Positions 1-64,000 are shown, counted from the stretch's first letter. The stretch is 64,000 nt of DNA from Bryobacterales bacterium (GCA_003162425.1 PMOK01000092.1:4377-68376), one strand, 5' to 3'. Notes: generated by a model from the letters alone, not told the origin. A program made the numbers and translations.

Positions 1-140
1 GACATCCGGCCGTCGTAGAAAAGATAGCGGCCGAGTTGGACTTTGACGGCGCTCATGGGATTATCGGCCGGGACAGCCGGACGAGGGAAATCTTGCGGAA
101 GATTCCAATCGAACGAAGCAGCCGTCAAGCTAGCCGCCAC
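1..140 (-). CDS. Di-haem cytochrome c peroxidase/MauG-like protein, N-terminal part (cut by window edge)
   Basis: Only the first ~46 codons are in the window. The reading frame gives [19 protein letters not shown] and [11 protein letters not shown], the usual N-terminal block of periplasmic di-haem cytochrome c peroxidases (MauG/CcpA group), where it precedes the first CxxCH haem site. That site would lie outside the window. The frame stays open upstream to about position 164 and encodes [17 protein letters not shown], a normal signal peptide core, but no ATG precedes it. A GTG at 138-140 is the first usual start codon and would leave a poor signal peptide with no visible ribosome binding site. 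A palindromic element begins where the missing ATG should be. The protein may therefore be untranslated or use a weak start. The family call is fairly firm; the start is not. Confidence 0.6.
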
Positions 141-164
141 CGCGAGTCCGAGAGTGAATCGCTT

Positions 165-262
165 GGCCTGTGGGGCAGGATGCCATCCTGCGCGCGGGTT
201 GTTAACCCGCGCTATTTGCGCCGATTGGCAATCGGCGCGCAGGTTATCAACCTGCCCCACAC
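165..262. repeat. Multi-hairpin palindromic element
   Basis: Four short hairpin-forming words lie end to end: CAGGATGCCATCCTG, CGGGTTGTTAACCCG, GCCGATTGGCAATCGGC and GCAGGTTATCAACCTGC. The whole is bounded by TGGGGCAGG and CCTGCCCCA, which are inverted copies. It resembles other palindromic elements in this window (4830-4875, 37908-37989) and looks like a dispersed non-coding element. It abuts the broken 5' end of the peroxidase-like gene. Confidence 0.7.
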
Positions 263-279
263 CCGAACGTGACCCACTG

Positions 280-1401
280 TCAAGCAATCAGCGCTCCCGT
301 CTTCGATGTGTCGTATCCAGCGAGCACTTCCAACTTGCGCCGCAAGGTGGCGCGCTGCAAAACATCGAGAAACGCCTTCACTGACGGAAGATCGGCGGTT
401 CGCTTGCGCATCACCAGATCGTAGCGCTCCCTTTGCAGCGGAATGAAATCCAGGCCAAAGGTCTGAGCAGCGGATCGTGTGGCCAGGCATACATCCGCAT
501 CTTGAGAGAGCACGCAATAAGCTGCCGCAAGATGACCATGGGCGATGCGATCATATCCTCTGACCGTGCGCGCGTGCATGCCGGCCTTCGCCAGAAGTTT
601 ATCCAATAGAGCGCGGCTTCCCGAACCCGGCTCGCGATTCACAAACCGGACGTTTTTACGCGACAGGTCTTCCACCTTGTGCACGCCTTTCGGGTTTCTG
701 GGCGCGATCACCAGCCCTTCTTCCCAGCTCGCGAACGTCACCACCCGAAAATCTTCGTCTGGAAATTCCTTACGAATGAAGGGCAGATTGAACTCTCCGG
801 TTTTCGGATCCTCGAGATGCGAGCCGGCGATGTGCACCTTGCCTTGATTAAGCCACGCGAGCGCCAGTTTGCTGGAAGCAGCCGCGGAAACTATCTCCAC
901 TCCACTGAGCTTCTCCACCATTCGGGAAAGAAGACCTGTAGCAGGGTCGCAACCCGCCAAAACAAGTCGCTTGCTGGATGCATCTTCCTTCGCGAACACA
1001 ACCAAATCAGCTCGGCCGCTCTTTTGGCCGGTTCGCTTAACAATGCCATCTGCTTCCGGCATGTAGTAGGGCGACGCGCTGACAGGCACGCCGATCCAGC
1101 GCGATCCAATCTGGCAGATCCGAACCGGTTGGCCTTTGGCGGGCGCTGCGGCGCTCAATACTTCGGCGGCCAGCGACTCGGGCGATTTCTGAGAGCCTGG
1201 TTGAAGTGAGAACAGTTCGCCGACGGTAACTTCCAGTTCGCGTGCAAGATTCAACGCGACTTCTGTATTGGGGACGTAGGTCCCGGCTTCGATCGCGTAG
1301 ATGGTCTGGCGGCTGACGTGCACCCGGCGAGCCAGATCGGACGCCCCAACGCCTCTGGTCTTGCGAACCTGGGCCAGCCGGTTCTCGACGCGTGTCTTCA
1401 C
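280..1401 (-). CDS. HTH regulator with periplasmic-binding-protein-like (molybdate-type) sensor domain
   Basis: This 373-residue protein has an N-terminal XRE-type helix-turn-helix (about residues 1-60; key stretch [21 protein letters not shown]). A PBP-like domain follows (about 95-360), of the kind attached to molybdenum-related regulators (PF12727-like). The GTG start at 1401 is chosen because GAGGAA lies seven bases upstream and the HTH begins at once; a frame reaching further upstream would run through the neighbouring gene. Only 2 bp separate this GTG from the stop of the upstream molybdopterin-fold gene, so the two are translationally linked. The likely role is a ligand-responsive regulator of molybdenum-cofactor or oxyanion metabolism. 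The ligand is inferred from the family and the neighbour, not from visible binding residues. Confidence 0.75.
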
Positions 1402-1403
1402 GG

Positions 1404-1892
1404 TTACTTCCTCAATTGGACAACTTCGAGCTTGGTCAGCATGCGGATGGAGCGTGCTCCCGGCTTGTCTTTCGGTACTACCAGGCGAAAGCGGCCCTGA
1501 GCGCCGAACAGAGGCTTGCCATTGGCGGTGTCCGCCAGCAGAATCTCGTTGTCGATGAAGGAAGGATCCAGTTCGCCCAGCGAGAACAGCACCTGATACC
1601 CATCCTGCGCTTCGGCGAGGACGTAGCCGGCCAGTGCCTTGCCGCGCAGTTCGCTTCCTTGAGGAACACCCGCGCACTTCAGAACTTCATGCAGCCATAC
1701 GCCCTCGTAGACAGTCTCCATTCCATTGTTGGTGGTGCGAACCGTAGCGCGAGGCATCTTCGCCAGATCGTCCGCGGTTAGGGTCAGCGCCTGTTTGACA
1801 GCGCCCGTTACCTGGAGCGACGGTTGGGCATCCTGCGCCGCCAGAAGCGCAGCGGCCAAAAGTCCGAAAGCGAAGCACCGTCGTGTATACAT
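1404..1892 (-). CDS. Exported molybdopterin-binding-fold protein (sulfite oxidase-like, short)
   Basis: The 162-residue protein begins with a signal peptide (MYTRRCFAFGLLAAALLAAQ). It continues with a compact version of the sulfite-oxidase-type molybdopterin domain: LTADDLAKMPR, a VYEGVWLHEVLKCAGV segment matching the usual Y-x-GV-x-L-x-x-LL-x-x-AG block, and a terminal RSIRMLTKLEVV strand. I do not see the conserved cofactor-ligand cysteine in its usual setting, and the length is below that of catalytic members. It may be a cofactor- or oxyanion-binding relative, not an enzyme. GGAGG lies five bases before the ATG. It is the first gene of a two-gene operon with the downstream HTH-PBP regulator. 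Confidence 0.65.
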   Translation of the reverse strand: MYTRRCFAFGLLAAALLAAQDAQPSLQVTGAVKQALTLTADDLAKMPRATVRTTNNGMETVYEGVWLHEVLKCAGVPQGSELRGKALAGYVLAEAQDGYQVLFSLGELDPSFIDNEILLADTANGKPLFGAQGRFRLVVPKDKPGARSIRMLTKLEVVQLRK

Positions 1893-1916
1893 GACTACCT
1901 CCGAATTATAACTTTT

Positions 1917-1997
1917 GGGGCTGGGGACTAGGGGCTGGAGCGGCGCTGGAAATAGAGATCGGCGCAGTCCAGCCCCGAGTCCCTAGCCCCCAGCCCC
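1917..1997. repeat. G/C-rich inverted repeat between divergent genes
   Basis: The arm GGGGCTGGGGACTAGGGGCT (from 1917) is answered by CCAGCCCCGAGTCCCTAG (from 1969), which continues CCCCCAGCCCC. The centre is about 30 bp. The arms match apart from a few bases and a small extension. The element sits between the molybdopterin-fold operon and the porin gene and could fold as a large hairpin in either transcript. Confidence 0.65.
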
Positions 1998-2070
1998 CCG
2001 GCCACGCCAGCGCCGTGCGTTCGGATTCCGCAGTGCGCTAGGATCTTTTGCAAGACATAGTAATATTTAA

Positions 2071-3900
2071 ATGACACCCTCTTCAATGCTCGCTCGCGCC
2101 GGCTACGTTCCAACGGCTGCTTCACTGCTGCTGGCCCAACCCTTCCTGCTGCTTTTGTGGCTTGCGATGGGGGCGTTCCCGGCGTGGGCCCAAACGGGAG
2201 CGAGCCTTTCCGGCGTGGTGACGGACAAAACCGGCGCAGCCCTTCCCGGTGTCGCGGTGACAATCAGGAACGTCGACACAGGTGCAACGCGCACGATCGC
2301 AACCGACGGCCGGGGGCACTATCAGGCGTCCGGCCTGCCTCCGGGGCGCTTCGAGATTCGAGCGGCAAAACAAGGGTTCGCCGATGAAACGCGCACGGGA
2401 ATCAGCTTGGCGGTTGGCCAGGACGCCACGGTCGACATTAAGATGCAGCGGAGCACCTCCGACGCCTGCGCGAGCGGCCACGAGTTCGCCACCACCGATT
2501 GCACGCTGACCTGGCACGGCATCACGCTGTACGGTGCGTATGACGTCGGCGTCGGCTGGGTCAGCCACGGCTTACCGGAAAACGGCTATAACTATGAAGG
2601 CGAATCTCTGGTGAACCGAAACGGCTATCAACATCGATTCCTCGTCGCACCGAACAACCTGCAGCAGACGGGTCTGGGCATCAGGGGCAAGGAAGAGTTT
2701 CTGCATGGCTGGTCCGTTGTGTTCAACGTTTCAACTGGCATCAATCCGCAGTCCGGCCAGCTCGCCAACGCGTCAGCCACCAACATCGCCAACAACGGCC
2801 TTCCCAGGAGCAGCTATTCGGAAGCCATCGACGGCGCGCGCGCGGGCCAACCCTTCAATGACGAATACTATGCCGGTATATCGTCCGCGTATCTCGGCAC
2901 GCTCACCTTCGGTCGTCAGCGCGCTCTCGGTACCGATGTGATGCTCGTTTACGATCCGGCCGGCGGCGGCTATGCCTTTTCGTACATCGGGTATAACGGC
3001 ACGATGGCCGGCGGCGGCGACACCGAGGACAGCCGTTGGGACGACGCCCTGAAGTATCGCCTCGCCTATGGCCCGGTCCATTTCGGCGCGATGTATAAAT
3101 TCGCCGATGGTTCTGGCGGCTGCTACTCGGCCTCCGCAACCTGGACTGCCGCCACCTGTACGCCGGAAGGGGCGCATAACAACGCCTATGGATTCGATTT
3201 CGGCGGAGACTACGGCAAGTTCTCCGCCGACGTCGTCTACCAACATTACAACCAGGCGATCAGCGTATTGAACCCCTTGCTGGGGCCTCAGAGTCCGACG
3301 GCGCCATATCAGTCGACCACCAACAGCATCAATACAAACCCCGTCACCGGGGCCAATGTGATCGGAACGACCAACACCCTATATGGCATCGTGACCGACA
3401 ACAATGCCATTATGGTCGCCGCCAAGTATACGTGGGACCCGTTCAAGTTTTTTGGCGGCTATGAATGGATCCGGCAGACTAACCCATCGAACCCGTTGGG
3501 CGTTGGCGCCTTGGACCAGGGCGGTTATCTCTTGAGCGGCGTCGAAGACAACAATCTTGATTCTCCCAAGATCGTGCAGATCTGGTGGACGGGCGTGAAA
3601 TACGCTATCGACAGCAAAACCGACATCACTTTGTCCTGGTATCATCAGCTGCAGAACGACTTCCGTCTTCCGCCGACCTGCTCGCCCGAAGCCGGTTTCC
3701 GCAGTTCCTGCGCGGGCACCCTCAACGAATGGTCGCTCTATACGGATCATCACTTCACCAAGCGTTTCGACGCTTTTGCCGGAATTGCGTATTCCTACGT
3801 GGGCGGCGGTCTGGCCATCGCCATTCCTCATGGCCCCGGCGTCCCCTATAAATACGACAACAACTTTGCTCCGACGATCGGTGGTCGTTTCACCTTCTGA
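2071..3900 (+). CDS. Outer-membrane porin with N-terminal carboxypeptidase-regulatory-like domain
   Basis: This 609-residue protein has a signal peptide ending near residue 41 (AFPAWAQ). A carboxypeptidase-regulatory-like beta-sandwich follows (about 42-128; GVVTDKTGAALPGVAVTI, YQASGLPPGRFEI). A short linker leads to a porin barrel of the Gram-negative trimeric type (about 145-609; LTWHGITLYGAYDVGVGW, LGIRGKEEF, YLGTLTFGRQRALG) that ends in the aromatic GGRFTF. The sandwich domain normally belongs to TonB-dependent Oar-like receptors in this phylum, so its attachment to a porin is unusual. There is no TonB plug region. The gene stands alone. The ATG at 2071 gives the longest signal peptide; the ATG at 2086 is possible. 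Confidence 0.8.
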   Translation: MTPSSMLARAGYVPTAASLLLAQPFLLLLWLAMGAFPAWAQTGASLSGVVTDKTGAALPGVAVTIRNVDTGATRTIATDGRGHYQASGLPPGRFEIRAAKQGFADETRTGISLAVGQDATVDIKMQRSTSDACASGHEFATTDCTLTWHGITLYGAYDVGVGWVSHGLPENGYNYEGESLVNRNGYQHRFLVAPNNLQQTGLGIRGKEEFLHGWSVVFNVSTGINPQSGQLANASATNIANNGLPRSSYSEAIDGARAGQPFNDEYYAGISSAYLGTLTFGRQRALGTDVMLVYDPAGGGYAFSYIGYNGTMAGGGDTEDSRWDDALKYRLAYGPVHFGAMYKFADGSGGCYSASATWTAATCTPEGAHNNAYGFDFGGDYGKFSADVVYQHYNQAISVLNPLLGPQSPTAPYQSTTNSINTNPVTGANVIGTTNTLYGIVTDNNAIMVAAKYTWDPFKFFGGYEWIRQTNPSNPLGVGALDQGGYLLSGVEDNNLDSPKIVQIWWTGVKYAIDSKTDITLSWYHQLQNDFRLPPTCSPEAGFRSSCAGTLNEWSLYTDHHFTKRFDAFAGIAYSYVGGGLAIAIPHGPGVPYKYDNNFAPTIGGRFTF

Positions 3901-4052
3901 TCGCTTCCGCGGCGGGCTCAGTCGAGAGCCCACATGGTTACCTAAAGCGCGCGATCGGCGCTGCGCTGCTCGTGCGTTTCCAGCTCCGAAGGCACGGCAA
4001 AACTGAGTGTCGTTCCATGCACGAGGTATGATCTTCGAAGGGTCGCCTCTAC

Positions 4053-4823
4053 ATGAACGAGTTTCCACGATTTGATCTGACGGGACAGGTGGCGCTAGTC
4101 ACCGGATCGGCGCGCGGTCTGGGCCGCGCCATTGCGCTTGCTTTGGCTCATGCAGGCGCCGACGTTGCCCTGGGGCTTCGCGACGTGCACGCCGCGGGCG
4201 ACGTTCAGCAGCGGATCGAAGCGATGGGCCGCCGTGCGCTGCCGCTGCAGATGGACATGACCAGCCTGGAACAGATTTTCCGGGCCGTGGATGACACAGC
4301 CGCTCACTTTGGCCGGCTGGACATTCTAGTGAACAACGCCGGCGTGGCGCCCGAAAATCCAGCGGAGAATGTACGCGAAGTGGACTACGATCTCACGGTC
4401 GGAATCAATCTGAAGGGGACTTTTTTCGCAAGCCAAGCCGCCGGCCGGGTGATGATCCGCCAGAACGGCGGCCGCATCATCAACATGAGTTCTCAGGCCG
4501 GGTTCGTGGCGCTGCCCACCGAATCCATATACTGCATGACGAAGGCCGGCATCTCACATCTGACAAAATGCCTAGCCATCGAATGGGGAAAGCACAACAT
4601 TCTGGTGAATGCGGTGGCTCCCACTTTCATCCGCACTCCCGGAACCGAAGAGTACCTTGCGAATCCCGCGGTCCGCGCCGATGTGGTGGAGCGAATCGCG
4701 GCCCTGCACCGGATTGGAGAGCCCATGGATGTAGCCGGCGCGGTCGTGTTCCTGGCTTCGCCCGCCGCGTCTCTGATCACCGGCCAGACGCTGTTGATCG
4801 ATGGCGGATGGACGTCTAGGTAG
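4053..4823 (+). CDS. SDR-family NAD(P)-dependent oxidoreductase
   Basis: A 256-residue classical short-chain dehydrogenase/reductase. The cofactor glycine motif TGSARGLG is near residue 17, NNAG is near residue 92, and the catalytic Ser and YxxxK (YCMTK) are near residues 145-164. The C-terminus LITGQTLLIDGGW is typical of FabG-like and sugar/polyol dehydrogenases. All catalytic residues are present and the length is normal. The substrate cannot be inferred: the gene is not in an operon, with a porin upstream and a palindromic repeat directly after its stop. Confidence 0.85.
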   Translation: MNEFPRFDLTGQVALVTGSARGLGRAIALALAHAGADVALGLRDVHAAGDVQQRIEAMGRRALPLQMDMTSLEQIFRAVDDTAAHFGRLDILVNNAGVAPENPAENVREVDYDLTVGINLKGTFFASQAAGRVMIRQNGGRIINMSSQAGFVALPTESIYCMTKAGISHLTKCLAIEWGKHNILVNAVAPTFIRTPGTEEYLANPAVRADVVERIAALHRIGEPMDVAGAVVFLASPAASLITGQTLLIDGGWTSR

Positions 4824-4829
4824 AAGTAG

Positions 4830-4875
4830 GACAAGCCTCCGGCTTGTCCCCTCGGCAAGCCTGAGGCTTGCACTA
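4830..4875. repeat. Paired small palindromes after the SDR gene
   Basis: Two adjacent hairpin words, GACAAGCCTCCGGCTTGTC and GCAAGCCTGAGGCTTGC, start within ten bases of the SDR stop codon. They share the architecture of the multi-hairpin elements elsewhere in the window. They may act as a transcription end, although there is no T-tract. Confidence 0.6.
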
Positions 4876-4958
4876 CGCTGAGAAAATCGGAAGATATTGC
4901 GCCGCTACTATTGTTTGGGGATCTGGCCCAGCGTTGGCAGGAGTGCCAATGCGGCGAA

Positions 4959-5396
4959 CTAGCGGATTCCACGCACCCGCGCTGAAAATGCCTCGTACGC
5001 CTTCGGATTCCCGCGATTCACAAACTCGATCGCGGATTTCGAAACCGCTTCCACGTTGGCCATTAATTTTGGATTACCATATGCTGTTCGCCACTCCGGC
5101 AGGATGTCCCGGATCTTTTCCCACACGAACAGCAGCTCCTGGCCGCTCTGGAAGAACAATTCCTGATGCAGTACCCCTGCGGTGATGAACGACGCGACCA
5201 TTTCCCAATAGGTGGTTACCATGCGGAAGTAGGCGTCCTGGTCGGAGCCTGGCGGGCACAGCTCCATCTTTTCCGCCCACGTGCGGGCGTTAAACTTCGC
5301 AAGCCACTGGCGGCCGTCGCGCAGTTTTTCTTCGCGGCGCATCTCATAGAGCCGCATGATCAGCTTCACATCGTCATAAGTAGCCTGTGTATCCAT
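4959..5396 (-). CDS. Conserved hypothetical protein (helical, no signal)
   Basis: A 145-residue soluble protein, mainly helical and rich in aromatic and charged residues (DDVKLIMRLYEMRREEKL, YFRMVTTYWEMVASFI, ELLFVWEKIRDILPEWR). I do not recognise a characterised family. The pattern of paired Trp/Tyr in amphipathic helices suggests a small helical bundle. The ATG at 5396 is chosen; a longer frame to 5468 would overlap the start of the divergent dprA. The 35-bp gap to dprA must hold the divergent start signals. No function is proposed. Confidence 0.6.
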   Translation of the reverse strand: MDTQATYDDVKLIMRLYEMRREEKLRDGRQWLAKFNARTWAEKMELCPPGSDQDAYFRMVTTYWEMVASFITAGVLHQELFFQSGQELLFVWEKIRDILPEWRTAYGNPKLMANVEAVSKSAIEFVNRGNPKAYEAFSARVRGIR

Positions 5397-5431
5397 AACG
5401 TCCAGTGTATCCACAAGAGAACTTAGCGGGC

Positions 5432-6619
5432 ATGTCCGCACCACATCCAAGGAAGATTGTGACCGCAACGGTTTTCACCAAAGAAGACGAGCTACACTGG
5501 CTGGCGCTGCGGTTGATCCCGGGCCTCGGCTGCCGCAAAGCAAGCCAGGTCCTCAGCCAGTTTCGGACTCCTCAAGGCATCTTCCGGGCCTCGCGCTCGG
5601 ACCTGGAATCGAGCGGCCTATCGGGCAGCGTGGCCCAGACTATCGCCAGCGGCTGCACGTTTGAAGACGCCGTGGATCAGCAGCAGAAGATGCTGGAAAC
5701 CGGCGCGCTGCTGATCCCCATATCGGATCCGAGGTATCCGCAGAGGCTTAAGGAAATCTTCGACCCTCCGATCGTGCTCTTTGTGCGCGGGCGCGTGGAA
5801 CTGCTCCACTCCGTGATGCTGGGCGTGGTCGGCACGCGGCGGCCTACCGCGTATGGAATAGCGGCGACACAGCGCTTGTCACCCGATCTGGCACATGCCG
5901 GCCTCACCATCGTGAGTGGAATGGCGAGGGGTATCGACACCGCCGCGCATCGCAGCGCGCTTGAGGTGGGTGGCGACACGGCGGCGGTATTCGGGTGCGG
6001 CGTCGATCTGATATACCCAGCCGAGAATCGCAAGCTGTCCACCGAGATCGCCGAAAAAGGACTGCTGGTTTCCGAATTCCCGATGGGCTCGCCGGCTTAT
6101 CCGCAGAACTTTCCCATCCGCAACCGCGTCATCAGTGGCATGAGCGTGGGCGTCCTGATCGTGGAAGGCGCGCAGTACAGCGGGTCGGCCATTACCGCCA
6201 AAATGGCGCTCGAACAGCAGCGCGAGGTCTTTGCCGTGCCTGGTAACATCACCTCCAAAATGAGCTGGGGACCGAACCTGCTGGTCAAACAGGGCGCCAA
6301 GCTGGTCCAGGAGTGGAACGATGTGCTGGTGGAATTACCAGCCGATATCCGCCGTGCCTTGATCGCGAAAGCGCAGGCCCGTTGCGGCCAGATCTCATTG
6401 GAAACAAACAGCGAAGACGCTGCCGGGCACGGTGAAATCGGACCCGCTGGCCGGTCGCTTTTAGCCCAGTTGAAACACGATCTTCCCATCCACATTGACC
6501 AATTGATCGAAACTTTTGATACCCTAACACCATCAGAGATAGTTGCCGGACTGTTCGAATTGGAACTGCTCGGCATGGTCAGGCAACTCCCCGGGAAGAA
6601 CTTTGTTAAAGTGTGGTAG
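5432..6619 (+). CDS. dprA: DNA-processing protein DprA (Smf)
   Basis: A 395-residue protein. DprA binds incoming single-stranded DNA and loads RecA during natural transformation. A helix-hairpin-like N-terminal region (LIPGLGCRKASQVLSQF) precedes the Rossmann-like core with GVVGTRRPTAYG, IVSGMARGIDTAAH, FGCGVDLIYPAENRKL, FPIRNRVISGMS and SGSAITAKMALEQQREVFAVPG, all diagnostic. A C-terminal winged-helix-like region (about 330-395; DQLIETFDTLTPSEIVAGL) is also typical. The ATG at 5432 is preferred over an upstream in-frame GTG at 5405. topA follows after 56 bp, a common bacterial arrangement. Confidence 0.95.
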   Translation: MSAPHPRKIVTATVFTKEDELHWLALRLIPGLGCRKASQVLSQFRTPQGIFRASRSDLESSGLSGSVAQTIASGCTFEDAVDQQQKMLETGALLIPISDPRYPQRLKEIFDPPIVLFVRGRVELLHSVMLGVVGTRRPTAYGIAATQRLSPDLAHAGLTIVSGMARGIDTAAHRSALEVGGDTAAVFGCGVDLIYPAENRKLSTEIAEKGLLVSEFPMGSPAYPQNFPIRNRVISGMSVGVLIVEGAQYSGSAITAKMALEQQREVFAVPGNITSKMSWGPNLLVKQGAKLVQEWNDVLVELPADIRRALIAKAQARCGQISLETNSEDAAGHGEIGPAGRSLLAQLKHDLPIHIDQLIETFDTLTPSEIVAGLFELELLGMVRQLPGKNFVKVW

Positions 6620-6675
6620 GTTCTAACCATCATCTTAAAGCTGTAAACAGTGGTGTCGGTCTAATAGGTTAAAAC

Positions 6676-9102
6676 ATGGCAAAATCGCTCGTCATCGTCG
6701 AATCGCCGACGAAAGCGAAAACAATCGGTAAGTACCTCGGCAAGCAATACGTCGTTAAGGCTTCGCTCGGCCACGTGAAGGATCTTCCTAAGAAAGACCT
6801 CTCGGTAGACGTCGATAAGGGCTTCGAGCCGCATTACGAAGTCATTGAGGGCAAGAAGAAGCTCATGGCGGAGCTGAAGGCGGCCGCCAAGGGCATGGAC
6901 TCCATTTACCTGGCGGCTGACCCGGATCGCGAAGGCGAGGCCATCTGCTATCACTTGCAGGAAGAGTTGAACGGCTCGAAGAAGGGGCCCGTTTTTTACC
7001 GGGTCATGTTCAACGAAATCACCGCCAACTCCATCAAAAAAGCTTTTGAGAAACCTGGATCGGTGAATCTGCATTTGGTAGACGCGCAGCAGGCTCGCCG
7101 CATTCTGGATCGGCTGGTGGGATACAAGATCTCACCGCTCCTGTGGGACAAAGTGCGTCGCGGCCTTTCCGCGGGACGCGTGCAGACGGTGGCGCTGCGG
7201 CTGATTGTGGACCGTGAGCGCGAGATTCGCGCCTTCGAGAAGCGCGAGTACTGGACCATCGACGTTCAGCTCAACGCCAAGAAGCCCCCGGTGCTCACCG
7301 CCCGGTTCACCAAGAAGGACGACCAGGCGATTGAGGTAGCCGAGGAAGCCACGGCCAAAGCGCTGGTGGATCAGGTGGAGAGCGCGAAGTACATCGTTCG
7401 TTCAGTCACAACGCGCGAAAAGAAACGCAACCCGGTTCCACCCTTCATCACGTCCACGCTACAGCAGGAATCTTCGCGCAAGCTGAGATTCAGCGTGAAG
7501 CGCACCATGATACTGGCGCAACGCTTGTATGAAGGCGTGGAGCTTGGGGCGGAAGGTTCCATGGGTTTGATCACCTACATGCGAACCGATTCGCCGCGCG
7601 TGTCTCAAGAAGCGCTGGACGAGGTTCGCGGGCTTATTAAGGAGCGGTTTGGTCCTCAGTTCGTTCCCGAGGCGCCCAACGTTTACAAGAGCAAAAAGGA
7701 CGCGCAGGAGGCGCACGAAGCCATTCGCCCCAGCTCCGCGATGCGCGCGCCGGAGCAAATCGCGCAATACCTGCAGGAGGATGAGCTAAAGCTCTACCGG
7801 CTGATCTGGATGCGATTCGTGGCGTCCCAAATGTTGCCGGCGGTCTTCGATCAGACTACCATCGATGTCGCCGCCCAAGGCAAGGATGGCGCGACATATA
7901 TGTTCCGCGCCACCGGCAGCGTCCCGAAGTTCAAGGGGTTCCTGGAAGTTTACGAGGAAGGCAAAGATCAGAAGGACGAAGACGATGAGGAATTGAAGCA
8001 TCGGCTGCCGGCTGTGACGGAAGGCGAAGAGCTGAAATTCAAGGGAATTCTTCCTGAACAGCATTTCACTGAGCCGCCTCCGCGCTTCAATGAAGCGACG
8101 CTGGTAAAGGAATTGGAAGCCGACGGTGTCGGCCGTCCCTCCACTTACGCTTCCATCCTTTCCACCATTCAGGAACGGGAATACGTGACCAAGGAAGGCG
8201 GCAAGTTCACTCCCACCGAGCTCGGCATGGTGGTGACCGATCTGCTGCTCGAGAGCTTCGAGAATCTCTTCGACGTGAAATATACGGCTCGCATGGAGCA
8301 AGAGCTGGACGAAATCGAAGAGGGCAAGATCGATTGGCGCGAGTCCATGGCCGAGTTCTACGGGCGGTTCCAGAAGGATCTGGAGCACGCCGAGCGGCAC
8401 ATGACCGACATCAAGCGCATGGAGAAGCCCACCGACCTGGTGTGCGACAAGTGCGGCAAACCCATGGTCATCAAATGGGGCCGGCACGGCAGCTTCATCG
8501 CTTGCACGGGTTATCCGGAGTGCACCAATACGCGCGAGCTGAGCGTGGACCTTCCGGACGTCGATAAAGCGGACCTCACCGAGCAGGATGCCGCGGAGTA
8601 TTGCGAGAACTGCGGGCGTCCCATGGTGCTGAAGAAGGGCCGCTTCGGGCAGTTCTATGCGTGCTCCGGATATCCGGACTGTAAAACCACCAAGCAGATT
8701 GGTGGCGAGCAGAAGAAGAGCGATGTTCCGCTCGACGAAAAGTGCCCGCAATGCGGGAACAATATGGTGCTGAAGCATGGCCGCTTCGGCGAGTTCACGG
8801 CTTGCAGCAATTATCCGAAGTGCAAATTCGTGAAGCAGAAGACCATTGGCGTGCCGTGTCCCAATTGCACGGAAGGTGCGGTGGTGGAGCGGCGTTCCAA
8901 GCGCGGCAAGACATTTTACGGATGCAGCCGCTACCCGGAATGCGATTTCGTAGCGTGGGGTAAACCGCTGCCGGAAAAATGTCCGGAGTGCGGATCGAGC
9001 TACTTAATCGAAAAATGGCTCAAGGCCGGACCGGTGGCGCAATGCCCGAACGGCGAGTGCAAGTACAAGCGGGAGTTGCCGAAGGTGGAAGCGACGGCGT
9101 AG
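6676..9102 (+). CDS. topA: DNA topoisomerase I (type IA)
   Basis: An 808-residue type IA topoisomerase that relaxes negative supercoils. The TOPRIM domain is at the N-terminus (LVIVESPTKAKTIGKYLG; ADPDREGEAICYHL). The active-site Tyr lies in GLITYMRTDSPR near residue 301. The LVKELEADGVGRPSTYASI block is intact. The C-terminus carries a run of zinc-ribbon modules with CxxC...C patterns (CDKCG, CENCG, CPQCG, CPNC, CPECG), so about five modules between residue 590 and the end. The gene follows dprA. Its last ~50 bp occur again, degraded, at 13513-13563 beyond the receptor gene. Confidence 0.96.
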   Translation: MAKSLVIVESPTKAKTIGKYLGKQYVVKASLGHVKDLPKKDLSVDVDKGFEPHYEVIEGKKKLMAELKAAAKGMDSIYLAADPDREGEAICYHLQEELNGSKKGPVFYRVMFNEITANSIKKAFEKPGSVNLHLVDAQQARRILDRLVGYKISPLLWDKVRRGLSAGRVQTVALRLIVDREREIRAFEKREYWTIDVQLNAKKPPVLTARFTKKDDQAIEVAEEATAKALVDQVESAKYIVRSVTTREKKRNPVPPFITSTLQQESSRKLRFSVKRTMILAQRLYEGVELGAEGSMGLITYMRTDSPRVSQEALDEVRGLIKERFGPQFVPEAPNVYKSKKDAQEAHEAIRPSSAMRAPEQIAQYLQEDELKLYRLIWMRFVASQMLPAVFDQTTIDVAAQGKDGATYMFRATGSVPKFKGFLEVYEEGKDQKDEDDEELKHRLPAVTEGEELKFKGILPEQHFTEPPPRFNEATLVKELEADGVGRPSTYASILSTIQEREYVTKEGGKFTPTELGMVVTDLLLESFENLFDVKYTARMEQELDEIEEGKIDWRESMAEFYGRFQKDLEHAERHMTDIKRMEKPTDLVCDKCGKPMVIKWGRHGSFIACTGYPECTNTRELSVDLPDVDKADLTEQDAAEYCENCGRPMVLKKGRFGQFYACSGYPDCKTTKQIGGEQKKSDVPLDEKCPQCGNNMVLKHGRFGEFTACSNYPKCKFVKQKTIGVPCPNCTEGAVVERRSKRGKTFYGCSRYPECDFVAWGKPLPEKCPECGSSYLIEKWLKAGPVAQCPNGECKYKRELPKVEATA

Positions 9103-9111
9103 CAGGTGGTT

Positions 9112-9464
9112 CGAAAGGGCTTCTGGTTAGGATTGGTGCTCTCCCTTCCACCATGATCCTCCCCCAGCCCTTTCGCTGATGTTGCTTGGAGAATATCCAA
9201 ACGCAGTGAATAAACATGGAGCCCCCGGCTTCGACACCGCGCCATGCAAACTCGCCGGGCAGGTATTCGCAGGTATTCAATGTAGCCGCTCGGTTTGCCG
9301 TTCGGGGCAAGAAGCATCTTAGCCCGCAGACCGAACTTGGCGTTCGCTTGTAGCCAGCAGCGCTTCTGCTGGCGCCCAGGATGAGTGGGACTCTTGATTC
9401 CGCAACAGGGCAGTGAGTCGAAGCTCGCCGCATCGACATCAATCAAGCGAGGCTTGCGTATCAA
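9112..9464 (-). pseudogene. GNAT-family acetyltransferase remnant, frameshifted and truncated
   Basis: Reading leftwards, one frame gives RKPRLIDVDAASFDSLPCC, RCWLQANAKFGLRAKMLL and KPSGYIEYL. A second frame then carries on as YLPGEFAWRGVEAGG, MFIHCVWIFSKQHQRKGWG and RIMVEG. Joined, they read as a GNAT acetyltransferase of the GFIEYIPGEYAWR...KGKGYG type, including the acetyl-CoA loop (QHQRKGWG). The frame change is caused by a perfect 10-bp tandem duplication (GCAGGTATTC at 9259-9268 and 9269-9278); removing one copy restores the protein. The C-terminal part after RIMVEG is missing and the sequence stops against the topA 3' end. The likely start, a TTG at 9464, is uncertain. Confidence 0.65.
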
Positions 9465-9623
9465 TGGAGGCCGGCCTTTCGTGGTATCTGCCCCCCAGTG
9501 TACTCTTCTGTGCCCTAGTAAGCAGGCGCTCTGCAGCTCGGGCGCTGCCTGTTGACGGTGACGGAGCGTTCGCGGTGCCAACCGGCGCACCCGTTCAACA
9601 TGTCGAACATGTAATGTTATGCC

Positions 9624-9655
9624 TTGACACAAACCAACGAACAATGGAATATACT
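9624..9655 (+). promoter_or_regulatory. Sigma-70-like promoter for the Oar-like receptor
   Basis: A perfect TTGACA (9624-9629) is followed by an AT-rich GGAATATACTTTAG stretch. TATACT (9650-9655) would give a 20-bp spacer; overlapping alternatives (AATATA, GAATAT) give 17-18 bp. It is by far the best promoter-like sequence in this intergenic region. It would start transcription about 135 bp before the receptor ATG. Confidence 0.5.
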
Positions 9656-9662
9656 TTAGTTA

Positions 9663-9798
9663 CACCGAAGGGGCCCGACGAGAATGTCGGCGGCAATTGT
9701 CTAGCTTCTCCATGTCACTACTCCTTGGCGTCTCCAAGGAGACTTGTGAGCCGGAGTGAACTGCCGCAAAGGCTCCGCGCGGATGCGAAGGAGATGCC
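9663..9798 (+). promoter_or_regulatory. Foldable 5' leader of the receptor gene
   Basis: Between the putative promoter and the receptor ATG lie several clean hairpins: CCGAC/GTCGG (9675-9690), an 8-bp stem CTCCTTGG/CCAAGGAG (9721-9741), and GAGCC/GGCTC (about 9747-9776). The ribosome binding site GAAGGAG lies just before the start codon. The block matches no riboswitch I know. It has a superficial cobalamin-like CTGCCGCAA word, but the order of elements is wrong for that class. Confidence 0.4.
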
Positions 9799-12700
9799 AT
9801 GATCGTAGCCACTTCAAGTCGTCAATCAAACAACCCGCAAAGAATCCTCAGCGGACTGCTATTTGTCATTTTGTTTATGATACCGATGCTGCTCCTCGGC
9901 CAGGGTTACTTCGGTACCCTGAGCGGTAACATCACCGACCCAAGCGGGTCCGTAGTGCCGGGGGCGAAGGTTACGCTCGTCGACCAGCAGAAGGGATATC
10001 AACATGCCACCACGTCGGACTCCAGCGGACGATACGTGTTCACATCAATTCCGCCGGGATTGTATACGGTGTCCGTGGAAGTGGAAGGCTTTGAGAAAAC
10101 GGTCCGCAACAACATCACGTTGAACGTCAGCGAAAACGTGACGGCCAACCTGGGTCTGAAGGTCGCCACTTCCAAGCAAAGCATTCAGGTGGAATCTCAG
10201 GCGGAGAACATCCATACCGAGGATGCGGTGACCGGGCAAGTGGTCAATCGCCGGTTCATAAACGATTTGCCCTTGGTTGACCGTTACGTGCTTGATTTCG
10301 TCTCGCTGGCCCCGGGTGTCAACAACCAAAGTGACTCGAACGGTGTCGGCGACACGGGAACGAACTTCATCTCCAATGGCAGCCGCGGGGCCATGGCGGA
10401 CATTCTAATGGATGGCGCTTCCATCACCAACTTCGAGCCCAATGGCGGCGTCACCAACGTTACTTATACCCCGTCCGCGGAAGCAGTGGAAGAGTTCAAG
10501 GTACAGCAGTCAAACTTTAGCGCGGAATATGGATTCTCCGGTTCATCCATCGTGAACATGATCACGCGCTCGGGTACCAACGCCTTCCATGGCAGCGGGT
10601 ACGATTTCATTCGCAACCAGATGACCGACGCGAACAACTGGTTCAACAATGAGTTCGGTGTTCCGCTTGCTCCCGTACACCGCAACAACTACGGCGGCAC
10701 CATTGGTGGGCCAATTTGGAAAAACAAGACCTTCTTCTTCTTTGACTGGGACGGAACGCGCTCCTCCAATTTGGGCACCTATCAGGCTGGTGTGCCCAGT
10801 GGCGCCGAACGCACTGGCGACTTTGGCGAAATATGCGGCGCGAATGGCGGCACGTTCGATAAGGCTGGACTCTGTAGCGTAATCGCCGGGCAGCTCTATG
10901 ATCCTTATTCCGGCTCATTCCAAACGCCGGCCAACGGACCCGCAGGCGCCTACCGCAGCACCTATATCCCGTTCGACAACCTCGCCGCCTATACCAGCCC
11001 TGGAAATGCCAAGCTGAACGGCACGCCCTACCAATTGCCCATCCATGCCGGAAACCTGATCGATCCCGTGGCACAGAAAATGATGAACCTGTTTCCCATG
11101 CCGAATATCGCAGGCGGCAGCATTTACGACAACTGGATTGGATCGGGAGCGACACCCAGCGCCAGCGATCAGTTCGACATTAAGATCGACCACCGCTTCA
11201 GCGACAAGAATCAGCTAAGCGCGAAGTACTCACGGGGCAAAAATAGCAATACTCCTTTCAACTGCTTCAAAAATTTCACGGATCCCTGCGGCAGCGGACC
11301 GAATGAAGGCGCGGCGCACCTGTTCGCCCTCAATGATACGCACACCTTCAGTCCTACCCTGATATTGAACATGACCCTGGGCTTCTCGCGAGGGTCGACG
11401 GAGATAGATGCTTACAATAAGAGCCTAAACGCGAATCCCCTCGGCACCCTTGGTTTTCCATCCTATCTTCAATCCAACGGTTTTCTCGGTGTTCCCTCGA
11501 CCTTCATCGGGAGCGGCTACTATTCCGCTGGTTTCACCAGCATCGGGCAGGATCCCTACGGCAACTACCACCAAGGCCAGGATACCGGCCAGCTCACCGG
11601 GGTTCTTACGAAGATCCACGGAAAACATGAGTTAAAATTCGGCGGCGAGGGGCGCTTGCACCAGCAAAACTATATTCAGACCAACGCTCCGAACGGCTAC
11701 TTCAATTACGGCAGCGGGGGCAGTTCGCAATGCCCGAACCCGGATATTACGGTGTGCGGCGGCGACGGCATGGCCAGTTTCATGATGGGCCAGTTGATCG
11801 GCGGGGGGGCTTTCTACGAAATCCAGTACGAGGTGGCCTCGGAAAACTTCCAATATGCCGGATTTGTACAGGACAACTGGAAGGTCACTCCCAAACTCAC
11901 ACTGAACATCGGACTTCGCTACGACGTGTCCTTGCCGAGAACCGAGCGCCACAATCGGATGAACTGGTTCGATCCGAATGTTGCCTCTCCGCTCGTCGTG
12001 CCCGGCCTCGGCACGCTGCATGGCGGAGAACTGTTCAATAGCCCCAGCGTGCGCAGCGACTGGCTAACGGACTGGAAAGACATCCAGCCACGTTTCGGTT
12101 TCGCCTGGCGATTGGACAACAAAACTGTCATGCGCGGTGGCTACGGCATCTATTTCGACCAAAGCCGCGGCGGGGCCAATGGGTTGTTGAGCTACGGCTC
12201 CCAGGGCTTCAACCAATCTACCAGTGCGGTCACGACCTATCAGAACGATGGCGCGACCCCTTACCTGCATCTGAGCAATCCCTTTCCCAATGGGCTGATC
12301 CAGCCACCGGGAGGCTCCCTCGGTTTGTTGAACGACGTTGGCTACGGCGCCATCGGACCCCTCCGCACCGCAGCCGCTGCCCAAACTCCCTACGAGCAAA
12401 GCTGGACCTTCGGGTTCGAGCGTGAAATAACTCCAAATCTGTTGGTCAGCGTGCAGTACATCGGTAAGAAGGGAACTCATCTGTATTTTGCCGGCAACAA
12501 TAATCTGGACGTTTTGCCGCCGTCGGTCGAGAAACTGACCCCAACCCAGATTGGCAACCTCGGCAACTATGTGAACAATCCATTCGCGCCGGTCCTCACG
12601 GGCTCTTACTACGCCAACAGCCCTCTTACCAGCCCGACCGTCCAGGCCTTTCAGCTCATGTTGCCGTTTCCGCAGTTCACCGGCGTGGCCTCGGACGAGC

Positions 12701-13491
12701 CGCCGAGCGCCAACTCCATCTACAATGGGCTGCAAATCGTGGTGGAAAAGCGCTACTCCAGTGGATTGCAACTCTCGGCGAACTATACCTGGTCGAAATC
12801 CATCGACAATTCCTCCATCTACGACGGCAACGTGGGTTGGTTGGCGAATGGCCCGAACTCAGGATACAATATCCAGGACCCCAACCGAGCTTACCTCGAA
12901 CGGAGCCTCTCGAGCTTCGATGTTCCGCAGCAACTGAAATTCGAGTACAGCTATGATTTGCCGGTGGGAAGGGGAAGAACTTTCTTTAACAAGATGCCTC
13001 GGGCCCTTGATCTTATCGTGGGCGGATGGAAAACCGCGGGCGTCTGGACCATTCACGACGGCTTCCCGCTCCAGTTTGTTGTCACAAACGGAGGCACCCC
13101 GATTTACACGTATGGCTCCCAACGGCCCAATTTGGTTGGCACTCCGGAATTCAGTGGTGGCCCGGAATCCAACTGGATTAACAACTATTTTGCGAATCCG
13201 AACGTATTCCAGGCGCCGGCCCCGTACACCTTGGGCAATGCGCCGCGGACGGTGGGAACCGTGCGCAGTCCCTTCTTCTTCAGCACCAATTTGTCCATCC
13301 TGAAGGAATTCGCAGTGGTCCCCAAACACGAACAGATGAAGCTGGAATTGCGCCTGGAGGCGCAGAATGCCTTCAACCACCCCGTATTCGGAACGCCGGA
13401 CACCTATGTTGGCGATCCCAACTTCGGCGTGGTCAGCTATACAGCCGTCGGGCCCCGGCAGTGTCAGTTGGCTCTGAAATTCATGTTCTAG
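9799..13491 (+). CDS. TonB-dependent receptor, Oar-like
   Basis: A 1230-residue outer-membrane protein. A signal peptide ends near residue 35 (LLLGQG). A carboxypeptidase-regulatory-like domain follows (about 36-125; LSGNITDPSGSVVPGAKV, YVFTSIPPGLYTVSVE), then a plug-like region (about 140-260; LPLVDRYVLDFVSLAPGV, DILMDGASITNFEPNGG, EYGFSGSSIVNMITRSGTN) and a long beta-barrel ending in QLALKFMF. This is the expanded Oar-like family of Acidobacteria, whose substrates are mostly unknown; plant polymer or protein breakdown products are usual guesses. GAAGGAG precedes the ATG. The gene has its own promoter and leader and no operon partners. It lies between the real topA end and a degraded topA-end copy, which suggests insertion or duplication. 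Confidence 0.9.
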   Translation: MIVATSSRQSNNPQRILSGLLFVILFMIPMLLLGQGYFGTLSGNITDPSGSVVPGAKVTLVDQQKGYQHATTSDSSGRYVFTSIPPGLYTVSVEVEGFEKTVRNNITLNVSENVTANLGLKVATSKQSIQVESQAENIHTEDAVTGQVVNRRFINDLPLVDRYVLDFVSLAPGVNNQSDSNGVGDTGTNFISNGSRGAMADILMDGASITNFEPNGGVTNVTYTPSAEAVEEFKVQQSNFSAEYGFSGSSIVNMITRSGTNAFHGSGYDFIRNQMTDANNWFNNEFGVPLAPVHRNNYGGTIGGPIWKNKTFFFFDWDGTRSSNLGTYQAGVPSGAERTGDFGEICGANGGTFDKAGLCSVIAGQLYDPYSGSFQTPANGPAGAYRSTYIPFDNLAAYTSPGNAKLNGTPYQLPIHAGNLIDPVAQKMMNLFPMPNIAGGSIYDNWIGSGATPSASDQFDIKIDHRFSDKNQLSAKYSRGKNSNTPFNCFKNFTDPCGSGPNEGAAHLFALNDTHTFSPTLILNMTLGFSRGSTEIDAYNKSLNANPLGTLGFPSYLQSNGFLGVPSTFIGSGYYSAGFTSIGQDPYGNYHQGQDTGQLTGVLTKIHGKHELKFGGEGRLHQQNYIQTNAPNGYFNYGSGGSSQCPNPDITVCGGDGMASFMMGQLIGGGAFYEIQYEVASENFQYAGFVQDNWKVTPKLTLNIGLRYDVSLPRTERHNRMNWFDPNVASPLVVPGLGTLHGGELFNSPSVRSDWLTDWKDIQPRFGFAWRLDNKTVMRGGYGIYFDQSRGGANGLLSYGSQGFNQSTSAVTTYQNDGATPYLHLSNPFPNGLIQPPGGSLGLLNDVGYGAIGPLRTAAAAQTPYEQSWTFGFEREITPNLLVSVQYIGKKGTHLYFAGNNNLDVLPPSVEKLTPTQIGNLGNYVNNPFAPVLTGSYYANSPLTSPTVQAFQLMLPFPQFTGVASDEPPSANSIYNGLQIVVEKRYSSGLQLSANYTWSKSIDNSSIYDGNVGWLANGPNSGYNIQDPNRAYLERSLSSFDVPQQLKFEYSYDLPVGRGRTFFNKMPRALDLIVGGWKTAGVWTIHDGFPLQFVVTNGGTPIYTYGSQRPNLVGTPEFSGGPESNWINNYFANPNVFQAPAPYTLGNAPRTVGTVRSPFFFSTNLSILKEFAVVPKHEQMKLELRLEAQNAFNHPVFGTPDTYVGDPNFGVVSYTAVGPRQCQLALKFMF

Positions 13492-13512
13492 CCTCAACGC
13501 AAGGTTCGGAAT

Positions 13513-13563
13513 CGAACGGCGAGTGCAAGTATAAGCGGCCCTGCCGCAGGTGGAAGCGACTGC
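13513..13563 (+). pseudogene. Degraded copy of the topA 3' end
   Basis: CGAACGGCGAGTGCAAGTA here matches the end of topA (9047-9065) exactly. The match then continues through TAAGCGG and GCAGGTGGAAGCGAC, with a few substitutions and a one-base gap, up to the place of the topA stop. The first part still reads NGECKYKR as in topA. The rest of topA is absent. Confidence 0.75.
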
Positions 13564-13620
13564 ACAATTTGTTGGCAGTCCGGCGGCGTCGCCGATCTGT
13601 CCCGCGATTTCGCCACAACA

Positions 13621-13644
13621 GTTCGTATCCTACCTGGGGAGCCA
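13621..13644 (+). repeat. tRNA-3'-end-like repeat, copy 1
   Basis: The sequence starts with a T-loop-like GTTCGTATC and ends with CTGGGGAGCCA. The shape is that of a tRNA 3' end (T-loop, acceptor strand, CCA-like end), most like tRNA-Asn. No tRNA body lies upstream. It is one of four related copies between here and 16295. Confidence 0.45.
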
Positions 13645-13988
13645 ATCTGAGACTTCCCGACTTCACGCTATCTGATTGATTTCATTACGGGAATTTCAGA
13701 CGTTTCTTCTGGATTGGCCCCACTTTTGACAGTGACCCCGGCGTGGACTCGAACTCTATTATCCGACCACCATCCCCAAAACAAATCGGCGCTGGCCCAC
13801 TATGCGTGCCAACTTCCTGATGGGCGATTATCCACTCGGAGCGCGGACGACGCTTCCCCCAACGCCGTTTTTGGCCAGCTTCCTGGTGCGTGACGACGGA
13901 GGCGCACATCTCAACCCTGCGCTCGAGAATCGAGTTGCTCAATTCGGACTGTCCCCGTCGAGAAACCCTGGTATTCTGTTGCTAACCC
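13645..13988. other. Intergenic region without a recognised gene
   Basis: I see no convincing gene here. Short open frames exist on both strands but show no family motifs. The reverse strand at about 13740-13755 carries another T-loop-like word (GTTCGAGTCCAC), possibly a further tRNA-like scrap. No clear promoter or ribosome binding site for the following gene was found. Confidence 0.4.
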
Positions 13989-14975
13989 ATGCACACAGCA
14001 AGCCGAAGAACAATCCTGCGTTCCATCGCCGCGTTGCTTGCGGCAGATTTTGCCAGAGGGGACACGAAACATTCGCGCCGCTTCCCTTTCGTGCAGTGGG
14101 ATGTATTTTCAAAGGTCCGTCTCGCCGGCAATCCGCTCGTTGTCTTCCCCGATGCCCGCGGCTTAAGCGATGAGGAGATGCAGGCGATCACCCGGGAGAT
14201 ACACCAACAAGAGACAACCTTCGTCATTCCGCGTGAGCCCCGCGTGGAAGATAAGGAGGGGATTCGCGTCCGGATCTTCCTGCCAACGAAGGAGGTGCCC
14301 TTTGCTGGCCACCCTTCGCTCGGAACGGCTATGGCGTTGCAGGCTCTCTGGAAAAAACGAAACCTGCCGCTTCGCAAAGTGGTCCGTCTGGCATTGAATG
14401 TGGGGCAAGTGCCGGTCACGTTCAGGCAGGAAGCCGATGGCTTGCTTTACGGCGAAATGGAGCAGCCCGACCCGCAGTTTTCCTCTGCACACGATCCTTC
14501 CGCGGTTGCGCCGTTGCTCGGACTCCAGTCGGGCGATATCGATACCAGCCTGCCAATTCAGCTGGTCTCCACAGGCCTGCCCTATGTGCTCGTTCCACTG
14601 AAGTCGCGTGATGCGATCTCGAAAATCTCCATCGATTGGACGAGGGCTCTTCCTTGGCTCGAGCGCGTTGATCCAGACGCTATGTTCTACAGCTACACCC
14701 TTGCGGGCCGGGAAAAGAACGGAACAATTCAGGGTCGAGGAATCTTTCCCGAGGGCGAAGACCCGGCGACCGGATCCGCCTCAGGGTGTCTCGTTTCTCT
14801 TCTTGTCAAACAGGGACGTCTCGGGACAGGCGAACAGATTCTGATCGAGCAGGGCGATCAGATCCATCGCCCCAGCCGGATCTATGGCAGCGCTGCCATC
14901 CGGGGTGGAAAAGTGCACTCTGTCCACATAGGGGGGTACGCAATCCAGGTCGCGAGCGGCGAGTACGTCCTGTGA
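13989..14975 (+). CDS. PhzF-family epimerase/isomerase-like protein with Tat-like signal
   Basis: A 328-residue protein of the PhzF fold (two diaminopimelate-epimerase-like halves). Hallmarks are VFSKVRLAGNPLVVF, the conserved Glu in REIHQQETTFV (about residue 75, the PhzF general acid/base), FAGHPSLGTAMAL and the second-half EGEDPATGSASGCL motif. An N-terminal extension SRRTILRSIAALLAADFARG has a twin-arginine-like pattern and a hydrophobic core, so export by Tat is suggested. PhzF-family proteins are usually cytoplasmic. There are no phenazine genes nearby, so the symbol phzF is not assigned and the substrate is unknown. No good ribosome binding site is visible before the ATG. Confidence 0.8.
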   Translation: MHTASRRTILRSIAALLAADFARGDTKHSRRFPFVQWDVFSKVRLAGNPLVVFPDARGLSDEEMQAITREIHQQETTFVIPREPRVEDKEGIRVRIFLPTKEVPFAGHPSLGTAMALQALWKKRNLPLRKVVRLALNVGQVPVTFRQEADGLLYGEMEQPDPQFSSAHDPSAVAPLLGLQSGDIDTSLPIQLVSTGLPYVLVPLKSRDAISKISIDWTRALPWLERVDPDAMFYSYTLAGREKNGTIQGRGIFPEGEDPATGSASGCLVSLLVKQGRLGTGEQILIEQGDQIHRPSRIYGSAAIRGGKVHSVHIGGYAIQVASGEYVL

Positions 14976-15326
14976 TGGACTCAGTCCGAAACGGGTTCGT
15001 GAACGTGCGGTCAGTTGCCGGTTGAAAGAGTCGAATTGGTCTCAACCAGTTCCTTGTATGTCTCGCGAAGCCGCTCCGGTCCTTGGTCGCCAGACTGCGC
15101 GTAACTTAGTCCTTCGCCGATTAGCACCACAATGGCAGCCCCCACCGTGAGTCAATTGATGCCCTTCAACCTGGCCACCACAAACTAAACGTTCGTTCTT
15201 GCATACGCATAGAGCTTACCACTGGCACACGCAAGCGATCGGCCCAGTTTTTACCGATTCTCGACGGGCTGTGTTTCGCGTCCGTATTACGGCGCATCCG
15301 GAAGTTATCTTGGGCTCCCTTGGCGA

Positions 15327-15353
15327 GTTCGAGGCGTGTCCAGACTGGGTGCC
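15327..15353 (+). repeat. tRNA-3'-end-like repeat, copy 2
   Basis: GTTCGAGGCGTGTCCAGACT followed by GGGTGCC. It shares most positions with copy 3, including GTGTCCAGACTGGG. Confidence 0.45.
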
Positions 15354-15444
15354 TGTCATGGACACGGGCCAGCAGTTCGCACGGATCGCCCTCAAAACAA
15401 TGGGCGACCATAGGTTCGATCAAAGGGCCAACCGGGCGGCGAAA

Positions 15445-15473
15445 GTTCGAAACGTGTCCAGACTGGGGAGCCA
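15445..15473 (+). repeat. tRNA-3'-end-like repeat, copy 3
   Basis: A T-loop-like GTTCGAAAC, then GTGTCCAGACTGGGGAGCCA. The similarity to copy 4 extends upstream over GCGAAA. This is the best-preserved copy. Confidence 0.5.
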
Positions 15474-15714
15474 GCCGATTTCCATGTTTCCTTACTTTGC
15501 CCTTTTGTTTCTTGCATTGCCGGTTCGAGCGTCGAATGCGGTCCCACAGTGGATTCGAACTCCTGGCGGGCCCCATGCTCAACCGGTGTGATATATTCGG
15601 CTGAACATTGTGGCCTCTATCGGCCTCGCTTCGGGTGGAGCTTTTGCCCTGGTTGGGGGCATGGTCAAAAGCCGGAATCTTCGGACGGTCGCCTGGGGAG
15701 AGAGTCAAACAAAT

Positions 15715-16185
15715 ATGACTATTCCAACTGGCGGTAAACAGATTCTGACTCACGGTCTGGCGCTCATTCTGGCCGGGCTGGTCTGGGGCTTTGCCCCGCC
15801 CCTGACGCCGTATCCGAGGCTCGCCGTGGGAGCGCACGTCCAGTTTGAAACGAACGGTCTGCTGTTCGTGGTGCTTGGTATCCTGCTGCTCAAGTTGCCC
15901 CACCATGTGGGGAGCGGAGCGGTGCGGGTGATGGTGGTCTCGGCGTGGTTGACTTGGCTCATGGCTCTGTCCGAAGCGGCCAACGCCTGGTGGGGCACCA
16001 GCCAGATGTTACCCGTTGCCGCAGGGCAGGCCGGGGCGGCAGGCGCAGCGCCGTGGCAGGAACTCGTCGTGAAGCTTTGTCACATACCTGCCGCTCTGGG
16101 ATTGATTCTCTCCTTCGTACTGCTGATCATCGGGTTTGTGAAGCACCTCGATCCCGCGGAACAGGGGCCCATGAACGAAGCCTGA
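15715..16185 (+). CDS. Hydroxylaminobenzene mutase-like membrane protein (HabB-like)
   Basis: A 156-residue integral membrane protein with four predicted helices. The first segment (ILTHGLALILAGLVWGFAPPL) followed by YPRLAVGAHVQFETNGLLF and VVLGILL matches the pattern of hydroxylaminobenzene mutases (R-LLxHG...LLG...NPRxGLSAHLE...NGxFL...LG). Those enzymes rearrange hydroxylaminoarenes to aminophenols in nitroarene degradation. No nitroreductase is nearby, so the reaction here is only suggested by similarity. The ATG at 15715 is chosen because GGGGAGAGAG lies upstream and the first helix follows soon after. Upstream in-frame GTG/ATG codons would add a non-hydrophobic, repeat-derived leader. 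Confidence 0.6.
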   Translation: MTIPTGGKQILTHGLALILAGLVWGFAPPLTPYPRLAVGAHVQFETNGLLFVVLGILLLKLPHHVGSGAVRVMVVSAWLTWLMALSEAANAWWGTSQMLPVAAGQAGAAGAAPWQELVVKLCHIPAALGLILSFVLLIIGFVKHLDPAEQGPMNEA

Positions 16186-16266
16186 ACCGGCGGGTATCCG
16201 CCGGGTGGCTCCCGCAGTGAGCAACACCTGTTTCCGGGTTCGCACAATGCCAGTTGGGCCGCGAAA

Positions 16267-16295
16267 GTTCGAAACGCGTCCAAGGTGGGGAGCCT
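16267..16295 (+). repeat. tRNA-3'-end-like repeat, copy 4
   Basis: GTTCGAAACGCGTCCAAGGT followed by GGGGAGCCTA. It differs from copy 3 at a handful of positions and lies between the HabB-like gene and the toxin-antitoxin pair. Confidence 0.5.
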
Positions 16296-16340
16296 ACATG
16301 GGCCCCAGGATCTCAACTTTCCAACTGTTGGCCTGATTTG

Positions 16341-16375
16341 TTGACCGTCTCTGCCCGGCCAGGAGAGACGGTCAA
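16341..16375. terminator. 12-bp stem-loop at the convergent end of the toxin gene
   Basis: TTGACCGTCTCT (16341-16352) pairs perfectly with AGAGACGGTCAA (16364-16375) around an 11-base loop. The right arm overlaps the toxin stop codon. There is no long T-run on either side, so it may be a bidirectional end or an mRNA-stabilising hairpin. Confidence 0.5.
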
Positions 16376-16719
16376 TCGAGATCCAGCGCCGCCTTCAGCC
16401 CTTCCTCGACTTCACGCAGGGACTCAGACGGCAGGCTGCCGACTTTCTTAGTCAATTTGTTGCGGTCCAGCGTGGTCACCTGATGACACACGGCAAAGCT
16501 CGTCTTCGGCAAACCCGCTGTCCCGCCCAAAAGCTCAATGACGGTAGGCCCCGGCTTGCCTTGAGATGAAGACGTTGAGATTGGGACCACGATGATCGAC
16601 CTCCATCCAGACGTTTGGTTGAAGCCGTCGTGGGACACCACGATTACGGGACGACGCCCGGTCTGTTCCGATCCTGAACGCGGAACCAGATCGGCCCAGT
16701 GAACGTCGCCTCGCCTCAT
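16372..16719 (-). CDS. MazF/PemK-family endoribonuclease toxin
   Basis: A 115-residue toxin of the MazF/PemK fold, expected to cut mRNA when freed from its antitoxin. The sequence shows MRRGDVHWADLVPRSGSEQTGRRPVIVVSHDGFN, here abbreviated to its key words RRGD, GSEQTGRRPVIVVS and N. The central beta strands IIVVPISTS, the FAVCHQVTTLDRNKL block and the C-terminal LREVEEGLKAAL helix are also family features. The Arg of the RRPV segment and the Thr-Thr-Leu-Asp block are intact, so the toxin looks active. Its ATG overlaps the antitoxin stop by four bases (ATGA), so the two are translationally coupled. The pair lies in a repeat-rich, probably mobile region. Confidence 0.88.
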   Translation of the reverse strand: MRRGDVHWADLVPRSGSEQTGRRPVIVVSHDGFNQTSGWRSIIVVPISTSSSQGKPGPTVIELLGGTAGLPKTSFAVCHQVTTLDRNKLTKKVGSLPSESLREVEEGLKAALDLD

Positions 16720-16973
16720 CTGCCTGCCTTGCCGCCTTTCACAAGGTGCTCGATCACGGCCGATTCCAAATCGGAGTCGAGATCAAGATGCGTTCCTGCC
16801 ATTTCCGCGGCGTACGCCGCGATCGCCTCCTGCCTGGACTTTCGGAATTGTTGCCGCAGCCACCAATCGACAGCCTCACGCGCCAGGGTCGTCGCGGGTA
16901 CCTGCATCCGTTCCGCCTCCGCCCTGAGATTGTCATAGGTTTGCTCCGGCAGTGGCACGTGAAAGTTCTTCAT
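16716..16973 (-). CDS. Antitoxin partner of the MazF/PemK toxin
   Basis: An 85-residue protein directly upstream of, and overlapping, the toxin gene. The N-terminus MKNFHVPLPEQTYDNLRAEA is a ribbon-helix-helix-like DNA-binding start (a strand, then two helices: LRAEAERMQVPATTLAREAVDWWL). The acidic C-terminal tail (AGTHLDLDSDLESAVIEHL) fits a toxin-binding segment. The ATG at 16973 is chosen because GTGATG-type spacing and the RHH start both fit; an upstream extension would be non-conserved. It should neutralise the toxin and repress the operon. Confidence 0.8.
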   Translation of the reverse strand: MKNFHVPLPEQTYDNLRAEAERMQVPATTLAREAVDWWLRQQFRKSRQEAIAAYAAEMAGTHLDLDSDLESAVIEHLVKGGKAGR

Positions 16974-17247
16974 CACCTGACTCCTGGTTTCATTGTGCCA
17001 TGAACCAATGGCAGTGTCCATGGCAAGGCGGAAATGGCAGGAGGCCAGTGGCGGAGAGGTGGGTGGAAACCACGTTTTCCGGGGAGGCCCGTGCCCAGCC
17101 AAGTTCCGATGGCTGACGCTCCGAGCCGCGCCGGGCTTTACAACAACGATCGACGACCACTAATGGTACAGATGATGACTCTGCCGTCAGCAGTTGAAGT
17201 GAGACTCTCCGGAAATCTTTTCACCCGTTGTGAGAAACTCGCCCGCA

Positions 17248-19038
17248 TCAGTTCCGATGACTGATGCTCCAGACATATGCGGCAACCGCAGATACCTGTT
17301 GGACGGTGAGTTGTGTTCCGCCCATGGGGGGCATCGGGCTGCGATATTCCTTGGGTTGCGGAACACCCTCGGTGATCACCTTCAAGATCCCCGCGAGGCT
17401 GCCGTCGCTCCACAACCATTTGCCGCTGGTCAGACTGGGCCCTAGGGGTGAGCCCGTAGCGTTCGCGCCATGGCAACCCGCGCAAGCCGCTCCGCCCTCT
17501 TGTCCGTGGTAAATACGATCTCCCAACGCAACCATGTCGCGCGTCGCTCCATCGGGAACAGGGACGCTCGCAGCCGAGCCCGCGTCGACATTCGTCCCCT
17601 CGGGCGGGTTTGCCTTAGCTTCGACAATATCGCCGGCCGGAGCCGAGGCACTCGGGCAAGGAGTTCCCCTCGCGTCGCCTGTGGCGCCGCCCTGATAGAC
17701 GATCCTGTAAATACGTCCGCGAATGTCGTCGGATACATAGAGCGACCCATCGGGCCCGACTGCGACACCAGAGGGACGATGCGCAGCGCCCTCCGGAGTT
17801 TTTACCGCTCCGGCAAAACCGTCCGCGAAGACTTCGCAACTTCCCGACGCTCGTGCTCCGGCAAGGGACTGGAAGACAATGTTGTAGCCACTTTGCACGT
17901 ATGGCGCCCGATCCCATGAACCGTGGAAGGCGATAAAAACGCCATCACGATAGCGGGCCGGAAATTGTTTCTTGTCGTAGCGCGTCATCCCGTTCGGTCC
18001 CCAATGCGCTGGAAAAGCTGCGACAGGACCGGTCTTACTCGCGCAAACACCCACCTTCTTGCCTCCGTCGCCACCATATTCCGGGGCAAGCACCAATTTT
18101 TTCTGCCCGGCATCGTAGTAGCATTCGGGCCAACCATAGTCTCCTCCAGACTTCAAAAGCATCATCTCTTCAGCCGGGAGAGTGGCTTCTTCGGAGGGTT
18201 TGTAGAGTTCAGGCCAATTCGCATGCAGTTGATCACGCCCGTGCTGAGTGACGAAAATGCGCCCCGCGGAGTCGATGGCAAAGCCTTCACCATTCCGTAT
18301 TCCCGTAGCGAACCGCTCGGCCGGCGAAAATGTCTGATTCGTTTTGTTCGCATCGTAACGCCAGATTCCGCCACGAGTCTCCAGTTCGGTACACGGGTTC
18401 GCACCGGGTATGTTGGGCTGACGGTTTTTCGGCTGGCAGGAGTTGGTCGCGGTGCCAACGTCGACATACATCGATCCATCCTCGCTGATGATGAACGGAT
18501 GCATAGGATGGTCGCCACCCAGAGGTAATCCAGAAACGATGGTTTCAGGTGGATTCGCCGGAACAAGCGCGCCCGCCGGCAGCGAATAGCGCACGATTCG
18601 ATCGTTGATCTCCGCGTAAATCGATCCCTTGTAGATGCCGATGCCCGTGCCACCTGCGCCGCCGGATTGAACCGTCTCACCGAAGCGCTCGATTACGTCC
18701 GCTTTCCCCGTCCCTTTCTTGTCTTCGAGAGCTACCAAAAATCCACCTTCATGCGGCTTGGCGGGTCCATAGTCATCTGTAGACCAGGTGTTGACGTAAA
18801 CCACTCCACTCGGGGAAACCACCATGTGGCGAGCGTGACCAATGCCGTCAGCAAATACAGTCGCGCAGAAGCCGGCGGGCAACTTCAATCCACTGTCGTC
18901 GTTCGAACAGGCTGTGCTCTTAGACTTCTTGGGGGGATTGGGGTGGTTTTGAGCCGATACCGAAGAAGTGATGACGGACAATGTCGCGAGCGCGATGATA
19001 CCGGACAAGCGAGGCTTATATGAGTTGAGTAATCGCAT
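17248..19038 (-). CDS. Secreted sorbosone/glucose dehydrogenase-like quinoprotein fused to cytochrome c
   Basis: A 596-residue exported protein. After a signal peptide (about 1-29; SVITSSVSAQ) comes a six-bladed beta-propeller of the soluble PQQ glucose/sorbosone dehydrogenase type (about 50-455). Visible pieces are LPAGFCATVFADGIGHARHM, IRNGEGFAIDSAGRIFVTQHGRD, AHWGPNGMTRYDKKQFP and HRPSGVAVGPDGSLYVSDD. A class I cytochrome c domain follows, with CAGCH near residue 519 and a likely axial Met in SPMPPMGG. It should oxidise a sugar or aldehyde in the periplasm and pass electrons through its own haem. GGAGGG lies upstream of the ATG. The gene is monocistronic. Confidence 0.85.
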   Translation of the reverse strand: MRLLNSYKPRLSGIIALATLSVITSSVSAQNHPNPPKKSKSTACSNDDSGLKLPAGFCATVFADGIGHARHMVVSPSGVVYVNTWSTDDYGPAKPHEGGFLVALEDKKGTGKADVIERFGETVQSGGAGGTGIGIYKGSIYAEINDRIVRYSLPAGALVPANPPETIVSGLPLGGDHPMHPFIISEDGSMYVDVGTATNSCQPKNRQPNIPGANPCTELETRGGIWRYDANKTNQTFSPAERFATGIRNGEGFAIDSAGRIFVTQHGRDQLHANWPELYKPSEEATLPAEEMMLLKSGGDYGWPECYYDAGQKKLVLAPEYGGDGGKKVGVCASKTGPVAAFPAHWGPNGMTRYDKKQFPARYRDGVFIAFHGSWDRAPYVQSGYNIVFQSLAGARASGSCEVFADGFAGAVKTPEGAAHRPSGVAVGPDGSLYVSDDIRGRIYRIVYQGGATGDARGTPCPSASAPAGDIVEAKANPPEGTNVDAGSAASVPVPDGATRDMVALGDRIYHGQEGGAACAGCHGANATGSPLGPSLTSGKWLWSDGSLAGILKVITEGVPQPKEYRSPMPPMGGTQLTVQQVSAVAAYVWSISHRN

Positions 19039-19074
19039 GGAACCCTCCAGAGATGGAATTGTAGCTAGACGCGG

Positions 19075-19197
19075 CTACTTGCCGCGAGGTGCGAAATTAA
19101 GAGCCACTGAATTCATACAATAGCGCAGATGAGTTGGAGGCGGGCCATCGTCGAATACGTGTCCCAGGTGCGAATCGCAGCTGGCCGAGCTTCTGGA
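19075..19197 (-). pseudogene. msrB: msrB 3' fragment (methionine-R-sulfoxide reductase)
   Basis: Reading leftwards: [20 protein letters not shown], then [14 protein letters not shown] and APRGK before the stop at 19075. This is the C-terminal third of MsrB, with the [12 protein letters not shown] signature and the catalytic Cys in RYCMNS. Nothing upstream of about 19197 encodes the rest; that DNA is an inverted-repeat element. msrA lies 2 kb away on the same strand with only a DUF885 gene between, so an ancestral msrA/msrB neighbourhood is likely. Confidence 0.85.
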
Positions 19198-19215
19198 AGC
19201 CGATCGCGAAAGAAA

Positions 19216-19300
19216 ATGTCGTGAATCAACCGGTTCGGTAGCGCTCTCTAAACATGAGGCATCTTTCCGAACCGCGAGCGTAAGCGACCGGTTGTTGCCA
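19216..19300. repeat. Inverted-repeat element next to truncated msrB
   Basis: CAACCGGTTCGGTAGCGCT on the left is answered by CGAGCGTAAGCGACCGGTTG on the right. The CCGAACCGCGAGCGTAAGCG core (from 19267) recurs in a related form at 53282-53308 (CCGAACCGCGACCGTAAGGG). It lies between the DUF885 stop and the broken end of msrB. Confidence 0.55.
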
Positions 19301-19315
19301 TTTTTTCACGGCTTG

Positions 19316-21199
19316 CTAGCCTAGAGACTTGTAGAACATCCAACTTGTCTGATAATCGCGCGTGACCTTCTGGCCATTCAGGGCCAGGCGCAGCATCTCG
19401 ACTGGGATGTCTCCTTCGCGATACATGGCGTCATGGAAAGCGCGGCTAGACATTTTGCCCGATCCCACCAGTTCCTGGCGCAACGCGTAAAATTGCAACG
19501 CGCCGAGCATATAAGCGCACTGGTAGATGGGCGGGTAGGAGCCGTTGAACGAGCGGCGCACTTCGCCTTCGGCATTGGCGCGATCGAAGCCGACCCAGTC
19601 CATGAGAAACTGCACACACTCGACAGCAGTCATCTTCTTGAGGTGGAAGCTCAACGAAAACACGATGCGCGCGCAGCGGTGCATTCTCCACACCAGGGCG
19701 CCCACGCGTTGCTCGGGCGTGTGAGTGAAGCCCAAATCCCAAAGCAGCATTTCCCAGTAGAACGCCATGCCCTCGCTCCAGAACGGCGTGCTGAACAAGC
19801 TCCGGTAGATGCGATAACGCTCGGTCATGTAGAACTGCATGTGATGGCCGGGTATTAGCTCGTGGAAGACCGTGGCGCGAGCGAAGAACATGTTATTGCC
19901 GCGCAGCGCTTCCATCCTCTGCTGAAGAGTTTGGCTGCTGGCAGGCGAAGAGACCTGGATGGTCTCGCCGCCGGTGAAGAAAGGATTCACCAACTGCATG
20001 CGCGGGGTCATGGCCTCCTCCCAATAATCCTCTTTGACCAGCGGTGGAACGGTGACCAACTCTTTTTTCTCCAGAAACTCGATCGCTTCGCGCGAGAGGT
20101 CGCGAACCAGGTAGATCATCTGTCCGGGATCGACGAACTTGTTCTTGACGGCCTCCACGGCTTTCTTCCAGTCGTTGCCGAAACCCATTTCGGCGGAGGC
20201 GCGCAGCATTTCACGATCGCACCAGGCGAACTCGCGATTGGCGATCTTGATCAACTCATCGGGCGAGTACGGAATCATCGCTGCAGTCAGGGCTTCCACC
20301 AGCGCTTCGTTGCCGACGGGGCCGATGCCCGACAGTTCCTGGTCGCTTCCAATGGCCGGGCCACTTTTGTTTGCGCCAGTGCTGCTGGGCGCGGTTTTCT
20401 CGACCGTTTCTGGGTCGTCGTCGCGGAACCCGCCACGCCCGCCACGGCCTTCTAGCCCCTCAATGGGCCCGGCAACACCGGAGGCGGTGTGCACCAATTT
20501 CGCGTAAGCATCCAGGGCGTCATCGGCGCGCTTGAATTCGGCGTCGGTCCACCAGGCGAACCGGGGATCGTACAGATGGTAGAAATTGAACCATGCGCGG
20601 AAGTATCTGCGAAGCTGAACCAGCCGAATGGCCGCACGATTCATCACCGCGGGCGCGAGCTTGGAATTCGCGAGATAAGCTTTCGCCGCCTCGATATCGG
20701 TGGCGAGCTTGTTCAAGGTGACCGCGCTCTTCTGGGGATCGAGAGTCTCCATCCGCCGCCGCGCTTCTTCCAGCCGGATGATGTCTTGCTGAAAAGGAAT
20801 GAGTGGGGCGATGTCTTCCTCCTTCCGGGATTCGGCGGCGAGCTGTTTCTGATCGTGGAGCAGACGGCCGCGCAAAAGAAGGTAGTCGATCCTGCCGGCC
20901 TGGCTGAGCGCGTCGAAGTTGACGGCTTCCACCAAATGGAGCTGCTCGGAATAGAACCGTTCCAGCCGGGCATGACGCGCGCTGGAGCCCGGTAGGGAAT
21001 AGACGCGATCGAGGTCGCTCAGATCGACCTCGTAGCGTTCGATCATAGCCCGGAGTTCGCTCGTGCCCGTGTCCAGCATCTCACCGTCCGAGCCGCGAGT
21101 ACAGTTGCAGTCCTGCGTGCGCTGGGCCGTTCCCAGTCCTGCGCTCAAGGCCGCCAATCCGGTTCCGCGCAGGATGCTGCGCCGATTCAGTTTTTTCAA
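19316..21199 (-). CDS. DUF885-family protein with Tat-like signal and HExxxGHH motif
   Basis: A protein of about 627 residues of the DUF885 family, which resembles zinc-dependent carboxypeptidase-like hydrolases. The key metal-binding stretch VFHELIPGHHMQ is present, followed by the usual RSLFSTPFWSEGMAFYWEML region. The N-terminus KKLNRRSILRGTGLAALSAG is a good twin-arginine signal. The start is placed at TTG 21199 because AGGAGG lies eight bases upstream; a GTG at 21214 and a TTG at 21220 are upstream alternatives. msrA ends 16 bp before the upstream TTG on the same strand, so the two are probably co-transcribed. The substrate is unknown; peptide hydrolysis in the periplasm is an inference. 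Confidence 0.8.
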   Translation of the reverse strand: MKKLNRRSILRGTGLAALSAGLGTAQRTQDCNCTRGSDGEMLDTGTSELRAMIERYEVDLSDLDRVYSLPGSSARHARLERFYSEQLHLVEAVNFDALSQAGRIDYLLLRGRLLHDQKQLAAESRKEEDIAPLIPFQQDIIRLEEARRRMETLDPQKSAVTLNKLATDIEAAKAYLANSKLAPAVMNRAAIRLVQLRRYFRAWFNFYHLYDPRFAWWTDAEFKRADDALDAYAKLVHTASGVAGPIEGLEGRGGRGGFRDDDPETVEKTAPSSTGANKSGPAIGSDQELSGIGPVGNEALVEALTAAMIPYSPDELIKIANREFAWCDREMLRASAEMGFGNDWKKAVEAVKNKFVDPGQMIYLVRDLSREAIEFLEKKELVTVPPLVKEDYWEEAMTPRMQLVNPFFTGGETIQVSSPASSQTLQQRMEALRGNNMFFARATVFHELIPGHHMQFYMTERYRIYRSLFSTPFWSEGMAFYWEMLLWDLGFTHTPEQRVGALVWRMHRCARIVFSLSFHLKKMTAVECVQFLMDWVGFDRANAEGEVRRSFNGSYPPIYQCAYMLGALQFYALRQELVGSGKMSSRAFHDAMYREGDIPVEMLRLALNGQKVTRDYQTSWMFYKSLG

Positions 21200-21235
21200 A
21201 AGTGTCCTCCTCACTCGCAACCAGCTCCCTGGGGG

Positions 21236-21910
21236 CTACTTCTTGGGCGTGTATTCAACAAACAGTTCCGGGAATTGCTGCTTCAGGGCATCAATCTTGG
21301 GACGGTCGCAAACTTGAATATAAGGGTTGTTGGGATTGTAGTAGGCGTAGTCCTGATGATAATCTTCGGCTCGATAGAACGCCTTAAGAGGCGTCACCTC
21401 GGTCACTATCGGCCTTGGAAAAACTTTCTCTTGATCAAGCTGCGCAATGTAGGCGTTCGCCAACCGCTTCTGGTCCTCGTTCGTATAGAAAATCGCTGAC
21501 CGGTACGACGTACCTTCATCGGGGCCCTGCCGATTCAATTGTGTTGGATCATGCGCGACCGAGAAATAGATTCGCAACAACTGGCCATACGTGATGCGTG
21601 ATGGATCGTAAATCACTTCAACCGATTCCGCGTGGCTAGTGGTCTCCGTGATCACCTGCTTATATGTTGCGGTCTTCGCCGATCCACCGGAGTATCCAGC
21701 GGTGGTGTGCAGGACACCCTTCACGCGCTGAAATACGGATTGCACTCCCCAAAAACAGCCACCGGCGAAAACAGCGGTTTCTTTTCCCGCCTGATTGGCG
21801 AGCGGAACATCCGTAGATGGAGCCGGAATGGGCTTGGGAGCTGCCAAAACCGTGATGGTCACGAAAAGAAGCTCCGTCACAATGAGACGCAAAGCGATTT
21901 GGAAAGACAT
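21236..21910 (-). CDS. msrA: Peptide methionine-S-sulfoxide reductase MsrA, exported
   Basis: A 224-residue MsrA that repairs oxidised methionine (S epimer). The catalytic GCFWG motif has Cys at residue 52. The family blocks TAGYSGGS, HAESVEVIYDP, HDPTQLNRQGPDEGTSYRSA and AEDYHQDYAYYNPNNPY are intact. A signal-like N-terminus (ALRLIVTELLFVTITVLAAP) points to periplasmic protein repair. AGAGG lies upstream of the ATG. It is followed by the DUF885 gene and then the msrB fragment. The loss of msrB nearby would leave R-sulfoxides to another locus, if one exists. Confidence 0.93.
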   Translation of the reverse strand: MSFQIALRLIVTELLFVTITVLAAPKPIPAPSTDVPLANQAGKETAVFAGGCFWGVQSVFQRVKGVLHTTAGYSGGSAKTATYKQVITETTSHAESVEVIYDPSRITYGQLLRIYFSVAHDPTQLNRQGPDEGTSYRSAIFYTNEDQKRLANAYIAQLDQEKVFPRPIVTEVTPLKAFYRAEDYHQDYAYYNPNNPYIQVCDRPKIDALKQQFPELFVEYTPKK

Positions 21911-22016
21911 GAATAACCTCTACTTTTATAGTACTGTGCATGTCTTCGAACGCCGCTTGGATGTATACTGGCTCAGTCCGGAAGGACGGATTCTTACGTA
22001 AGGAAGGAACAAGACG

Positions 22017-22412
22017 ATGGTGACTTTGGCGGATGCACGGAGGGTGATTGCGGCGGCGGAGAAGAAGGCTGCCGAGATCGGGCAACCGATGAACATCGCG
22101 GTTGCGGACGAAGGCGGCAATATTGTTGCGCATGTACGGATGGATGGAGCTTGGATCGGGAGTATCGATATTTCGCAGAAGAAGGCCTACACGTCACGGG
22201 CGTTCGATATCGCGACTAAGGACCTGGCGGCACATTCGCAGTCAGGCGGCCAGTTTTTTGGGATACACGCTTCCAACAATGGCAAGATCATGATTTTCGC
22301 GGGCGGAATTCCGTTGAAGAAGAATGGGAAAGTGGCGGGAGCGATTGGCGTGAGCGGCGGATCGGGCGATCAGGATCACGCAGTGGCGGAAGCGGGCGCG
22401 GCGGCCTTTTAG
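22017..22412 (+). CDS. GlcG/HbpS-family (DUF336) haem-binding-like protein
   Basis: A 131-residue protein of the GlcG/HbpS family. It has the usual start MVTLADARRVIAAAEKKAAE, the NIAVADEGGNIVAHVRMDGA strand region and the C-terminal GGIPLKKNGKVAGAIGVSGG block. Members form octamers; some bind haem or cobalamin, and others are accessory to oxidoreductases. AAGGAA precedes the ATG. The formaldehyde dehydrogenase gene starts 24 bp downstream, so the two form an operon. A helper or redox role for the dehydrogenase is an inference from position. Confidence 0.85.
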   Translation: MVTLADARRVIAAAEKKAAEIGQPMNIAVADEGGNIVAHVRMDGAWIGSIDISQKKAYTSRAFDIATKDLAAHSQSGGQFFGIHASNNGKIMIFAGGIPLKKNGKVAGAIGVSGGSGDQDHAVAEAGAAAF

Positions 22413-22436
22413 AGAATCGAAGAAAGGAATTTCAAC

Positions 22437-23657
22437 ATGGCTAGTAATCGCGGAGTGGCGTACATCGAACCGGGCAAGGTGGAGGTCCGGACTATCGAAT
22501 ATCCGAAGTTGAAAATGCCGGCGGCGGAAGACAAACCGTTCGGCGGCAAGGATGCGCCCCACGGCGTAATCCTGAAGATCGTGAGCACCAATATCTGCGG
22601 CTCGGACCAGCACATGGTGCGAGGCCGGACCACGGCGCCGAAGGGCCTGATTCTGGGCCACGAGATCACCGGCGAGATCATCGAGAAGGGTAACGACGTG
22701 GAAATGTTGAACGTCGGCGACTTGGTTACCGTTCCCTTCAACATCGCGTGCGGGCGATGCCGCAACTGCCGGGAAGGCAGGACCGGAATCTGCCTCACGG
22801 TGAATCCCGCGCGGCCGGGCGCAGCGTACGGTTATGTCGATATGGGTGGCTGGATGGGTGGGCAGGCGGAATACGTAATGGTTCCGTATGCCGATTTCAA
22901 CCTGATCAGATTCCCGAAGAAAGATCAGGCTCTCGCGAAAATCCGCGACTTGACCTTGCTGTCCGATATTTTTCCGACCGGCTACCACGGAGCGGTAACA
23001 GCGGGCGTCACTACCGGATCGGTAGTGTACGTGGCTGGTGCGGGACCGGTGGGTCTGGCATGCGCAGCCTCCTGCCATTTGTTGGGAGCGGCGGTGGTGA
23101 TTGTGGGCGACATGATTCCGGAACGTTTGGCGCAAGCGAAGAGTTTCGGGTGCGAGACCATCGACCTTCGCAAGGACGCGACGCTGGCGGATCAGATCGC
23201 GCAGATTGTGGGCGAGCCAGTTGTGGATGCCGCAGTGGACTGCGTGGGATTTGAAGCGCGTGGGCACGGGCACGACGCGTCCGTCGAGCGGCCGGCAACG
23301 GTGTTGAACTCGGTTATGGAGATCACGCGCGCGGGCGGCGCGATCGGCATTCCGGGTTTGTACGTGACGGGCGATCCGGGTGGGGTCGACGCCAACGCGA
23401 AGATCGGAAATCTGGGAATCCGGATTGGCCTGGGTTGGGCAAAATCGCATTCATTCCATACCGGCCAGTGTCCAGTGCTGCGTTATAACCGGCAACTGAT
23501 GATGGCGATTCTTCACAATAAAATTCAAATTGCCAAGGCGGTGAACGTGACGGTGATCACGCTGGACGAGGCGCCTCAGGGCTACAAGGATTTCGATAAG
23601 GGCGCTGCCAAGAAGTTCGTCATCGATCCGCACGGAGTGCTCGCCAATACGGCGTAA
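22437..23657 (+). CDS. fdhA: Zn-dependent formaldehyde dehydrogenase, glutathione-independent type
   Basis: A 406-residue medium-chain dehydrogenase. It has catalytic zinc residues in NICGSDQHMVRGRT and LGHEITGEIIE, a structural zinc cluster CGRCRNCREGRTGIC, and a Rossmann motif AGAGPVGLACAAS. The insert around YVDMGGWMGGQAEYV and the long C-terminal region (HDASVERPATVLN) are typical of Pseudomonas-type FdhA, which dismutates or oxidises formaldehyde with tightly bound NAD. AAAGGAA precedes the ATG. It is second in a two-gene operon behind the GlcG-like gene. Confidence 0.9.
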   Translation: MASNRGVAYIEPGKVEVRTIEYPKLKMPAAEDKPFGGKDAPHGVILKIVSTNICGSDQHMVRGRTTAPKGLILGHEITGEIIEKGNDVEMLNVGDLVTVPFNIACGRCRNCREGRTGICLTVNPARPGAAYGYVDMGGWMGGQAEYVMVPYADFNLIRFPKKDQALAKIRDLTLLSDIFPTGYHGAVTAGVTTGSVVYVAGAGPVGLACAASCHLLGAAVVIVGDMIPERLAQAKSFGCETIDLRKDATLADQIAQIVGEPVVDAAVDCVGFEARGHGHDASVERPATVLNSVMEITRAGGAIGIPGLYVTGDPGGVDANAKIGNLGIRIGLGWAKSHSFHTGQCPVLRYNRQLMMAILHNKIQIAKAVNVTVITLDEAPQGYKDFDKGAAKKFVIDPHGVLANTA

Positions 23658-23681
23658 GAGAGCGTTATCGCCAAGCATCGG

Positions 23682-24242
23682 TCATAGAACCGTTTTGCAT
23701 GCAACTGGCGGGAGCGTCAATCGTGCAATACGACATTCAGCAGCGAGTTGTGAACACCGGTTCATGAAAAAGCTGACTCTCGAGCGAGTGGCGCCCACAA
23801 TCTCAGCCAACGTTTCCTGGCTGATCTTTGGAATCATGGGTTCCGCTTTGGCTTCCTTGCCGAAGTTGGCCATGAGCAGAAGTACCCGCGCCAGCCGCTT
23901 TTCGCTGGAATTGAATAACTGATCCACCAGGTCCTTGCTTTTCAGCCGCATAATTGAGCACTCCGACATTGCGGCGGCGCCAGCCATGCGCAGCGGCTGA
24001 CCGGCCTGGCATCCTTCGCCAAAGAAGTCCGCGGGTCCCAGAATGGCGACCACTGCTTCTTTGCCTCTTTTGGAGACCACCGTGAGCTTGACCTTGCCCC
24101 TCTGGATGTAGAAAATCGCATCAGCCCGGTCCCCTTGCGAGAAAATCCTCTGGCTCTTTTTGTATTCCGCCAAGGTCCTCCCTTGGCCGACCTTGGCCAG
24201 AAACACCTTGGGATTGAAGATCGGTGCTGCTTTCGGTTTCAT
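23682..24242 (-). CDS. Crp/Fnr-family regulator with damaged C-terminus
   Basis: A 186-residue product. The cyclic-nucleotide-binding-like domain (about 25-125; QGDRADAIFYIQRGKVKLTV, GEGCQAGQPLRMAGA) and the first HTH helices are intact (ISQETLAEIVGATRSRVSFF). After FMNR the protein departs from the family. In another frame, directly after that point, the DNA reads VHNSLLNVVLHD and a stop at 23717, which is exactly the normal family C-terminus. About 14 codons (the RKLGFIxYNG wing) are deleted and the frame is lost, so the current protein ends in 17 unrelated residues. It keeps the recognition helix but not the wing and is probably inactive or altered. No ligand residues for cAMP are evident. 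Confidence 0.8.
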   Translation of the reverse strand: MKPKAAPIFNPKVFLAKVGQGRTLAEYKKSQRIFSQGDRADAIFYIQRGKVKLTVVSKRGKEAVVAILGPADFFGEGCQAGQPLRMAGAAAMSECSIMRLKSKDLVDQLFNSSEKRLARVLLLMANFGKEAKAEPMIPKISQETLAEIVGATRSRVSFFMNRCSQLAAECRIARLTLPPVACKTVL

Positions 24243-24373
24243 CAGGCCGTCTTGGCTTACACCGAGAACACATACAGACCCATGTGTAGGTCGTCCAGGC
24301 CGCCGATTCCGCGAAATGGCGTTCCCTACAATATCCGTACCGGCTCATTCGTCTACAACGGTAGGTGAAGGGC

Positions 24374-24949
24374 ATGGCGAGCCTGGAGCAGATGGCACTC
24401 GAACAGGACCAGCGGATCTCTGAAGTGGTCACCCGGGAGCAGTCCCGGCTGCGCAACTTCATTCGCCGGCGCGTGATGGATCCCCGCGACGCTGAGGACA
24501 TTCTACAGGACGTCTTCTATCAACTGATGGAAGCGAACCGCCTGCTCATGCCGATCGAACACGTCACCGGCTGGTTATTTCGGGTGGCGCGCAATCGCAT
24601 TACCGATCTCTTCCGTAAGAAGAAGCCGGAGAGCTTCAGCGATACGGCCATCGCGGACGCGGACGGCGAACTGCTGCATTTGGAAGACCTGCTGCCAACG
24701 CCAGATGCCGGACCGGAGGCGCTGTACGCCCGCAACGTGTTGCTCGACGAACTCGAGTTGGCGCTGGACGAGCTGCCAGAGGAGCAGCGCGAAGTGTTTG
24801 TTGCGCACGAGTTGGAAGGGCGCAGCTTTAAGGAGATGGCCGCCGAGACCGGCCTGAGCGTGAATACGCTGCTCTCGCGCAAGCGTTATGCCGTGCTGCA
24901 TCTGCGCGAGCGATTGCAAAGCATTTACGACGAATTTAGGAAGGCATGA
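24374..24949 (+). CDS. ECF-type RNA polymerase sigma factor
   Basis: A 191-residue sigma-70-family factor. Region 2 is clear (RLRNFIRRRVMDPRDAEDILQDVFYQLMEA; key words DAEDILQDVF and VTGWLFRVARNRITDLFRKKK). Region 4 is LDELPEEQREVFVAHELEGRSFKEMAAETGLSVNTLLSRKRYAVLHLRERL, where LPEEQREVF and SVNTLLSRK mark the HTH. The ATG at 24374 is used; an in-frame GTG at 24365 is possible. A small membrane protein gene starts 10 bp after the stop and is probably a functional partner. There is no recognisable zinc-binding anti-sigma factor beside it. Confidence 0.88.
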   Translation: MASLEQMALEQDQRISEVVTREQSRLRNFIRRRVMDPRDAEDILQDVFYQLMEANRLLMPIEHVTGWLFRVARNRITDLFRKKKPESFSDTAIADADGELLHLEDLLPTPDAGPEALYARNVLLDELELALDELPEEQREVFVAHELEGRSFKEMAAETGLSVNTLLSRKRYAVLHLRERLQSIYDEFRKA

Positions 24950-24959
24950 GGAACTGAAC

Positions 24960-25316
24960 ATGAAAAAGAAATGGAAATGGATTTTCCTGGCTCCGCTGGC
25001 GATTCTGGCGCTGCTGCTGTTTATCGCCTTAGGCGGCGAAATAGTGCTGCAACTGTGGAATTGGCTGCTGCCGCCGCTCTTTGGCTGGCGGCAGATTACT
25101 TTCTGGCAAGCACTAGGAATTCTGGTGCTGTGCCGGATCCTCTTCGGCGGATTTGGAGGGCACGGTTCCCATCGCTCCAATTTTCGCCGTCGAATGCGCG
25201 ACCGAATGGCCGACCGGTGGGAGCACATGACCCCTGAGGAGCGGGAACGGCTCCGGCAAGGCATGCGGGGGCGTTGCGGCTTCGACCCGTCCCCGAGCGA
25301 GAGCAAGGGGCAATGA
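24960..25316 (+). CDS. Small membrane protein co-transcribed with ECF sigma factor
   Basis: A 118-residue protein with two N-terminal hydrophobic segments (WIFLAPLAILALLLFIALGG and ALGILVLCRILFGGFGG). A short soluble tail follows, rich in Arg/Met (RRRMRDRMADRWEHMTPEER, then LRQGMRGRCG). GAGGAACTGAAC precedes the ATG. The tail EHMTPEERERLRQGM resembles the periplasmic-stress CpxP/RcnB-like or anti-sigma-linked helical tails, but I do not recognise a named family. Position suggests a regulator or sensor for the sigma factor just upstream. Confidence 0.7.
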   Translation: MKKKWKWIFLAPLAILALLLFIALGGEIVLQLWNWLLPPLFGWRQITFWQALGILVLCRILFGGFGGHGSHRSNFRRRMRDRMADRWEHMTPEERERLRQGMRGRCGFDPSPSESKGQ

Positions 25317-25386
25317 AGGCATTTCGAAGGCAACTGCTGTTATCCTGAATAATAATACTCAGACGCGCGTAATCAGGGAGGATTCC

Positions 25387-25983
25387 ATCAGCGACGCCGA
25401 ACGGGATCCGGGTGAAATCACGATTCTCCTGCGACGTTGGCATGGCGGAGATCAGGTGGCGTTTCAGGAACTCGCCCCTCTGGTCTATCCGCACTTGCGC
25501 CAAGTTGCAGCCGCGTATTTGCGGCGCGAGCCGTCCGCCAATACCCTCCAACCAACCGCACTGGTTAACGAGTTATACCTGAAACTGCTTCAGCAGCGAA
25601 ATGCCGATTGGAGCGATCGCGCGCATTTTTTTACCTTCGCGGCCAAAATGATGCGGCGGATTCTGACCGATCATGCCCGCACGGCCAAGGCGGACAAGCG
25701 GGGGGCCGACCTACCGCACGTCCCGCTGAGTGACGAGATGCCCTGGTTGAACGTCAACGGTGACGACGTGATCGACGTTAATCGTGCGCTGGATGAGCTC
25801 GAAAAGCTGGACCCGCGCAAGGTACGGCTGGTGGAGTTGCGCTATTTTCTCGGCTGCACGGTGCCGGAATCGGCAGCGTTGCTGGAGATCTCGACGGCTA
25901 CGGCGGAACGCGACCTTACCATGGTCAGGAGCTGGCTCTATGCGAAACTCAGGCTTCCAGGGAGCTTGGAACCTCCGTTGTGA
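25387..25983 (+). CDS. RNA polymerase sigma factor, X6-type (TIGR02999-like), probable ATC start
   Basis: A sigma factor of about 198 residues of the group common in Acidobacteria and Planctomycetes. Region 2 reads FQELAPLVYPHLRQVAAAYL and LQPTALVNELYLKLL. Then come FFTFAAKMMRRILTDHARTA and region 4 LRYFLGCTVPESAALLEIS. The family block ITILLRRWHGGDQVAFQ is encoded upstream of the first GTG (25456), and no ATG, GTG or TTG exists in frame before it. AGGGAGG (25375-25381) lies five bases before an ATC codon at 25387, giving ISDAERDPGEITILL, so initiation at ATC is proposed. The TPR kinase gene follows after 47 bp, as is usual for this group. Confidence 0.8.
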   Translation: MSDAERDPGEITILLRRWHGGDQVAFQELAPLVYPHLRQVAAAYLRREPSANTLQPTALVNELYLKLLQQRNADWSDRAHFFTFAAKMMRRILTDHARTAKADKRGADLPHVPLSDEMPWLNVNGDDVIDVNRALDELEKLDPRKVRLVELRYFLGCTVPESAALLEISTATAERDLTMVRSWLYAKLRLPGSLEPPL

Positions 25984-26030
25984 GGGGTTTTTGCTGGAAA
26001 CTTCGCGAACTATAATGTGAAGTTTATTCG

Positions 26031-28547
26031 ATGAATCCCACTGGCGTGGCAACGTTGACAGCGGAACGCTGGCGCCGAATGGAGTCCGTCTTCCACGCGG
26101 CGCTCGAACTCGAGGAGTCCGCCCGCCCGGATTTCGTTTTCCGCAGTTGTGACGGCGACGCCGTGCTCCAGGAGGAAGTTGAGCAACTCCTGCTAGCGTT
26201 TCACCAGGCGCGGCAAATCAAATCTCCACCCGCCTTCGCCGGACCGCAACGCGGCGCTTTCGGCGAATACCGGATTGACTGCGAGATCGGCGCGGGCGGC
26301 ATGGGTACGGTTTACCTGGCCCATCGCGCCGACGGCCAGTTCGAGCAAAAGGCGGCGCTGAAAGTGGTGAGCGCCCACCTGCGCTCTCAGTTTTTCGCGG
26401 AACGGTTCCGCACCGAGCGCCAGATCCTGGCCCAGCTCAATCATCCGAATATCACACGGCTTCTGGACGGCGGAGTCAGCGCGGACGGCGACCCGTACCT
26501 GGTGATGGAGTACGTGGACGGACGTCCCATCCACCAATTCTGCGACACACAGCAACTTCCAGTGGCGGACCGCATCCGGCTTTTGCTCCCGGTGTGCTCC
26601 GCGGTCGAATACGCGCATCGCAACCTCATCGTACATCGCGACCTGAAGCCCGGTAACATCTTCGTCACCAGCGAGGGCGTCCCCAAGCTGCTCGATTTCG
26701 GCACAGCAAAGCTGCTGCTCGCAGGCGCAACGGATTCCGCCGCGACGCACTTTGGCTTGATGACGCCGCGTTACGCCAGCCCCGAGCAACTACGCGGCGA
26801 GCCCATCACTACGGCCACGGATGTGTATTCACTCGGCGTGCTGTTGTACGAGCTGGTCACTGGCGCATGGCCCTTCGGCGATCCCGAGTCTCCGATCACC
26901 GGGCTGGAGCGTGCGGTCAAGGACGTCGAGCCAGCCCGTCCGTCCTCTGTGATCACCGACGAAGCCGCCCATCTCCGCTCCGAATCGAAATCGAAGCTGG
27001 GGCGCCTGTTGGAAGGCGACCTGAGCAGTGTCTTGAAAAAGGCAATCGACATGGACCCGCGGCGCCGGTACTCCTCAGTCGAGCATTTCTCCGGCGATTT
27101 GGAGCGCTACCTCCGCGGCGAACCGGTTCTGGCGCGGCGGCAGACACTTTTCTATCGGAGCGCTCGATTTGCGCAGCGCAACCGCTGGGGGATGACTGCG
27201 GGTGTGGTCTTGAGCGCTGTCCTGGCCTTCACGGCTCTCTCCGCTTTGCAACAATACGGACGCAATCAGCAACGCATGGTCCAGGTTCGCGAACTCAGCG
27301 AGTCATACCTCACCGATGTTCTCAACGAGGTAGGCAAGCTTCCTGGCTCGATGAAAGCCCGCTTGCTGATCGTCGACCGGGCCAGGAGGAATCTTGACCA
27401 GTTACTGGCCGAAGCGCCGGGCGATTCCGATTTGCGGCATGCACTGGCAGGCGCATATCTGCAACTCGGGGACATTCAAGGTAGACCTTTCACCGTGAGT
27501 GTTGGAGACACTGCGGGAGCCTTGGCAAGTTACCGCAAAGCCGAAGCTCTAACTTCGGACGCCGGCCCGCGGGACTGGGACCTGCTTGCCATTCTGGTCC
27601 GGGCCCGCCGGACCATCGCTCAGATCGAAATCCGCGCGGGCGAGTATCCGCAGGCCATGACGTTGCTCCAATCGACGCTCGAACCGGCGCGGCGGCTGGC
27701 CATGGAAGCGCCTCGCGATTTCAAAGTGGATGGCAGCCCGGCTGCAACCGCGTTCGTTGAGACGAATGGGATGCTGGGTTATGCCATGCTGACCTCAGCG
27801 AACACCGAATACACCTTAACTGCATTCGAACGGGCCCTGGCCCAGTTCCGCCGGACAGTCGCCATGGCTGAGGAACTTCAAGCGGCCCATCCCGGCATGG
27901 CCGATCTGGCCGGCAAATACAGCCAGTTCGTGGGGTTTGCTCTGGAGGGCCTGGGCGATTTAACCGGTGACGGGAAGTATTTCGGGGAATCCGCTATCGC
28001 GCACCGGCGGACGGTCGAAGGTCTCTGCAAGTCTCGTGAAAGTCAACCGGGGCCGCAGTGGCGCCGAACCTGCGCGGAGGCATGGGGCGAGTTGAGTTGG
28101 GCCTTCCACAATGCGGGCGATGGCGAGCAGGCAATCCCGGCGGCTGGCGAAGCATTAGCGCGCATGGAGAAGTTGGCCGAAGAGGAACCCACCAGCGCCG
28201 AGGCGCAAACGGATTTGACCATTGCCTGTATGCATCTAGGCGCCGCCGAAAACAGTGCGGGCAGATACAGGGAAGCGATCGGCCATTTACGGACGGCGGA
28301 ATCGCGCATGCCGCCCATCAGCCAGATTCCACCGAACGATCCTAGGGGAGCTGTGGAGCTTTATCTCAACATTTACCGGGAGCTGGCCAAGTCGCTCGAG
28401 GAAACACATGACACTGCCGGCGCGGCAAAGGTTCTCGAAAAGGCTCTCGCGGCTGCGGAGGGGCGGAGCACGGTCGCGCGCTGGGAGATCGCGGACCTGC
28501 ACCGGCGGCTCGGCCGGCTCTCAGGGCAACCCACCCATCGCCCGTGA
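26031..28547 (+). CDS. Membrane Ser/Thr protein kinase with TPR-like C-terminal domain
   Basis: An 838-residue Hanks-type kinase. Residues 1-75 form a short helical leader typical of X6-sigma-linked kinases. The kinase domain (about 80-360) has GAGGMGTVYLAH, the Lys in AALKVV, HRDLKPGN near residue 202, LDFGTAK and the APE-like YASPEQL, so it should be active. One transmembrane segment (WGMTAGVVLSAVLAFTALSAL, about 385-405) is followed by a large exported region of alpha-helical TPR-like repeats (for example LRHALAGAYLQLGDIQG). It probably senses an envelope signal and works with the sigma factor directly upstream. A rho-independent terminator overlaps the stop codon. Confidence 0.88.
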   Translation: MNPTGVATLTAERWRRMESVFHAALELEESARPDFVFRSCDGDAVLQEEVEQLLLAFHQARQIKSPPAFAGPQRGAFGEYRIDCEIGAGGMGTVYLAHRADGQFEQKAALKVVSAHLRSQFFAERFRTERQILAQLNHPNITRLLDGGVSADGDPYLVMEYVDGRPIHQFCDTQQLPVADRIRLLLPVCSAVEYAHRNLIVHRDLKPGNIFVTSEGVPKLLDFGTAKLLLAGATDSAATHFGLMTPRYASPEQLRGEPITTATDVYSLGVLLYELVTGAWPFGDPESPITGLERAVKDVEPARPSSVITDEAAHLRSESKSKLGRLLEGDLSSVLKKAIDMDPRRRYSSVEHFSGDLERYLRGEPVLARRQTLFYRSARFAQRNRWGMTAGVVLSAVLAFTALSALQQYGRNQQRMVQVRELSESYLTDVLNEVGKLPGSMKARLLIVDRARRNLDQLLAEAPGDSDLRHALAGAYLQLGDIQGRPFTVSVGDTAGALASYRKAEALTSDAGPRDWDLLAILVRARRTIAQIEIRAGEYPQAMTLLQSTLEPARRLAMEAPRDFKVDGSPAATAFVETNGMLGYAMLTSANTEYTLTAFERALAQFRRTVAMAEELQAAHPGMADLAGKYSQFVGFALEGLGDLTGDGKYFGESAIAHRRTVEGLCKSRESQPGPQWRRTCAEAWGELSWAFHNAGDGEQAIPAAGEALARMEKLAEEEPTSAEAQTDLTIACMHLGAAENSAGRYREAIGHLRTAESRMPPISQIPPNDPRGAVELYLNIYRELAKSLEETHDTAGAAKVLEKALAAAEGRSTVARWEIADLHRRLGRLSGQPTHRP

Positions 28548-28556
28548 TGGGTTTTT
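28533..28556 (+). terminator. Rho-independent terminator of the kinase gene
   Basis: ACCCATC (28533-28539) pairs with GATGGGT (28546-28552) around a six-base loop and is followed by a run of T. It overlaps the kinase stop codon at 28545-28547 and isolates the PEP-CTERM gene downstream. Confidence 0.75.
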
Positions 28557-28611
28557 CATTCCGATTGCGCGGTCTCTGTTGCCGTGCTTTTTTGCACTGC
28601 TCGGAGGAAAT

Positions 28612-29382
28612 ATGAAAGTTCTGCGATTCTTATCTGCTGCCACTTTGCTCTGCACCGCCAGCTTCGTGCAGGCCGACACAATAACTATTCTCAACCCCAG
28701 CTTCGAGGCCGACGTCCTCGCTTGTTCGCCCGGGCCGGGCTGCGCTACCGACGACACCCTTACGGATTGGACCGCATCTACAGCCAACCCCAGCGGCTTC
28801 AGCGGTGGAGGTGTCGCATTCAACAATTTCGGCGTTTACAAACCTGGAACGGCTGAGTATCCGGGCGGTGTTCCCGACGGCGTTAACGTGGCCTATCTGT
28901 CAACAAACGTGTACAACGTTTCGATCTCACAAGTCCTCGGGTCGGACTTGATGGCCAACGATACGTACACACTCACCGGGTTTGTTGGCATCCGGAAGGA
29001 CACGAGTGTGATCCCACCCGGCATTGGGGACTTCGGCTACAATGTCGCGCTGGAGGCCAACGGGACCGTGCTTAACTCACTAGTGAACGAAGGAAAGGTC
29101 AATGCCTTCCTTACGCCAGGCACGTTCGTCCCATTCACGGTTACCTTCAACTCCGGCTCAACCCCAGCCCAGCTAGGCCAGGCATTAGAAATCGTCCTGA
29201 CGGACGATGGCAGTGGCAATCAATTCGAGCCCTCTGAGATTGACTTCGACAAGCTTTCCTTGACCGATACTTCGCAATCAGGCGGAGGCTCAACCGTTCC
29301 CGAACCATCTCTGGGCCTCGTGTTAGCGGCGGCAATGGTTGGCATCTGCGCCATTCACCGGCGGCGCCGGGCTACGGTCTAA
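28612..29382 (+). CDS. PEP-CTERM sorting-signal protein
   Basis: A 256-residue exported protein. It has a signal peptide (about 1-20; ATLLCTASFVQA), then a beta-rich domain (ITILNPSFEADV, LTDWTAS, FEPSEIDFDKLSL) resembling carbohydrate-binding-like PEP-CTERM domains. It ends in a sorting signal: VPEPS, a hydrophobic helix (LGLVLAAAMVGICAI) and HRRRR. The signal is recognised by an EpsH/XrtA exosortase, usually with exopolysaccharide, and none is in this window. GGAGGAA lies just before the ATG. A longer upstream frame overlapping the kinase is rejected. Confidence 0.85.
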   Translation: MKVLRFLSAATLLCTASFVQADTITILNPSFEADVLACSPGPGCATDDTLTDWTASTANPSGFSGGGVAFNNFGVYKPGTAEYPGGVPDGVNVAYLSTNVYNVSISQVLGSDLMANDTYTLTGFVGIRKDTSVIPPGIGDFGYNVALEANGTVLNSLVNEGKVNAFLTPGTFVPFTVTFNSGSTPAQLGQALEIVLTDDGSGNQFEPSEIDFDKLSLTDTSQSGGGSTVPEPSLGLVLAAAMVGICAIHRRRRATV

Positions 29383-29417
29383 AGAGCGGGCCGCGTCTTA
29401 GCTGGATGCAGTAACGT

Positions 29418-30437
29418 TTAGCGGCCGCGGCCGCCTCCGCCACCATGGAATCCGCCGCCTCCACTGCTGAAGCCGTGAGCGCTGAATCCGCTGCCGCGAC
29501 TAAAGCCGCCGGTACTGCCAGCGCCGCCGCTGTGCGCGTGCCCAACGAATGCGGTTGACTGGCCACCAGGTCTGTAAGCGGGATGGTAGCCGGGTCCGAA
29601 GTGCTGGTGATGATAGCCGCCGTACCCGTAGCCAAAGTACGGAGCTCCAAACGCGAACCAGGGAGAGTAGAAGCCCCACCCGAACGGATCGAAGAAGATT
29701 CCATCGCCGGGGATGAATGTGTAAGCATCGAACCCAGGGTTCCAATACCAGCCGTCGCCATACCAGACGGCAGGCGCAAAGCCGCTGGCGCCCGCGTATC
29801 TCCGTGCTGCATCCACGTTGGCTTCCGCCAAATAAGAGGACCGCAGGCTAGCCCACCTGTAGAAATCGTCCGTGTACGCGGTTTTGTCGAACTTCTGTGA
29901 CTTCAACTTTCCGGTGGCGTTCAGGCTGAGTTGGCGCCCGCTCTTCACTTCAATCTGGTGACCGCCTAGTTGAACTACAGCTTTACCGTCGAAGACACGT
30001 ATCAGGCCTCGGTCCGCATCGAAATCATACAAGCCGGCCTTTTCGAGCTGCGTGCTTGCGCTGTTTTCACCAATGCGAATGTTGTTTTGCGGCCGGATCT
30101 GGTTCACTTCCACGATGGCGCGGCCTTTGTTCAGCGTCATTATCGTATCCGCCAAACCTGGTGACACCATCGGGATTGAACTGTTATTGTTGACTCGCAA
30201 AATGATACCGGGCGTCAACAGGAGTTCCGCTCTTCCGCTTTGCGTTGAGAGCGATTGGCCAGCCGCCAATTTAGCGGATCCAACCGAGTTTTCGGTAAGG
30301 GCCTGCGCGCCGATGGACACTTGTCCTTCGATGTAATTGATCGTTCCGGGTTGCGGAGGGCCAGAGCCCCAGGCGGGATTCAACAGCAGTGGGGCCAGGA
30401 GAAACCCTCCAAGCATTTTCGACCATGAGCGTTTCAT
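29418..30437 (-). CDS. Exported FecR-domain protein with Gly/His-rich tail
   Basis: A 339-residue protein with a signal peptide (about 1-24). A FecR-like domain (about 30-175) has INYIEGQVSIGAQAL, AELLLTPGIILRVNNNSSI and IRVFDGKAVVQLGGHQIEVKSG. A low-complexity aromatic region (WYGDGWYWNPGFDAYTF, PYFGYGYGGYHHQH) precedes a Gly/Ser/His-rich tail ending FHGGGGGRGR. There is no FecI-type sigma factor beside it, so this is probably an envelope structural or signalling FecR domain, not an iron regulator. It is divergent from the DUF3300 gene at 30723, with 285 bp between them. The tail composition resembles both DUF3300 proteins nearby. Confidence 0.75.
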   Translation of the reverse strand: MKRSWSKMLGGFLLAPLLLNPAWGSGPPQPGTINYIEGQVSIGAQALTENSVGSAKLAAGQSLSTQSGRAELLLTPGIILRVNNNSSIPMVSPGLADTIMTLNKGRAIVEVNQIRPQNNIRIGENSASTQLEKAGLYDFDADRGLIRVFDGKAVVQLGGHQIEVKSGRQLSLNATGKLKSQKFDKTAYTDDFYRWASLRSSYLAEANVDAARRYAGASGFAPAVWYGDGWYWNPGFDAYTFIPGDGIFFDPFGWGFYSPWFAFGAPYFGYGYGGYHHQHFGPGYHPAYRPGGQSTAFVGHAHSGGAGSTGGFSRGSGFSAHGFSSGGGGFHGGGGGRGR

Positions 30438-30722
30438 AACGTCCCTAAGCCTCCATCTATTGGATGTGGCGGCTGAAGAAGCAGTTCCTACTGATGGCTC
30501 AGTAGAAGCAACACACCGTAGTTGGTAGGTTGCAATTCAGCAGCCCGGTGGTATTCGGCCAGTCTCCCCCAAGCCGTCAGTCCGCGTAAACGCTGTTGCT
30601 AAAGCACTTGGAGTTTGGCCCCGAAGCTGCCTTCTTCTGGGCGAGGCGTTATGCAACGAAATATTGAAAGCATCGGAGTTTCGACGGCGCGCGTCTATTT
30701 GAGTAGCGAAGGAGGTAGAGGG

Positions 30723-32141
30723 ATGAAACACAAAAATTCAATCTTGCAGCAGGGGCTGGGCATACTTTGTATGATGCTCTTGCTTGTGTTTTCCGCTGGC
30801 GCACCATTGGCTGCCCAAGACCAAGAGCAAGGATCCTCACAGCCGCCTGCGCCGCCCGCACAACAGTTCTCGCCCGATCAGTTGAACGCCATGGTGGCGC
30901 CAATCGCGCTTTACCCGGATAATTTAATAAGCCAGGTGCTGGTGGCGAGCACCTATCCGCTCGAAGTGGTGGAAGCGGGACAATGGCTGCAACAAAATAG
31001 GAATCTCCAGGGCTCGCAACTGGTGGACGCCGCGCGCCAACAGAATTGGGATCCGAGCATACAAGCGCTGGTAGTTTTTCCGGATGTTCTCAATCGGTTG
31101 AATTCCGACATTCGATGGACTACCGATTTGGGAAATGCGTTCTTGGCTCAGCAGGCGGACGTTATGAATGCCGTGCAGCACTTGCGCGCGGAAGCGCGAG
31201 CGAATGGCAAACTCAATTCGAACGGGCAAGAGACGGTCACGACACAGACGCAAGGCGACCAGACTGCGATTCAAATCCAGCCGGCTGATCCTCAGGTGGT
31301 CTATGTGCCGACGTACAATCCAGAATATGTCTGGGGACCGCCAGACTATGGTTACTACCCTCCGCTCTACTATCCAGGATTTGGATTCGGCTTCGGGCCG
31401 GGGATCTACATTGGTGGATTCTTCGGCGGATTGGGATGGGGCGGCTGGGGTTGGGGGCCGAATTGGTTCGGCTGTTCAGTTTTCGTGAACGGCAACTTCT
31501 TCAACCATTACGGCTTTAGAGGCGGCGGGTATGGCGGCGGCCGCGCGAACTGGGCATTCAATCCGGCGCACCGCATGGGAGTGGGGTATTCGAACCGAGC
31601 AGTGGCGAATCGATTCGGCGGTAATTTCGCAGGACGCAGTAGCTACGCGAATCGCGGAAACTTCGCTGCGGGCAGCAGGTTCCAAACATCACAGGGTTCA
31701 TCGGCTGCGAGATCAGGCCAGGGAAGTGGTTTCAGAAGTTCCGGATCTCAACCGAGTTATCGGTCCAGCCCATCGAATGGCGCGAGCAGCTCGTTTCGCT
31801 CGGCTCCATCCTACGGCGGCGGGTACAGCGGAGGCCGCACGGCTCCATCCTACGGCAGCGGGTACAGCGGCGCCCGCACGGCTCCATCCTACGGCGGCGC
31901 GTACAGTGGCGCCCGCACGGCTCCATCCTACGGCGGCGCGTACAACGGAGCCCGCACGGCTCCCAGTTATCGCTCTGCTCCGTCCTCGAGTGGTGGCGGA
32001 TCTCGCTCAGCTCCTTCCGTTAGTCATGGAAGCAGTTTCCATGGTGGAGGCGGAGGCGGTGGTGGTTTTCACGGCGGTGGTGGAGGCGGCGGTTCGCATG
32101 GCGGTGGTGGAGGCGGTTCGCATGGTGGCGGCCACCGGTAA
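30723..32141 (+). CDS. DUF3300 exported protein with repeat-rich Gly/Ser tail
   Basis: A 472-residue protein. A signal peptide (about 1-32; LLLVFSAGAPLAAQ) is followed by a DUF3300 domain (about 50-290). Hallmarks are MVAPIALYPDNLISQVLVAS, NWDPSIQALVVFPDVLNRL, DIRWTTDLGNAFLAQQADVM and VVYVPTYNPEYVWGPP. A Gly/Trp-rich stretch, a tandem 13-residue repeat (APSYGGxYSGxRT) and a Gly/His tail complete it. The ATG at 30723 has GAAGGAGGT upstream. A bifurcated hairpin after the stop is a likely terminator. The domain is common in Gram-negative envelopes but its function is not known to me. Confidence 0.85.
   Translation: MKHKNSILQQGLGILCMMLLLVFSAGAPLAAQDQEQGSSQPPAPPAQQFSPDQLNAMVAPIALYPDNLISQVLVASTYPLEVVEAGQWLQQNRNLQGSQLVDAARQQNWDPSIQALVVFPDVLNRLNSDIRWTTDLGNAFLAQQADVMNAVQHLRAEARANGKLNSNGQETVTTQTQGDQTAIQIQPADPQVVYVPTYNPEYVWGPPDYGYYPPLYYPGFGFGFGPGIYIGGFFGGLGWGGWGWGPNWFGCSVFVNGNFFNHYGFRGGGYGGGRANWAFNPAHRMGVGYSNRAVANRFGGNFAGRSSYANRGNFAAGSRFQTSQGSSAARSGQGSGFRSSGSQPSYRSSPSNGASSSFRSAPSYGGGYSGGRTAPSYGSGYSGARTAPSYGGAYSGARTAPSYGGAYNGARTAPSYRSAPSSSGGGSRSAPSVSHGSSFHGGGGGGGGFHGGGGGGGSHGGGGGGSHGGGHR
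31801..31956 (+). repeat. 39-bp tandem repeat, four copies, in coding sequence
   Basis: Units start at 31801, 31840, 31879 and 31918 and begin CGGCTCCATCCTACGGCG. They encode a 13-residue Ala-Pro-Ser-Tyr-Gly-Gly... module. Copies differ at only a few bases, which suggests recent expansion. A partial fifth unit follows at 31957. Confidence 0.85.
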
Positions 32142-32167
32142 CACCTGTTCGATAACGGCGTGATGAA

Positions 32168-32209
32168 AAGGCCGGCGTATTGGGTTTCAAAGCCCATCGC
32201 GCCGGCCTT
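32168..32209 (+). terminator. Bifurcated hairpin after the DUF3300 gene
   Basis: AAGGCCGGCG (32168-32177) pairs with CGCCGGCCTT (32200-32209). An inner TGGG/CCCA stem around TTTCAAAG lies inside. It sits 27 bp after the stop. The downstream side has CGCCTTTC but no strong T-run. Confidence 0.6.
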
Positions 32210-32238
32210 CGCCTTTCTACCGACCGCTGGTTTGTGCT

Positions 32239-32258
32239 AATACCAGACTCCTGGTATT
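32239..32258. promoter_or_regulatory. Inverted repeat AATACCA-N6-TGGTATT, candidate operator
   Basis: A perfect 7-bp inverted repeat around a 6-bp spacer. It ends 42 bp before the receiver gene ATG. A near-identical site lies the same distance upstream of the histidine kinase gene (34851-34870). Confidence 0.6.
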
Positions 32259-32300
32259 CAATGCCAACGGCCTCTCCCGTACCATCGAATCGAGAGCTTC

Positions 32301-32750
32301 ATGTGGCACCTTGCCGAAATCCTTCCGAGACGCCACCGGAGTTCGATCCCGGTTGTCACAATACTCTGTCTCCTCGGCGAAGGTCCGGACCGTTCGCTAA
32401 TGACGGGGGTTTGCCATCGCAATCAATGGGGAGTCTCCTTCTCGAAAACACGGGAAGAAGCCGAGCGATTCCTGCAGAAGTTCAAACCGCAAATAATGCT
32501 CTTCGACCGAGACATAGCAGGCGCGGACTGGCGGAGCTTCGTGACCGGCTTCGCCGCGGCATCCGGAGGAGCGTGCATCATGCTGGTCTCGAAAGTCATT
32601 GACGACTATCTCTGGAGTGAACTTGTCACATACGGCGGTTACGAGGTGGTGCGGAAACCGCTTCGGGAAGATGAAGTGTCACGCGCAGTGAGAATGGCGT
32701 GGTCTTACTGGAGCAGTGCGGCAAAACGGGCTTCGAGCACTACGAAATAA
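32301..32750 (+). CDS. Single-domain response-regulator receiver-like protein
   Basis: A 149-residue protein with a degenerate receiver domain (about 35-140). The likely phosphoacceptor Asp lies in IMLFDRDIAGADW. The Thr/Ser-type strand is CIMLVSKVIDD and the conserved Lys is in VVRKPLREDEV. The acidic pair at the start of normal receivers is not evident, so phosphorylation is uncertain. It has no output domain. Its 3' end overlaps the convergent LuxR-type regulator by 11 bp. The shared upstream inverted repeat ties it to the kinase gene at 33362. The ATG at 32301 is the first good start, but a later one is possible. Confidence 0.65.
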   Translation: MWHLAEILPRRHRSSIPVVTILCLLGEGPDRSLMTGVCHRNQWGVSFSKTREEAERFLQKFKPQIMLFDRDIAGADWRSFVTGFAAASGGACIMLVSKVIDDYLWSELVTYGGYEVVRKPLREDEVSRAVRMAWSYWSSAAKRASSTTK

Positions 32751-33408
32751 CGCCCTTTCGTACGGCGTAGAGAATCAATTCCGCGGGGCTGTGTAGACCT
32801 AGTTTCTCCTGCAGATTTCTGCGGTGCGTTTCCACCGTGTAAAGGCTGAGGTTCAGGGAGGCCGCGATTTCTTTGTTCGATTTACCTTCGGCACTGAGTT
32901 GTAGAATCTCCCGCTCGCGAGAGGTTAGCAGATCGTAGCTGTCATCCACTCCTCGCGTTCTGATTTCGCGGATATAATCCTCCACTAACATTTTGCTGAT
33001 TTCAGGACTAAAAAATGTTTTCCCTTGGCAGACGGTGCGGATGGCTTCAATCAGGTCGCCTTCTGCGGAATCCTTCAGCAGATATCCTTTGGCCCCTGCC
33101 TTAAGGGCGCGGAGAACATAGCTTTCGTCGGAATGCATGCTGAGGATCACCACGGCGGTTTGGGGGCATTGCGAGATGATGCGCTGAGCGGCCTCGATGC
33201 CGCTCAGATTGGGCATGGCGATATCCAGAACCGCAACGTCAGGCTTGGTCTCTTCCGCCTTCGCAACCGCCTGCCTGCCATCGGCGGCTTCGGCTACCAC
33301 GGTGAACTCGGCTTGACTCTCCAGCAAAAGCCGCAGACCTTTGCGCATCACGTTGTGATCGTCAGCTAACAAGATGCGAATCTGTTTCACGTAGGTTCCC
33401 GTTTCCAT
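32740..33408 (-). CDS. NarL/LuxR-family response regulator
   Basis: A 222-residue regulator. The receiver domain (about 12-130) has the acidic pair in LLADDHNVMRKGL, the phosphoacceptor Asp in VAVLDIAMPNLSG, a VVILSMHSDESYV strand and the Lys in AGAKGYLLKDS. The LuxR-type HTH (about 155-215) reads LTSREREILQLSAEGKSNKE, then IAASLNLSLYTVETHRRNL. The ATG at 33408 has GGTGGAG nine bases upstream; an ATG at 33417 and a GTG at 33387 are alternatives. It overlaps the kinase gene by 47 bp, so the two are translated from one mRNA. It should be phosphorylated by the kinase encoded upstream. Confidence 0.9.
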   Translation of the reverse strand: METGTYVKQIRILLADDHNVMRKGLRLLLESQAEFTVVAEAADGRQAVAKAEETKPDVAVLDIAMPNLSGIEAAQRIISQCPQTAVVILSMHSDESYVLRALKAGAKGYLLKDSAEGDLIEAIRTVCQGKTFFSPEISKMLVEDYIREIRTRGVDDSYDLLTSREREILQLSAEGKSNKEIAASLNLSLYTVETHRRNLQEKLGLHSPAELILYAVRKGVIS

Positions 33409-34807
33409 GTCCGTCATCTCCACCCAGGGGCAGCTCGACGGTAAGAATGGTTCCAGTGCCCGGTTCGGAATGGACCATGCACTTACCCCCCAGTTGCGCA
33501 ACCCGTTCCTGAATTCCAAGCAAGCCCAGCCCTTTTACATGCTGGCTGTCGAAACCCTGGCCGTCGTCCTGAACGGACAAGTTTAAGCGCCCTGGCTCCT
33601 GTTGGACGCGAATGCGGACGCTTTTCGCGCGAGCATGACTGGCACAATTGTGGAGCGCCTCCTGGACGACGCGATAGATGCAGGTTTTGAAATCATCCGG
33701 AAGATCGTCCGGCAAATCTGCCGCGACGCTCACGTCCATCGAGGTACGCTTGGAAACCTCCCGAGCCTGCCACTTCAAAGCCGGAACCAACCCCAAATCG
33801 TCCAGCATCGATGGCCGAAGCAAGAGAGCCATGTTGCGCACCACTCGAATTGTGCCCTCCACCAACCCCCGAATGGTTTCGACTTGATTTTGAGATTGCT
33901 GCTCGGAGGGAAGCGCAAGCCCAGTTGACAAATTGCGCAGTTCAATCAGAACGGCGGAGAGCGACTGGCCGACTTCATCGTGCAGTTCCCGCGAAAGTGC
34001 CCGCCGCTCCGTCTCCTGTGCCTGGAGCAGACGCGCGGAAAGGTCTTTGAGTTGGCTGCGAGCTTCGGCGGCTTCTTGATACCGGTTGTGTGCGCGGGTT
34101 TCGAGCCGGAGGATTCGGCGTATGCTAAATGCGGCCATTCCTAATCCGAACGCTACGGCAGCGAACAGCGTGATGGCGAGCCGGATTTGAAATCTCCCCA
34201 GAAGGTCCACCACCTGGTCGTTCCCGGCGCTGAGTTGCTGCTCGTTGATGGCAGCAATCCGATCAGCGATCGCCAGCATATTCTGCCTGCGCGGATACAC
34301 CTCATCCCGCAAAAACACATATCCGAGACGCCGGCGCTCCGCAGGATCCCAGTGGAGAACCGGCTCAAGTATCCGCCAATATTCGCCAAGCTCGGCACGG
34401 AGCGCGGAATAATGCTTCACCTGCGCGGGCGCAAGTTGACTTCGATACGAATCGAGCGCCGATTTCATCTGTTGCCGAAGCTGCTCCAGGCTGATGCGAA
34501 ACTTATCCGCACGCTCTGTCTCAGGTTCCAGCAAATAATCGCGCACGTATGTGCCTGATAGATACACCTGAGAGCGAATGTCATTGAGGACATGATTTTG
34601 GAACAGGAACTGCCGCCGGATTTGATCGTCGTTTCGGCGCACGTCCTGCAGCACCCGGAGCGCATCGAGTCCGGCCACCGTCATAATCACGAGAACGCTG
34701 CCGAACCCCGCCACTAACGCGAGGCGGCTGTTGAAGGGTAAGTGATCGGATCGGTCTTTCTCGCGTGGCCCGCTGGCTTTTTGCATCGAACTGCGGCTTC
34801 CAGTCAC
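33362..34807 (-). CDS. NarL-type sensor histidine kinase (HisKA_3)
   Basis: A 481-residue membrane sensor kinase. Two transmembrane segments (about 30-50, LALVAGFGSVLVIMTVAGL; about 210-230, LAITLFAAVAFGLGMAAFS) bracket a helical periplasmic sensor of about 160 residues, of the four-helix-bundle type. A linker and a HisKA_3 dimerisation domain follow, with the phospho-His in RALSRELHDEVGQSLSA. The HATPase has an N-box in VVQEALHNCASHA, and DDGQGFD and GLGLLGIQERV. All catalytic motifs are present. The candidate operator lies 44 bp upstream of the ATG. It forms an operon with the LuxR-type regulator. Confidence 0.9.
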   Translation of the reverse strand: MTGSRSSMQKASGPREKDRSDHLPFNSRLALVAGFGSVLVIMTVAGLDALRVLQDVRRNDDQIRRQFLFQNHVLNDIRSQVYLSGTYVRDYLLEPETERADKFRISLEQLRQQMKSALDSYRSQLAPAQVKHYSALRAELGEYWRILEPVLHWDPAERRRLGYVFLRDEVYPRRQNMLAIADRIAAINEQQLSAGNDQVVDLLGRFQIRLAITLFAAVAFGLGMAAFSIRRILRLETRAHNRYQEAAEARSQLKDLSARLLQAQETERRALSRELHDEVGQSLSAVLIELRNLSTGLALPSEQQSQNQVETIRGLVEGTIRVVRNMALLLRPSMLDDLGLVPALKWQAREVSKRTSMDVSVAADLPDDLPDDFKTCIYRVVQEALHNCASHARAKSVRIRVQQEPGRLNLSVQDDGQGFDSQHVKGLGLLGIQERVAQLGGKCMVHSEPGTGTILTVELPLGGDDGHGNGNLRETDSHLVS

Positions 34808-34850
34808 AGTCTAACTGAAAGTGCAACTTTCTGACACCAACCTGTTGAGA

Positions 34851-34870
34851 AATACCAACTCTTTGGTATG
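34851..34870. promoter_or_regulatory. Inverted repeat AATACCA-N6-TGGTATG, candidate operator
   Basis: Same arms and spacer length as the site at 32239-32258. It begins 43 bp upstream of the kinase ATG and lies 60 bp before the divergent rraA-like gene, so it could act on both. Confidence 0.6.
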
Positions 34871-34929
34871 TAACGTTCTGGCGCCGGGAGCATATACTGT
34901 TACGGAAGTCGTAACCGGATATCCAAGCA

Positions 34930-35673
34930 ATGACTGAACCTGACACTGTCTTCGACAAGCTAAAAACTCTGGATACCTGCACGGCATCCAACGCCATAGA
35001 GCGGTCGAATGTACGGCTGCGGAACGAAGGATTTATCGCAGGCGCATTGCGCTGCCGTTTTCAAAATTTCGAGCCGATGCTTGGCTATGCGGTTACCGGG
35101 CGGATCCGGAGCGCCAGCGCTCCCCTGAGCGGCCGATGCTACTGCGATCGGATGGATTTCTGGAAGTACCTCGCTACTCTGCCAGAGCCTCGGGTCATGG
35201 TGTTAGAAGACGTCGATCACCGGCCGGGCCTGGGTGCATTTGTGGGCGAGATGCATGCGGTCATCGGGCTGGCATTGAACTGCATCGGATATGTCACGAA
35301 CGGCGCCGTGCGCGATTTGGTGGCAGTCAAGGAACTCGGATTTCACCTTTTCTCTGGAACCGTTTCCGTCTCTCACGCCTATGCTCATTTGGTAGATTTC
35401 GGGGACCCTGTCACGATTGGAGGCTTGAAGATTACGCCAGGAGATTTGATCCACGGCGACCGCCATGGTGTGCAGACCATCCCCTTAAAGATTGCAGCGC
35501 AGATACCGGAGGAGGCCGAGAAGGTTATGCGCTCTGAAAGTGAATGGAAAGAATTCTGCCAGTCGCCGTCACAGTCGATGTGGTGCGGGATTGGGGCGGC
35601 TATGGAATCAGATCCACGCGCCGGGGAACCGCCTACCTCGCCGGGGGCGGCCAGGGCGTGGAACTTCAGATGA
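34930..35673 (+). CDS. RraA-like protein (HMG/CHA aldolase-like) with aberrant C-terminus
   Basis: A 247-residue product of the RraA family. Members include 4-hydroxy-4-methyl-2-oxoglutarate aldolases and RNase E inhibitors. Family blocks are LDTCTASNAIE, a central GAFVGEMHAVIGLALNCIGY, TNGAVRDLVAVKELGF with the metal-site Arg-Asp, and DLIHGDRHGVQTIPL. The normal end (about EWKEFCQSP, residue ~210) is followed by ~35 unrelated residues. They come from reading out of frame through a PH-like gene remnant. The catalytic core looks complete, so activity may remain. It is divergent from the histidine kinase, with the candidate operator between. Confidence 0.82.
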   Translation: MTEPDTVFDKLKTLDTCTASNAIERSNVRLRNEGFIAGALRCRFQNFEPMLGYAVTGRIRSASAPLSGRCYCDRMDFWKYLATLPEPRVMVLEDVDHRPGLGAFVGEMHAVIGLALNCIGYVTNGAVRDLVAVKELGFHLFSGTVSVSHAYAHLVDFGDPVTIGGLKITPGDLIHGDRHGVQTIPLKIAAQIPEEAEKVMRSESEWKEFCQSPSQSMWCGIGAAMESDPRAGEPPTSPGAARAWNFR

Positions 35674-35771
35674 CCAGCGGAGGAATAGTATTGATCGGCT
35701 CACGGCGGCCCGGTGAGCTGGCGCGTGGAATTGCGAAAGAACTCAGTGCGCCAGATGCAGCCAGCGTTTGA
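35544..35771 (+). pseudogene. Remnant of a bacterial PH-domain-like protein
   Basis: In a frame different from rraA, the DNA reads VTVDVVRDWGGYGIRSTRRG, TAYLAGGGQGVELQM and IVLIGSRRPGELARGI. This matches the C-terminal end of small membrane proteins with a PH-like domain (RxYGGWGIR...GNxGVxLxL...LIGSQRPEEL). The N-terminal membrane part is missing; the join to rraA lies near 35555-35570. It overlaps the convergent gene at 35743. Confidence 0.6.
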
Positions 35772-36354
35772 TATCGGGCGCAAACTCGTGGAGAACATTA
35801 ATGCCGGCGTCAACCAAAATGGTGTCCGATCCGGCAATGAATATCGCCGACCCCGTATGATAGCGATCCGGCCACCACAGGCGCGACAGTGCGGCTGCTC
35901 CGTAGTCGCCTAGAAATTCACTATAGGAAGGCATCATTCCACCGCTACCGTTGTGACGCCAGATGGTGTGGAGAAACGCATCTCCCACTCTTCCCTGAAA
36001 ACTTGCCCTCTTCGATCGGAAATAGCGGGTGTCCTCGTGATCAATCGCCTGCACCGGAAACATGATGCTGCGCTGAATCGCGTATTGCCCTAAATGCGAA
36101 GCATAACGCTCCGCAAATGGGCCCCATCCCTCGCCCCACGCGCCCGGGCGATCGCGCAACTGATCGAACGATGCACCGATGCCGGCGTAAACCACGTTGT
36201 CGACATCGAACAAGTGCCGCCAATCGTAGCTTAGCTTCTCCTTCACGCTAAGAGCTTGCCATTCCGGAGATTCAGGCCCGGAGGTCTGGGCGGGCTGGGT
36301 AGTTGAAGTATTAGGGCTAGATTCCTGGGCCAGCATGACGCCTGAAACGGTCAC
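35743..36354 (-). CDS. Exported conserved hypothetical protein, signal peptide frameshifted
   Basis: A 203-residue product with no family I can name. The body is conserved-looking and aromatic (EKLSYDWRHLFDVDNVVYAG, GWGPFAERYASHLGQYAI, EDTRYFRSKRASF, SRLWWPDRYHTGSAI), possibly an outer-membrane or envelope protein. The first in-frame start is a GTG at 36354, giving MTVSGVMLAQES, only the end of a signal peptide. If one base is removed from the CCC at 36357-36359, the frame continues to an ATG at 36382 and reads MIVRTLLMAVTVSGVMLAQ, a complete signal peptide. Either the gene is frameshifted or there is a sequence error. Confidence 0.6.
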   Translation of the reverse strand: MTVSGVMLAQESSPNTSTTQPAQTSGPESPEWQALSVKEKLSYDWRHLFDVDNVVYAGIGASFDQLRDRPGAWGEGWGPFAERYASHLGQYAIQRSIMFPVQAIDHEDTRYFRSKRASFQGRVGDAFLHTIWRHNGSGGMMPSYSEFLGDYGAAALSRLWWPDRYHTGSAIFIAGSDTILVDAGINVLHEFAPDIKRWLHLAH

Positions 36355-36408
36355 CGCCCATCAGGAGCGTTCGAACGATCATGAATTAAAGGACTCTTCG
36401 CGACTTGA

Positions 36409-37827
36409 TTAGGTTTCAGAGTGCTGCAGGATCTTATGCTGACTGGTAGTGCTACCGTCCGTGCTTTTCAACTCGCGAAAAACGATGGTAGATAGGACGG
36501 TGATTGCGCCAAGAACAAAGACCGCGGAGTGTATGCCATGGATCATTTGCGGCGCATTAGAATGAAGGCGATCGGGAATGAAGAATCCGGTCACCAGCGA
36601 TGCCCATGCGACACCGAAGCTCATGGACATCTGCTGCATCGTACTGGCGATGGAACTTGCGCCACTGGCCTGTTGCTCGGTGACGTCGGCATAAACCAGC
36701 GTGTTCATGCTGGTATATTGCAGCGAGCTGAAAAACCCGAAACAGAACGCCAGCGCCACCATAAGCCAGACTGGCGTGCCGATGCCAATGGCCGCAAAAA
36801 GCACGATCAGCAGACCGAGGATCACGGTGTTCGAATTCAGTACGACACGGTAGCCGAAGCGAGTCAGAATCCGCGGCATGGTCATCTTCAGGCTCATGGC
36901 GGCAATGGCTTGGGGCATCATCAGCAAACCGGATTGAATCGGAGTAAAGCCGAGGCCAACTTGGTAGAGGAGCGGAAGAATAAACGGGATTCCTCCGATT
37001 CCAAGGCGCGTAAAAAAGCTCCCGCTCACCGCCGCGCGGAATGTGCGAATGCGAAACAGGCTGAGATTCAACAACGGAAACGTGGTCTTCGTGGCATGCA
37101 GTCCGTAGCCAGTAAGCAGAAGAATGGACGTAGCCAGCATCGCGAGGATTGCGGGCACACCCAGCGTATGTTCCCCGAACACTTCCAGCACGTACGATAG
37201 CAGCGCGATGCCTGAGCCAAAGAGAGTGAGGCCGACAAAATCGAGCGGATTGGATTTTTCGCGGTAGTCCGGTAGATGCAGATAGACCATGAACAGACCG
37301 ATGATGCCGATCGGAAGGTTCACGAAGAAGATGACTCGCCAATGCAGATAAGCGACGATCAGGCCACCGGCGATGGGCCCCAACATTGGACCAACCAGGC
37401 CAGGGATGGCGACGAAGCTCATGGCGCGGATGAGTTCGGACTTCGCAAATGTCCGCACAATGGTCAACCGTCCCACCGGCACCATCATGGCGCCGCCGCA
37501 ACCTTGTAGGACGCGACACGCCACCAGCACGTGAATGTTGGTGGATATCCCGCACAGAAACGAGCCGAACGTGAACAAACCAATTGCGGAGGCGAACACG
37601 CGGCGCGTCCCGAATCGGTCCGCCATCCAACCGCTGATCGGAATGAATACCGCGAGACTCAACGTGTAGCTCGACAGCACCGCCTTCATGCTGAGCGGAG
37701 CCACCTTCAGAGCCGCCGCAATGGTGGGCACGGCGGTGTTCAGAATGGTGGTGTCGAGCGACTCCATGAAGAACGCGACTGCGACCAGCCACGGCAACAG
37801 TCGCTTGCTGGATGTGCCCGCTGCCAT
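36409..37827 (-). CDS. MFS drug:H+ antiporter, DHA2 (EmrB/QacA-like) family
   Basis: A 472-residue transporter with about 14 predicted transmembrane helices. Family motifs are the N-terminal FFMESLDTTILNTAVPTIAA (motif D1-like), GWMADRFGTRRVF (motif A) and RVLQGCGGAMMVP (motif B). GLVGPMLGPIAGGLIV is motif C, which marks exporters. No MFP (EmrA) or outer-membrane partner is adjacent. A multidrug or small-molecule export role is inferred. It is the last gene before a palindromic repeat and is separated by about 55 bp from the hypothetical gene downstream of it. Confidence 0.9.
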   Translation of the reverse strand: MAAGTSSKRLLPWLVAVAFFMESLDTTILNTAVPTIAAALKVAPLSMKAVLSSYTLSLAVFIPISGWMADRFGTRRVFASAIGLFTFGSFLCGISTNIHVLVACRVLQGCGGAMMVPVGRLTIVRTFAKSELIRAMSFVAIPGLVGPMLGPIAGGLIVAYLHWRVIFFVNLPIGIIGLFMVYLHLPDYREKSNPLDFVGLTLFGSGIALLSYVLEVFGEHTLGVPAILAMLATSILLLTGYGLHATKTTFPLLNLSLFRIRTFRAAVSGSFFTRLGIGGIPFILPLLYQVGLGFTPIQSGLLMMPQAIAAMSLKMTMPRILTRFGYRVVLNSNTVILGLLIVLFAAIGIGTPVWLMVALAFCFGFFSSLQYTSMNTLVYADVTEQQASGASSIASTMQQMSMSFGVAWASLVTGFFIPDRLHSNAPQMIHGIHSAVFVLGAITVLSTIVFRELKSTDGSTTSQHKILQHSET

Positions 37828-37907
37828 TAGGTCACGGTAGCAGACTCGTCAATAGTGTTCTTGCCTGAGCCTGAGTTGAGCTTGAGATTGAGAAGCTGTG
37901 AAAAATC

Positions 37908-37989
37908 GGTTGGCAGGCGAAAGCGCCTGCCCCACAAGAATGTTAACCATTGCACGTCAATGTGGGGCAGACGCTTTCGTCTGCCAACC
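37908..37989. repeat. Nested palindrome with 27-bp arms
   Basis: The arm GGTTGGCAGGCGAAAGCGCC (from 37908) and its continuation TGCCCCA are answered by TGGGGCAGACGCTTTCGTCT (from 37963) and GCCAACC. The two mismatches are compensatory inside small hairpins (GGCGAAAGCGCC versus AGACGAAAGCGTCT). It lies between the MFS and the second DUF3300 genes. Confidence 0.8.
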
Positions 37990-38016
37990 CGGCGATCATT
38001 CCGCAGCTAGCAACTA

Positions 38017-39342
38017 TTACTTTTTGTGGGAGCCGCCGTGCGAGTGTCCGCCGCCACCGGAATGGCCGTGACCACCCGAGTGTCCGCCGCCTCTCGCGTG
38101 ACCGGACGATTTCGGAGCGGAGTAATGCGGCGACGAGGATCTTCCACCGGAAGAGCGCGATGCTGAATAGTGAGAAGACGGCGAGGACCAGCCATGGCCG
38201 GACGAGCGGGCGCTTGAATAGCCGCCGCGAGATGCACCACGCGATGCGACGCCAGCATAGTTAGACGAGTTGGCCGAGCACGCGGCGCTGGCGGAGAGAC
38301 CGCGATAGGCTTCCGCCTGCCGGCTGCTGCCTTGGTAGCTGGATCCAGAATATCCAGAGCGGCCTGCGTTGTAGGACCGGCCAGAGTAACCGCGGCTCAC
38401 AGAACCACCATAGCGGGCGCTGGCATATCCATGCCCATACGTAACGCCCAGCCGATGGCTGGGATTGTGCACCCATGCCGCACGGCTCGCGTAGCCGTAG
38501 CCGCCGTGAAAACCATAACCGCCGTAACCGTGAAATCCGAAGTGGCTGAAGAACAGACCGTTCAGAAAAAGGCCGTGGCTCAACCAACTGAGGCCCCAGC
38601 CCCAACCACCGAAGCTCAATAATCCGGCGAATAGACCGCCCAGAAACGTGCCAACAGCGTAGCTGATGCCAAGCCCGACCCCTGGATAGCCGAGCGGCGG
38701 ATAGTAGCCGTACGCAGGCGGTCCCCAAACGTAAACAGGATTGTAAATGGGCGGATAGACCATCTGTGGATCGGTGGGTTGAATCACGATCGCGTTCTGG
38801 CCGTTCTGCTGTTCGTAAGTGACCCGTTGCTGCGGCGTGTTCGTCAAACGCCCGTTGTCGCGAGCGGAAGCGCGGAGCCGCTGGATGGCGTCCATTACAT
38901 CGGCTTGCTCGGATAGAAACGCGTTGCCGAGGTCCGTGGTCCACTGGATGTCACGAGTGAGCATGCTCAAGACTTGCGGGAACGCAACCAGGGCTTGGAC
39001 GCTTGGGTCCCAGGGCTGCTGTTTGGCGGCTTCCACCAACTCGCGTCCGCGCAGTCCTGGATTACGTCCGATCCACTGCTGGGCTTCGGTGATCTCGGCG
39101 GGATAGGTACTGGCTGCGAGAACCTGGCTCAACAGCAAATCCGGATAGAGAGCAATGGGAGCCACCAGGTTACTCAGTTCTTGCGGCGACAATCGTGGGC
39201 CATTCGGAGGCTGTTGCTGTTGGTAAGCGGGGGGATTCTGCGGATCCGGGGGCGGAGCCTGCGCCACGGCCGGCAAGCTCACCCCAGCCAAAATAGCAGT
39301 GGAAATCAGAATGGCTCGGTTCGTTATCACGACAGGCTCCAA
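38017..39342 (-). CDS. DUF3300 exported protein with Ser/Gly/His-rich tail (second paralogue)
   Basis: A 441-residue paralogue of the protein at 30723. It has a signal peptide (about 1-28), then DUF3300 (about 50-255) with LVAPIALYPDLLLSQVLAAS, QPWDPSVQALVAFPQVLSML and DIQWTTDLGNAFLSEQADVM, each nearly identical in pattern to the first copy. A Gly/Tyr/His region (FHGYGGYGFHGGYGYASRAA) and a Ser/Gly/His tail ending in HSHGGSHKK follow. The tail has no 13-residue repeat, so the two copies diverged mainly there. It is monocistronic. Possible metal binding by the His-rich tail is an inference from composition. Confidence 0.85.
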   Translation of the reverse strand: MEPVVITNRAILISTAILAGVSLPAVAQAPPPDPQNPPAYQQQQPPNGPRLSPQELSNLVAPIALYPDLLLSQVLAASTYPAEITEAQQWIGRNPGLRGRELVEAAKQQPWDPSVQALVAFPQVLSMLTRDIQWTTDLGNAFLSEQADVMDAIQRLRASARDNGRLTNTPQQRVTYEQQNGQNAIVIQPTDPQMVYPPIYNPVYVWGPPAYGYYPPLGYPGVGLGISYAVGTFLGGLFAGLLSFGGWGWGLSWLSHGLFLNGLFFSHFGFHGYGGYGFHGGYGYASRAAWVHNPSHRLGVTYGHGYASARYGGSVSRGYSGRSYNAGRSGYSGSSYQGSSRQAEAYRGLSASAACSANSSNYAGVASRGASRGGYSSARSSGHGWSSPSSHYSASRSSGGRSSSPHYSAPKSSGHARGGGHSGGHGHSGGGGHSHGGSHKK

Positions 39343-39459
39343 TCGTTCCCCTGGACGCGCCCGGATTGGTCCAGGTCACGCAGTGGGCGATTAATTTCCG
39401 ATAATACTACGTTGGTTTGTTGCAACACCAGGTTGCGGATCGCTGCGGCCTGTCGCGAC

Positions 39460-42400
39460 CTACTGTAACTCGACGACCGCGGTGTTAGCGAACAACGCTC
39501 CCACGGCGATGGTCAAAGCGTTTGGCCCCGAGGGCAGCCCCGTGGGCACAACCACATCTATCTGGTTCAGCCCGGCGAACCCAGGCGCGAGACCTGCGAA
39601 CAACACTTTCGCGTTCACGCCGCCGATGGTTACCAGTGGCGTAATCTGATCCATCGCCAACGGGTTGGTGGGAGCGCCAGCGTCGTCGGCCGGCGCATTT
39701 GAGACCGGGCCGAGACCCGTTGCGAATATCTCCACAATCTCGCCGCCAGCCGCTTGCGAAGCCACGCTCACCGGTTGCCCATTCATATGGACCACAGCTG
39801 GGTCGCCAGCCGCATCCGTCAAGAACAAGCCTGGCGATTCCGGCGTAATGGGCACGCCGCTGACTTCCGCCACCCCGGTCGCCGTTGAAACGAGAATCGT
39901 GGCCGTGGTCTCGCCGGCCAGTTCATAGGGCACGAAGAAGTTGATCTGGAGGGGCGACGCGTAAAACAGCGGCGCGGCGATTCCGTTGATGGTCACCGAT
40001 GCGCCGCCCAGCGTCAGCGGCAGCGGAAATGTCGCTGCCGTCGCGGTGTTCAATGCCAGGTTCAGGCCGAACATGGTCGCGATGGAACCGATGCCGAGCG
40101 GGACTTTAGAAACCATAGGTGCCGCATTGACAACTCCAGCGCCAGTAAAGGCGGGCGCGCTAGTGGATGCCAATACTACACATGTGACGACGCCAGCAGG
40201 CGAATTGAGGCTCGTAAATATCAGCGATACCGGGCCAGCGTGTAGCGGCGTCCATACACCCGTATAGGTTCCGCCGCCCACATCCGTGAGGAGCACCGGT
40301 GCATCACCGGTAGTGAATGCAACTTGCACCGTCGCGCCGGTGACCGGCGAGCCTATCGAGCTGAGGATGGAGGCTTCGAGAGCAACCGGCACGCCCACAT
40401 TGGCGATGAAGTCGCCGGCTGGCTGAATGGGTTGTAGTGTATTTTCCGACGTCGCCGCCGTGGTCCCGGAGGAAACAACCAACGTCACAGGGATAATCAA
40501 TCCTGCGTTGGATGTTCCGGTAGCGCCTATCGCCACCTGACCTGTGTAACTGCCGGGCTGCAAACCAGTGAGGTTCGCCGTCACTGTGATATTCCCGTTG
40601 CCGCTTCCCGACACAGGCGATACCGTGAGCCACGTTCCACCCGAACTGGTCAGCGCGACGGCGCTCCACGAGAACGGTCCGGCATCCGAAGTTAAAGCAA
40701 TAGTCTGGCTGAGTGGAACGCTGGTGGATACGTTCGCGGGTGCAGTGAATAACACGCCACCAGGCATCGCGCTGAGCGTGCCCGGCAAGGTAGCGCTGCC
40801 CAGATCCAGCACAACAGGAACCAGCAGCGTATTTCCCGCGCCCGGGCTTTCAACCGAAATGTAGGCGACGTAATAACCCGCCGCGAGGCCGCTGGTATTG
40901 ACCGATACGGGAATGGAGCCAGGCGTGGCTCCGCTCGCGCCATTGAGCGACAGCCAGTTCATCCCGGTTGTCATGCTGGCGCTTGCGGTAAACGAAACTG
41001 CGGCACCCGTGGTGGTTGTGACAGGCAGCAATTGCGGGGCGAACGAACTGCCCGCCAAGCCACGGAATTCGAGCAACGGGACCGTGGATATCAGATCGGG
41101 CAGCGCCGAGAGGTTCAGGACAACAGCAACATTGGCCGGCGCCACTCCCGGGCTGCTGAAAGCGATATTGCCGAGATACTGCCCGGCAGCCAGGCCGGAC
41201 GGATTGATTTGTACCGTTACCGTGGACGGCACATTGCCGGAAGCGGAGCTGCCGGACGCGGGGGAAACCGAAAGCCAGGGGCTACCTGGGTCGGGCATCG
41301 CAGTCCAGGCAAGTGTTCCGGTACCTGCGTTTGGCACTTCCACTACGCGCGTGATCGGCGTAGTGGACCCGGCCGCTGCGTTCACGATGACCGCCGCCGG
41401 CGTCAGTGCGAACTCCGGGGCCGACGGAGTAACGACGTTCAGCGTCACCGCAACCATCTGATGCTGGCTGCCGGAGGTCACCGTAATCGTACTCGGATAG
41501 CTGCCTGGCGCCAGTCCCGCTGCGTCGATGCTGGCGGTCATCACGGCGGGCGTGGCGCCCGAAGTTGCTCCCAACGTGAGCCAGGACGGATTGCCGCTGT
41601 CCGACGCCTTCCACTGCAGCGTGCCCGAACCCGTGTTGGATACGGCGATGCTCGCGGGCAGCGGTTTGCCCCCGCCCTGCACCACCGTGAACGCCAGCGC
41701 CGGTGGCAACACCGATAGCTGCGCAGGAGCAGTGGGGGCTAAGCCATTTTCGAAGAAAGTCGCCACTTTACTCAATCCGCTTACGCTGGCCAAAATCACG
41801 ATGGCTCCGGCGGCCGTGGGTGTCGCTGTTATCTCGGCCGTCCCGTTAAAGCCGGTTGTGACGTTCGTCGCGCTCAAAGTCGCGGAACCGGAAAATACAC
41901 TGAATGAGACCACTACACCGCTCATGGCGTTACCAAACTGATCATTCACTACCACCACCAGAGGCGCGGCGAACGCGTTATCCAGCGCGGCGGTTTGCTC
42001 ACTACCGCTCAATACAGTAATACTTGCGGGCTGCGGCGGAGGTGGCGGAGGGGGGGTGACAGTCAGGGTGCCATTGACGAAGGTGAACGTGTAATTGACC
42101 GCCGAAAGCGTCCCCAGCGCGGCAATGATGGGATAGTTGCCTACAGGCGACGACGCTGTAGCTGTGGTGGTCAGGCTGGGCGCCCCGCTTACCACGGCCA
42201 AAGTATCGCCATTGACGAAGCCGGTGATGGTGGCCGTAAATGTTGGCAGGGGCGCACCGGCAACTTTGCTGGCGTTGTTAGCGGTCACTGTCAAGACAGC
42301 CTTACTTACCGTACCTCCAGTGTTGGTCAGCGCGAAATTCGCCGTGGCGGGACTGGCTTGATCGGGCGTGGTTGCGCTGGCGGCGACAGTGTAGGGACCA

Positions 42401-45400
42401 CCGAGGATCATGTTTGCAGTGAACGGTTGAGCCGTGGCAACGCCGCTCGAGTTGGTGACCGCGGTATTCACTCCACCCGCGAAAGTTCCACTCGGTCCGG
42501 AACCAGGAGCCATGAACGTCACGGTGACGCCCGGCACCATGCTGGTGCATGCCGCGCACGATTCCGTTGCCGTGGCAGCGAGAGCAGTTCCGAACGTCGC
42601 GCCGACGCCGGCCGATTGCGGCGTTCCCTGCGTAGCAGACAGCGCAACTCCCTGAAGTTGAACCGCGCCGATATCAACCACACCATTCCTCAAGCGCAAG
42701 AAGCCAGTCCCGCGTTGGTCCGTATCGGTAGACAGAAAGCCCGCCGGATTCCCCGCACCCAGCGCCGGACTGTTACCGCCGGGCAACATGGTCTGAGTTG
42801 GTCCGCCGTTGTTCGCCAGCGCGCCCAGTTGCGGGTTCAGCGGCGCGCCGGATGTTCCAACCTGGTCGCCATTGACGCCGTTTGTGATTCCCGTGATGCC
42901 GGTAGAAATGCCGATCAGATTGTTCCCGCCGTCGGTGAATGTGCCGGAGCCATCGGGATTGGGGTTGGAGCTTGCATCCGTATTTCCCGCGAGAATCGTG
43001 TTGGTCAACGTGCAGGTCGTGCCGGACACGACGACAATGCCACCGCCCAAATCGCTTGGCGCCGTGCCGGACTGACTATTGCCCGAAATGGTGCTGTTCT
43101 TTGCGACGGCCGTACCGGCGTTGTAAATCGCGCCGCCCCCGCCACTCCCGGCGTTGGAAAGATCCGTCACGGTGTTTCCGGCAATCGTGGAACCAGTAAT
43201 GGTCAGCGATGATACGTTAGCGATCGCGCCGCCCACCCCGCCCACCACATTTCCCTCCGCGGTATTCCCCGAAAAGGTGCTGTCAGTGATCGTCGCCGTC
43301 CCCTGATTGTACAGGCCGCCGCCAGCGCCACGAGTGCCGCCGCCAGCGCCGCCGCTCGCGCGATTGTTCGAGATGGTGCACTGGTTGACAGTCAAAGTTC
43401 CGCTGTTCCAGATGCCACCTCCGAGCCCATCAGCGAGCGTCACGTTTCCAGTGATGACGCAAGAGTTCAGGGTTAGTGTTCCGGGATTGAAGATGGCCCC
43501 GCCAGCTCCGGCGCTGCCATGCTGGATGGTCACACCGGAAATGGTCACCGTGGTCGCGCTGCCGATATCAAACACTGGGCCCGCGCCGCCACCGTCAATG
43601 GCCAAGCTGGAGGCGCCCGGTCCGGTAATGGTCATGCTCTGGGTAAGCTGCGGTAACGCGCTGAGCAAATTGATGGTCCCGGTGACGGCGAACGTAATAG
43701 TGACACCGCCCGACGAAGTGTTGGCGTTGGTAATCGCCGCGCGTAGCGAGCCCGGTCCGCTGTCAGCCAGAGTGGTCACCACCAGCGACACCGCGGTTAC
43801 GGAGATGACGCCGGACGTGCCCGTTATGGAGGAGGTCACCGTGTCGGTAGCGGTGATAGTTTGGTTCCCTGTGGTCCCCAGTGTTGCCGAAAATGTTCCG
43901 GTGCCGTTGGTCAACGTGGAGTTGGCCGGCAACGTCGCCGAGCCGTCGCTGCTGGTGAAATGTACCGTGCCCGCATATCCTGTGGCAGTGTTGTTGAACT
44001 GATCGAGCGCCGTGACCGTGAAGTTGAATGAGGCATTTTGCGCCTCCGAACCCGGTGCAGTGACGCTAAAGTGGGTGGCCGCCGCCGGATTAACCGTGAT
44101 TGTGCCCGACGTGCCGGTAATCGAAGAGGTCACCGTGTCGGCAGCGGTGATAGTTTGGGTCCCCGCCGTCTTCAGTGTGACCGAAAATGTTCCGGCGCCG
44201 TTGGTCAGCGTCGAGTTGGCCGGCAATGTTGCCACACCGTCGCTGCTGGTGAAATGCACGGTGCCGCTATATCCCGTGGCGGTGTTGCTGAACTGATCGA
44301 GCGCGGTGACGGTGAAGTTGAAAGCTGTTCCCGCGGTGTGCGGCGACGACGCTGAGACGGTAAACGTGGTAGCTGCTGCCGGATTTACCGTGATCGTTCC
44401 CGACGTGCCGGTAATGGAAGGCGTTACCGTATCGGTTGCCGTGAGTGTCTGCGTGCCCGCCGTCTTCAGCGTGACCGAAAATGTTCCGACGCCGTTGGTC
44501 AGCGTGGAGTTGGCCGGCAATGTTGCCACACCGTCGCTGCTGGTGAAATGCACAGTGCCGGCATAGCCCGTAGCGGTGTTGCTGAACTGATCGAGCGCCG
44601 TGACGGTGAAGTTGAAAGCTGTTCCCGCGGTGTGCGGCGACGACGCTGAGACGGTAAACGTGGTGGCTGCCGCCGCATTTACCGTGATCGTTCCCGACGT
44701 GCCGGTAATGGAAGAGGTCACCGTATCGGTAGCGGTAATTGTTCGGTTCCCTGCCGTCTTCAGCGTCACCGAAAATGTCCCAACGCCGTTGGTTAACGTG
44801 GAGTCGGCCGGCAAGGTTGCCGAGCCGTCGGTGCTGGTGAAATGAACGGTGCCCGTATATGCGGGCGTGGTGTTATTGTTAAGATCCACGGTTGTCACGG
44901 TGAAGTTGAAGGCTGTCCCCGCCGTCTGTGGCGACGACGCCGAGACGACAAACATGGTAGTTGGCCCTGGAGTATCCGTGATGACATTGCTTGTTCCAGT
45001 AATCGAGGAATTCACCGAATCGGTCGCCGTGATGGTGAACGTTCCCGACTTCCTGGGGGCGACATTGAACGAGCCGGTTCCGTTCGTCAGCGTGACGGGG
45101 TTGCCGTTCGAATACACGAGAAATGGGTCTTCTGTGCTGGTGAGATTTACGTTTCCGGCATAACTGGTAAAAATATTGCCGCGCTGGTCCAGGCACGTGA
45201 TGGTGATCGAATCTTGATTGAAACCCACCACAGGCGTCCCCGCGACAACGGAGAAGCTGGTGGCCGCGAGCGCGGTCACCGTAAGGGTGGCGCTGGCCGC
45301 CGTACCCGGCCCGGCTTCGTTCGACGTGACGGTGCTAGTGGTGACGATGATTGCTCCGCTGGCGGTGGAGAGGGCCTGTGCTCTGACAGGCACGTCGCAC

Positions 45401-45726
45401 GATTCGCCCGCCGCAAGCGTAACGCCGGAGAAATTAAAGCCGTGTGGGTTGGATCCACCGCTGCCAGCGCAAGTGACGGAACCAAAGCTTGACAGGGTGA
45501 TACTCGCCGGAAAGCTGACGCTAAAGGCGATGCCCGTTAAAGTATCAGAGCCGTTGGGATTGGAAATCGTGACGTCGTACACTGTAGTATTCGTGCCGCC
45601 AGCCACAACCGTCGACGGATTGAAGCTGGCACTTAACGTCGCTGGGACTTGGGCAAAAGCGTGCCCAACGCAAATCGTAAGAAGGGCCAGTGACAACCAA
45701 GGCGCGCGCAGTCTAAGACAGATCAT
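39460..45726 (-). CDS. Giant secreted repeat protein (Ig-like repeats, beta-helix, MBG, BACON-like, TIGR03437)
   Basis: A 2088-residue exported protein. The start at 45726 gives a signal peptide (LSLALLTICVGHAFAQ) with GTGAGG upstream; a longer frame to 45810 is not needed. Domains in order: a DUF11-like region (about 25-150), Ig-like filler repeats (about 150-640) including four units of 98 residues (VSASSPHTAGTAFNFTVTAL, then DQFSNTATGYxGTVHFTSSD), and a right-handed parallel beta-helix (about 645-1010; SGSTIAGNTVTDLS). An MBG-type domain (about 1140-1220), a polyproline hinge, several BACON-like domains (about 1330-1760) and a TIGR03437 C-terminal domain (about 1865-2088; ATMFGLNLA, PLQINFFVPYEL, VEIFATGLGPV) complete it. 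The likely role is adhesion or glycan binding at the cell surface; the exact role is unknown. Confidence 0.85.
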   Translation of the reverse strand: MICLRLRAPWLSLALLTICVGHAFAQVPATLSASFNPSTVVAGGTNTTVYDVTISNPNGSDTLTGIAFSVSFPASITLSSFGSVTCAGSGGSNPHGFNFSGVTLAAGESCDVPVRAQALSTASGAIIVTTSTVTSNEAGPGTAASATLTVTALAATSFSVVAGTPVVGFNQDSITITCLDQRGNIFTSYAGNVNLTSTEDPFLVYSNGNPVTLTNGTGSFNVAPRKSGTFTITATDSVNSSITGTSNVITDTPGPTTMFVVSASSPQTAGTAFNFTVTTVDLNNNTTPAYTGTVHFTSTDGSATLPADSTLTNGVGTFSVTLKTAGNRTITATDTVTSSITGTSGTITVNAAAATTFTVSASSPHTAGTAFNFTVTALDQFSNTATGYAGTVHFTSSDGVATLPANSTLTNGVGTFSVTLKTAGTQTLTATDTVTPSITGTSGTITVNPAAATTFTVSASSPHTAGTAFNFTVTALDQFSNTATGYSGTVHFTSSDGVATLPANSTLTNGAGTFSVTLKTAGTQTITAADTVTSSITGTSGTITVNPAAATHFSVTAPGSEAQNASFNFTVTALDQFNNTATGYAGTVHFTSSDGSATLPANSTLTNGTGTFSATLGTTGNQTITATDTVTSSITGTSGVISVTAVSLVVTTLADSGPGSLRAAITNANTSSGGVTITFAVTGTINLLSALPQLTQSMTITGPGASSLAIDGGGAGPVFDIGSATTVTISGVTIQHGSAGAGGAIFNPGTLTLNSCVITGNVTLADGLGGGIWNSGTLTVNQCTISNNRASGGAGGGTRGAGGGLYNQGTATITDSTFSGNTAEGNVVGGVGGAIANVSSLTITGSTIAGNTVTDLSNAGSGGGGAIYNAGTAVAKNSTISGNSQSGTAPSDLGGGIVVVSGTTCTLTNTILAGNTDASSNPNPDGSGTFTDGGNNLIGISTGITGITNGVNGDQVGTSGAPLNPQLGALANNGGPTQTMLPGGNSPALGAGNPAGFLSTDTDQRGTGFLRLRNGVVDIGAVQLQGVALSATQGTPQSAGVGATFGTALAATATESCAACTSMVPGVTVTFMAPGSGPSGTFAGGVNTAVTNSSGVATAQPFTANMILGGPYTVAASATTPDQASPATANFALTNTGGTVSKAVLTVTANNASKVAGAPLPTFTATITGFVNGDTLAVVSGAPSLTTTATASSPVGNYPIIAALGTLSAVNYTFTFVNGTLTVTPPPPPPPQPASITVLSGSEQTAALDNAFAAPLVVVVNDQFGNAMSGVVVSFSVFSGSATLSATNVTTGFNGTAEITATPTAAGAIVILASVSGLSKVATFFENGLAPTAPAQLSVLPPALAFTVVQGGGKPLPASIAVSNTGSGTLQWKASDSGNPSWLTLGATSGATPAVMTASIDAAGLAPGSYPSTITVTSGSQHQMVAVTLNVVTPSAPEFALTPAAVIVNAAAGSTTPITRVVEVPNAGTGTLAWTAMPDPGSPWLSVSPASGSSASGNVPSTVTVQINPSGLAAGQYLGNIAFSSPGVAPANVAVVLNLSALPDLISTVPLLEFRGLAGSSFAPQLLPVTTTTGAAVSFTASASMTTGMNWLSLNGASGATPGSIPVSVNTSGLAAGYYVAYISVESPGAGNTLLVPVVLDLGSATLPGTLSAMPGGVLFTAPANVSTSVPLSQTIALTSDAGPFSWSAVALTSSGGTWLTVSPVSGSGNGNITVTANLTGLQPGSYTGQVAIGATGTSNAGLIIPVTLVVSSGTTAATSENTLQPIQPAGDFIANVGVPVALEASILSSIGSPVTGATVQVAFTTGDAPVLLTDVGGGTYTGVWTPLHAGPVSLIFTSLNSPAGVVTCVVLASTSAPAFTGAGVVNAAPMVSKVPLGIGSIATMFGLNLALNTATAATFPLPLTLGGASVTINGIAAPLFYASPLQINFFVPYELAGETTATILVSTATGVAEVSGVPITPESPGLFLTDAAGDPAVVHMNGQPVSVASQAAGGEIVEIFATGLGPVSNAPADDAGAPTNPLAMDQITPLVTIGGVNAKVLFAGLAPGFAGLNQIDVVVPTGLPSGPNALTIAVGALFANTAVVELQ
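43793..44968 (-). repeat. Four tandem 294-bp coding repeats
   Basis: The marker CCGAAAATGTTCC recurs at 43887, 44181 and 44475, with a one-base variant at 44769, an exact 294-bp period (98 codons). The middle copies are almost identical over long stretches. A shorter, more diverged unit lies further upstream in the gene. Confidence 0.85.
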
Positions 45727-45982
45727 CGGAACCTCACGGAAGCGTTCGCTCTCAAAGAAGGGATTGTAGAGATATTCGTCGATGCGGCCTTTTCGATTGC
45801 GAGGGAGCAAATCCTATCGAAGGCATCTTACGTACATAGTCTCGCACAAGCTAGTGCAGAACAAACTGGTACTGAAGTCATTAGTACATCGGAACCTACA
45901 GTACTAACAAACTGGGTAAATGATGCTTCTGTGGCAAGGTTGATCCTTCGAGCCTGCTGGCCACGTCTGGCATCATGAATGG
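45727..45982. promoter_or_regulatory. AT-rich divergent regulatory region with GTACT/AGTAC words
   Basis: This 256-bp gap separates the giant protein gene from the divergent PQQ dehydrogenase gene. It is clearly more AT-rich than its surroundings. GTACT-N9-AGTAC (45869-45887) is followed by AGTACT (45900-45905), and CGTAC occurs at 45831. No clear -35/-10 pair stands out. Confidence 0.4.
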
Positions 45983-47863
45983 ATGCCTCGTGTTTCATTC
46001 TCCGCGTTAATCGCGCTTGCGGCTCTGTTACCTGTGGCTGCGCAATCACATCGAATCTCCCACGCAAGCTGGCGCGACTACGGAGGCGCTTCGGATTCGG
46101 CTCAGTATTCGGAGCTCGCGCAAATCGATCGCTCCAACGTCGGCAAGCTCGAAACCGCCTGGAGTTATCCAACAGGTGACAACAATCCGTATTCCTTCAA
46201 CCCCATCGTGGTGGACGGCGTGATGTACGTTCTGGCCAGGAACAATTCCATCGTCGCGCTGAACGCCGCCACCGGCGCCGAGATTTGGACGCATGCCGCG
46301 GAACCGAACACCACCATCATCACCAATCGCGGGATCAACTACTGGGAAAGCAAAGACAGGCAGGACCGGCGATTGTTGTTTGCGAGCAACCATTTCCTGC
46401 ACGCCATTGATGCGCGAACGGGCCGGTTGATTCTCACTTTTGGCAACGCAGGCAGCGTGGATCTGAAACAAGGACTGGATCGCGACCCCAAGAGCATTCG
46501 CCTGGTGCAATCCACCACGCCGGGCCGGGTGTTTGAAGATCTACTGATTCTCGGCTCCGCCACTAATCAGGAGTATGGATCGGCGCCGGGCGATATCCGC
46601 GCGTTTGATGTACGCACGGGAAATCTCGCGTGGACGTTTCATACCATTCCGCGCCCCGGTGAATTCGGGTATGACACGTGGCCGAAGGATGCCCGCAATC
46701 GCGTGGGCGGAGCGAACGTCTGGGGCGAACTCTCCGTAGATGAGGCACGCGGAATTGTCTACGCACCCACCGCGAGCGCTAAATACAATTTCTACGGCGT
46801 GAATCGCAGCGGCGCAAATCTGTTCGCCGACACTCTGCTGGCCCTGGATGCTCGGACCGGCAAGCGCTTGTGGCATTTCCAGATGGTGCATCACGACATC
46901 TGGGATTATGACGACGCGACGGCTCCGAAATTGGTCACGGTGCAGCACGATGGAAAACCGGTGGACGTGGTGGCCGAGGTGAGCAAGCAGGGGTTCGTGT
47001 GGGTGTTCAATCGAGTAACGGGCGAGCCGCTTTGGCCGATCGAAGAGAAGCCGGTTCCGCGGTCCGACATGCCCGGCGAAGAGACATGGCCGACGCAACC
47101 TTTTCCATCCTGGCCTCCACCGTTTGCGCGTCAGAAATTTACGGTGGACGATTTGAGGCCATCGCTCAGCGCTCAAGATCGAGCCAAGTTCCGCGATGAG
47201 ATCCTGAGCGCGCGCAATGAAGGGCTGTTCACGCCGCCGGGGACGCGCGGCACCATCGAGATGCCGGGCAATAACGGCGGAGCCAACTGGAGCGGCGCCG
47301 CAGTAGATCCAACGAGTGGGACGCTGTTCGTCGTATCGAAGGATCTGCCTGCCCTGCTTCAGCTGGCGAAAAATCCGAAAGTCGACAAGGAGAATCCAGC
47401 TTCCACCGAAGATCATTACTACAGCGGATTCGGCTTCCTGATTGCGAGCGACGGGCTTTCGCCAATTACTCCGCCCTGGTCATCGCTGACAGCTTACGAT
47501 CTCAACACCGGCGCCATCAAATGGAAGATTCCGCTCGGCGACGCGCCAGGTATGAAAGGTACGGGATCGCACTATCCCAAGGTTGGTCCGGTGGTGACGG
47601 CCGGAGGGTTGATCTTCGCGGGTACGCGCGATGGGAAGGCTCGCGCATTGGACGTCGAGAATGGCCAGCAGCTCTGGGAGCATCAGTTGGACGCCGGCCT
47701 CGAAGGGATGGCAGCCGTGTATGAAGTGGCAGGCCGCGAATTCGTAGTGTTCTGCGCATCCGCGCAGGCGGGCGTTACGAAAGCGACACAGACCAAGATA
47801 CGTGGCGCGTACGTGGCGTTCGCGTTGCCTGTTACCGCGGAGCGGAAAGCAAATCGACGCTAG
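45983..47863 (+). CDS. PQQ-dependent dehydrogenase (quinoprotein alcohol/glucose type)
   Basis: A 626-residue exported eight-bladed quinoprotein. A signal peptide (about 1-20; ALIALAALLPVAAQ) is followed by WRDYGGASDSAQYSELAQID. Trp-docking-type repeats recur, as in TGAEIWTHAAE, TGRLILTFGN and TGKRLWHFQMVHHDIWDYDD. The last carries the substrate-side Trp-Asp-Tyr-Asp block typical of membrane glucose dehydrogenase-like enzymes. The C-terminal GNNGGANWSGAAVDP block also fits. No membrane anchor or haem CxxCH is present, so electrons must pass to a separate acceptor. The 3' end overlaps the convergent membrane gene by 32 bp. The substrate is not assigned. Confidence 0.85.
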   Translation: MPRVSFSALIALAALLPVAAQSHRISHASWRDYGGASDSAQYSELAQIDRSNVGKLETAWSYPTGDNNPYSFNPIVVDGVMYVLARNNSIVALNAATGAEIWTHAAEPNTTIITNRGINYWESKDRQDRRLLFASNHFLHAIDARTGRLILTFGNAGSVDLKQGLDRDPKSIRLVQSTTPGRVFEDLLILGSATNQEYGSAPGDIRAFDVRTGNLAWTFHTIPRPGEFGYDTWPKDARNRVGGANVWGELSVDEARGIVYAPTASAKYNFYGVNRSGANLFADTLLALDARTGKRLWHFQMVHHDIWDYDDATAPKLVTVQHDGKPVDVVAEVSKQGFVWVFNRVTGEPLWPIEEKPVPRSDMPGEETWPTQPFPSWPPPFARQKFTVDDLRPSLSAQDRAKFRDEILSARNEGLFTPPGTRGTIEMPGNNGGANWSGAAVDPTSGTLFVVSKDLPALLQLAKNPKVDKENPASTEDHYYSGFGFLIASDGLSPITPPWSSLTAYDLNTGAIKWKIPLGDAPGMKGTGSHYPKVGPVVTAGGLIFAGTRDGKARALDVENGQQLWEHQLDAGLEGMAAVYEVAGREFVVFCASAQAGVTKATQTKIRGAYVAFALPVTAERKANRR

Positions 47864-49499
47864 GTCCATAGCGCCGTACGGCTCTCGGAGACGGGCTTCC
47901 ACTTTCAATCCGCGCTTCAGGGCTATAAATTCCCTCAACACGCAAAAAGCTGGGTAGGCTTCGTGCGATGGACAAAGAATTCGCACGTCGGTAATCCAGC
48001 ACCAGCATAACGTCGGCGCGTCCGCTTAGATCCAGCTTTCCAAGGGCCGGTGAGCCGTCCTCGTAAAAATAGATCCCTGCCACTCGCGTTCCCGGATAAG
48101 CCAGACGAAGAGCCATGTCGAACCACATGTTGTCTTGAAGGAACGGCTCGTTGTCCCTTGGAACATTGGTCAAGATCACCAGGGTCCCCGCCTTCAGCCG
48201 CGGGGCGACATCAAGCACCTGCGCCATCGCCGAACGCTGCCTTTCCCACACCCATTTGTGAAACGCGCCTTTCTTCACGGCCGAGAAGCTACCGTAACCG
48301 ACCACCAACGCGCCCAGAATCGCGATTACGCTGAGCCGCAGCCAACTCCTCGGAGCGTAGCTCGCACAAAGGCTGATGGCCGCGCTCAGAACCAGTGCGG
48401 CGCCAAAGCCCGACAGAATCTGCGTGCGCCAAAGGCTCCTGGCCGATTCGAGAATCAGGTACGCGGGAAAGCTCAAAACCAGTAGTAACAGGCCCACCGA
48501 CATCACCAAGCACAGCGTGCGTCGATTCGGAATCCAACCGTGATTCGACCGAACCAGAAGTCCGATTCCAGCGAGAAACAAAACCACCGCGAGCATCGCG
48601 GGCAGCATTAATTGGCTGGTACTCGTGTGGGCTGGCTCGGATCCGGTCCAACTCCAAAACCTCAGGCTGGCCGAAATGTTGAACAACCAGTCGCTCAGAA
48701 TAGAACCAACCGACCACACTTTTCGCAGAACAGATTCCTGGTAGGTGTGCCCCGCGGAGTGTGCATATTTTCTGATGGTCGCGACAATGTAGATGACCGG
48801 CAGAACATACCAGGCGGCCGCGATGGCCACGGGGCTCCGCCATGGCCGCCGATAAAGCCGCACGAGAAGAAGGGGCGCGATTAAGATGATCACGAACTGG
48901 CTTTCATAACTCCACAGCGACAGGTGTTCGAAGAAGATAGCCGCAACCAGCGCGACGTCGGCACGCCGGCGTGCCGCCTGTTGAAACGCGACCACTAACA
49001 TGTAGAACGCTAGCGGCATCCAAAATGTGTAGCCGGACTGGTTCAAGAGGCCGGCCCACCCTGTGGCCGAGTCCGACGAATGAACCAGCACTAGCGCGCC
49101 CGCCAGATACCAGAACAAATCGTGACCGGGCGCCAGGCGCCGGCCGATCAGAAACACCAGAAAACCGCGCGCCCACCACAGAACCGCGTAAGTAATTTGA
49201 TAGGGAACGAAGCTTCCAGCGAAACCGGACAGTTCGCCCATGAGGTAGGCGACCTGATAAAAGAGACTGGTATAAATACGCAGGTGATCGGCGCCGTTCA
49301 CGAATCCGTTCCACCAGGTTGAGATTTCGCTGGTGTAGACGAAGCCGGTTTCATAGGGCAGCCCGCTGGTTGGATTAAAAGGAAGCCAAAGTGCCAGCAC
49401 GATCGCCAGGTAGGAGGAGGCGACGATGAATCGGGTCCGTGCGGCGTTCAATTCATCAGTATGCGCTGAAATGGTGCGGGAGCGCGTGCTGCCGAGCAA
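47832..49499 (-). CDS. Polytopic membrane protein, glycosyltransferase/ligase-like topology
   Basis: A 555-residue protein with about 11-12 predicted transmembrane helices (FIVASSYLAIVLALWLPF, ALVLVHSSDSATGW after a helix, VALVAAIFFEHLSLWSY, FVIILIAPLLLVRLY, LCLVMSVGLLLLVLSFPAYL). A C-terminal soluble part of about 130 residues follows (LKAGTLVILTNVPRDNEPF, GTRVAGIYFYEDGSPALG). The arrangement resembles GT-C-type glycosyltransferases or uncharacterised acidobacterial membrane proteins. I cannot confirm a catalytic Asp/Glu loop, so no function is asserted. Its last 32 bp overlap the convergent PQQ gene. Confidence 0.65.
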   Translation of the reverse strand: MLGSTRSRTISAHTDELNAARTRFIVASSYLAIVLALWLPFNPTSGLPYETGFVYTSEISTWWNGFVNGADHLRIYTSLFYQVAYLMGELSGFAGSFVPYQITYAVLWWARGFLVFLIGRRLAPGHDLFWYLAGALVLVHSSDSATGWAGLLNQSGYTFWMPLAFYMLVVAFQQAARRRADVALVAAIFFEHLSLWSYESQFVIILIAPLLLVRLYRRPWRSPVAIAAAWYVLPVIYIVATIRKYAHSAGHTYQESVLRKVWSVGSILSDWLFNISASLRFWSWTGSEPAHTSTSQLMLPAMLAVVLFLAGIGLLVRSNHGWIPNRRTLCLVMSVGLLLLVLSFPAYLILESARSLWRTQILSGFGAALVLSAAISLCASYAPRSWLRLSVIAILGALVVGYGSFSAVKKGAFHKWVWERQRSAMAQVLDVAPRLKAGTLVILTNVPRDNEPFLQDNMWFDMALRLAYPGTRVAGIYFYEDGSPALGKLDLSGRADVMLVLDYRRANSLSIARSLPSFLRVEGIYSPEARIESGSPSPRAVRRYGPSVDLLSAPR

Positions 49500-49571
49500 G
49501 TCCCCTTGCTGACGCGCGGGACTACGATCGACCCACTCGTTTGGCCCTCAACCGTTGATACTGAGTTGCAG

Positions 49572-49591
49572 CCCCTCACGTGGGTGAGGGG
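49572..49591. terminator. Stem-loop CCCCTCAC/GTGAGGGG
   Basis: CCCCTCAC pairs with GTGAGGGG around a four-base loop in the gap between the polytopic membrane gene and the small exported protein. It has no T-run. It lies upstream of the former and downstream of the latter (both leftward), so it could end the small gene's transcript. Confidence 0.4.
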
Positions 49592-49665
49592 ACGCGTTAG
49601 CGCGGGAGCCAACTAGGTATTGGTCAAGTTTGAATCTGTGGCGTTGAATTTACCCAGGGAAGATC

Positions 49666-49995
49666 TCACCTAAGGTTGTCCGAATCCACAAGTACTCGTT
49701 CGCGTTTCTCTATGTGGGCCGAACGCTCCGTACCATCCGTGTCAAGGAGTACAAACGTGTCCTTCTCGATCACGAATTTTAGCGAAGCGTGAACAGCGGT
49801 TTTGATCGGGTACTCGTACTCCATCGTGTACAAGTACACCCTGTCCGAGACCACATACTCGTAGCGGTGCTCGGTGTTTGGCGTATCACCCGAAGCAAGG
49901 GTTCCTTGTTTCCAGTCGCGTTTCGCAGCCGGGTACGCAAGAGTGGCGAGAAACAACAGCGAAGCAATCCAAGCGAGCGGTCTGCGGATGCCCAT
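49666..49995 (-). CDS. Small exported hypothetical protein
   Basis: A 109-residue protein with a clear signal peptide (LAWIASLLFLATLAYPAA) and a short beta-rich body (HRYEYVVSDRVYLYTMEYEY, SLKFVIEKDTFVLLDTDG). Similar small secreted proteins are common in Acidobacteria, but I know no function. It stands alone on the minus strand, divergent from the Oar-like receptor gene. The 194-bp gap upstream holds no recognised signal. Confidence 0.6.
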   Translation of the reverse strand: MGIRRPLAWIASLLFLATLAYPAAKRDWKQGTLASGDTPNTEHRYEYVVSDRVYLYTMEYEYPIKTAVHASLKFVIEKDTFVLLDTDGTERSAHIEKRERVLVDSDNLR

Positions 49996-50189
49996 GCTCT
50001 GAGAGTATCACCGATACCGAGGAGCGGCTGTCTCAAAGCGCTGGCCAGGACCTACGCCACTCTTTGTAACCCCCGCTCCGAGGCTTCGATTGAGGCCACC
50101 AGATCGAGAAATTCAAACTGACCCACTACCTCCAACTACGATCTGTGGTAGTAAACACAGCCTCTGCGGTAGCCTGTGGGGTTCACGCC

Positions 50190-53100
50190 ATGCGTTTACG
50201 CCGCAAGCCCGGATCTTATTTCCCCCTGGTTTTGGCGTTCTTCTTCGCGACATTTCCCTGCCACGCCCAGGATTTCCACGGCAGCCTGATCGGTACCGTC
50301 AACGACTCGAGCGGGGGACGCATCCCGTCGGCAGTCATCATTATTCAAGCCATCGAATCTTCGATGGAGCGCCGCGCGAAGAGCGACGACCGCGGAGAAT
50401 TCCGCCTGGCCGATCTCGCGCCCGGCAATTATCGTGTGACCGTGCAGGCTCCGGGCTTCGCCGATGCCAATTCCACAGTGACGGTCAGCGTCAGCACCGT
50501 GCGCGATATCACCGTCGTCATGAATCCGGCGGCGTCTCAACAACAGGTGAACGTCTCCGCTACGCCCTCTTCCATTACCGCGCAGCCGATGGATACCACC
50601 AGCGCCGTGCACGGCGGCGTGGTGACTGCGCGGGATCTCGAAACCATCCCGCTCGCGGAACGTAGTTTCGCCAACATCGCTTACCTGGTGCCCGGAACCG
50701 AACCGGTGGAGCCCTCCGACCCCACCAAGGCGCGCATCACGGCTGTTTCCTTCGGCGGCAGCTCCGGCTTGAACGTCATACTCTCCGTGGATGGCATGGA
50801 CAACTCCGACGATTACATCGGCGGCTTCCTGCAGAGTTTTTCGCCGGATGCAATTCAGGAATTCGCCGTCCAGACTTCGCAACAGAATGCGGATACAGGA
50901 CGCATGGTGGGCGGCTCAGTTGAGATCACAACCAAAAGTGGAACCAACCAGTGGCACGGTGGAGCGGCCTTCTTGGAACGCGCCGCCGCTCTCAATGCGC
51001 GTTACCCGATTGAGAATCCAGCGCCGCTGCCCAAACAGCCATTCTCCAAGCAGAATTATATTGGTACACTCGGCGGACCAATCATAAAAGACAAGCTTTG
51101 GTTTTTCGCTTCCATTGAGGAAGTTCGCGAGAGCGCCAGCATTGCCTACAGTCCAGCCAGTTTGACCCAGTTCAACGCGCTATCTTCGCTGGCTTCTCAT
51201 GGGCTGATCCCCGGCGTCAGTTCAATCCCGGTTCCCAACAATGTTTCCATCCCTTTCCGGGACAATTTGGGTAGCCTGCGATTCGACTGGGCGCCATCGT
51301 CACGCCAGACGTGGTTCCTTCGGACCAGCGTGGACTCCTATGTCACCGACAACGCGCTCATACAACAGGCCACGCTTCCATCCACCGGCGCAACATCGCA
51401 TAACAACTATTTCAACGCGGTGCTCGGCCAGCAGTACATCTTCAGCCCCACCTGGCTGGGATCTCTCACCCTGGGCTTGAGCTATCTGCATCTCACAGCG
51501 ACGCGCAACTCCGACCTCGGGTTCGCATTGGCCTTTCCGATCAGCTCTACGTCGCAAACCATTTCCGGCTTCGAGACGTTTGGCGACAACCAGTTCGTCA
51601 CCCCTATCACGGCGTTTCCCATCCTGCGAAATCAGGAAAAATATCAGGTCCGCTACAACGTCACGCACTCTTCTGGAAGCCATTCGCCGAGTTTCGGAGT
51701 GGATTTCATCCATGAACCGGTGCTGAGCGGCGCGCTGCCCGCCAACACCGAAAATCTAACCATCTTCGCGCAGGATCCTACGGCATACGTGAACAATCCG
51801 GCGCAGTTCGCTGTGGACCTGACATGCACTCCTACAGCCACGCTTCAAGTTACGAGTGGAACAACCTGCTCCAGCACGCCCGCCGGTGACGGCAGCTTCT
51901 CACAAAACGTCCAGCGGCTTGGATTCTATGCACAGGATTCCTGGCGCGTGACGTCTCGCCTGACCATCAATTACGGTCTTCGCTACGATACGAGTTTCGG
52001 ACTCTTCACCGCCTCCGGCCAGTCCCAGCTCGATAACCCAGCGCTCCAGACGCTGCGCGCGCTTCAGGTTCCGTTCTTCCAGAATTGGGGAGCTCCGCAC
52101 GATTACCGGCTGGCATTCGCACCGCGACTGGGGATAGCCTACGCATTGGGAGAATCCAGAAGCACAGTCCTGCGCGCGGGTTTCGGACGCTTCTACAACG
52201 ATCTCGCGCAGAACGGCTGGGTAACGGCGTTCGCGGCCGTAAATCAGGCCCCAGGAATTTGCGTCAAACCGGGTGATCCAGGTTGTGTCCCGGGCTCGAC
52301 GAATGGTGGCGCGGGCGCGCTCATCGATCCGGCATACAAAACTCCCTATGCGCTGCATGCCACCGCCGGCGTCCAGCATTCCTTCAATCCGCATTGGATG
52401 GCGAGCGCCGAATTCACGCATGAGGCCGGCGTGCACAGCTACGCGCGATATCAATACCAGGCCGGTTACACGCTTTTCTCGCCGCTTTTCGCGAGTGACG
52501 TTGCAACGCAACAAGCAAATGTCCCTGACATTACTGTTTTTCGTTCCGATAATCGCTCCCGTTACGACGGCATGTCGCTCCACCTGCAAGGGAACCTGCA
52601 TCGATTCACGTTAATCATGAATTACACGCTATCGCGCGCGGACACCTGGGGCTGCGTACTGGGCGAGCTGTTCGATTATGTCGACGGAGTTTGCAATCCG
52701 CTGCATGCCTTCGGCCCCGGCGATTTCGGCCCTTCCGGAGAAGATGTCACGCACCGCTTCGTACTGGCTGGAACGTTGCATCTGCCGGGCGGCTTCGACA
52801 TCACCGCTCTGAGCCAAGCTGAAAGCGGCCGGCCGATCACGTTGACCACGCCCGTGGACGTGAATGGTTTTGGCGACACGCTGGACGATCGCGCCGTGGT
52901 GAATGGAGTGCAAACCACGCTCGACCAATTCCGCGGTACTCCCTACATACAAACCGATCTGCGGGTCAGCCGGCCATTCACGTTCGCTGATCGCTGGAAA
53001 GTCACCGCCTTCATCGAATTCTTCAATATCTTCAATCGCAATAATCCCGGCGCCAACTACGTTACAAATATTGCCGCTGAGCCGGCGCCAGTGAACAATC

Positions 53101-53270
53101 TGGCTAATGCCACCGCGTTCTGCCTCAACGCCGCCTGCACCAGTACGCAGCCGATCACCAGCCCGAAGCAATTGCTCGTTCCGGCCGGCGCACTCGGCGA
53201 TTTTTTCGGACCCGGGACGACGGTGGGCATCCCGTTCGCCGCGCAACTGGGAGTCCGCGTGAGTTTCTAG
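50190..53270 (+). CDS. TonB-dependent receptor, Oar-like (second copy)
   Basis: A 1026-residue outer-membrane protein. A signal peptide ends near residue 27 (TFPCHAQ). A carboxypeptidase-regulatory-like domain (about 30-115; LIGTVNDSSGGRIPSAVIII, FRLADLAPGNYRVTVQ) and a plug-like region (LPLAERSFANIAYLVPG in the variant IPLAERSFAN, NVILSVDGMDNSDDYIGG, RMVGGSVEITTKSGTNQWHG) precede a barrel that ends LGVRVSF. It is shorter than the receptor at 9799 and only distantly similar. The ATG at 50190 is used because it directly precedes a good signal peptide; no strong ribosome binding site is seen. The transported substrate is unknown. tldD follows after about 120 bp. Confidence 0.88.
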   Translation: MRLRRKPGSYFPLVLAFFFATFPCHAQDFHGSLIGTVNDSSGGRIPSAVIIIQAIESSMERRAKSDDRGEFRLADLAPGNYRVTVQAPGFADANSTVTVSVSTVRDITVVMNPAASQQQVNVSATPSSITAQPMDTTSAVHGGVVTARDLETIPLAERSFANIAYLVPGTEPVEPSDPTKARITAVSFGGSSGLNVILSVDGMDNSDDYIGGFLQSFSPDAIQEFAVQTSQQNADTGRMVGGSVEITTKSGTNQWHGGAAFLERAAALNARYPIENPAPLPKQPFSKQNYIGTLGGPIIKDKLWFFASIEEVRESASIAYSPASLTQFNALSSLASHGLIPGVSSIPVPNNVSIPFRDNLGSLRFDWAPSSRQTWFLRTSVDSYVTDNALIQQATLPSTGATSHNNYFNAVLGQQYIFSPTWLGSLTLGLSYLHLTATRNSDLGFALAFPISSTSQTISGFETFGDNQFVTPITAFPILRNQEKYQVRYNVTHSSGSHSPSFGVDFIHEPVLSGALPANTENLTIFAQDPTAYVNNPAQFAVDLTCTPTATLQVTSGTTCSSTPAGDGSFSQNVQRLGFYAQDSWRVTSRLTINYGLRYDTSFGLFTASGQSQLDNPALQTLRALQVPFFQNWGAPHDYRLAFAPRLGIAYALGESRSTVLRAGFGRFYNDLAQNGWVTAFAAVNQAPGICVKPGDPGCVPGSTNGGAGALIDPAYKTPYALHATAGVQHSFNPHWMASAEFTHEAGVHSYARYQYQAGYTLFSPLFASDVATQQANVPDITVFRSDNRSRYDGMSLHLQGNLHRFTLIMNYTLSRADTWGCVLGELFDYVDGVCNPLHAFGPGDFGPSGEDVTHRFVLAGTLHLPGGFDITALSQAESGRPITLTTPVDVNGFGDTLDDRAVVNGVQTTLDQFRGTPYIQTDLRVSRPFTFADRWKVTAFIEFFNIFNRNNPGANYVTNIAAEPAPVNNLANATAFCLNAACTSTQPITSPKQLLVPAGALGDFFGPGTTVGIPFAAQLGVRVSF

Positions 53271-53281
53271 GAACGGCGTAA

Positions 53282-53308
53282 CCGAACCGCGACCGTAAGG
53301 GAGTCGGT
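53282..53308 (+). repeat. Copy of the CCGAACCGCGA-type repeat
   Basis: CCGAACCGCGACCGTAAGGG followed by AGTCGGT. It is related to 19267-19291 and lies between the second Oar-like receptor and tldD. Confidence 0.5.
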
Positions 53309-53388
53309 GCCTTGCCCAGCAAACATTTGTATCAAACCTTTAGCCCCTTCTTCCGTCTTTGATGTTGGTACCGTAAAGGGTAATCAAA

Positions 53389-54999
53389 ATGAAACTCCTG
53401 GACCCCACTCGCCGCTTCCACCGCCGGGCTTTTTTAGCCGGCTCCGCCACCACGGCCGCATCGCTGCTCTTTGCTGAAGAGCTTTTCGGCGCACCGGATG
53501 CTGACTCCACGAAGCCGAATCCAGCGCTTGAAAAACTGGCCGCGATCGCGCTCGCCGAAGCTAAAAAGCAAGGCGCCACCTACTGCGATATCCGCATTAA
53601 CCGTTATCGCAATCAATTCTCGGGATATCGCCTGTCGCCGGAACGCGACGGCTCCAAGACCGACGAAGTTCCCTTCGTGAACGACGGCACCAGTTTCGGA
53701 TTCGGCGTCCGCGTCATCGCCAAAGGCCAGTGGGGATTCGCCGCGTCGCCGCTGGTTACGCCTGCCGAGATTGCCCGTATCACGCGCGAGGCTGTAACGG
53801 TGGCGAAGGCCAACTCCGTACTCCAAGCCCAGCCGGTGGAACTGGCTCCCACCAAAGGCTACGTCGACCGTTGGACTTCGCCCTTTGAAAAAGATCCGTT
53901 CGAGGTGCCGGTGGACGAGAAGCTGGAATTGGTGCACGGGGCAACGAGAACCGTCAAGAAAAATCCGAAGGTCTTCAGCGCTTTCGGCGGACTTTTCTTC
54001 CATTCCGAAGATAAATACTTCGCTTCCACGGAAGGTTCGTCAATTCAGCAGCTCATTATCCAGTCGAATCCTTTTCTGAACGCTAACGCCGTTGATTCGC
54101 AGAAAGGGATTTCGCGCGACCGTTCCTATCAGGTTGCTCCGCAAGCGCGCGGTTGGGAATACGTGTTGATGAGCAACATTGGCGAAAACGCTCGCCGGAT
54201 TGCCGACGAAGTAGTGGAACATCTATCGGCTCCGCCTGTCACGGCGGGCAAGAAGGACCTGGTGCTGCTTCCCAGCCACCTATGCTTGACGATTCACGAA
54301 TCCATCGGCCACTCTACTGAGCTAGATCGCGCGCTCGGCTACGAAGCCAATTACGCCGGCACCAGCTTTCTCACCACCGACAAAATGGGCAAGTTCCGCG
54401 TAGGCAGCGACGTGGTGAACTTCTTCGGCGACCGCACCACGGAATTTGGAATGTCCACCGTGAAGTATGACGACGATGGCGTGAAAACCATGCGCTTCCC
54501 CATCATCGAAAAAGGAATTTTCAAGCACTATCAGACCATCCGCGACCAGGCGCACCTGATTGGCGAGACGGAATCGCGCGGATGCTGCTATGCGGACTCC
54601 TGGTCCAGCGTTCCGTTCCAACGCATGCCCAACGTCTGGCTCGCGCCTTCTGAGAGCGATACCACCGCCGACGATTTGATCGCCGGTGTCGACGACGGCG
54701 TTCTGATCGAGGGCACCGGCAGCTACTCCATCGATCAGCAGCGTTACAACTTCCAGTTTGGCGGTGACGCGTTCTGGGAGATTAAAGGCGGCAAGAAGCG
54801 CGGCATGATTTCTCGCGTGGCTTATCAAGCCCGCACGCCCGATTTCTGGCAGGCCTGCGATGCTATCGCCGGCCGGGCTTACTGGCAACAATACGGCCTG
54901 TTCAACGACGGCAAAGGCGAGCCGACGCAGATCAACGCCATGAGCCACGGATGCGCACCGTCGCGCTTCCGCCAAATCAACGTGCTGGTAACGGACTAA
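53389..54999 (+). CDS. tldD: TldD-family metalloprotease with Tat signal
   Basis: A 536-residue protein of the TldD/PmbA family. The metal-binding HExxxH motif (LTIHESIGHSTELDRALGYE) marks the catalytic TldD-type subunit. Blocks FVNDGTSFGFGVRVIAKGQWGFAAS, EGTGSYSIDQQRYNFQFGGD and the terminal SRFRQINVLVTD fit the family. The N-terminus RRFHRRAFLAGSATTAASLLFAE carries a twin-arginine motif followed by a hydrophobic core, so export is predicted; classical TldD is cytoplasmic. The usual partner gene (tldE) starts 12 bp downstream. Together TldD/TldE cleave small unfolded peptides such as microcin precursors in other bacteria. Confidence 0.88.
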   Translation: MKLLDPTRRFHRRAFLAGSATTAASLLFAEELFGAPDADSTKPNPALEKLAAIALAEAKKQGATYCDIRINRYRNQFSGYRLSPERDGSKTDEVPFVNDGTSFGFGVRVIAKGQWGFAASPLVTPAEIARITREAVTVAKANSVLQAQPVELAPTKGYVDRWTSPFEKDPFEVPVDEKLELVHGATRTVKKNPKVFSAFGGLFFHSEDKYFASTEGSSIQQLIIQSNPFLNANAVDSQKGISRDRSYQVAPQARGWEYVLMSNIGENARRIADEVVEHLSAPPVTAGKKDLVLLPSHLCLTIHESIGHSTELDRALGYEANYAGTSFLTTDKMGKFRVGSDVVNFFGDRTTEFGMSTVKYDDDGVKTMRFPIIEKGIFKHYQTIRDQAHLIGETESRGCCYADSWSSVPFQRMPNVWLAPSESDTTADDLIAGVDDGVLIEGTGSYSIDQQRYNFQFGGDAFWEIKGGKKRGMISRVAYQARTPDFWQACDAIAGRAYWQQYGLFNDGKGEPTQINAMSHGCAPSRFRQINVLVTD

Positions 55000-55011
55000 C
55001 AGGAGCCGAAC

Positions 55012-56349
55012 ATGCTGACCAAACAGGACGCCAAAAATCTCGCGGACAAGATCCTGAGCTACTCGAAGCTCCCCGGCTGCAGTGTGAATATCAACGCTTC
55101 GGAAACCGTCTTCATCCGATTTGCAAACAATGGCATCACCACTTCCGGCTACAGCCTGGATCAAGGCGTAAGCATCGAATCCACCACCGAGGACAAGCGG
55201 ACTGGAAGCGCCAACGTCAGTGAGTGGTCGGACGAGGCGCTGCGCAACGGTGTGGAACTGGCAGAACGGCTGGCCCGGATCTCGCAACCCGACCCCGAAT
55301 TCATGCCGGCGCTCGGCCCCCAACAATATCCCGAACTCCCGAATTTCGATGTCAGCACTGGAAATTCGCGCGGCGATGCTCTCATCGGCCACGTCAAGGC
55401 CGTCATCGATGGCGCGCGCGGCGCGAAGCTCACCACCGCGGGCTTCGTGCAGCGTTCCGCAAACTGGATCGCGGTGGCGAACAAAGCCGGGCTCTTCGGA
55501 TATCACCAATACACCGACTCTACGCTCACCAACACCATGCGCAATGCCGGCGGAACCAGCTCCGGCTGGTCCACGCAGATCTCTACCTCCATCAAAGATC
55601 TCAACGGTCAAGATGCGGCGCGGATATCCGTCGAGAAATGCGTCCGTGGCGATGGCAAGAAGCGTCTGGAGCCTGGGAAATACACCGTGATTCTTGAACC
55701 GGCCGCTGTCAGCGATCTCATCGGCTACCTGGGATTCAGTTTCGGCGCTCGCGATGCCGAGCAAGGGCAATCCTTCCTCAGCAAGAAGGCCGACAAGCCG
55801 GGCCAGACGTTGCTCGGCGAAAAACTTTTCCCTGAATATATTACTCTGCGCAACGATCCGTTCAATCCCAAGCTAGCCTCGTCCCCTTGGAGCGGCTCAC
55901 TGCTCCCCAACGAGAAGATCGCTTGGATTGAGAACGGTGTGGTGAAAAACCTCTTCTACGACCGCTTTTGGGCTGAAAAAGCCGGCAAGAAACCTACGCC
56001 ATTTCCCAGCAACCTGATTCTGGATGGACAAAACCATACGCTGGAGGATCTCATCAAGTCCGCCGATAAGGCCCTGCTTGTTACGCGCCTCTGGTATATG
56101 CGCGTCCTGCAGCCGCAGACCATGCAGGTCACCGGTCTGACGCGCGACGGTGTTTTTCTGGTGGAAAAAGGTAAGGTGACGGATCCAGTGATGAACTTCC
56201 GTTGGAATGAGAGCCCGGTTCGCGTGATGCAGAACACGAAGATGTTGGCCGCGCCGGTGCGAACCCAAGGCGCTGAGGCTGGATCATCGCTCGCGCCCGC
56301 CATCCTGGCCACGGATTTCAACTTCGCCAGTATTTCCGACGCAGTGTAA
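55012..56349 (+). CDS. tldE: TldE/PmbA-family subunit
   Basis: A 445-residue partner of TldD. It lacks the HExxxH motif, as expected for the non-catalytic TldE/PmbA subunit. The blocks ADKILSYSKLPGCSVNINAS, EWSDEALRNGVELAERLARI and GLTRDGVFLVEKGKVTDPVM fit the family. It has no signal peptide: the N-terminus MLTKQDAKNLADKILSYSKL is soluble. Because TldD next to it carries a Tat signal, it may be carried across as a complex with TldD (hitchhiking) or the annotation of export for one of them is wrong. AGGAG lies upstream of the ATG. Confidence 0.86.
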   Translation: MLTKQDAKNLADKILSYSKLPGCSVNINASETVFIRFANNGITTSGYSLDQGVSIESTTEDKRTGSANVSEWSDEALRNGVELAERLARISQPDPEFMPALGPQQYPELPNFDVSTGNSRGDALIGHVKAVIDGARGAKLTTAGFVQRSANWIAVANKAGLFGYHQYTDSTLTNTMRNAGGTSSGWSTQISTSIKDLNGQDAARISVEKCVRGDGKKRLEPGKYTVILEPAAVSDLIGYLGFSFGARDAEQGQSFLSKKADKPGQTLLGEKLFPEYITLRNDPFNPKLASSPWSGSLLPNEKIAWIENGVVKNLFYDRFWAEKAGKKPTPFPSNLILDGQNHTLEDLIKSADKALLVTRLWYMRVLQPQTMQVTGLTRDGVFLVEKGKVTDPVMNFRWNESPVRVMQNTKMLAAPVRTQGAEAGSSLAPAILATDFNFASISDAV

Positions 56350-56366
56350 TCTTGGCAGCCTGTGGA

Positions 56367-56424
56367 GCAGCGCCATGCGCTGCCTTTCCTAAATGATCTA
56401 GCTTCAGATGACAGCGCATGGCGC
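56367..56424. repeat. Palindromic element between tldE and the chimeric remnant
   Basis: GCAGCGCCATGCGCTGC (56367-56383) is a hairpin by itself, and part of it recurs inverted as CAGCGCATGGCGC (56412-56424). The right copy overlaps the 3' end of the chimeric pseudogene and contributes its last codons. Confidence 0.6.
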
Positions 56425-56896
56425 CGCCTCACGGGCAACCGGAAATCCTACCTGTTCCAGCAACCGCGTGAATCGCGGGTGCGATCGCAGCTCATCATAG
56501 ATCGGATCAGCGCGCAGATAGATCATGAAGTATGATCGCTCTTCCAATCCCCGCTCCAACCGGTCTAGCGCCCTATCGGTTTCTCCTAAGCCAAGATGAA
56601 TCACCGCAAGTTGCGGTGATGCAAGGTGACGGGCCGCGGCCGCTTGTTCCATCTCCTCCAGAATCTTTCTGGCCTCGCCCGGCCGTCCGGCACGTGCGTA
56701 GGCGTAAGCCAGCGCCGCGCCGGCCTGCCGATTCCCCAAAATGCCGCCGGGCCTCTCGCGCCGCATCCTCCGATGTCAGGCCCTTCGCAATCAGTTCATC
56801 AGTACGGGCTTCGATGTGAAATTCCAGTTCGGCATCCAAATCGCGATCCAAGCGAACGCTCCGAAATACGTTCGTCAGGCGTGAAAACCAGGACAT
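56404..56896 (-). pseudogene. Chimeric remnant: ADOP permease N-terminus joined to a TPR protein C-terminus
   Basis: From an ATG at 56896, directly after the ADOP permease stop, one frame reads MSWFSRLTNVFRSVRLDRDL through EAARHF-type helices (AREARRHFGES), nearly identical to the first ~55 residues of the permease upstream. The homology stops at RRHFG. In another frame the DNA then encodes GNRQAGAALAYAYARAGRPG, LGETDRALDRLERGLEERS and LRADPIYDELRSHPRFTRLL. This is a typical C-terminal TPR tail of acidobacterial TPR kinases or regulators. The join lies near 56740 at a shared GG-AA-CGG. Neither half is complete. The stop is at 56404. Confidence 0.8.
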
Positions 56897-59569
56897 TTAT
56901 TCCTCGCGCAATGCGACGATGGGATCCACATGCGCGGCGCGGAATGCGGGTGGTAGCGCGGCCAGTGCGCAGGCGAGTAGAAAACTCGCGAGTGGCAGCG
57001 CTAGGCTCCAGAAATCCGACGCCTTCACTTCGAACAGCAGCGTCGAGACAAATCGGCCGAGAGCGAATCCTCCCGCGATTCCGATTCCCAAGCCAACCGC
57101 GATCACCAGCATCACATCCGATATCACCAGACGAACCACGCCCAACTGCCGCGCGCCGAGCGCCACGCGAATGCCGATTTCCTTGGTCCGCCGCACCACC
57201 GAGTAGCTGAGCACGCCGTACAATCCGATGGCGGCCAGCACGACTGCAACGATGGCGAAGAATCCGGCCAGCAGCGCCATCAACCGCTCGCGCAACACGC
57301 TGTTATTGATTCGCGTGGATTGCAACGTCACGTTGGTGACGCGCAGTCCGGCGTTAGAGTGATTGATCGCTTGCCGTATTGCCGGGGCGACAGCCATGGG
57401 ATTACCTGCCGTGCGTACCTCCATGACCCCGTCCGGCTGGCCCCACGGCCCGTAGACGGTCGGAGAGGTCGCTTCGCGCAGATTATTGTACTTCGCATCC
57501 TGGACAACGCCAACGATTTCTTGCGGGGCCGGACGCGGATCATCATCGAACATTTCGAACCGCACGCCTAACGGATTCTCTCCCGAAAGATAATGACGCA
57601 CGAACGCCTGGTTGACGACTACCGCAGTGGATTCCGGCCCCATGTCGCGCGCGGCAAGATCGCGTCCGTCCACCAGGCGCATCTGCATAGTCTCGAAGAA
57701 CCCCGTTGAGACCGGCAGATAACGGGGCTTGACAGATTCCAGTTGGTGGCCTGGGAAGCGAATTCCCGGCCGCATCACCCAGCCGTAATTCCCTCCAACC
57801 AGGGCCGTCATGGACATGCCCGCTGCTTGCACTGTTGGAATCCGGCGCACGCTGTCGAGTAGTTGTAAAGCAGCCAGGTGCGCTCGATCGTTCCTGGCCG
57901 GGTTCTTCATCCGTATATCAAACAGCGCAACACGGTCCTTTGAGAACCCGAGATCCACGCTCGTGAGCTTTTGGAAGGAGATCAGGAGCAGACCGCCGAG
58001 GAACAGAACGACGAAGCTGAAGCCGACTTGCGAGGCTAACAGAGGCCGCAGCAAGCCGATCTTGCTGGACTGTTTTGCGCCGCCCGCCTTCAACGCCTCA
58101 TGTGGAGAAACGCCTGAAGCGTGCAGCGCGGGCGCCAGCCCGAACAGAAGCGTGGTCGCGATGCCGATGAGGGCGACGAACCCGAGCACGCGCCACCCGA
58201 TCTGAAGGTCGAGGTAGGCAGGAAAGTCGGAGGGCGAAAGCAGGTTGACAATGGAGGGCGCTGTGGCAGCGGCAATGGCCAATCCCAGAAGACAAGCCCC
58301 GCCCGCCATCAGGCCGCTCTCTATAAGCAGTTGCTGCATCAGCCTCCCGCGTCCTGCCCCAATCGAGATCCGCATGGCCATCTCGCGTTCCCGCGCGGCA
58401 GCGCGAGCCACCAGCAAATTTGCGATGTTGGAACAGGCGATTAACAGAACCAGCGCAACCACCGTTGCCAGTATCCACAATGGCCGTTCGAAATCCATAC
58501 GAACCATAGAGGGACTGCCACTCGCTCCTGGACTCAGGATGAGCTGTGCGTTCTTGTAGTTCGGCAATTGATCCGGCGGTCCGCCTGACCCAATGAATTC
58601 ATCGGTGTGATCGCGGCGATAATTCGTAAATACGACCTGAAGGGCTTGCCTGGCCTGCTCGGACCGAACACCCGGTTTCAAGCGCCCCCAAACCTGATCC
58701 CAATCCGAAGAGGGACCTCGAGATGCCGACGCGTTCGTGTTCGGCAACCACACGTCCATTCGATAACCTGGAATCAGGCCGTCAAATCCGTTCCGAACAA
58801 CGCCGACGATCTGGAACTGCCTGCCTTGGAAACCCAGCCAGCGGCCGAGAACTGTCGGACTGGATCCGAAGCGCCGGACCCAGAAACTGTGGTTCAGGAC
58901 CGCGACTCTGCGGCCGTCGTCGGAGGCAGTCAGCACGCGGCCGATCGCAGGCTGTACCCCGAGAATCCGGAACCCGTCGCCGGAGATCCGCTGCGATCGG
59001 ACGCTCTCTTCCTCGTCGCTAGAGTCGTCGAGCGTAATCGGCTGAAGTGGCCCAGGATAGCTGATTCCGAAGAGTTCCACCTTCTGACCTGACGATTGAA
59101 CAAAACGGTCAAAAAGCGCAGCGCCGGTATAGGTGCTTTCGATCAGCGACGGGCCAAACGTGGGATAAGAGCAGTAAATCAGCTGCCCTGGATCCGGCAC
59201 CGGTAAGGGCCGAAGAATCAATGCGTCGATCAGTGAAAATGCCGCTGTGCATGCGCCAACCGCGAGCGAGAGAGAAAGCACGGCCGCAGCAGTAACCCCG
59301 GCGTTCTTGCGCAGCATTCGCAGACCGAAGCGTGTATCTTGAAACACGGATTCCAGCCACGAAATCAACTTGACCTCACGGCTCGACTCTCGCAGCAGCA
59401 GCCGGTTGCCAAAATGCCGCCGGGCCTCGCGCGCCGCATCTTCCGGCGACATGCCCTTCGCGATAAGCTCCTCAGTCCGTGCTTTGATGTGAAATTCCAG
59501 CTCGGCATCCAAATCGCGATCCAGCCGGCCGCTTCGGAATACGTTCGTCAGACGTGAAAGCCACGACAT
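56897..59569 (-). CDS. ADOP-type ABC transporter permease (MacB/FtsX-like)
   Basis: An 890-residue membrane protein of the acidobacterial duplicated orphan permease type. An N-terminal helical segment (MSWLSRLTNVFRSGRLDRDL; about 1-70) precedes a MacB-like periplasmic core domain and FtsX domains. Transmembrane helices flank each half (AAVLSLSLAVGACTAAFSLI; LATVVALVLLIACSNIANLL; ILLFGLAPALHASGVSPHEA). The C-terminal triplet (FFAIVAVVLAAIGLYGVLSY...KEIGIRVALGAR) closes the second FtsX. No ATPase gene is adjacent, hence 'orphan'. The PadR-type regulator gene lies 10 bp upstream on the same strand, as is usual. A truncated duplicate of its start follows directly downstream. Confidence 0.9.
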   Translation of the reverse strand: MSWLSRLTNVFRSGRLDRDLDAELEFHIKARTEELIAKGMSPEDAAREARRHFGNRLLLRESSREVKLISWLESVFQDTRFGLRMLRKNAGVTAAAVLSLSLAVGACTAAFSLIDALILRPLPVPDPGQLIYCSYPTFGPSLIESTYTGAALFDRFVQSSGQKVELFGISYPGPLQPITLDDSSDEEESVRSQRISGDGFRILGVQPAIGRVLTASDDGRRVAVLNHSFWVRRFGSSPTVLGRWLGFQGRQFQIVGVVRNGFDGLIPGYRMDVWLPNTNASASRGPSSDWDQVWGRLKPGVRSEQARQALQVVFTNYRRDHTDEFIGSGGPPDQLPNYKNAQLILSPGASGSPSMVRMDFERPLWILATVVALVLLIACSNIANLLVARAAAREREMAMRISIGAGRGRLMQQLLIESGLMAGGACLLGLAIAAATAPSIVNLLSPSDFPAYLDLQIGWRVLGFVALIGIATTLLFGLAPALHASGVSPHEALKAGGAKQSSKIGLLRPLLASQVGFSFVVLFLGGLLLISFQKLTSVDLGFSKDRVALFDIRMKNPARNDRAHLAALQLLDSVRRIPTVQAAGMSMTALVGGNYGWVMRPGIRFPGHQLESVKPRYLPVSTGFFETMQMRLVDGRDLAARDMGPESTAVVVNQAFVRHYLSGENPLGVRFEMFDDDPRPAPQEIVGVVQDAKYNNLREATSPTVYGPWGQPDGVMEVRTAGNPMAVAPAIRQAINHSNAGLRVTNVTLQSTRINNSVLRERLMALLAGFFAIVAVVLAAIGLYGVLSYSVVRRTKEIGIRVALGARQLGVVRLVISDVMLVIAVGLGIGIAGGFALGRFVSTLLFEVKASDFWSLALPLASFLLACALAALPPAFRAAHVDPIVALREE

Positions 59570-59579
59570 GTCGCTCTCC

Positions 59580-59909
59580 CTAACACCGTTGCAGAACGTG
59601 CGCGACAGCAGCGGTCACCTCGCGCCATCGCGACTCCTGTTCTTCAAGCTGTTTGCGCCCAGCCGTCGTGATTTCATAAACCCGCGCCCGGCGCTTGTTT
59701 TCGGTAGTCAGCCACTTGGCTTTGATCCAGCCCGCTTCCTCCATACGATGCAGCGCAGGATAGAGCGAGCCTTCTTCCACGCGCAGGATTTCGTCCGAAA
59801 TGCCTTCGATCTGCGCCGTGATGCCGTAGCCGTGCAGCGGCCCGCGCCGCGCCAGGATCTTCAGCACCAATACCGGAAGCGAACCCTGCAAAGAATCTTG
59901 TCGAGCCAT
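59580..59909 (-). CDS. PadR-family transcriptional regulator
   Basis: A 109-residue regulator with the PadR winged helix. Features are a LQGSLPVLVLKILARRGPLH start, YGITAQIEGIS, the wing-like VEEGSLYPALHRMEEAGWIK and the KRRARVYEITTAGRKQLEEQ helix. In Acidobacteria such proteins sit next to ADOP permeases and probably repress them. It is first in the operon with the permease. The ligand is unknown. Confidence 0.92.
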   Translation of the reverse strand: MARQDSLQGSLPVLVLKILARRGPLHGYGITAQIEGISDEILRVEEGSLYPALHRMEEAGWIKAKWLTTENKRRARVYEITTAGRKQLEEQESRWREVTAAVAHVLQRC

Positions 59910-59990
59910 AATCAGTTGTCTTACTCAGTAATCTTAGTATAAACCCGTCCGCCGGGATTGGTCAATAGATTTTACGTATGTCAAACTAGA

Positions 59991-60620
59991 GTGGTGCCCG
60001 ATTTTTGTACCTGCGGTGCGCAGTTGCCGCCCGACGCCCGATTCTGCCATAAGTGCGGAAAGCCGCAGTACGATTATCCGGGCCTGGTGGAAGAACCAGT
60101 TGCGCCGGTGCCTCCCCCCTTACCAACACCACAAGTCCAGACGCCGCTCGAAATCAGTTTCCACAACCGGCTCGCGGTTCGCATTGGTTTTTTGGCCGCA
60201 TTGACGGCCGTTCTTCTATTCATGTTTCCGTTGCCTTTTCCATTCCTCCGACTGCTTTTGGCGTTCATCGCCGCGGGATTTCTCGCCGTTTTCGCTTATA
60301 CGCGGCGCACGGGACAGATGCTCAGCATTCGCAGTGGCGCGCGCATGGGCTGGATCACGGGCATCTTCTCATTCACCTTCGTCACCATTCTCTTCACCGT
60401 GGCGATGGTGGCGATTTCGAACGAAGGTGGACTGGTGAAATTCTTCCGCAGCCAATTGCCTCCCAACGATGCGCGCACCGAGCAGTTAACGCAAGCTCTC
60501 AATAATCCCGCCACCTTAGCCGGCGTCCTGGCGTTCTCCGTCATCGTGCTGTTCGTCATTCTCACGGCGCTGCCAGTGCTGGGCGGTGCGCTGGGCGCGA
60601 AGGTTCTCGCAAAGGAATGA
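59991..60620 (+). CDS. Zinc-ribbon membrane protein
   Basis: A protein of about 209 residues. A zinc ribbon near the N-terminus (CTCGAQLPPDARFCHKCGKP; CxC and CxxC) is followed by a proline-rich linker (PVAPVPPPLPTPQ). Four transmembrane segments (IGFLAALTAVLLFMF, LRLLLAFIAAGFLAVFAY, WITGIFSFTFVTILFTVAMV, LAGVLAFSVIVLFVILTALP) complete it. The start is uncertain: GTG at 59991 or 59994 is favoured, since the longer frame from 59958 begins before any ribosome binding site. Its stop overlaps the ATG of the S41 peptidase gene (ATGA), so it opens a five-gene operon. The function is unknown. Confidence 0.7.
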   Translation: MVPDFCTCGAQLPPDARFCHKCGKPQYDYPGLVEEPVAPVPPPLPTPQVQTPLEISFHNRLAVRIGFLAALTAVLLFMFPLPFPFLRLLLAFIAAGFLAVFAYTRRTGQMLSIRSGARMGWITGIFSFTFVTILFTVAMVAISNEGGLVKFFRSQLPPNDARTEQLTQALNNPATLAGVLAFSVIVLFVILTALPVLGGALGAKVLAKE

Positions 60621-61933
60621 TCCGGGCAGGCCTGCTGGTATCGGCAGTTCTCGGAGCGGCGGCATCCATAGGCTGCGCGCAGACCGCGACCTCCTCAGTT
60701 GCCAGCGAGCTCACCGCCAAGCAGCGCCAGCTCAATATCGATTCCTTTGAATACGTCTTCGCCGCGGTTCGCGACAAACATTGGCAAGTCAAACCGGCGG
60801 GTCTGGACTGGCAAGCCGTACATGACGAGCTACGCCCGGCCATCGAAAAGGCCTCCACTATGCAATCCGCCCGCGCCGTTTTGAACGACATGCTGGGCCG
60901 CTTGCATGAGACGCACTTCGCCATCATCCCCAGCGATCTTTATTCCGATCTGGAGGGTTCCAGCGCCAAAGGTGAAATCACCACCGGCATGGATGTGCGC
61001 GTGGCGGGTTCTGACGTGCTGGTCACATCGGTCGAAGCAGGCTCCGCGGCTGCGCGGGAAGGCGTCCAGACGGGTTGGCAAATTCTGAAGATTGGTTCTA
61101 CGGATCTTGCCCCGGTGGTCGCGAAACTAAACGAAATCTACGCTACATCCACTTTGCGCGAACTGGTCATGTGTCGGGCAATCCTTGCTCGCCTGGATGG
61201 CAAGCCCGGAGAATCCGTCACCGTGGAATTTTTGGACGGCGCAAATCAGCGCGTAACCAAATCCCTCACTGAGGGAAAACCGCGCGGTGAGTTGTCCCAA
61301 TTCGGATATTTGTATCCTATGCACGTTTGGTTCGATTCTTCAAAAGTCGGTCCCGGCGACATCGGCTACGTGAAGTTCAATATGTTTCTAGATCCCACGC
61401 ACGTGATGAACCTGTTCGGCGAAGCTGTCGAAGCCTGCAAAACATGCCGGGGCTTCATCATCGACCTGCGCGGAAATCCGGGCGGTATCGGCGCCATGGC
61501 CATGGGGATGGCGGGCTGGTTCATCGACCAACCAGATCAGCGGCTCGGCACTCTTTACATGCGCGATACCACGCTGAAGTTCGTGGTGAATCCACGCGTG
61601 TACACCTTCGCGGGACCGCTCGCAATTTTAGTGGACGGCGCTTCGGCCTCCACCTCCGAGATCCTCGCGGGAGGTCTGAAAGATCTGGGACGCGCGCGCA
61701 TCTTCGGCACACACACCGCAGCCGCCGCATTGCCCTCCGTATTTGAAATGCTTCCGAATGGCGACGGCTTCCAGTATGCCATCGCCAATTACATTTCTGA
61801 AGGCGGAAAGCCGCTGGAAGGCCTGGGCGTAACGCCGGATGTGGAAACGCCGTTGACGCGTCAGGCTCTTCTAGCGGGCAAAGACCCGGCCCTAGACGCA
61901 GCTATCAAATGGATCACGAACCAGAGACATTGA
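60617..61933 (+). CDS. Exported S41-family peptidase
   Basis: A 438-residue protein with a signal peptide or lipoprotein-like start (LLVSAVLGAAASIGCAQ). A helical N-terminal region precedes a PDZ-like stretch (about 130-215; SAAAREGVQTGWQILKIGST) and the S41 core. The core has GFIIDLRGNPGG, then the nucleophile Ser in DGASASTSEILAGGLKDLGR. In CtpA-type enzymes a Lys follows about 25 residues later. Here the spot reads GTHTAAAALPSVF, which lacks it, as in some S41 subgroups that use another base. It is the second gene of the operon, coupled to the first. Confidence 0.85.
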   Translation: MIRAGLLVSAVLGAAASIGCAQTATSSVASELTAKQRQLNIDSFEYVFAAVRDKHWQVKPAGLDWQAVHDELRPAIEKASTMQSARAVLNDMLGRLHETHFAIIPSDLYSDLEGSSAKGEITTGMDVRVAGSDVLVTSVEAGSAAAREGVQTGWQILKIGSTDLAPVVAKLNEIYATSTLRELVMCRAILARLDGKPGESVTVEFLDGANQRVTKSLTEGKPRGELSQFGYLYPMHVWFDSSKVGPGDIGYVKFNMFLDPTHVMNLFGEAVEACKTCRGFIIDLRGNPGGIGAMAMGMAGWFIDQPDQRLGTLYMRDTTLKFVVNPRVYTFAGPLAILVDGASASTSEILAGGLKDLGRARIFGTHTAAAALPSVFEMLPNGDGFQYAIANYISEGGKPLEGLGVTPDVETPLTRQALLAGKDPALDAAIKWITNQRH

Positions 61934-61964
61934 ACGAGAAACGAGCAACGAGAAACGAGAAACG
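61933..61964 (+). repeat. Short tandem repeat of ACGAGAA in an intergenic spacer
   Basis: The spacer between the S41 peptidase and the next gene is almost entirely an imperfect run of four ACGAGAA/ACGAGCA units. It may supply the purine-rich ribosome binding region before the ATG at 61970. Confidence 0.6.
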
Positions 61965-61969
61965 GCTTT

Positions 61970-62737
61970 ATGGATTGGTTCTACGGGGATTCGGGCAAAC
62001 AGATCGGACCGATCGACGACGCCTCCTTTGAAGGGTTGGTGACAGCCGGAATCATCCGTGACGAGACGCTAGTCTGGCGCGCCGGAATGGCAAACTGGCA
62101 GCCATACCAGACCATTCGTCCCGTGGCACAGCCGACAGCCCTCGAAGGCGCTCCAGGCGATATGAAATTTTGCTCGGAGTGCGGACGCTCGTTCGCGCCA
62201 GATGATCTGGTTGCATTTGGGAACTCGCTCGTGTGCGCCGAGTGCAAGCCGCTTTTCACGCAGAAGCTCCGCGAAGGTATTCGGCCGGCCGGGGCGATAC
62301 ACTACGGCGGATTTTGGATCCGCTATCTCGCTGTATTCGTAGATAGCCTGATCTTTTCCGTCGTTATCGTGATCGTCTTCGCCGTCGGGCTCATGTTGTT
62401 TCCGGTGGATTGGGCCAACCTGGGACGCTCACCGGCAGGCCTCTTGCAATTGTTGGAGCTCGAAGGAGTGGTCTGGCTCTCCGCTCTGCTCTTTGCGGCG
62501 ATTTACGAAACATTGATGATTGGCCGCTATGCCGCTACACTTGGGAAAATGGCGTGCGGCCTGCGCGTAGTGATGAGCGACGGCGGCAAAGTGACCTATG
62601 GCCGTTCCTTGAGCCGACACTTCGCGAAAATTCTTAGCGGCTTCATGATGTTCATCGGATACATTATGGCGGGTTTTGATGACGAAAAACGCGCTTTGCA
62701 CGATCGCATCTGCGATACTCGTGTGATCAAGAAATAG
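61970..62737 (+). CDS. GYF-like, zinc-ribbon, RDD-family membrane protein
   Basis: A 255-residue protein with three parts. An N-terminal GYF_2-like domain (about 1-55; WFYGDSGKQIGPIDDASFEG, RDETLVWRAGMANWQP) is followed by a small zinc ribbon (about 68-100; CSECGRSFAPDDL, CAECKPLF). An RDD membrane domain (about 110-255) has FWIRYLAVFVDSLIFSVVIV and YETLMIGRYAATLGKMACGL, with the terminal ALHDRICDTRVI. The RDD family includes small ion or solute transporters. It is third in the operon. Confidence 0.82.
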   Translation: MDWFYGDSGKQIGPIDDASFEGLVTAGIIRDETLVWRAGMANWQPYQTIRPVAQPTALEGAPGDMKFCSECGRSFAPDDLVAFGNSLVCAECKPLFTQKLREGIRPAGAIHYGGFWIRYLAVFVDSLIFSVVIVIVFAVGLMLFPVDWANLGRSPAGLLQLLELEGVVWLSALLFAAIYETLMIGRYAATLGKMACGLRVVMSDGGKVTYGRSLSRHFAKILSGFMMFIGYIMAGFDDEKRALHDRICDTRVIKK

Positions 62738-62743
62738 CCTTCG

Positions 62744-63325
62744 ATGCCGCTCGCGCCGGAACATCTCGCATGCTCCCGCTGCAACACGCCGATCCCGCCT
62801 GCAGACTGGAATCGCGAACACGCCTTTTGTCCGTCCTGCCGCGCGCCGGTTCTGGCGCTGGTTTTCCCGGCGTTCTTCTCGAAGCGCGGAACCGCAACCA
62901 GCGGAACTCCGGTGCTCGAGGCCGGCGAAGCGAGCTGCTTCTACCATCCTCTGAAACGCGCCGTGGTTCCCTGCGATCGCTGCGGCCGCTTTCTGTGCGC
63001 CTTGTGCCAGGTGGAATTTCTCGGCCAGAACTGGTGCCCGCGCTGCATCCAGGCCAGCAGCGAAAAAGGCCAGCTCGCTCAATTGGACCCAAGCCGCAAG
63101 CTGTACGACAACCTGGCGCTGATTCTCGCGACCTTCCCTGCCCTGCTCGTCTGGCCGACAATTATTACCGCCCCGCTCACGTTGTACGTCGTGGTTCGCT
63201 ACTGGCGCGCGCCCTCCAGTATCCTGCCCCGCACCAAGATTCGTTTCTACATCGCAGCTCTGCTCGCCACCATCGAGATTGGGGCCTGGATATGGTTAGT
63301 GCTGTTCCTCATCTACCGGCGATGA
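62744..63325 (+). CDS. B-box-like zinc-binding membrane protein
   Basis: A 193-residue protein with two cysteine-rich modules. The first is CSRCNTPIPPADW with CPSC. The second is a B-box-like CFYHPLKRAVVPCDRCGRFL followed by CALCQVEF and CPRC. Three transmembrane segments follow (ALILATFPALLVWPTIITAP, LTLYVVVRYW region, FYIAALLATIEIGAWIWLVL). It starts six bases after the RDD gene stop and overlaps the next gene by four bases, so it is translationally coupled. The role is unknown; the shared zinc modules across the operon suggest a common assembly. Confidence 0.72.
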   Translation: MPLAPEHLACSRCNTPIPPADWNREHAFCPSCRAPVLALVFPAFFSKRGTATSGTPVLEAGEASCFYHPLKRAVVPCDRCGRFLCALCQVEFLGQNWCPRCIQASSEKGQLAQLDPSRKLYDNLALILATFPALLVWPTIITAPLTLYVVVRYWRAPSSILPRTKIRFYIAALLATIEIGAWIWLVLFLIYRR

Positions 63326-64000
63326 CAACGAAACTCCAGTATTCGCGGATGCCGGGACGCTCCGGACTCGTCGTGCGCGATTTCTTATGGATGAGCGCTG
63401 ATCATTTGTTGAGCGTCCGCCGGAATCCGTTTTCCGAATCCTACCGGCGATTTTATTTCGCCGATACCCAGGCGATCGTCGTTACAGAACTTCCAAATTC
63501 GCTGGCGCCCACTGGCCTTACCGCAGCCGTTTTGTTCATTGTTACGGCCGCTGCCCTGATGTACACTTGGCATCCGGTGTGGGCAAGTTTATGCGCACTT
63601 CTCTCGCTCGTCTCCTTCTTCGTGAGCTGGCGAAGCGCCGACTGCGCCTGCTATCTGCAGACTTCGGTTAGCACTGAGATGCTACCTTCCTTGCGGCGGC
63701 GGGTGGATGCCGCGAAAGCTACGGCGCTTTTAAAGGCGGAAATCGAGAGGACCCAGGGCAGCGTAAGCGCGGAGGTTTTGGAGATGGGCCCTCCCGTTGC
63801 GCGCACCGCACGATTGGCCACATCGAAACCAGCGCTTCGCCATTCGAGCGGCCAGATGCACTGGATGGCGTTCGCACTGATGATAGTCCGGGGATCCATC
63901 AGCGCCATTTCGCTCAAGGGCGCGGCGTCCATTCCACTCGGTATTGCCGCCACAATTGTCGGTACTGCAATTCTGCTGCTGTTAATTCTGGCGGCCATTC
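63322..64000 (+). CDS. Membrane protein, partial (runs off the window)
   Basis: The ATG at 63322 overlaps the stop of the preceding gene (ATGA). At least 226 codons are open to the window end. Visible: a soluble N-terminus (RSGLVVRDFLWMSADHLLSV, RRFYFADTQAIVVTELPNS), two close hydrophobic segments (LTAAVLFIVTAAALMYTW, ASLCALLSLVSFFVSW), a charged loop (LRRRVDAAKATALLKAEIER) and another hydrophobic stretch at the end (IPLGIAATIVGTAILLLLIL). I recognise no family. It is the fifth gene of the operon. Confidence 0.7.
   Translation, partial: MTTKLQYSRMPGRSGLVVRDFLWMSADHLLSVRRNPFSESYRRFYFADTQAIVVTELPNSLAPTGLTAAVLFIVTAAALMYTWHPVWASLCALLSLVSFFVSWRSADCACYLQTSVSTEMLPSLRRRVDAAKATALLKAEIERTQGSVSAEVLEMGPPVARTARLATSKPALRHSSGQMHWMAFALMIVRGSISAISLKGAASIPLGIAATIVGTAILLLLILAAI

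Follow-up and report, generated by a model that had tools for sequence, protein, structure and literature searches.

A ten-gene membrane module with MoxR, DUF58 and SpoIIM abuts a zinc-ribbon/S41 peptidase gene pair in a Bryobacterales genome

The stretch of 64,000 nucleotides analysed here (the window) lies inside contig C221 of an 8.7-Mb assembly and ends within a densely packed array of same-strand genes, the fourth of which is 99% identical to its relative in a Bryobacterales MAG. A sequence-only reading of positions 59991-64000 had described five genes tied together by two ATGA overlaps and short gaps. This was borne out, with five ORFs on the + strand, ATGA overlaps at 60617-60620 (genes 1/2) and 63322-63325 (genes 4/5), and intergenic gaps of 36 bp (genes 2/3) and 6 bp (genes 3/4). 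The array does not end at gene 5, however: past position 64000 it continues with seven further genes on the same strand, mostly overlapping by a few bases. In the following, genes 1-12 are numbered in array order, and 'the module' refers to genes 3-12.

59991-60620, + strand: gene 1, zinc-ribbon membrane protein with a GTG start; outside the conserved module
60617-61933, + strand: gene 2, exported S41 peptidase; outside the conserved module
61934-61969, no strand: intergenic seam between S41 gene and module, with a run of the heptamer AACGAGA (4.6 copies, 61933-61964)
61970-62737, + strand: gene 3 (module gene 1), GYF_2 domain, CxxC..CxxC zinc site and RDD membrane domain
62744-63325, + strand: gene 4 (module gene 2), zinc ribbon, B-box-like zinc domain and two TM segments
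63322-64293, + strand: gene 5 (module gene 3), PH/PTB-like domain (predicted) split by a TM hairpin, followed by a helical TM bundle; the window ends at 64000, the rest is taken from locus L009
64290-64592 (extended window coordinates), + strand: gene 6, small B-box protein with TM segment
64589-66190 (extended window coordinates), + strand: gene 7, TM-DUF4129 protein
66174-67280 (extended window coordinates), + strand: gene 8, DUF4350 protein
67277-68236 (extended window coordinates), + strand: gene 9, MoxR AAA+ ATPase
68242-69579 (extended window coordinates), + strand: gene 10, DUF58 protein
69576-70580 (extended window coordinates), + strand: gene 11, SpoIIM protein
70577-71347 (extended window coordinates), + strand: gene 12, RDD protein

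Gene 12 is followed by a methyltransferase gene and then, on the opposite strand, by genes for a flavin reductase and a homogentisate dioxygenase, the latter two names being given by eye from sequence. No terminator-like site was found where the S41 gene meets the module. The heptamer run was considered as a mark of module insertion and rejected, because L010 has the same seam but lacks the repeat, and because AACGAGA-type runs occur at no fewer than 49 other places in this genome, i.e. represent a dispersed simple repeat. Elsewhere in the window, positions 56573-56896 and 56897-59569 hold an intact MacB-type permease gene and an ORF directly downstream that copies its first 55 residues (85% identity) before diverging, and is probably the remnant of a tandem copy. 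A tandem pair of TldD/PmbA-type metallopeptidase genes occupies 53389-56349, and a 2116-residue ORF on the - strand (39460-45810), with MBG_2, BACON_2 and Ig-like (Big_1) domains, encodes a large, probable surface protein.

Three independent anchors (SpoIIM, gene 5 and gene 4, the genome scan with gene 4 using an alignment of seven rows) brought in the same cluster, and annotation with profile HMMs yielded 98 non-redundant loci. All ten genes are present in 46 of these, in each case in identical order and on one strand, with median intergenic gaps of -10 to +9 bp. Most incomplete loci run off the contig or the stored flank; part of the set is missing despite room in seven (L035, L043, L061, L078, L091, L098, L104), the module is interrupted by 7 kb in L057, and L017 has kept only DUF58-SpoIIM-RDD. 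The flanks examined, 66 upstream and 32 downstream, contain no gene outside the ten that different phyla share, so the borders of the module are sharp. Its anatomy is near certain. The earlier reading of a membrane operon, tightly coupled and with zinc modules repeated on the cytosolic side, stands for genes 3-5, which form the front of the ten-gene module and keep their order in relatives within it, but the five genes as one system are not supported.

The module spans about eight named phyla: the genome scan named Verrucomicrobiota, Thermodesulfobacteriota, Acidobacteriota, Hydrogenedentota, Nitrospirota, Lentisphaerota and Poribacteria as hosts, further host records are labelled Myxococcota or Pseudomonadota, and cultured strains (Trichlorobacter thiogenes, with the complete module in L090, and Desulfonema magnum) are included. 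It was found in only 7-10 of 396 sampled phylum genomes, and this patchy distribution indicates that it is dispensable. In a MoxR-DUF58-SpoIIM tree the module forms one strongly supported clade, in which phyla are partly clustered and most Bryobacterales stand together, a pattern that would fit a module of old origin that was lost many times and transferred in some cases.

An important question is whether the ten genes belong together by function or only by inherited order. In three genomes from two other families of Acidobacteriota (G067, G286, G042), which form a long separate branch, the same families occur in permuted order (small B-box, DUF4129, DUF4350, MoxR, DUF58, SpoIIM, RDD, GYF-RDD, B-box), and two of them also give a weak match to gene 5. 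In this permuted version (L029-L031, L123-L125) the GYF-RDD/B-box/gene-5 block has moved from the 5' to the 3' end. In Desulfonema magnum, three sites of one chromosome hold the parts: the front four genes at ~2.2 Mb, the module-type MoxR gene (70%) at ~5.3 Mb and SpoIIM at ~6.7 Mb. Since its parts have been retained after permutation or scattering, the module would seem to serve a shared function, and such retention speaks for this beyond what inherited order alone suggests.

At the level of the individual proteins, Pfam agrees with the S41 peptidase, GYF and RDD identities proposed earlier (Peptidase_S41, GYF_2, RDD), and the Cys-rich zinc sites noted in three of the five proteins correspond to Cys clusters in genes 1, 3 and 4. 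Gene 3 matches GYF_2 at 7.5e-14 and RDD at 1.2e-26, and the four Cys of its zinc site are invariant in 10 aligned orthologues and at least 95% conserved in 69 relatives. The ribbon and B-box matches of gene 4 remain below Pfam cut-offs; 10 Cys and 1 His, however, are conserved to at least 95% in 86 relatives. With such conservation, the zinc sites of genes 3 and 4 are not due to chance. The zinc ligands of gene 6 are likewise at least 95% conserved across relatives.

The PH/PTB-like superfold is a seven-stranded barrel capped by a C-terminal helix. The AlphaFold2 model of gene 5 (pLDDT 75, pTM 0.48) suggests, with moderate confidence, such a domain interrupted by a TM hairpin: in VIA-align, residues 3-147 match the CCM2 PTB domain (Z 10.1; 94 aligned, 3.3 A), the Avo1 PH domain (Z 9.7; 79 aligned, 2.5 A) and a bacterial DUF1696 PH domain (Z 9.5; 85 aligned, 2.5 A). 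Foldseek gave no match below E 0.1 and Pfam no family for gene 5, a rhodopsin match (Pfam 0.02) being rejected as chance.

Five of the families, SpoIIM, DUF58, DUF4129, DUF4350 and RDD, are membrane proteins found widely in bacteria and archaea, and most of them are uncharacterised. In the module they accompany a MoxR protein that matches AAA_3 (PF07726) over its full length at 4e-63 and AAA_lid_2 at 1e-24. Across 53 relatives, conservation reaches 95% or more for the residues of Walker A (GVPG..KT) and of Walker B (LLADEINR). The protein also scores with PF20030 (bpMoxR), below the better AAA_3 match. The DUF58 protein (PF01882, 7e-20) has the family consensus D-x-[S]-R-L, in which D and mostly S are kept, in place of an intact MIDAS motif DxSxS, which casts doubt on metal-dependent binding of the NorD kind. 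SpoIIM (PF01944, 1.1e-36) is present in single copy in this genome, which has one clear DUF4350 and five DUF58 matches. Its model is all-helical (pLDDT 89) and its invariant residues are N204-G205, H231-G232, E235, E291 and K307; against solved PDB structures, no Foldseek match had E<0.1 and VIA Z did not exceed 8, with the matches listed covering mainly the N-terminal helices.

What might such an assembly do? MoxR/vWA pairs are ATP-driven remodellers of membrane complexes, as exemplified by NorQ/NorD (PMC9976466), and DUF4350-MoxR-vWA as well as SpoIIM with vWA/AAA+ neighbourhoods have been predicted to form secretion or membrane-remodelling systems (Makarova et al. 2015, PMC5898192). Based on this mechanism, these predictions and the family make-up found here, we tentatively suggest that genes 3-12 encode one multi-phylum cell-envelope machine for export or membrane remodelling, driven by MoxR/DUF58 and equipped with a cytosolic platform in which GYF, B-box/zinc-ribbon and PH-like domains, carried by membrane-embedded proteins, serve as receptors. 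A MoxR hexamer would dock on the vWA-like DUF58 protein, itself anchored by an N-terminal TM hairpin, and ATP-driven movements would be passed on to a membrane core that comprises SpoIIM, both RDD proteins and the DUF4129 protein. An extracytoplasmic domain would come from DUF4350, and the cytosolic GYF, zinc (B-box/ribbon) and PH-like domains could receive clients or adaptors. The work done may be the assembly or remodelling of a membrane complex, or export through such a complex. That the ten proteins form one complex, as well as its topology and function, is what we infer.

The main rival of this machine is a maturation chaperone like RavA/ViaA or NorQ/NorD, in which MoxR-DUF58 would remodel one enzyme complex encoded elsewhere (e.g. 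respiratory or transport), with the membrane proteins acting as docking factors. In the papers found, most MoxR-vWA pairs that have been characterised are indeed maturation or activation factors, and domains of the zinc and GYF kinds typically mediate interactions. However, nine membrane-embedded or membrane-anchored partners travelling as a block exceed what known MoxR chaperones use, and across phyla the module is not linked to any enzyme gene, so that we consider such a role rather unlikely.

Still less probable is an envelope ion-homeostasis or stress system with the RDD proteins as transporters or as regulators of membrane proteases. The B. subtilis membrane protein SppI, which PMC7568657 discusses alongside RDD proteins, acts within a membrane complex as an inhibitor of the protease SppA, and each module has two RDD proteins. 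Yet this leaves MoxR, DUF58, DUF4350 and DUF4129 unexplained, and the conserved set includes no protease gene.

A protease gene does lie directly upstream, and the sequence-only reading had, as one possibility, placed it at the outer face of a membrane complex. Gene 1 matches Zn_Ribbon_1 over the Pfam cut-off and has about four TM segments by hydropathy; gene 2 matches Peptidase_S41 (3e-28) and Tricorn_C1 (1.3e-6). In all 13 S41 orthologues compared, Ser (ASTSE) and His ([TS]H[FY]) are kept. The Ser-Lys dyad of CtpA-type (S41A) enzymes is incomplete: the Ctp-type catalytic Lys is absent in 13/13, its position being taken by Ala or Gly (TA[AG]AALPS or SA[AG]AALPS). Candidate tricorn-type (S41B) features of gene 2 are the Tricorn_C1 match and the conserved Ser and C1-domain His. 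With the Ctp Lys missing but Ser and the C1-domain His kept, the peptidase would act, if at all, like tricorn-type S41 enzymes.

That this peptidase is the outer-face enzyme of a five- or twelve-gene membrane complex is very improbable. The two upstream genes do share an ATGA overlap and the strand of the module, no terminator-like site separates them from it, and in the three same-genus genomes in which the pair stands 5' of the module (G000, G397, G398) co-transcription is possible. But S41 is absent from every other annotated module locus, and its orthologues (52-75% identity) occur in same-family genomes without the module, i.e. without a SpoIIM match. In G419 and G413 orthologue and module are both present on different contigs, and L112-L114 carry the zinc-ribbon/S41 pair without the module. 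In G396, of the same genus, the pair is followed after 12 bp by the very flavin reductase and homogentisate dioxygenase genes that flank the module in L010 and L012, thus representing an empty site. These module-free orthologues, separate contigs and the empty site led us to reject S41 as a module component; they contradict a conserved system, and at most a genus-level co-option may apply. The five genes are two separate units, the first of which, genes 1-2, is an independent neighbour resident in this genus.

Equally remote is a role in biological conflict (defence), as in the ternary systems with MoxR and vWA treated by Kaur et al. 2020, which the MoxR and vWA-like core, the patchy distribution and the PF20030 score recall, but which we reject as a PADLOC scan of the ten proteins gave no match, the ten families are fixed in 46 loci without a variable effector or a VMAP/iSTAND/FtsH third component, and DUF58, RDD and DUF4129 are unmentioned in Kaur et al. 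2020.

Overall, we give a probability of roughly 60% to two abutting units, i.e. a genus-resident zinc-ribbon/S41 pair next to a ten-gene membrane assembly, remodelling or export module with a MoxR motor. A fixed ten-part module is a parts list for one system, in which each orphan family gains nine named partners, and its cultured hosts make the long-open role of SpoIIM/MoxR/DUF58 clusters directly testable. In 5.39 million open papers, to which the search was confined, SpoIIM together with MoxR was found only in PMC5898192, and a combination of GYF, RDD, zinc ribbon and B-box was not found at all. The earlier statement that no characterised system has this order thus holds for searchable papers, but the core had already been predicted (PMC5898192), and mycobacterial annotation shows a related one (Rv3691-Rv3695); as far as searched, it is the ten-gene unit with its zinc/GYF/PH-like front that is undescribed.

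Among known systems, the B. subtilis DMP engulfment complex shares with the module the Pfam family SpoIIM; in contrast to that complex, the ten families include no SpoIID or SpoIIP homologue, and the hosts are mostly Gram-negative lineages. NorQ/NorD and RavA/ViaA are chaperones that pair a MoxR AAA+ hexamer with a vWA protein to work on membrane complexes, an arrangement proposed here for the module. Their vWA partners are soluble, however, NorD having a MIDAS, whereas the DUF58 protein is membrane-anchored with a degenerate MIDAS and has eight further membrane partners at its side.

Five of the ten module families recur in mycobacterial Rv3691-Rv3695 (DUF4350, MoxR, DUF58, SpoIIM, RDD), and the expression of these genes drops jointly in double-lysogen M. 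chelonae (log2 about -6 to -7; table in PMC8191103). Unlike in the module, mycobacterial Rv3694c (SpoIIM) lies on the other strand, and that table contains no GYF/B-box/PH-like front. L020 (1454-5633) and L021 (14358-18647), one of which is in the window's genus, likewise carry MoxR-DUF58-SpoIIM-RDD clusters of four genes in which SpoIIM runs against the other three, as the locus tags Rv3692-Rv3693-Rv3694c-Rv3695 suggest for mycobacteria.

Also close is the predicted archaeal/bacterial arCOG01314 system for secretion or membrane remodelling (PMC5898192), with which the module shares DUF4350 with an extracytoplasmic domain, a MoxR-family ATPase, a vWA-type partner and SpoIIM; DUF4350, MoxR and vWA stand in one operon, as that system is defined. 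Its Ig-like/S-layer partners have no counterpart, there being no Ig-like family in the ten genes and no flanking gene common to different phyla. In contrast to that system, the operon of the module unites SpoIIM and DUF4350 with DUF4129, a pair of RDD proteins and the GYF/zinc/PH-like front. To the system predicted by Makarova et al. 2015 it thus adds GYF, zinc and PH-like domains as a cytosolic front that is undescribed.
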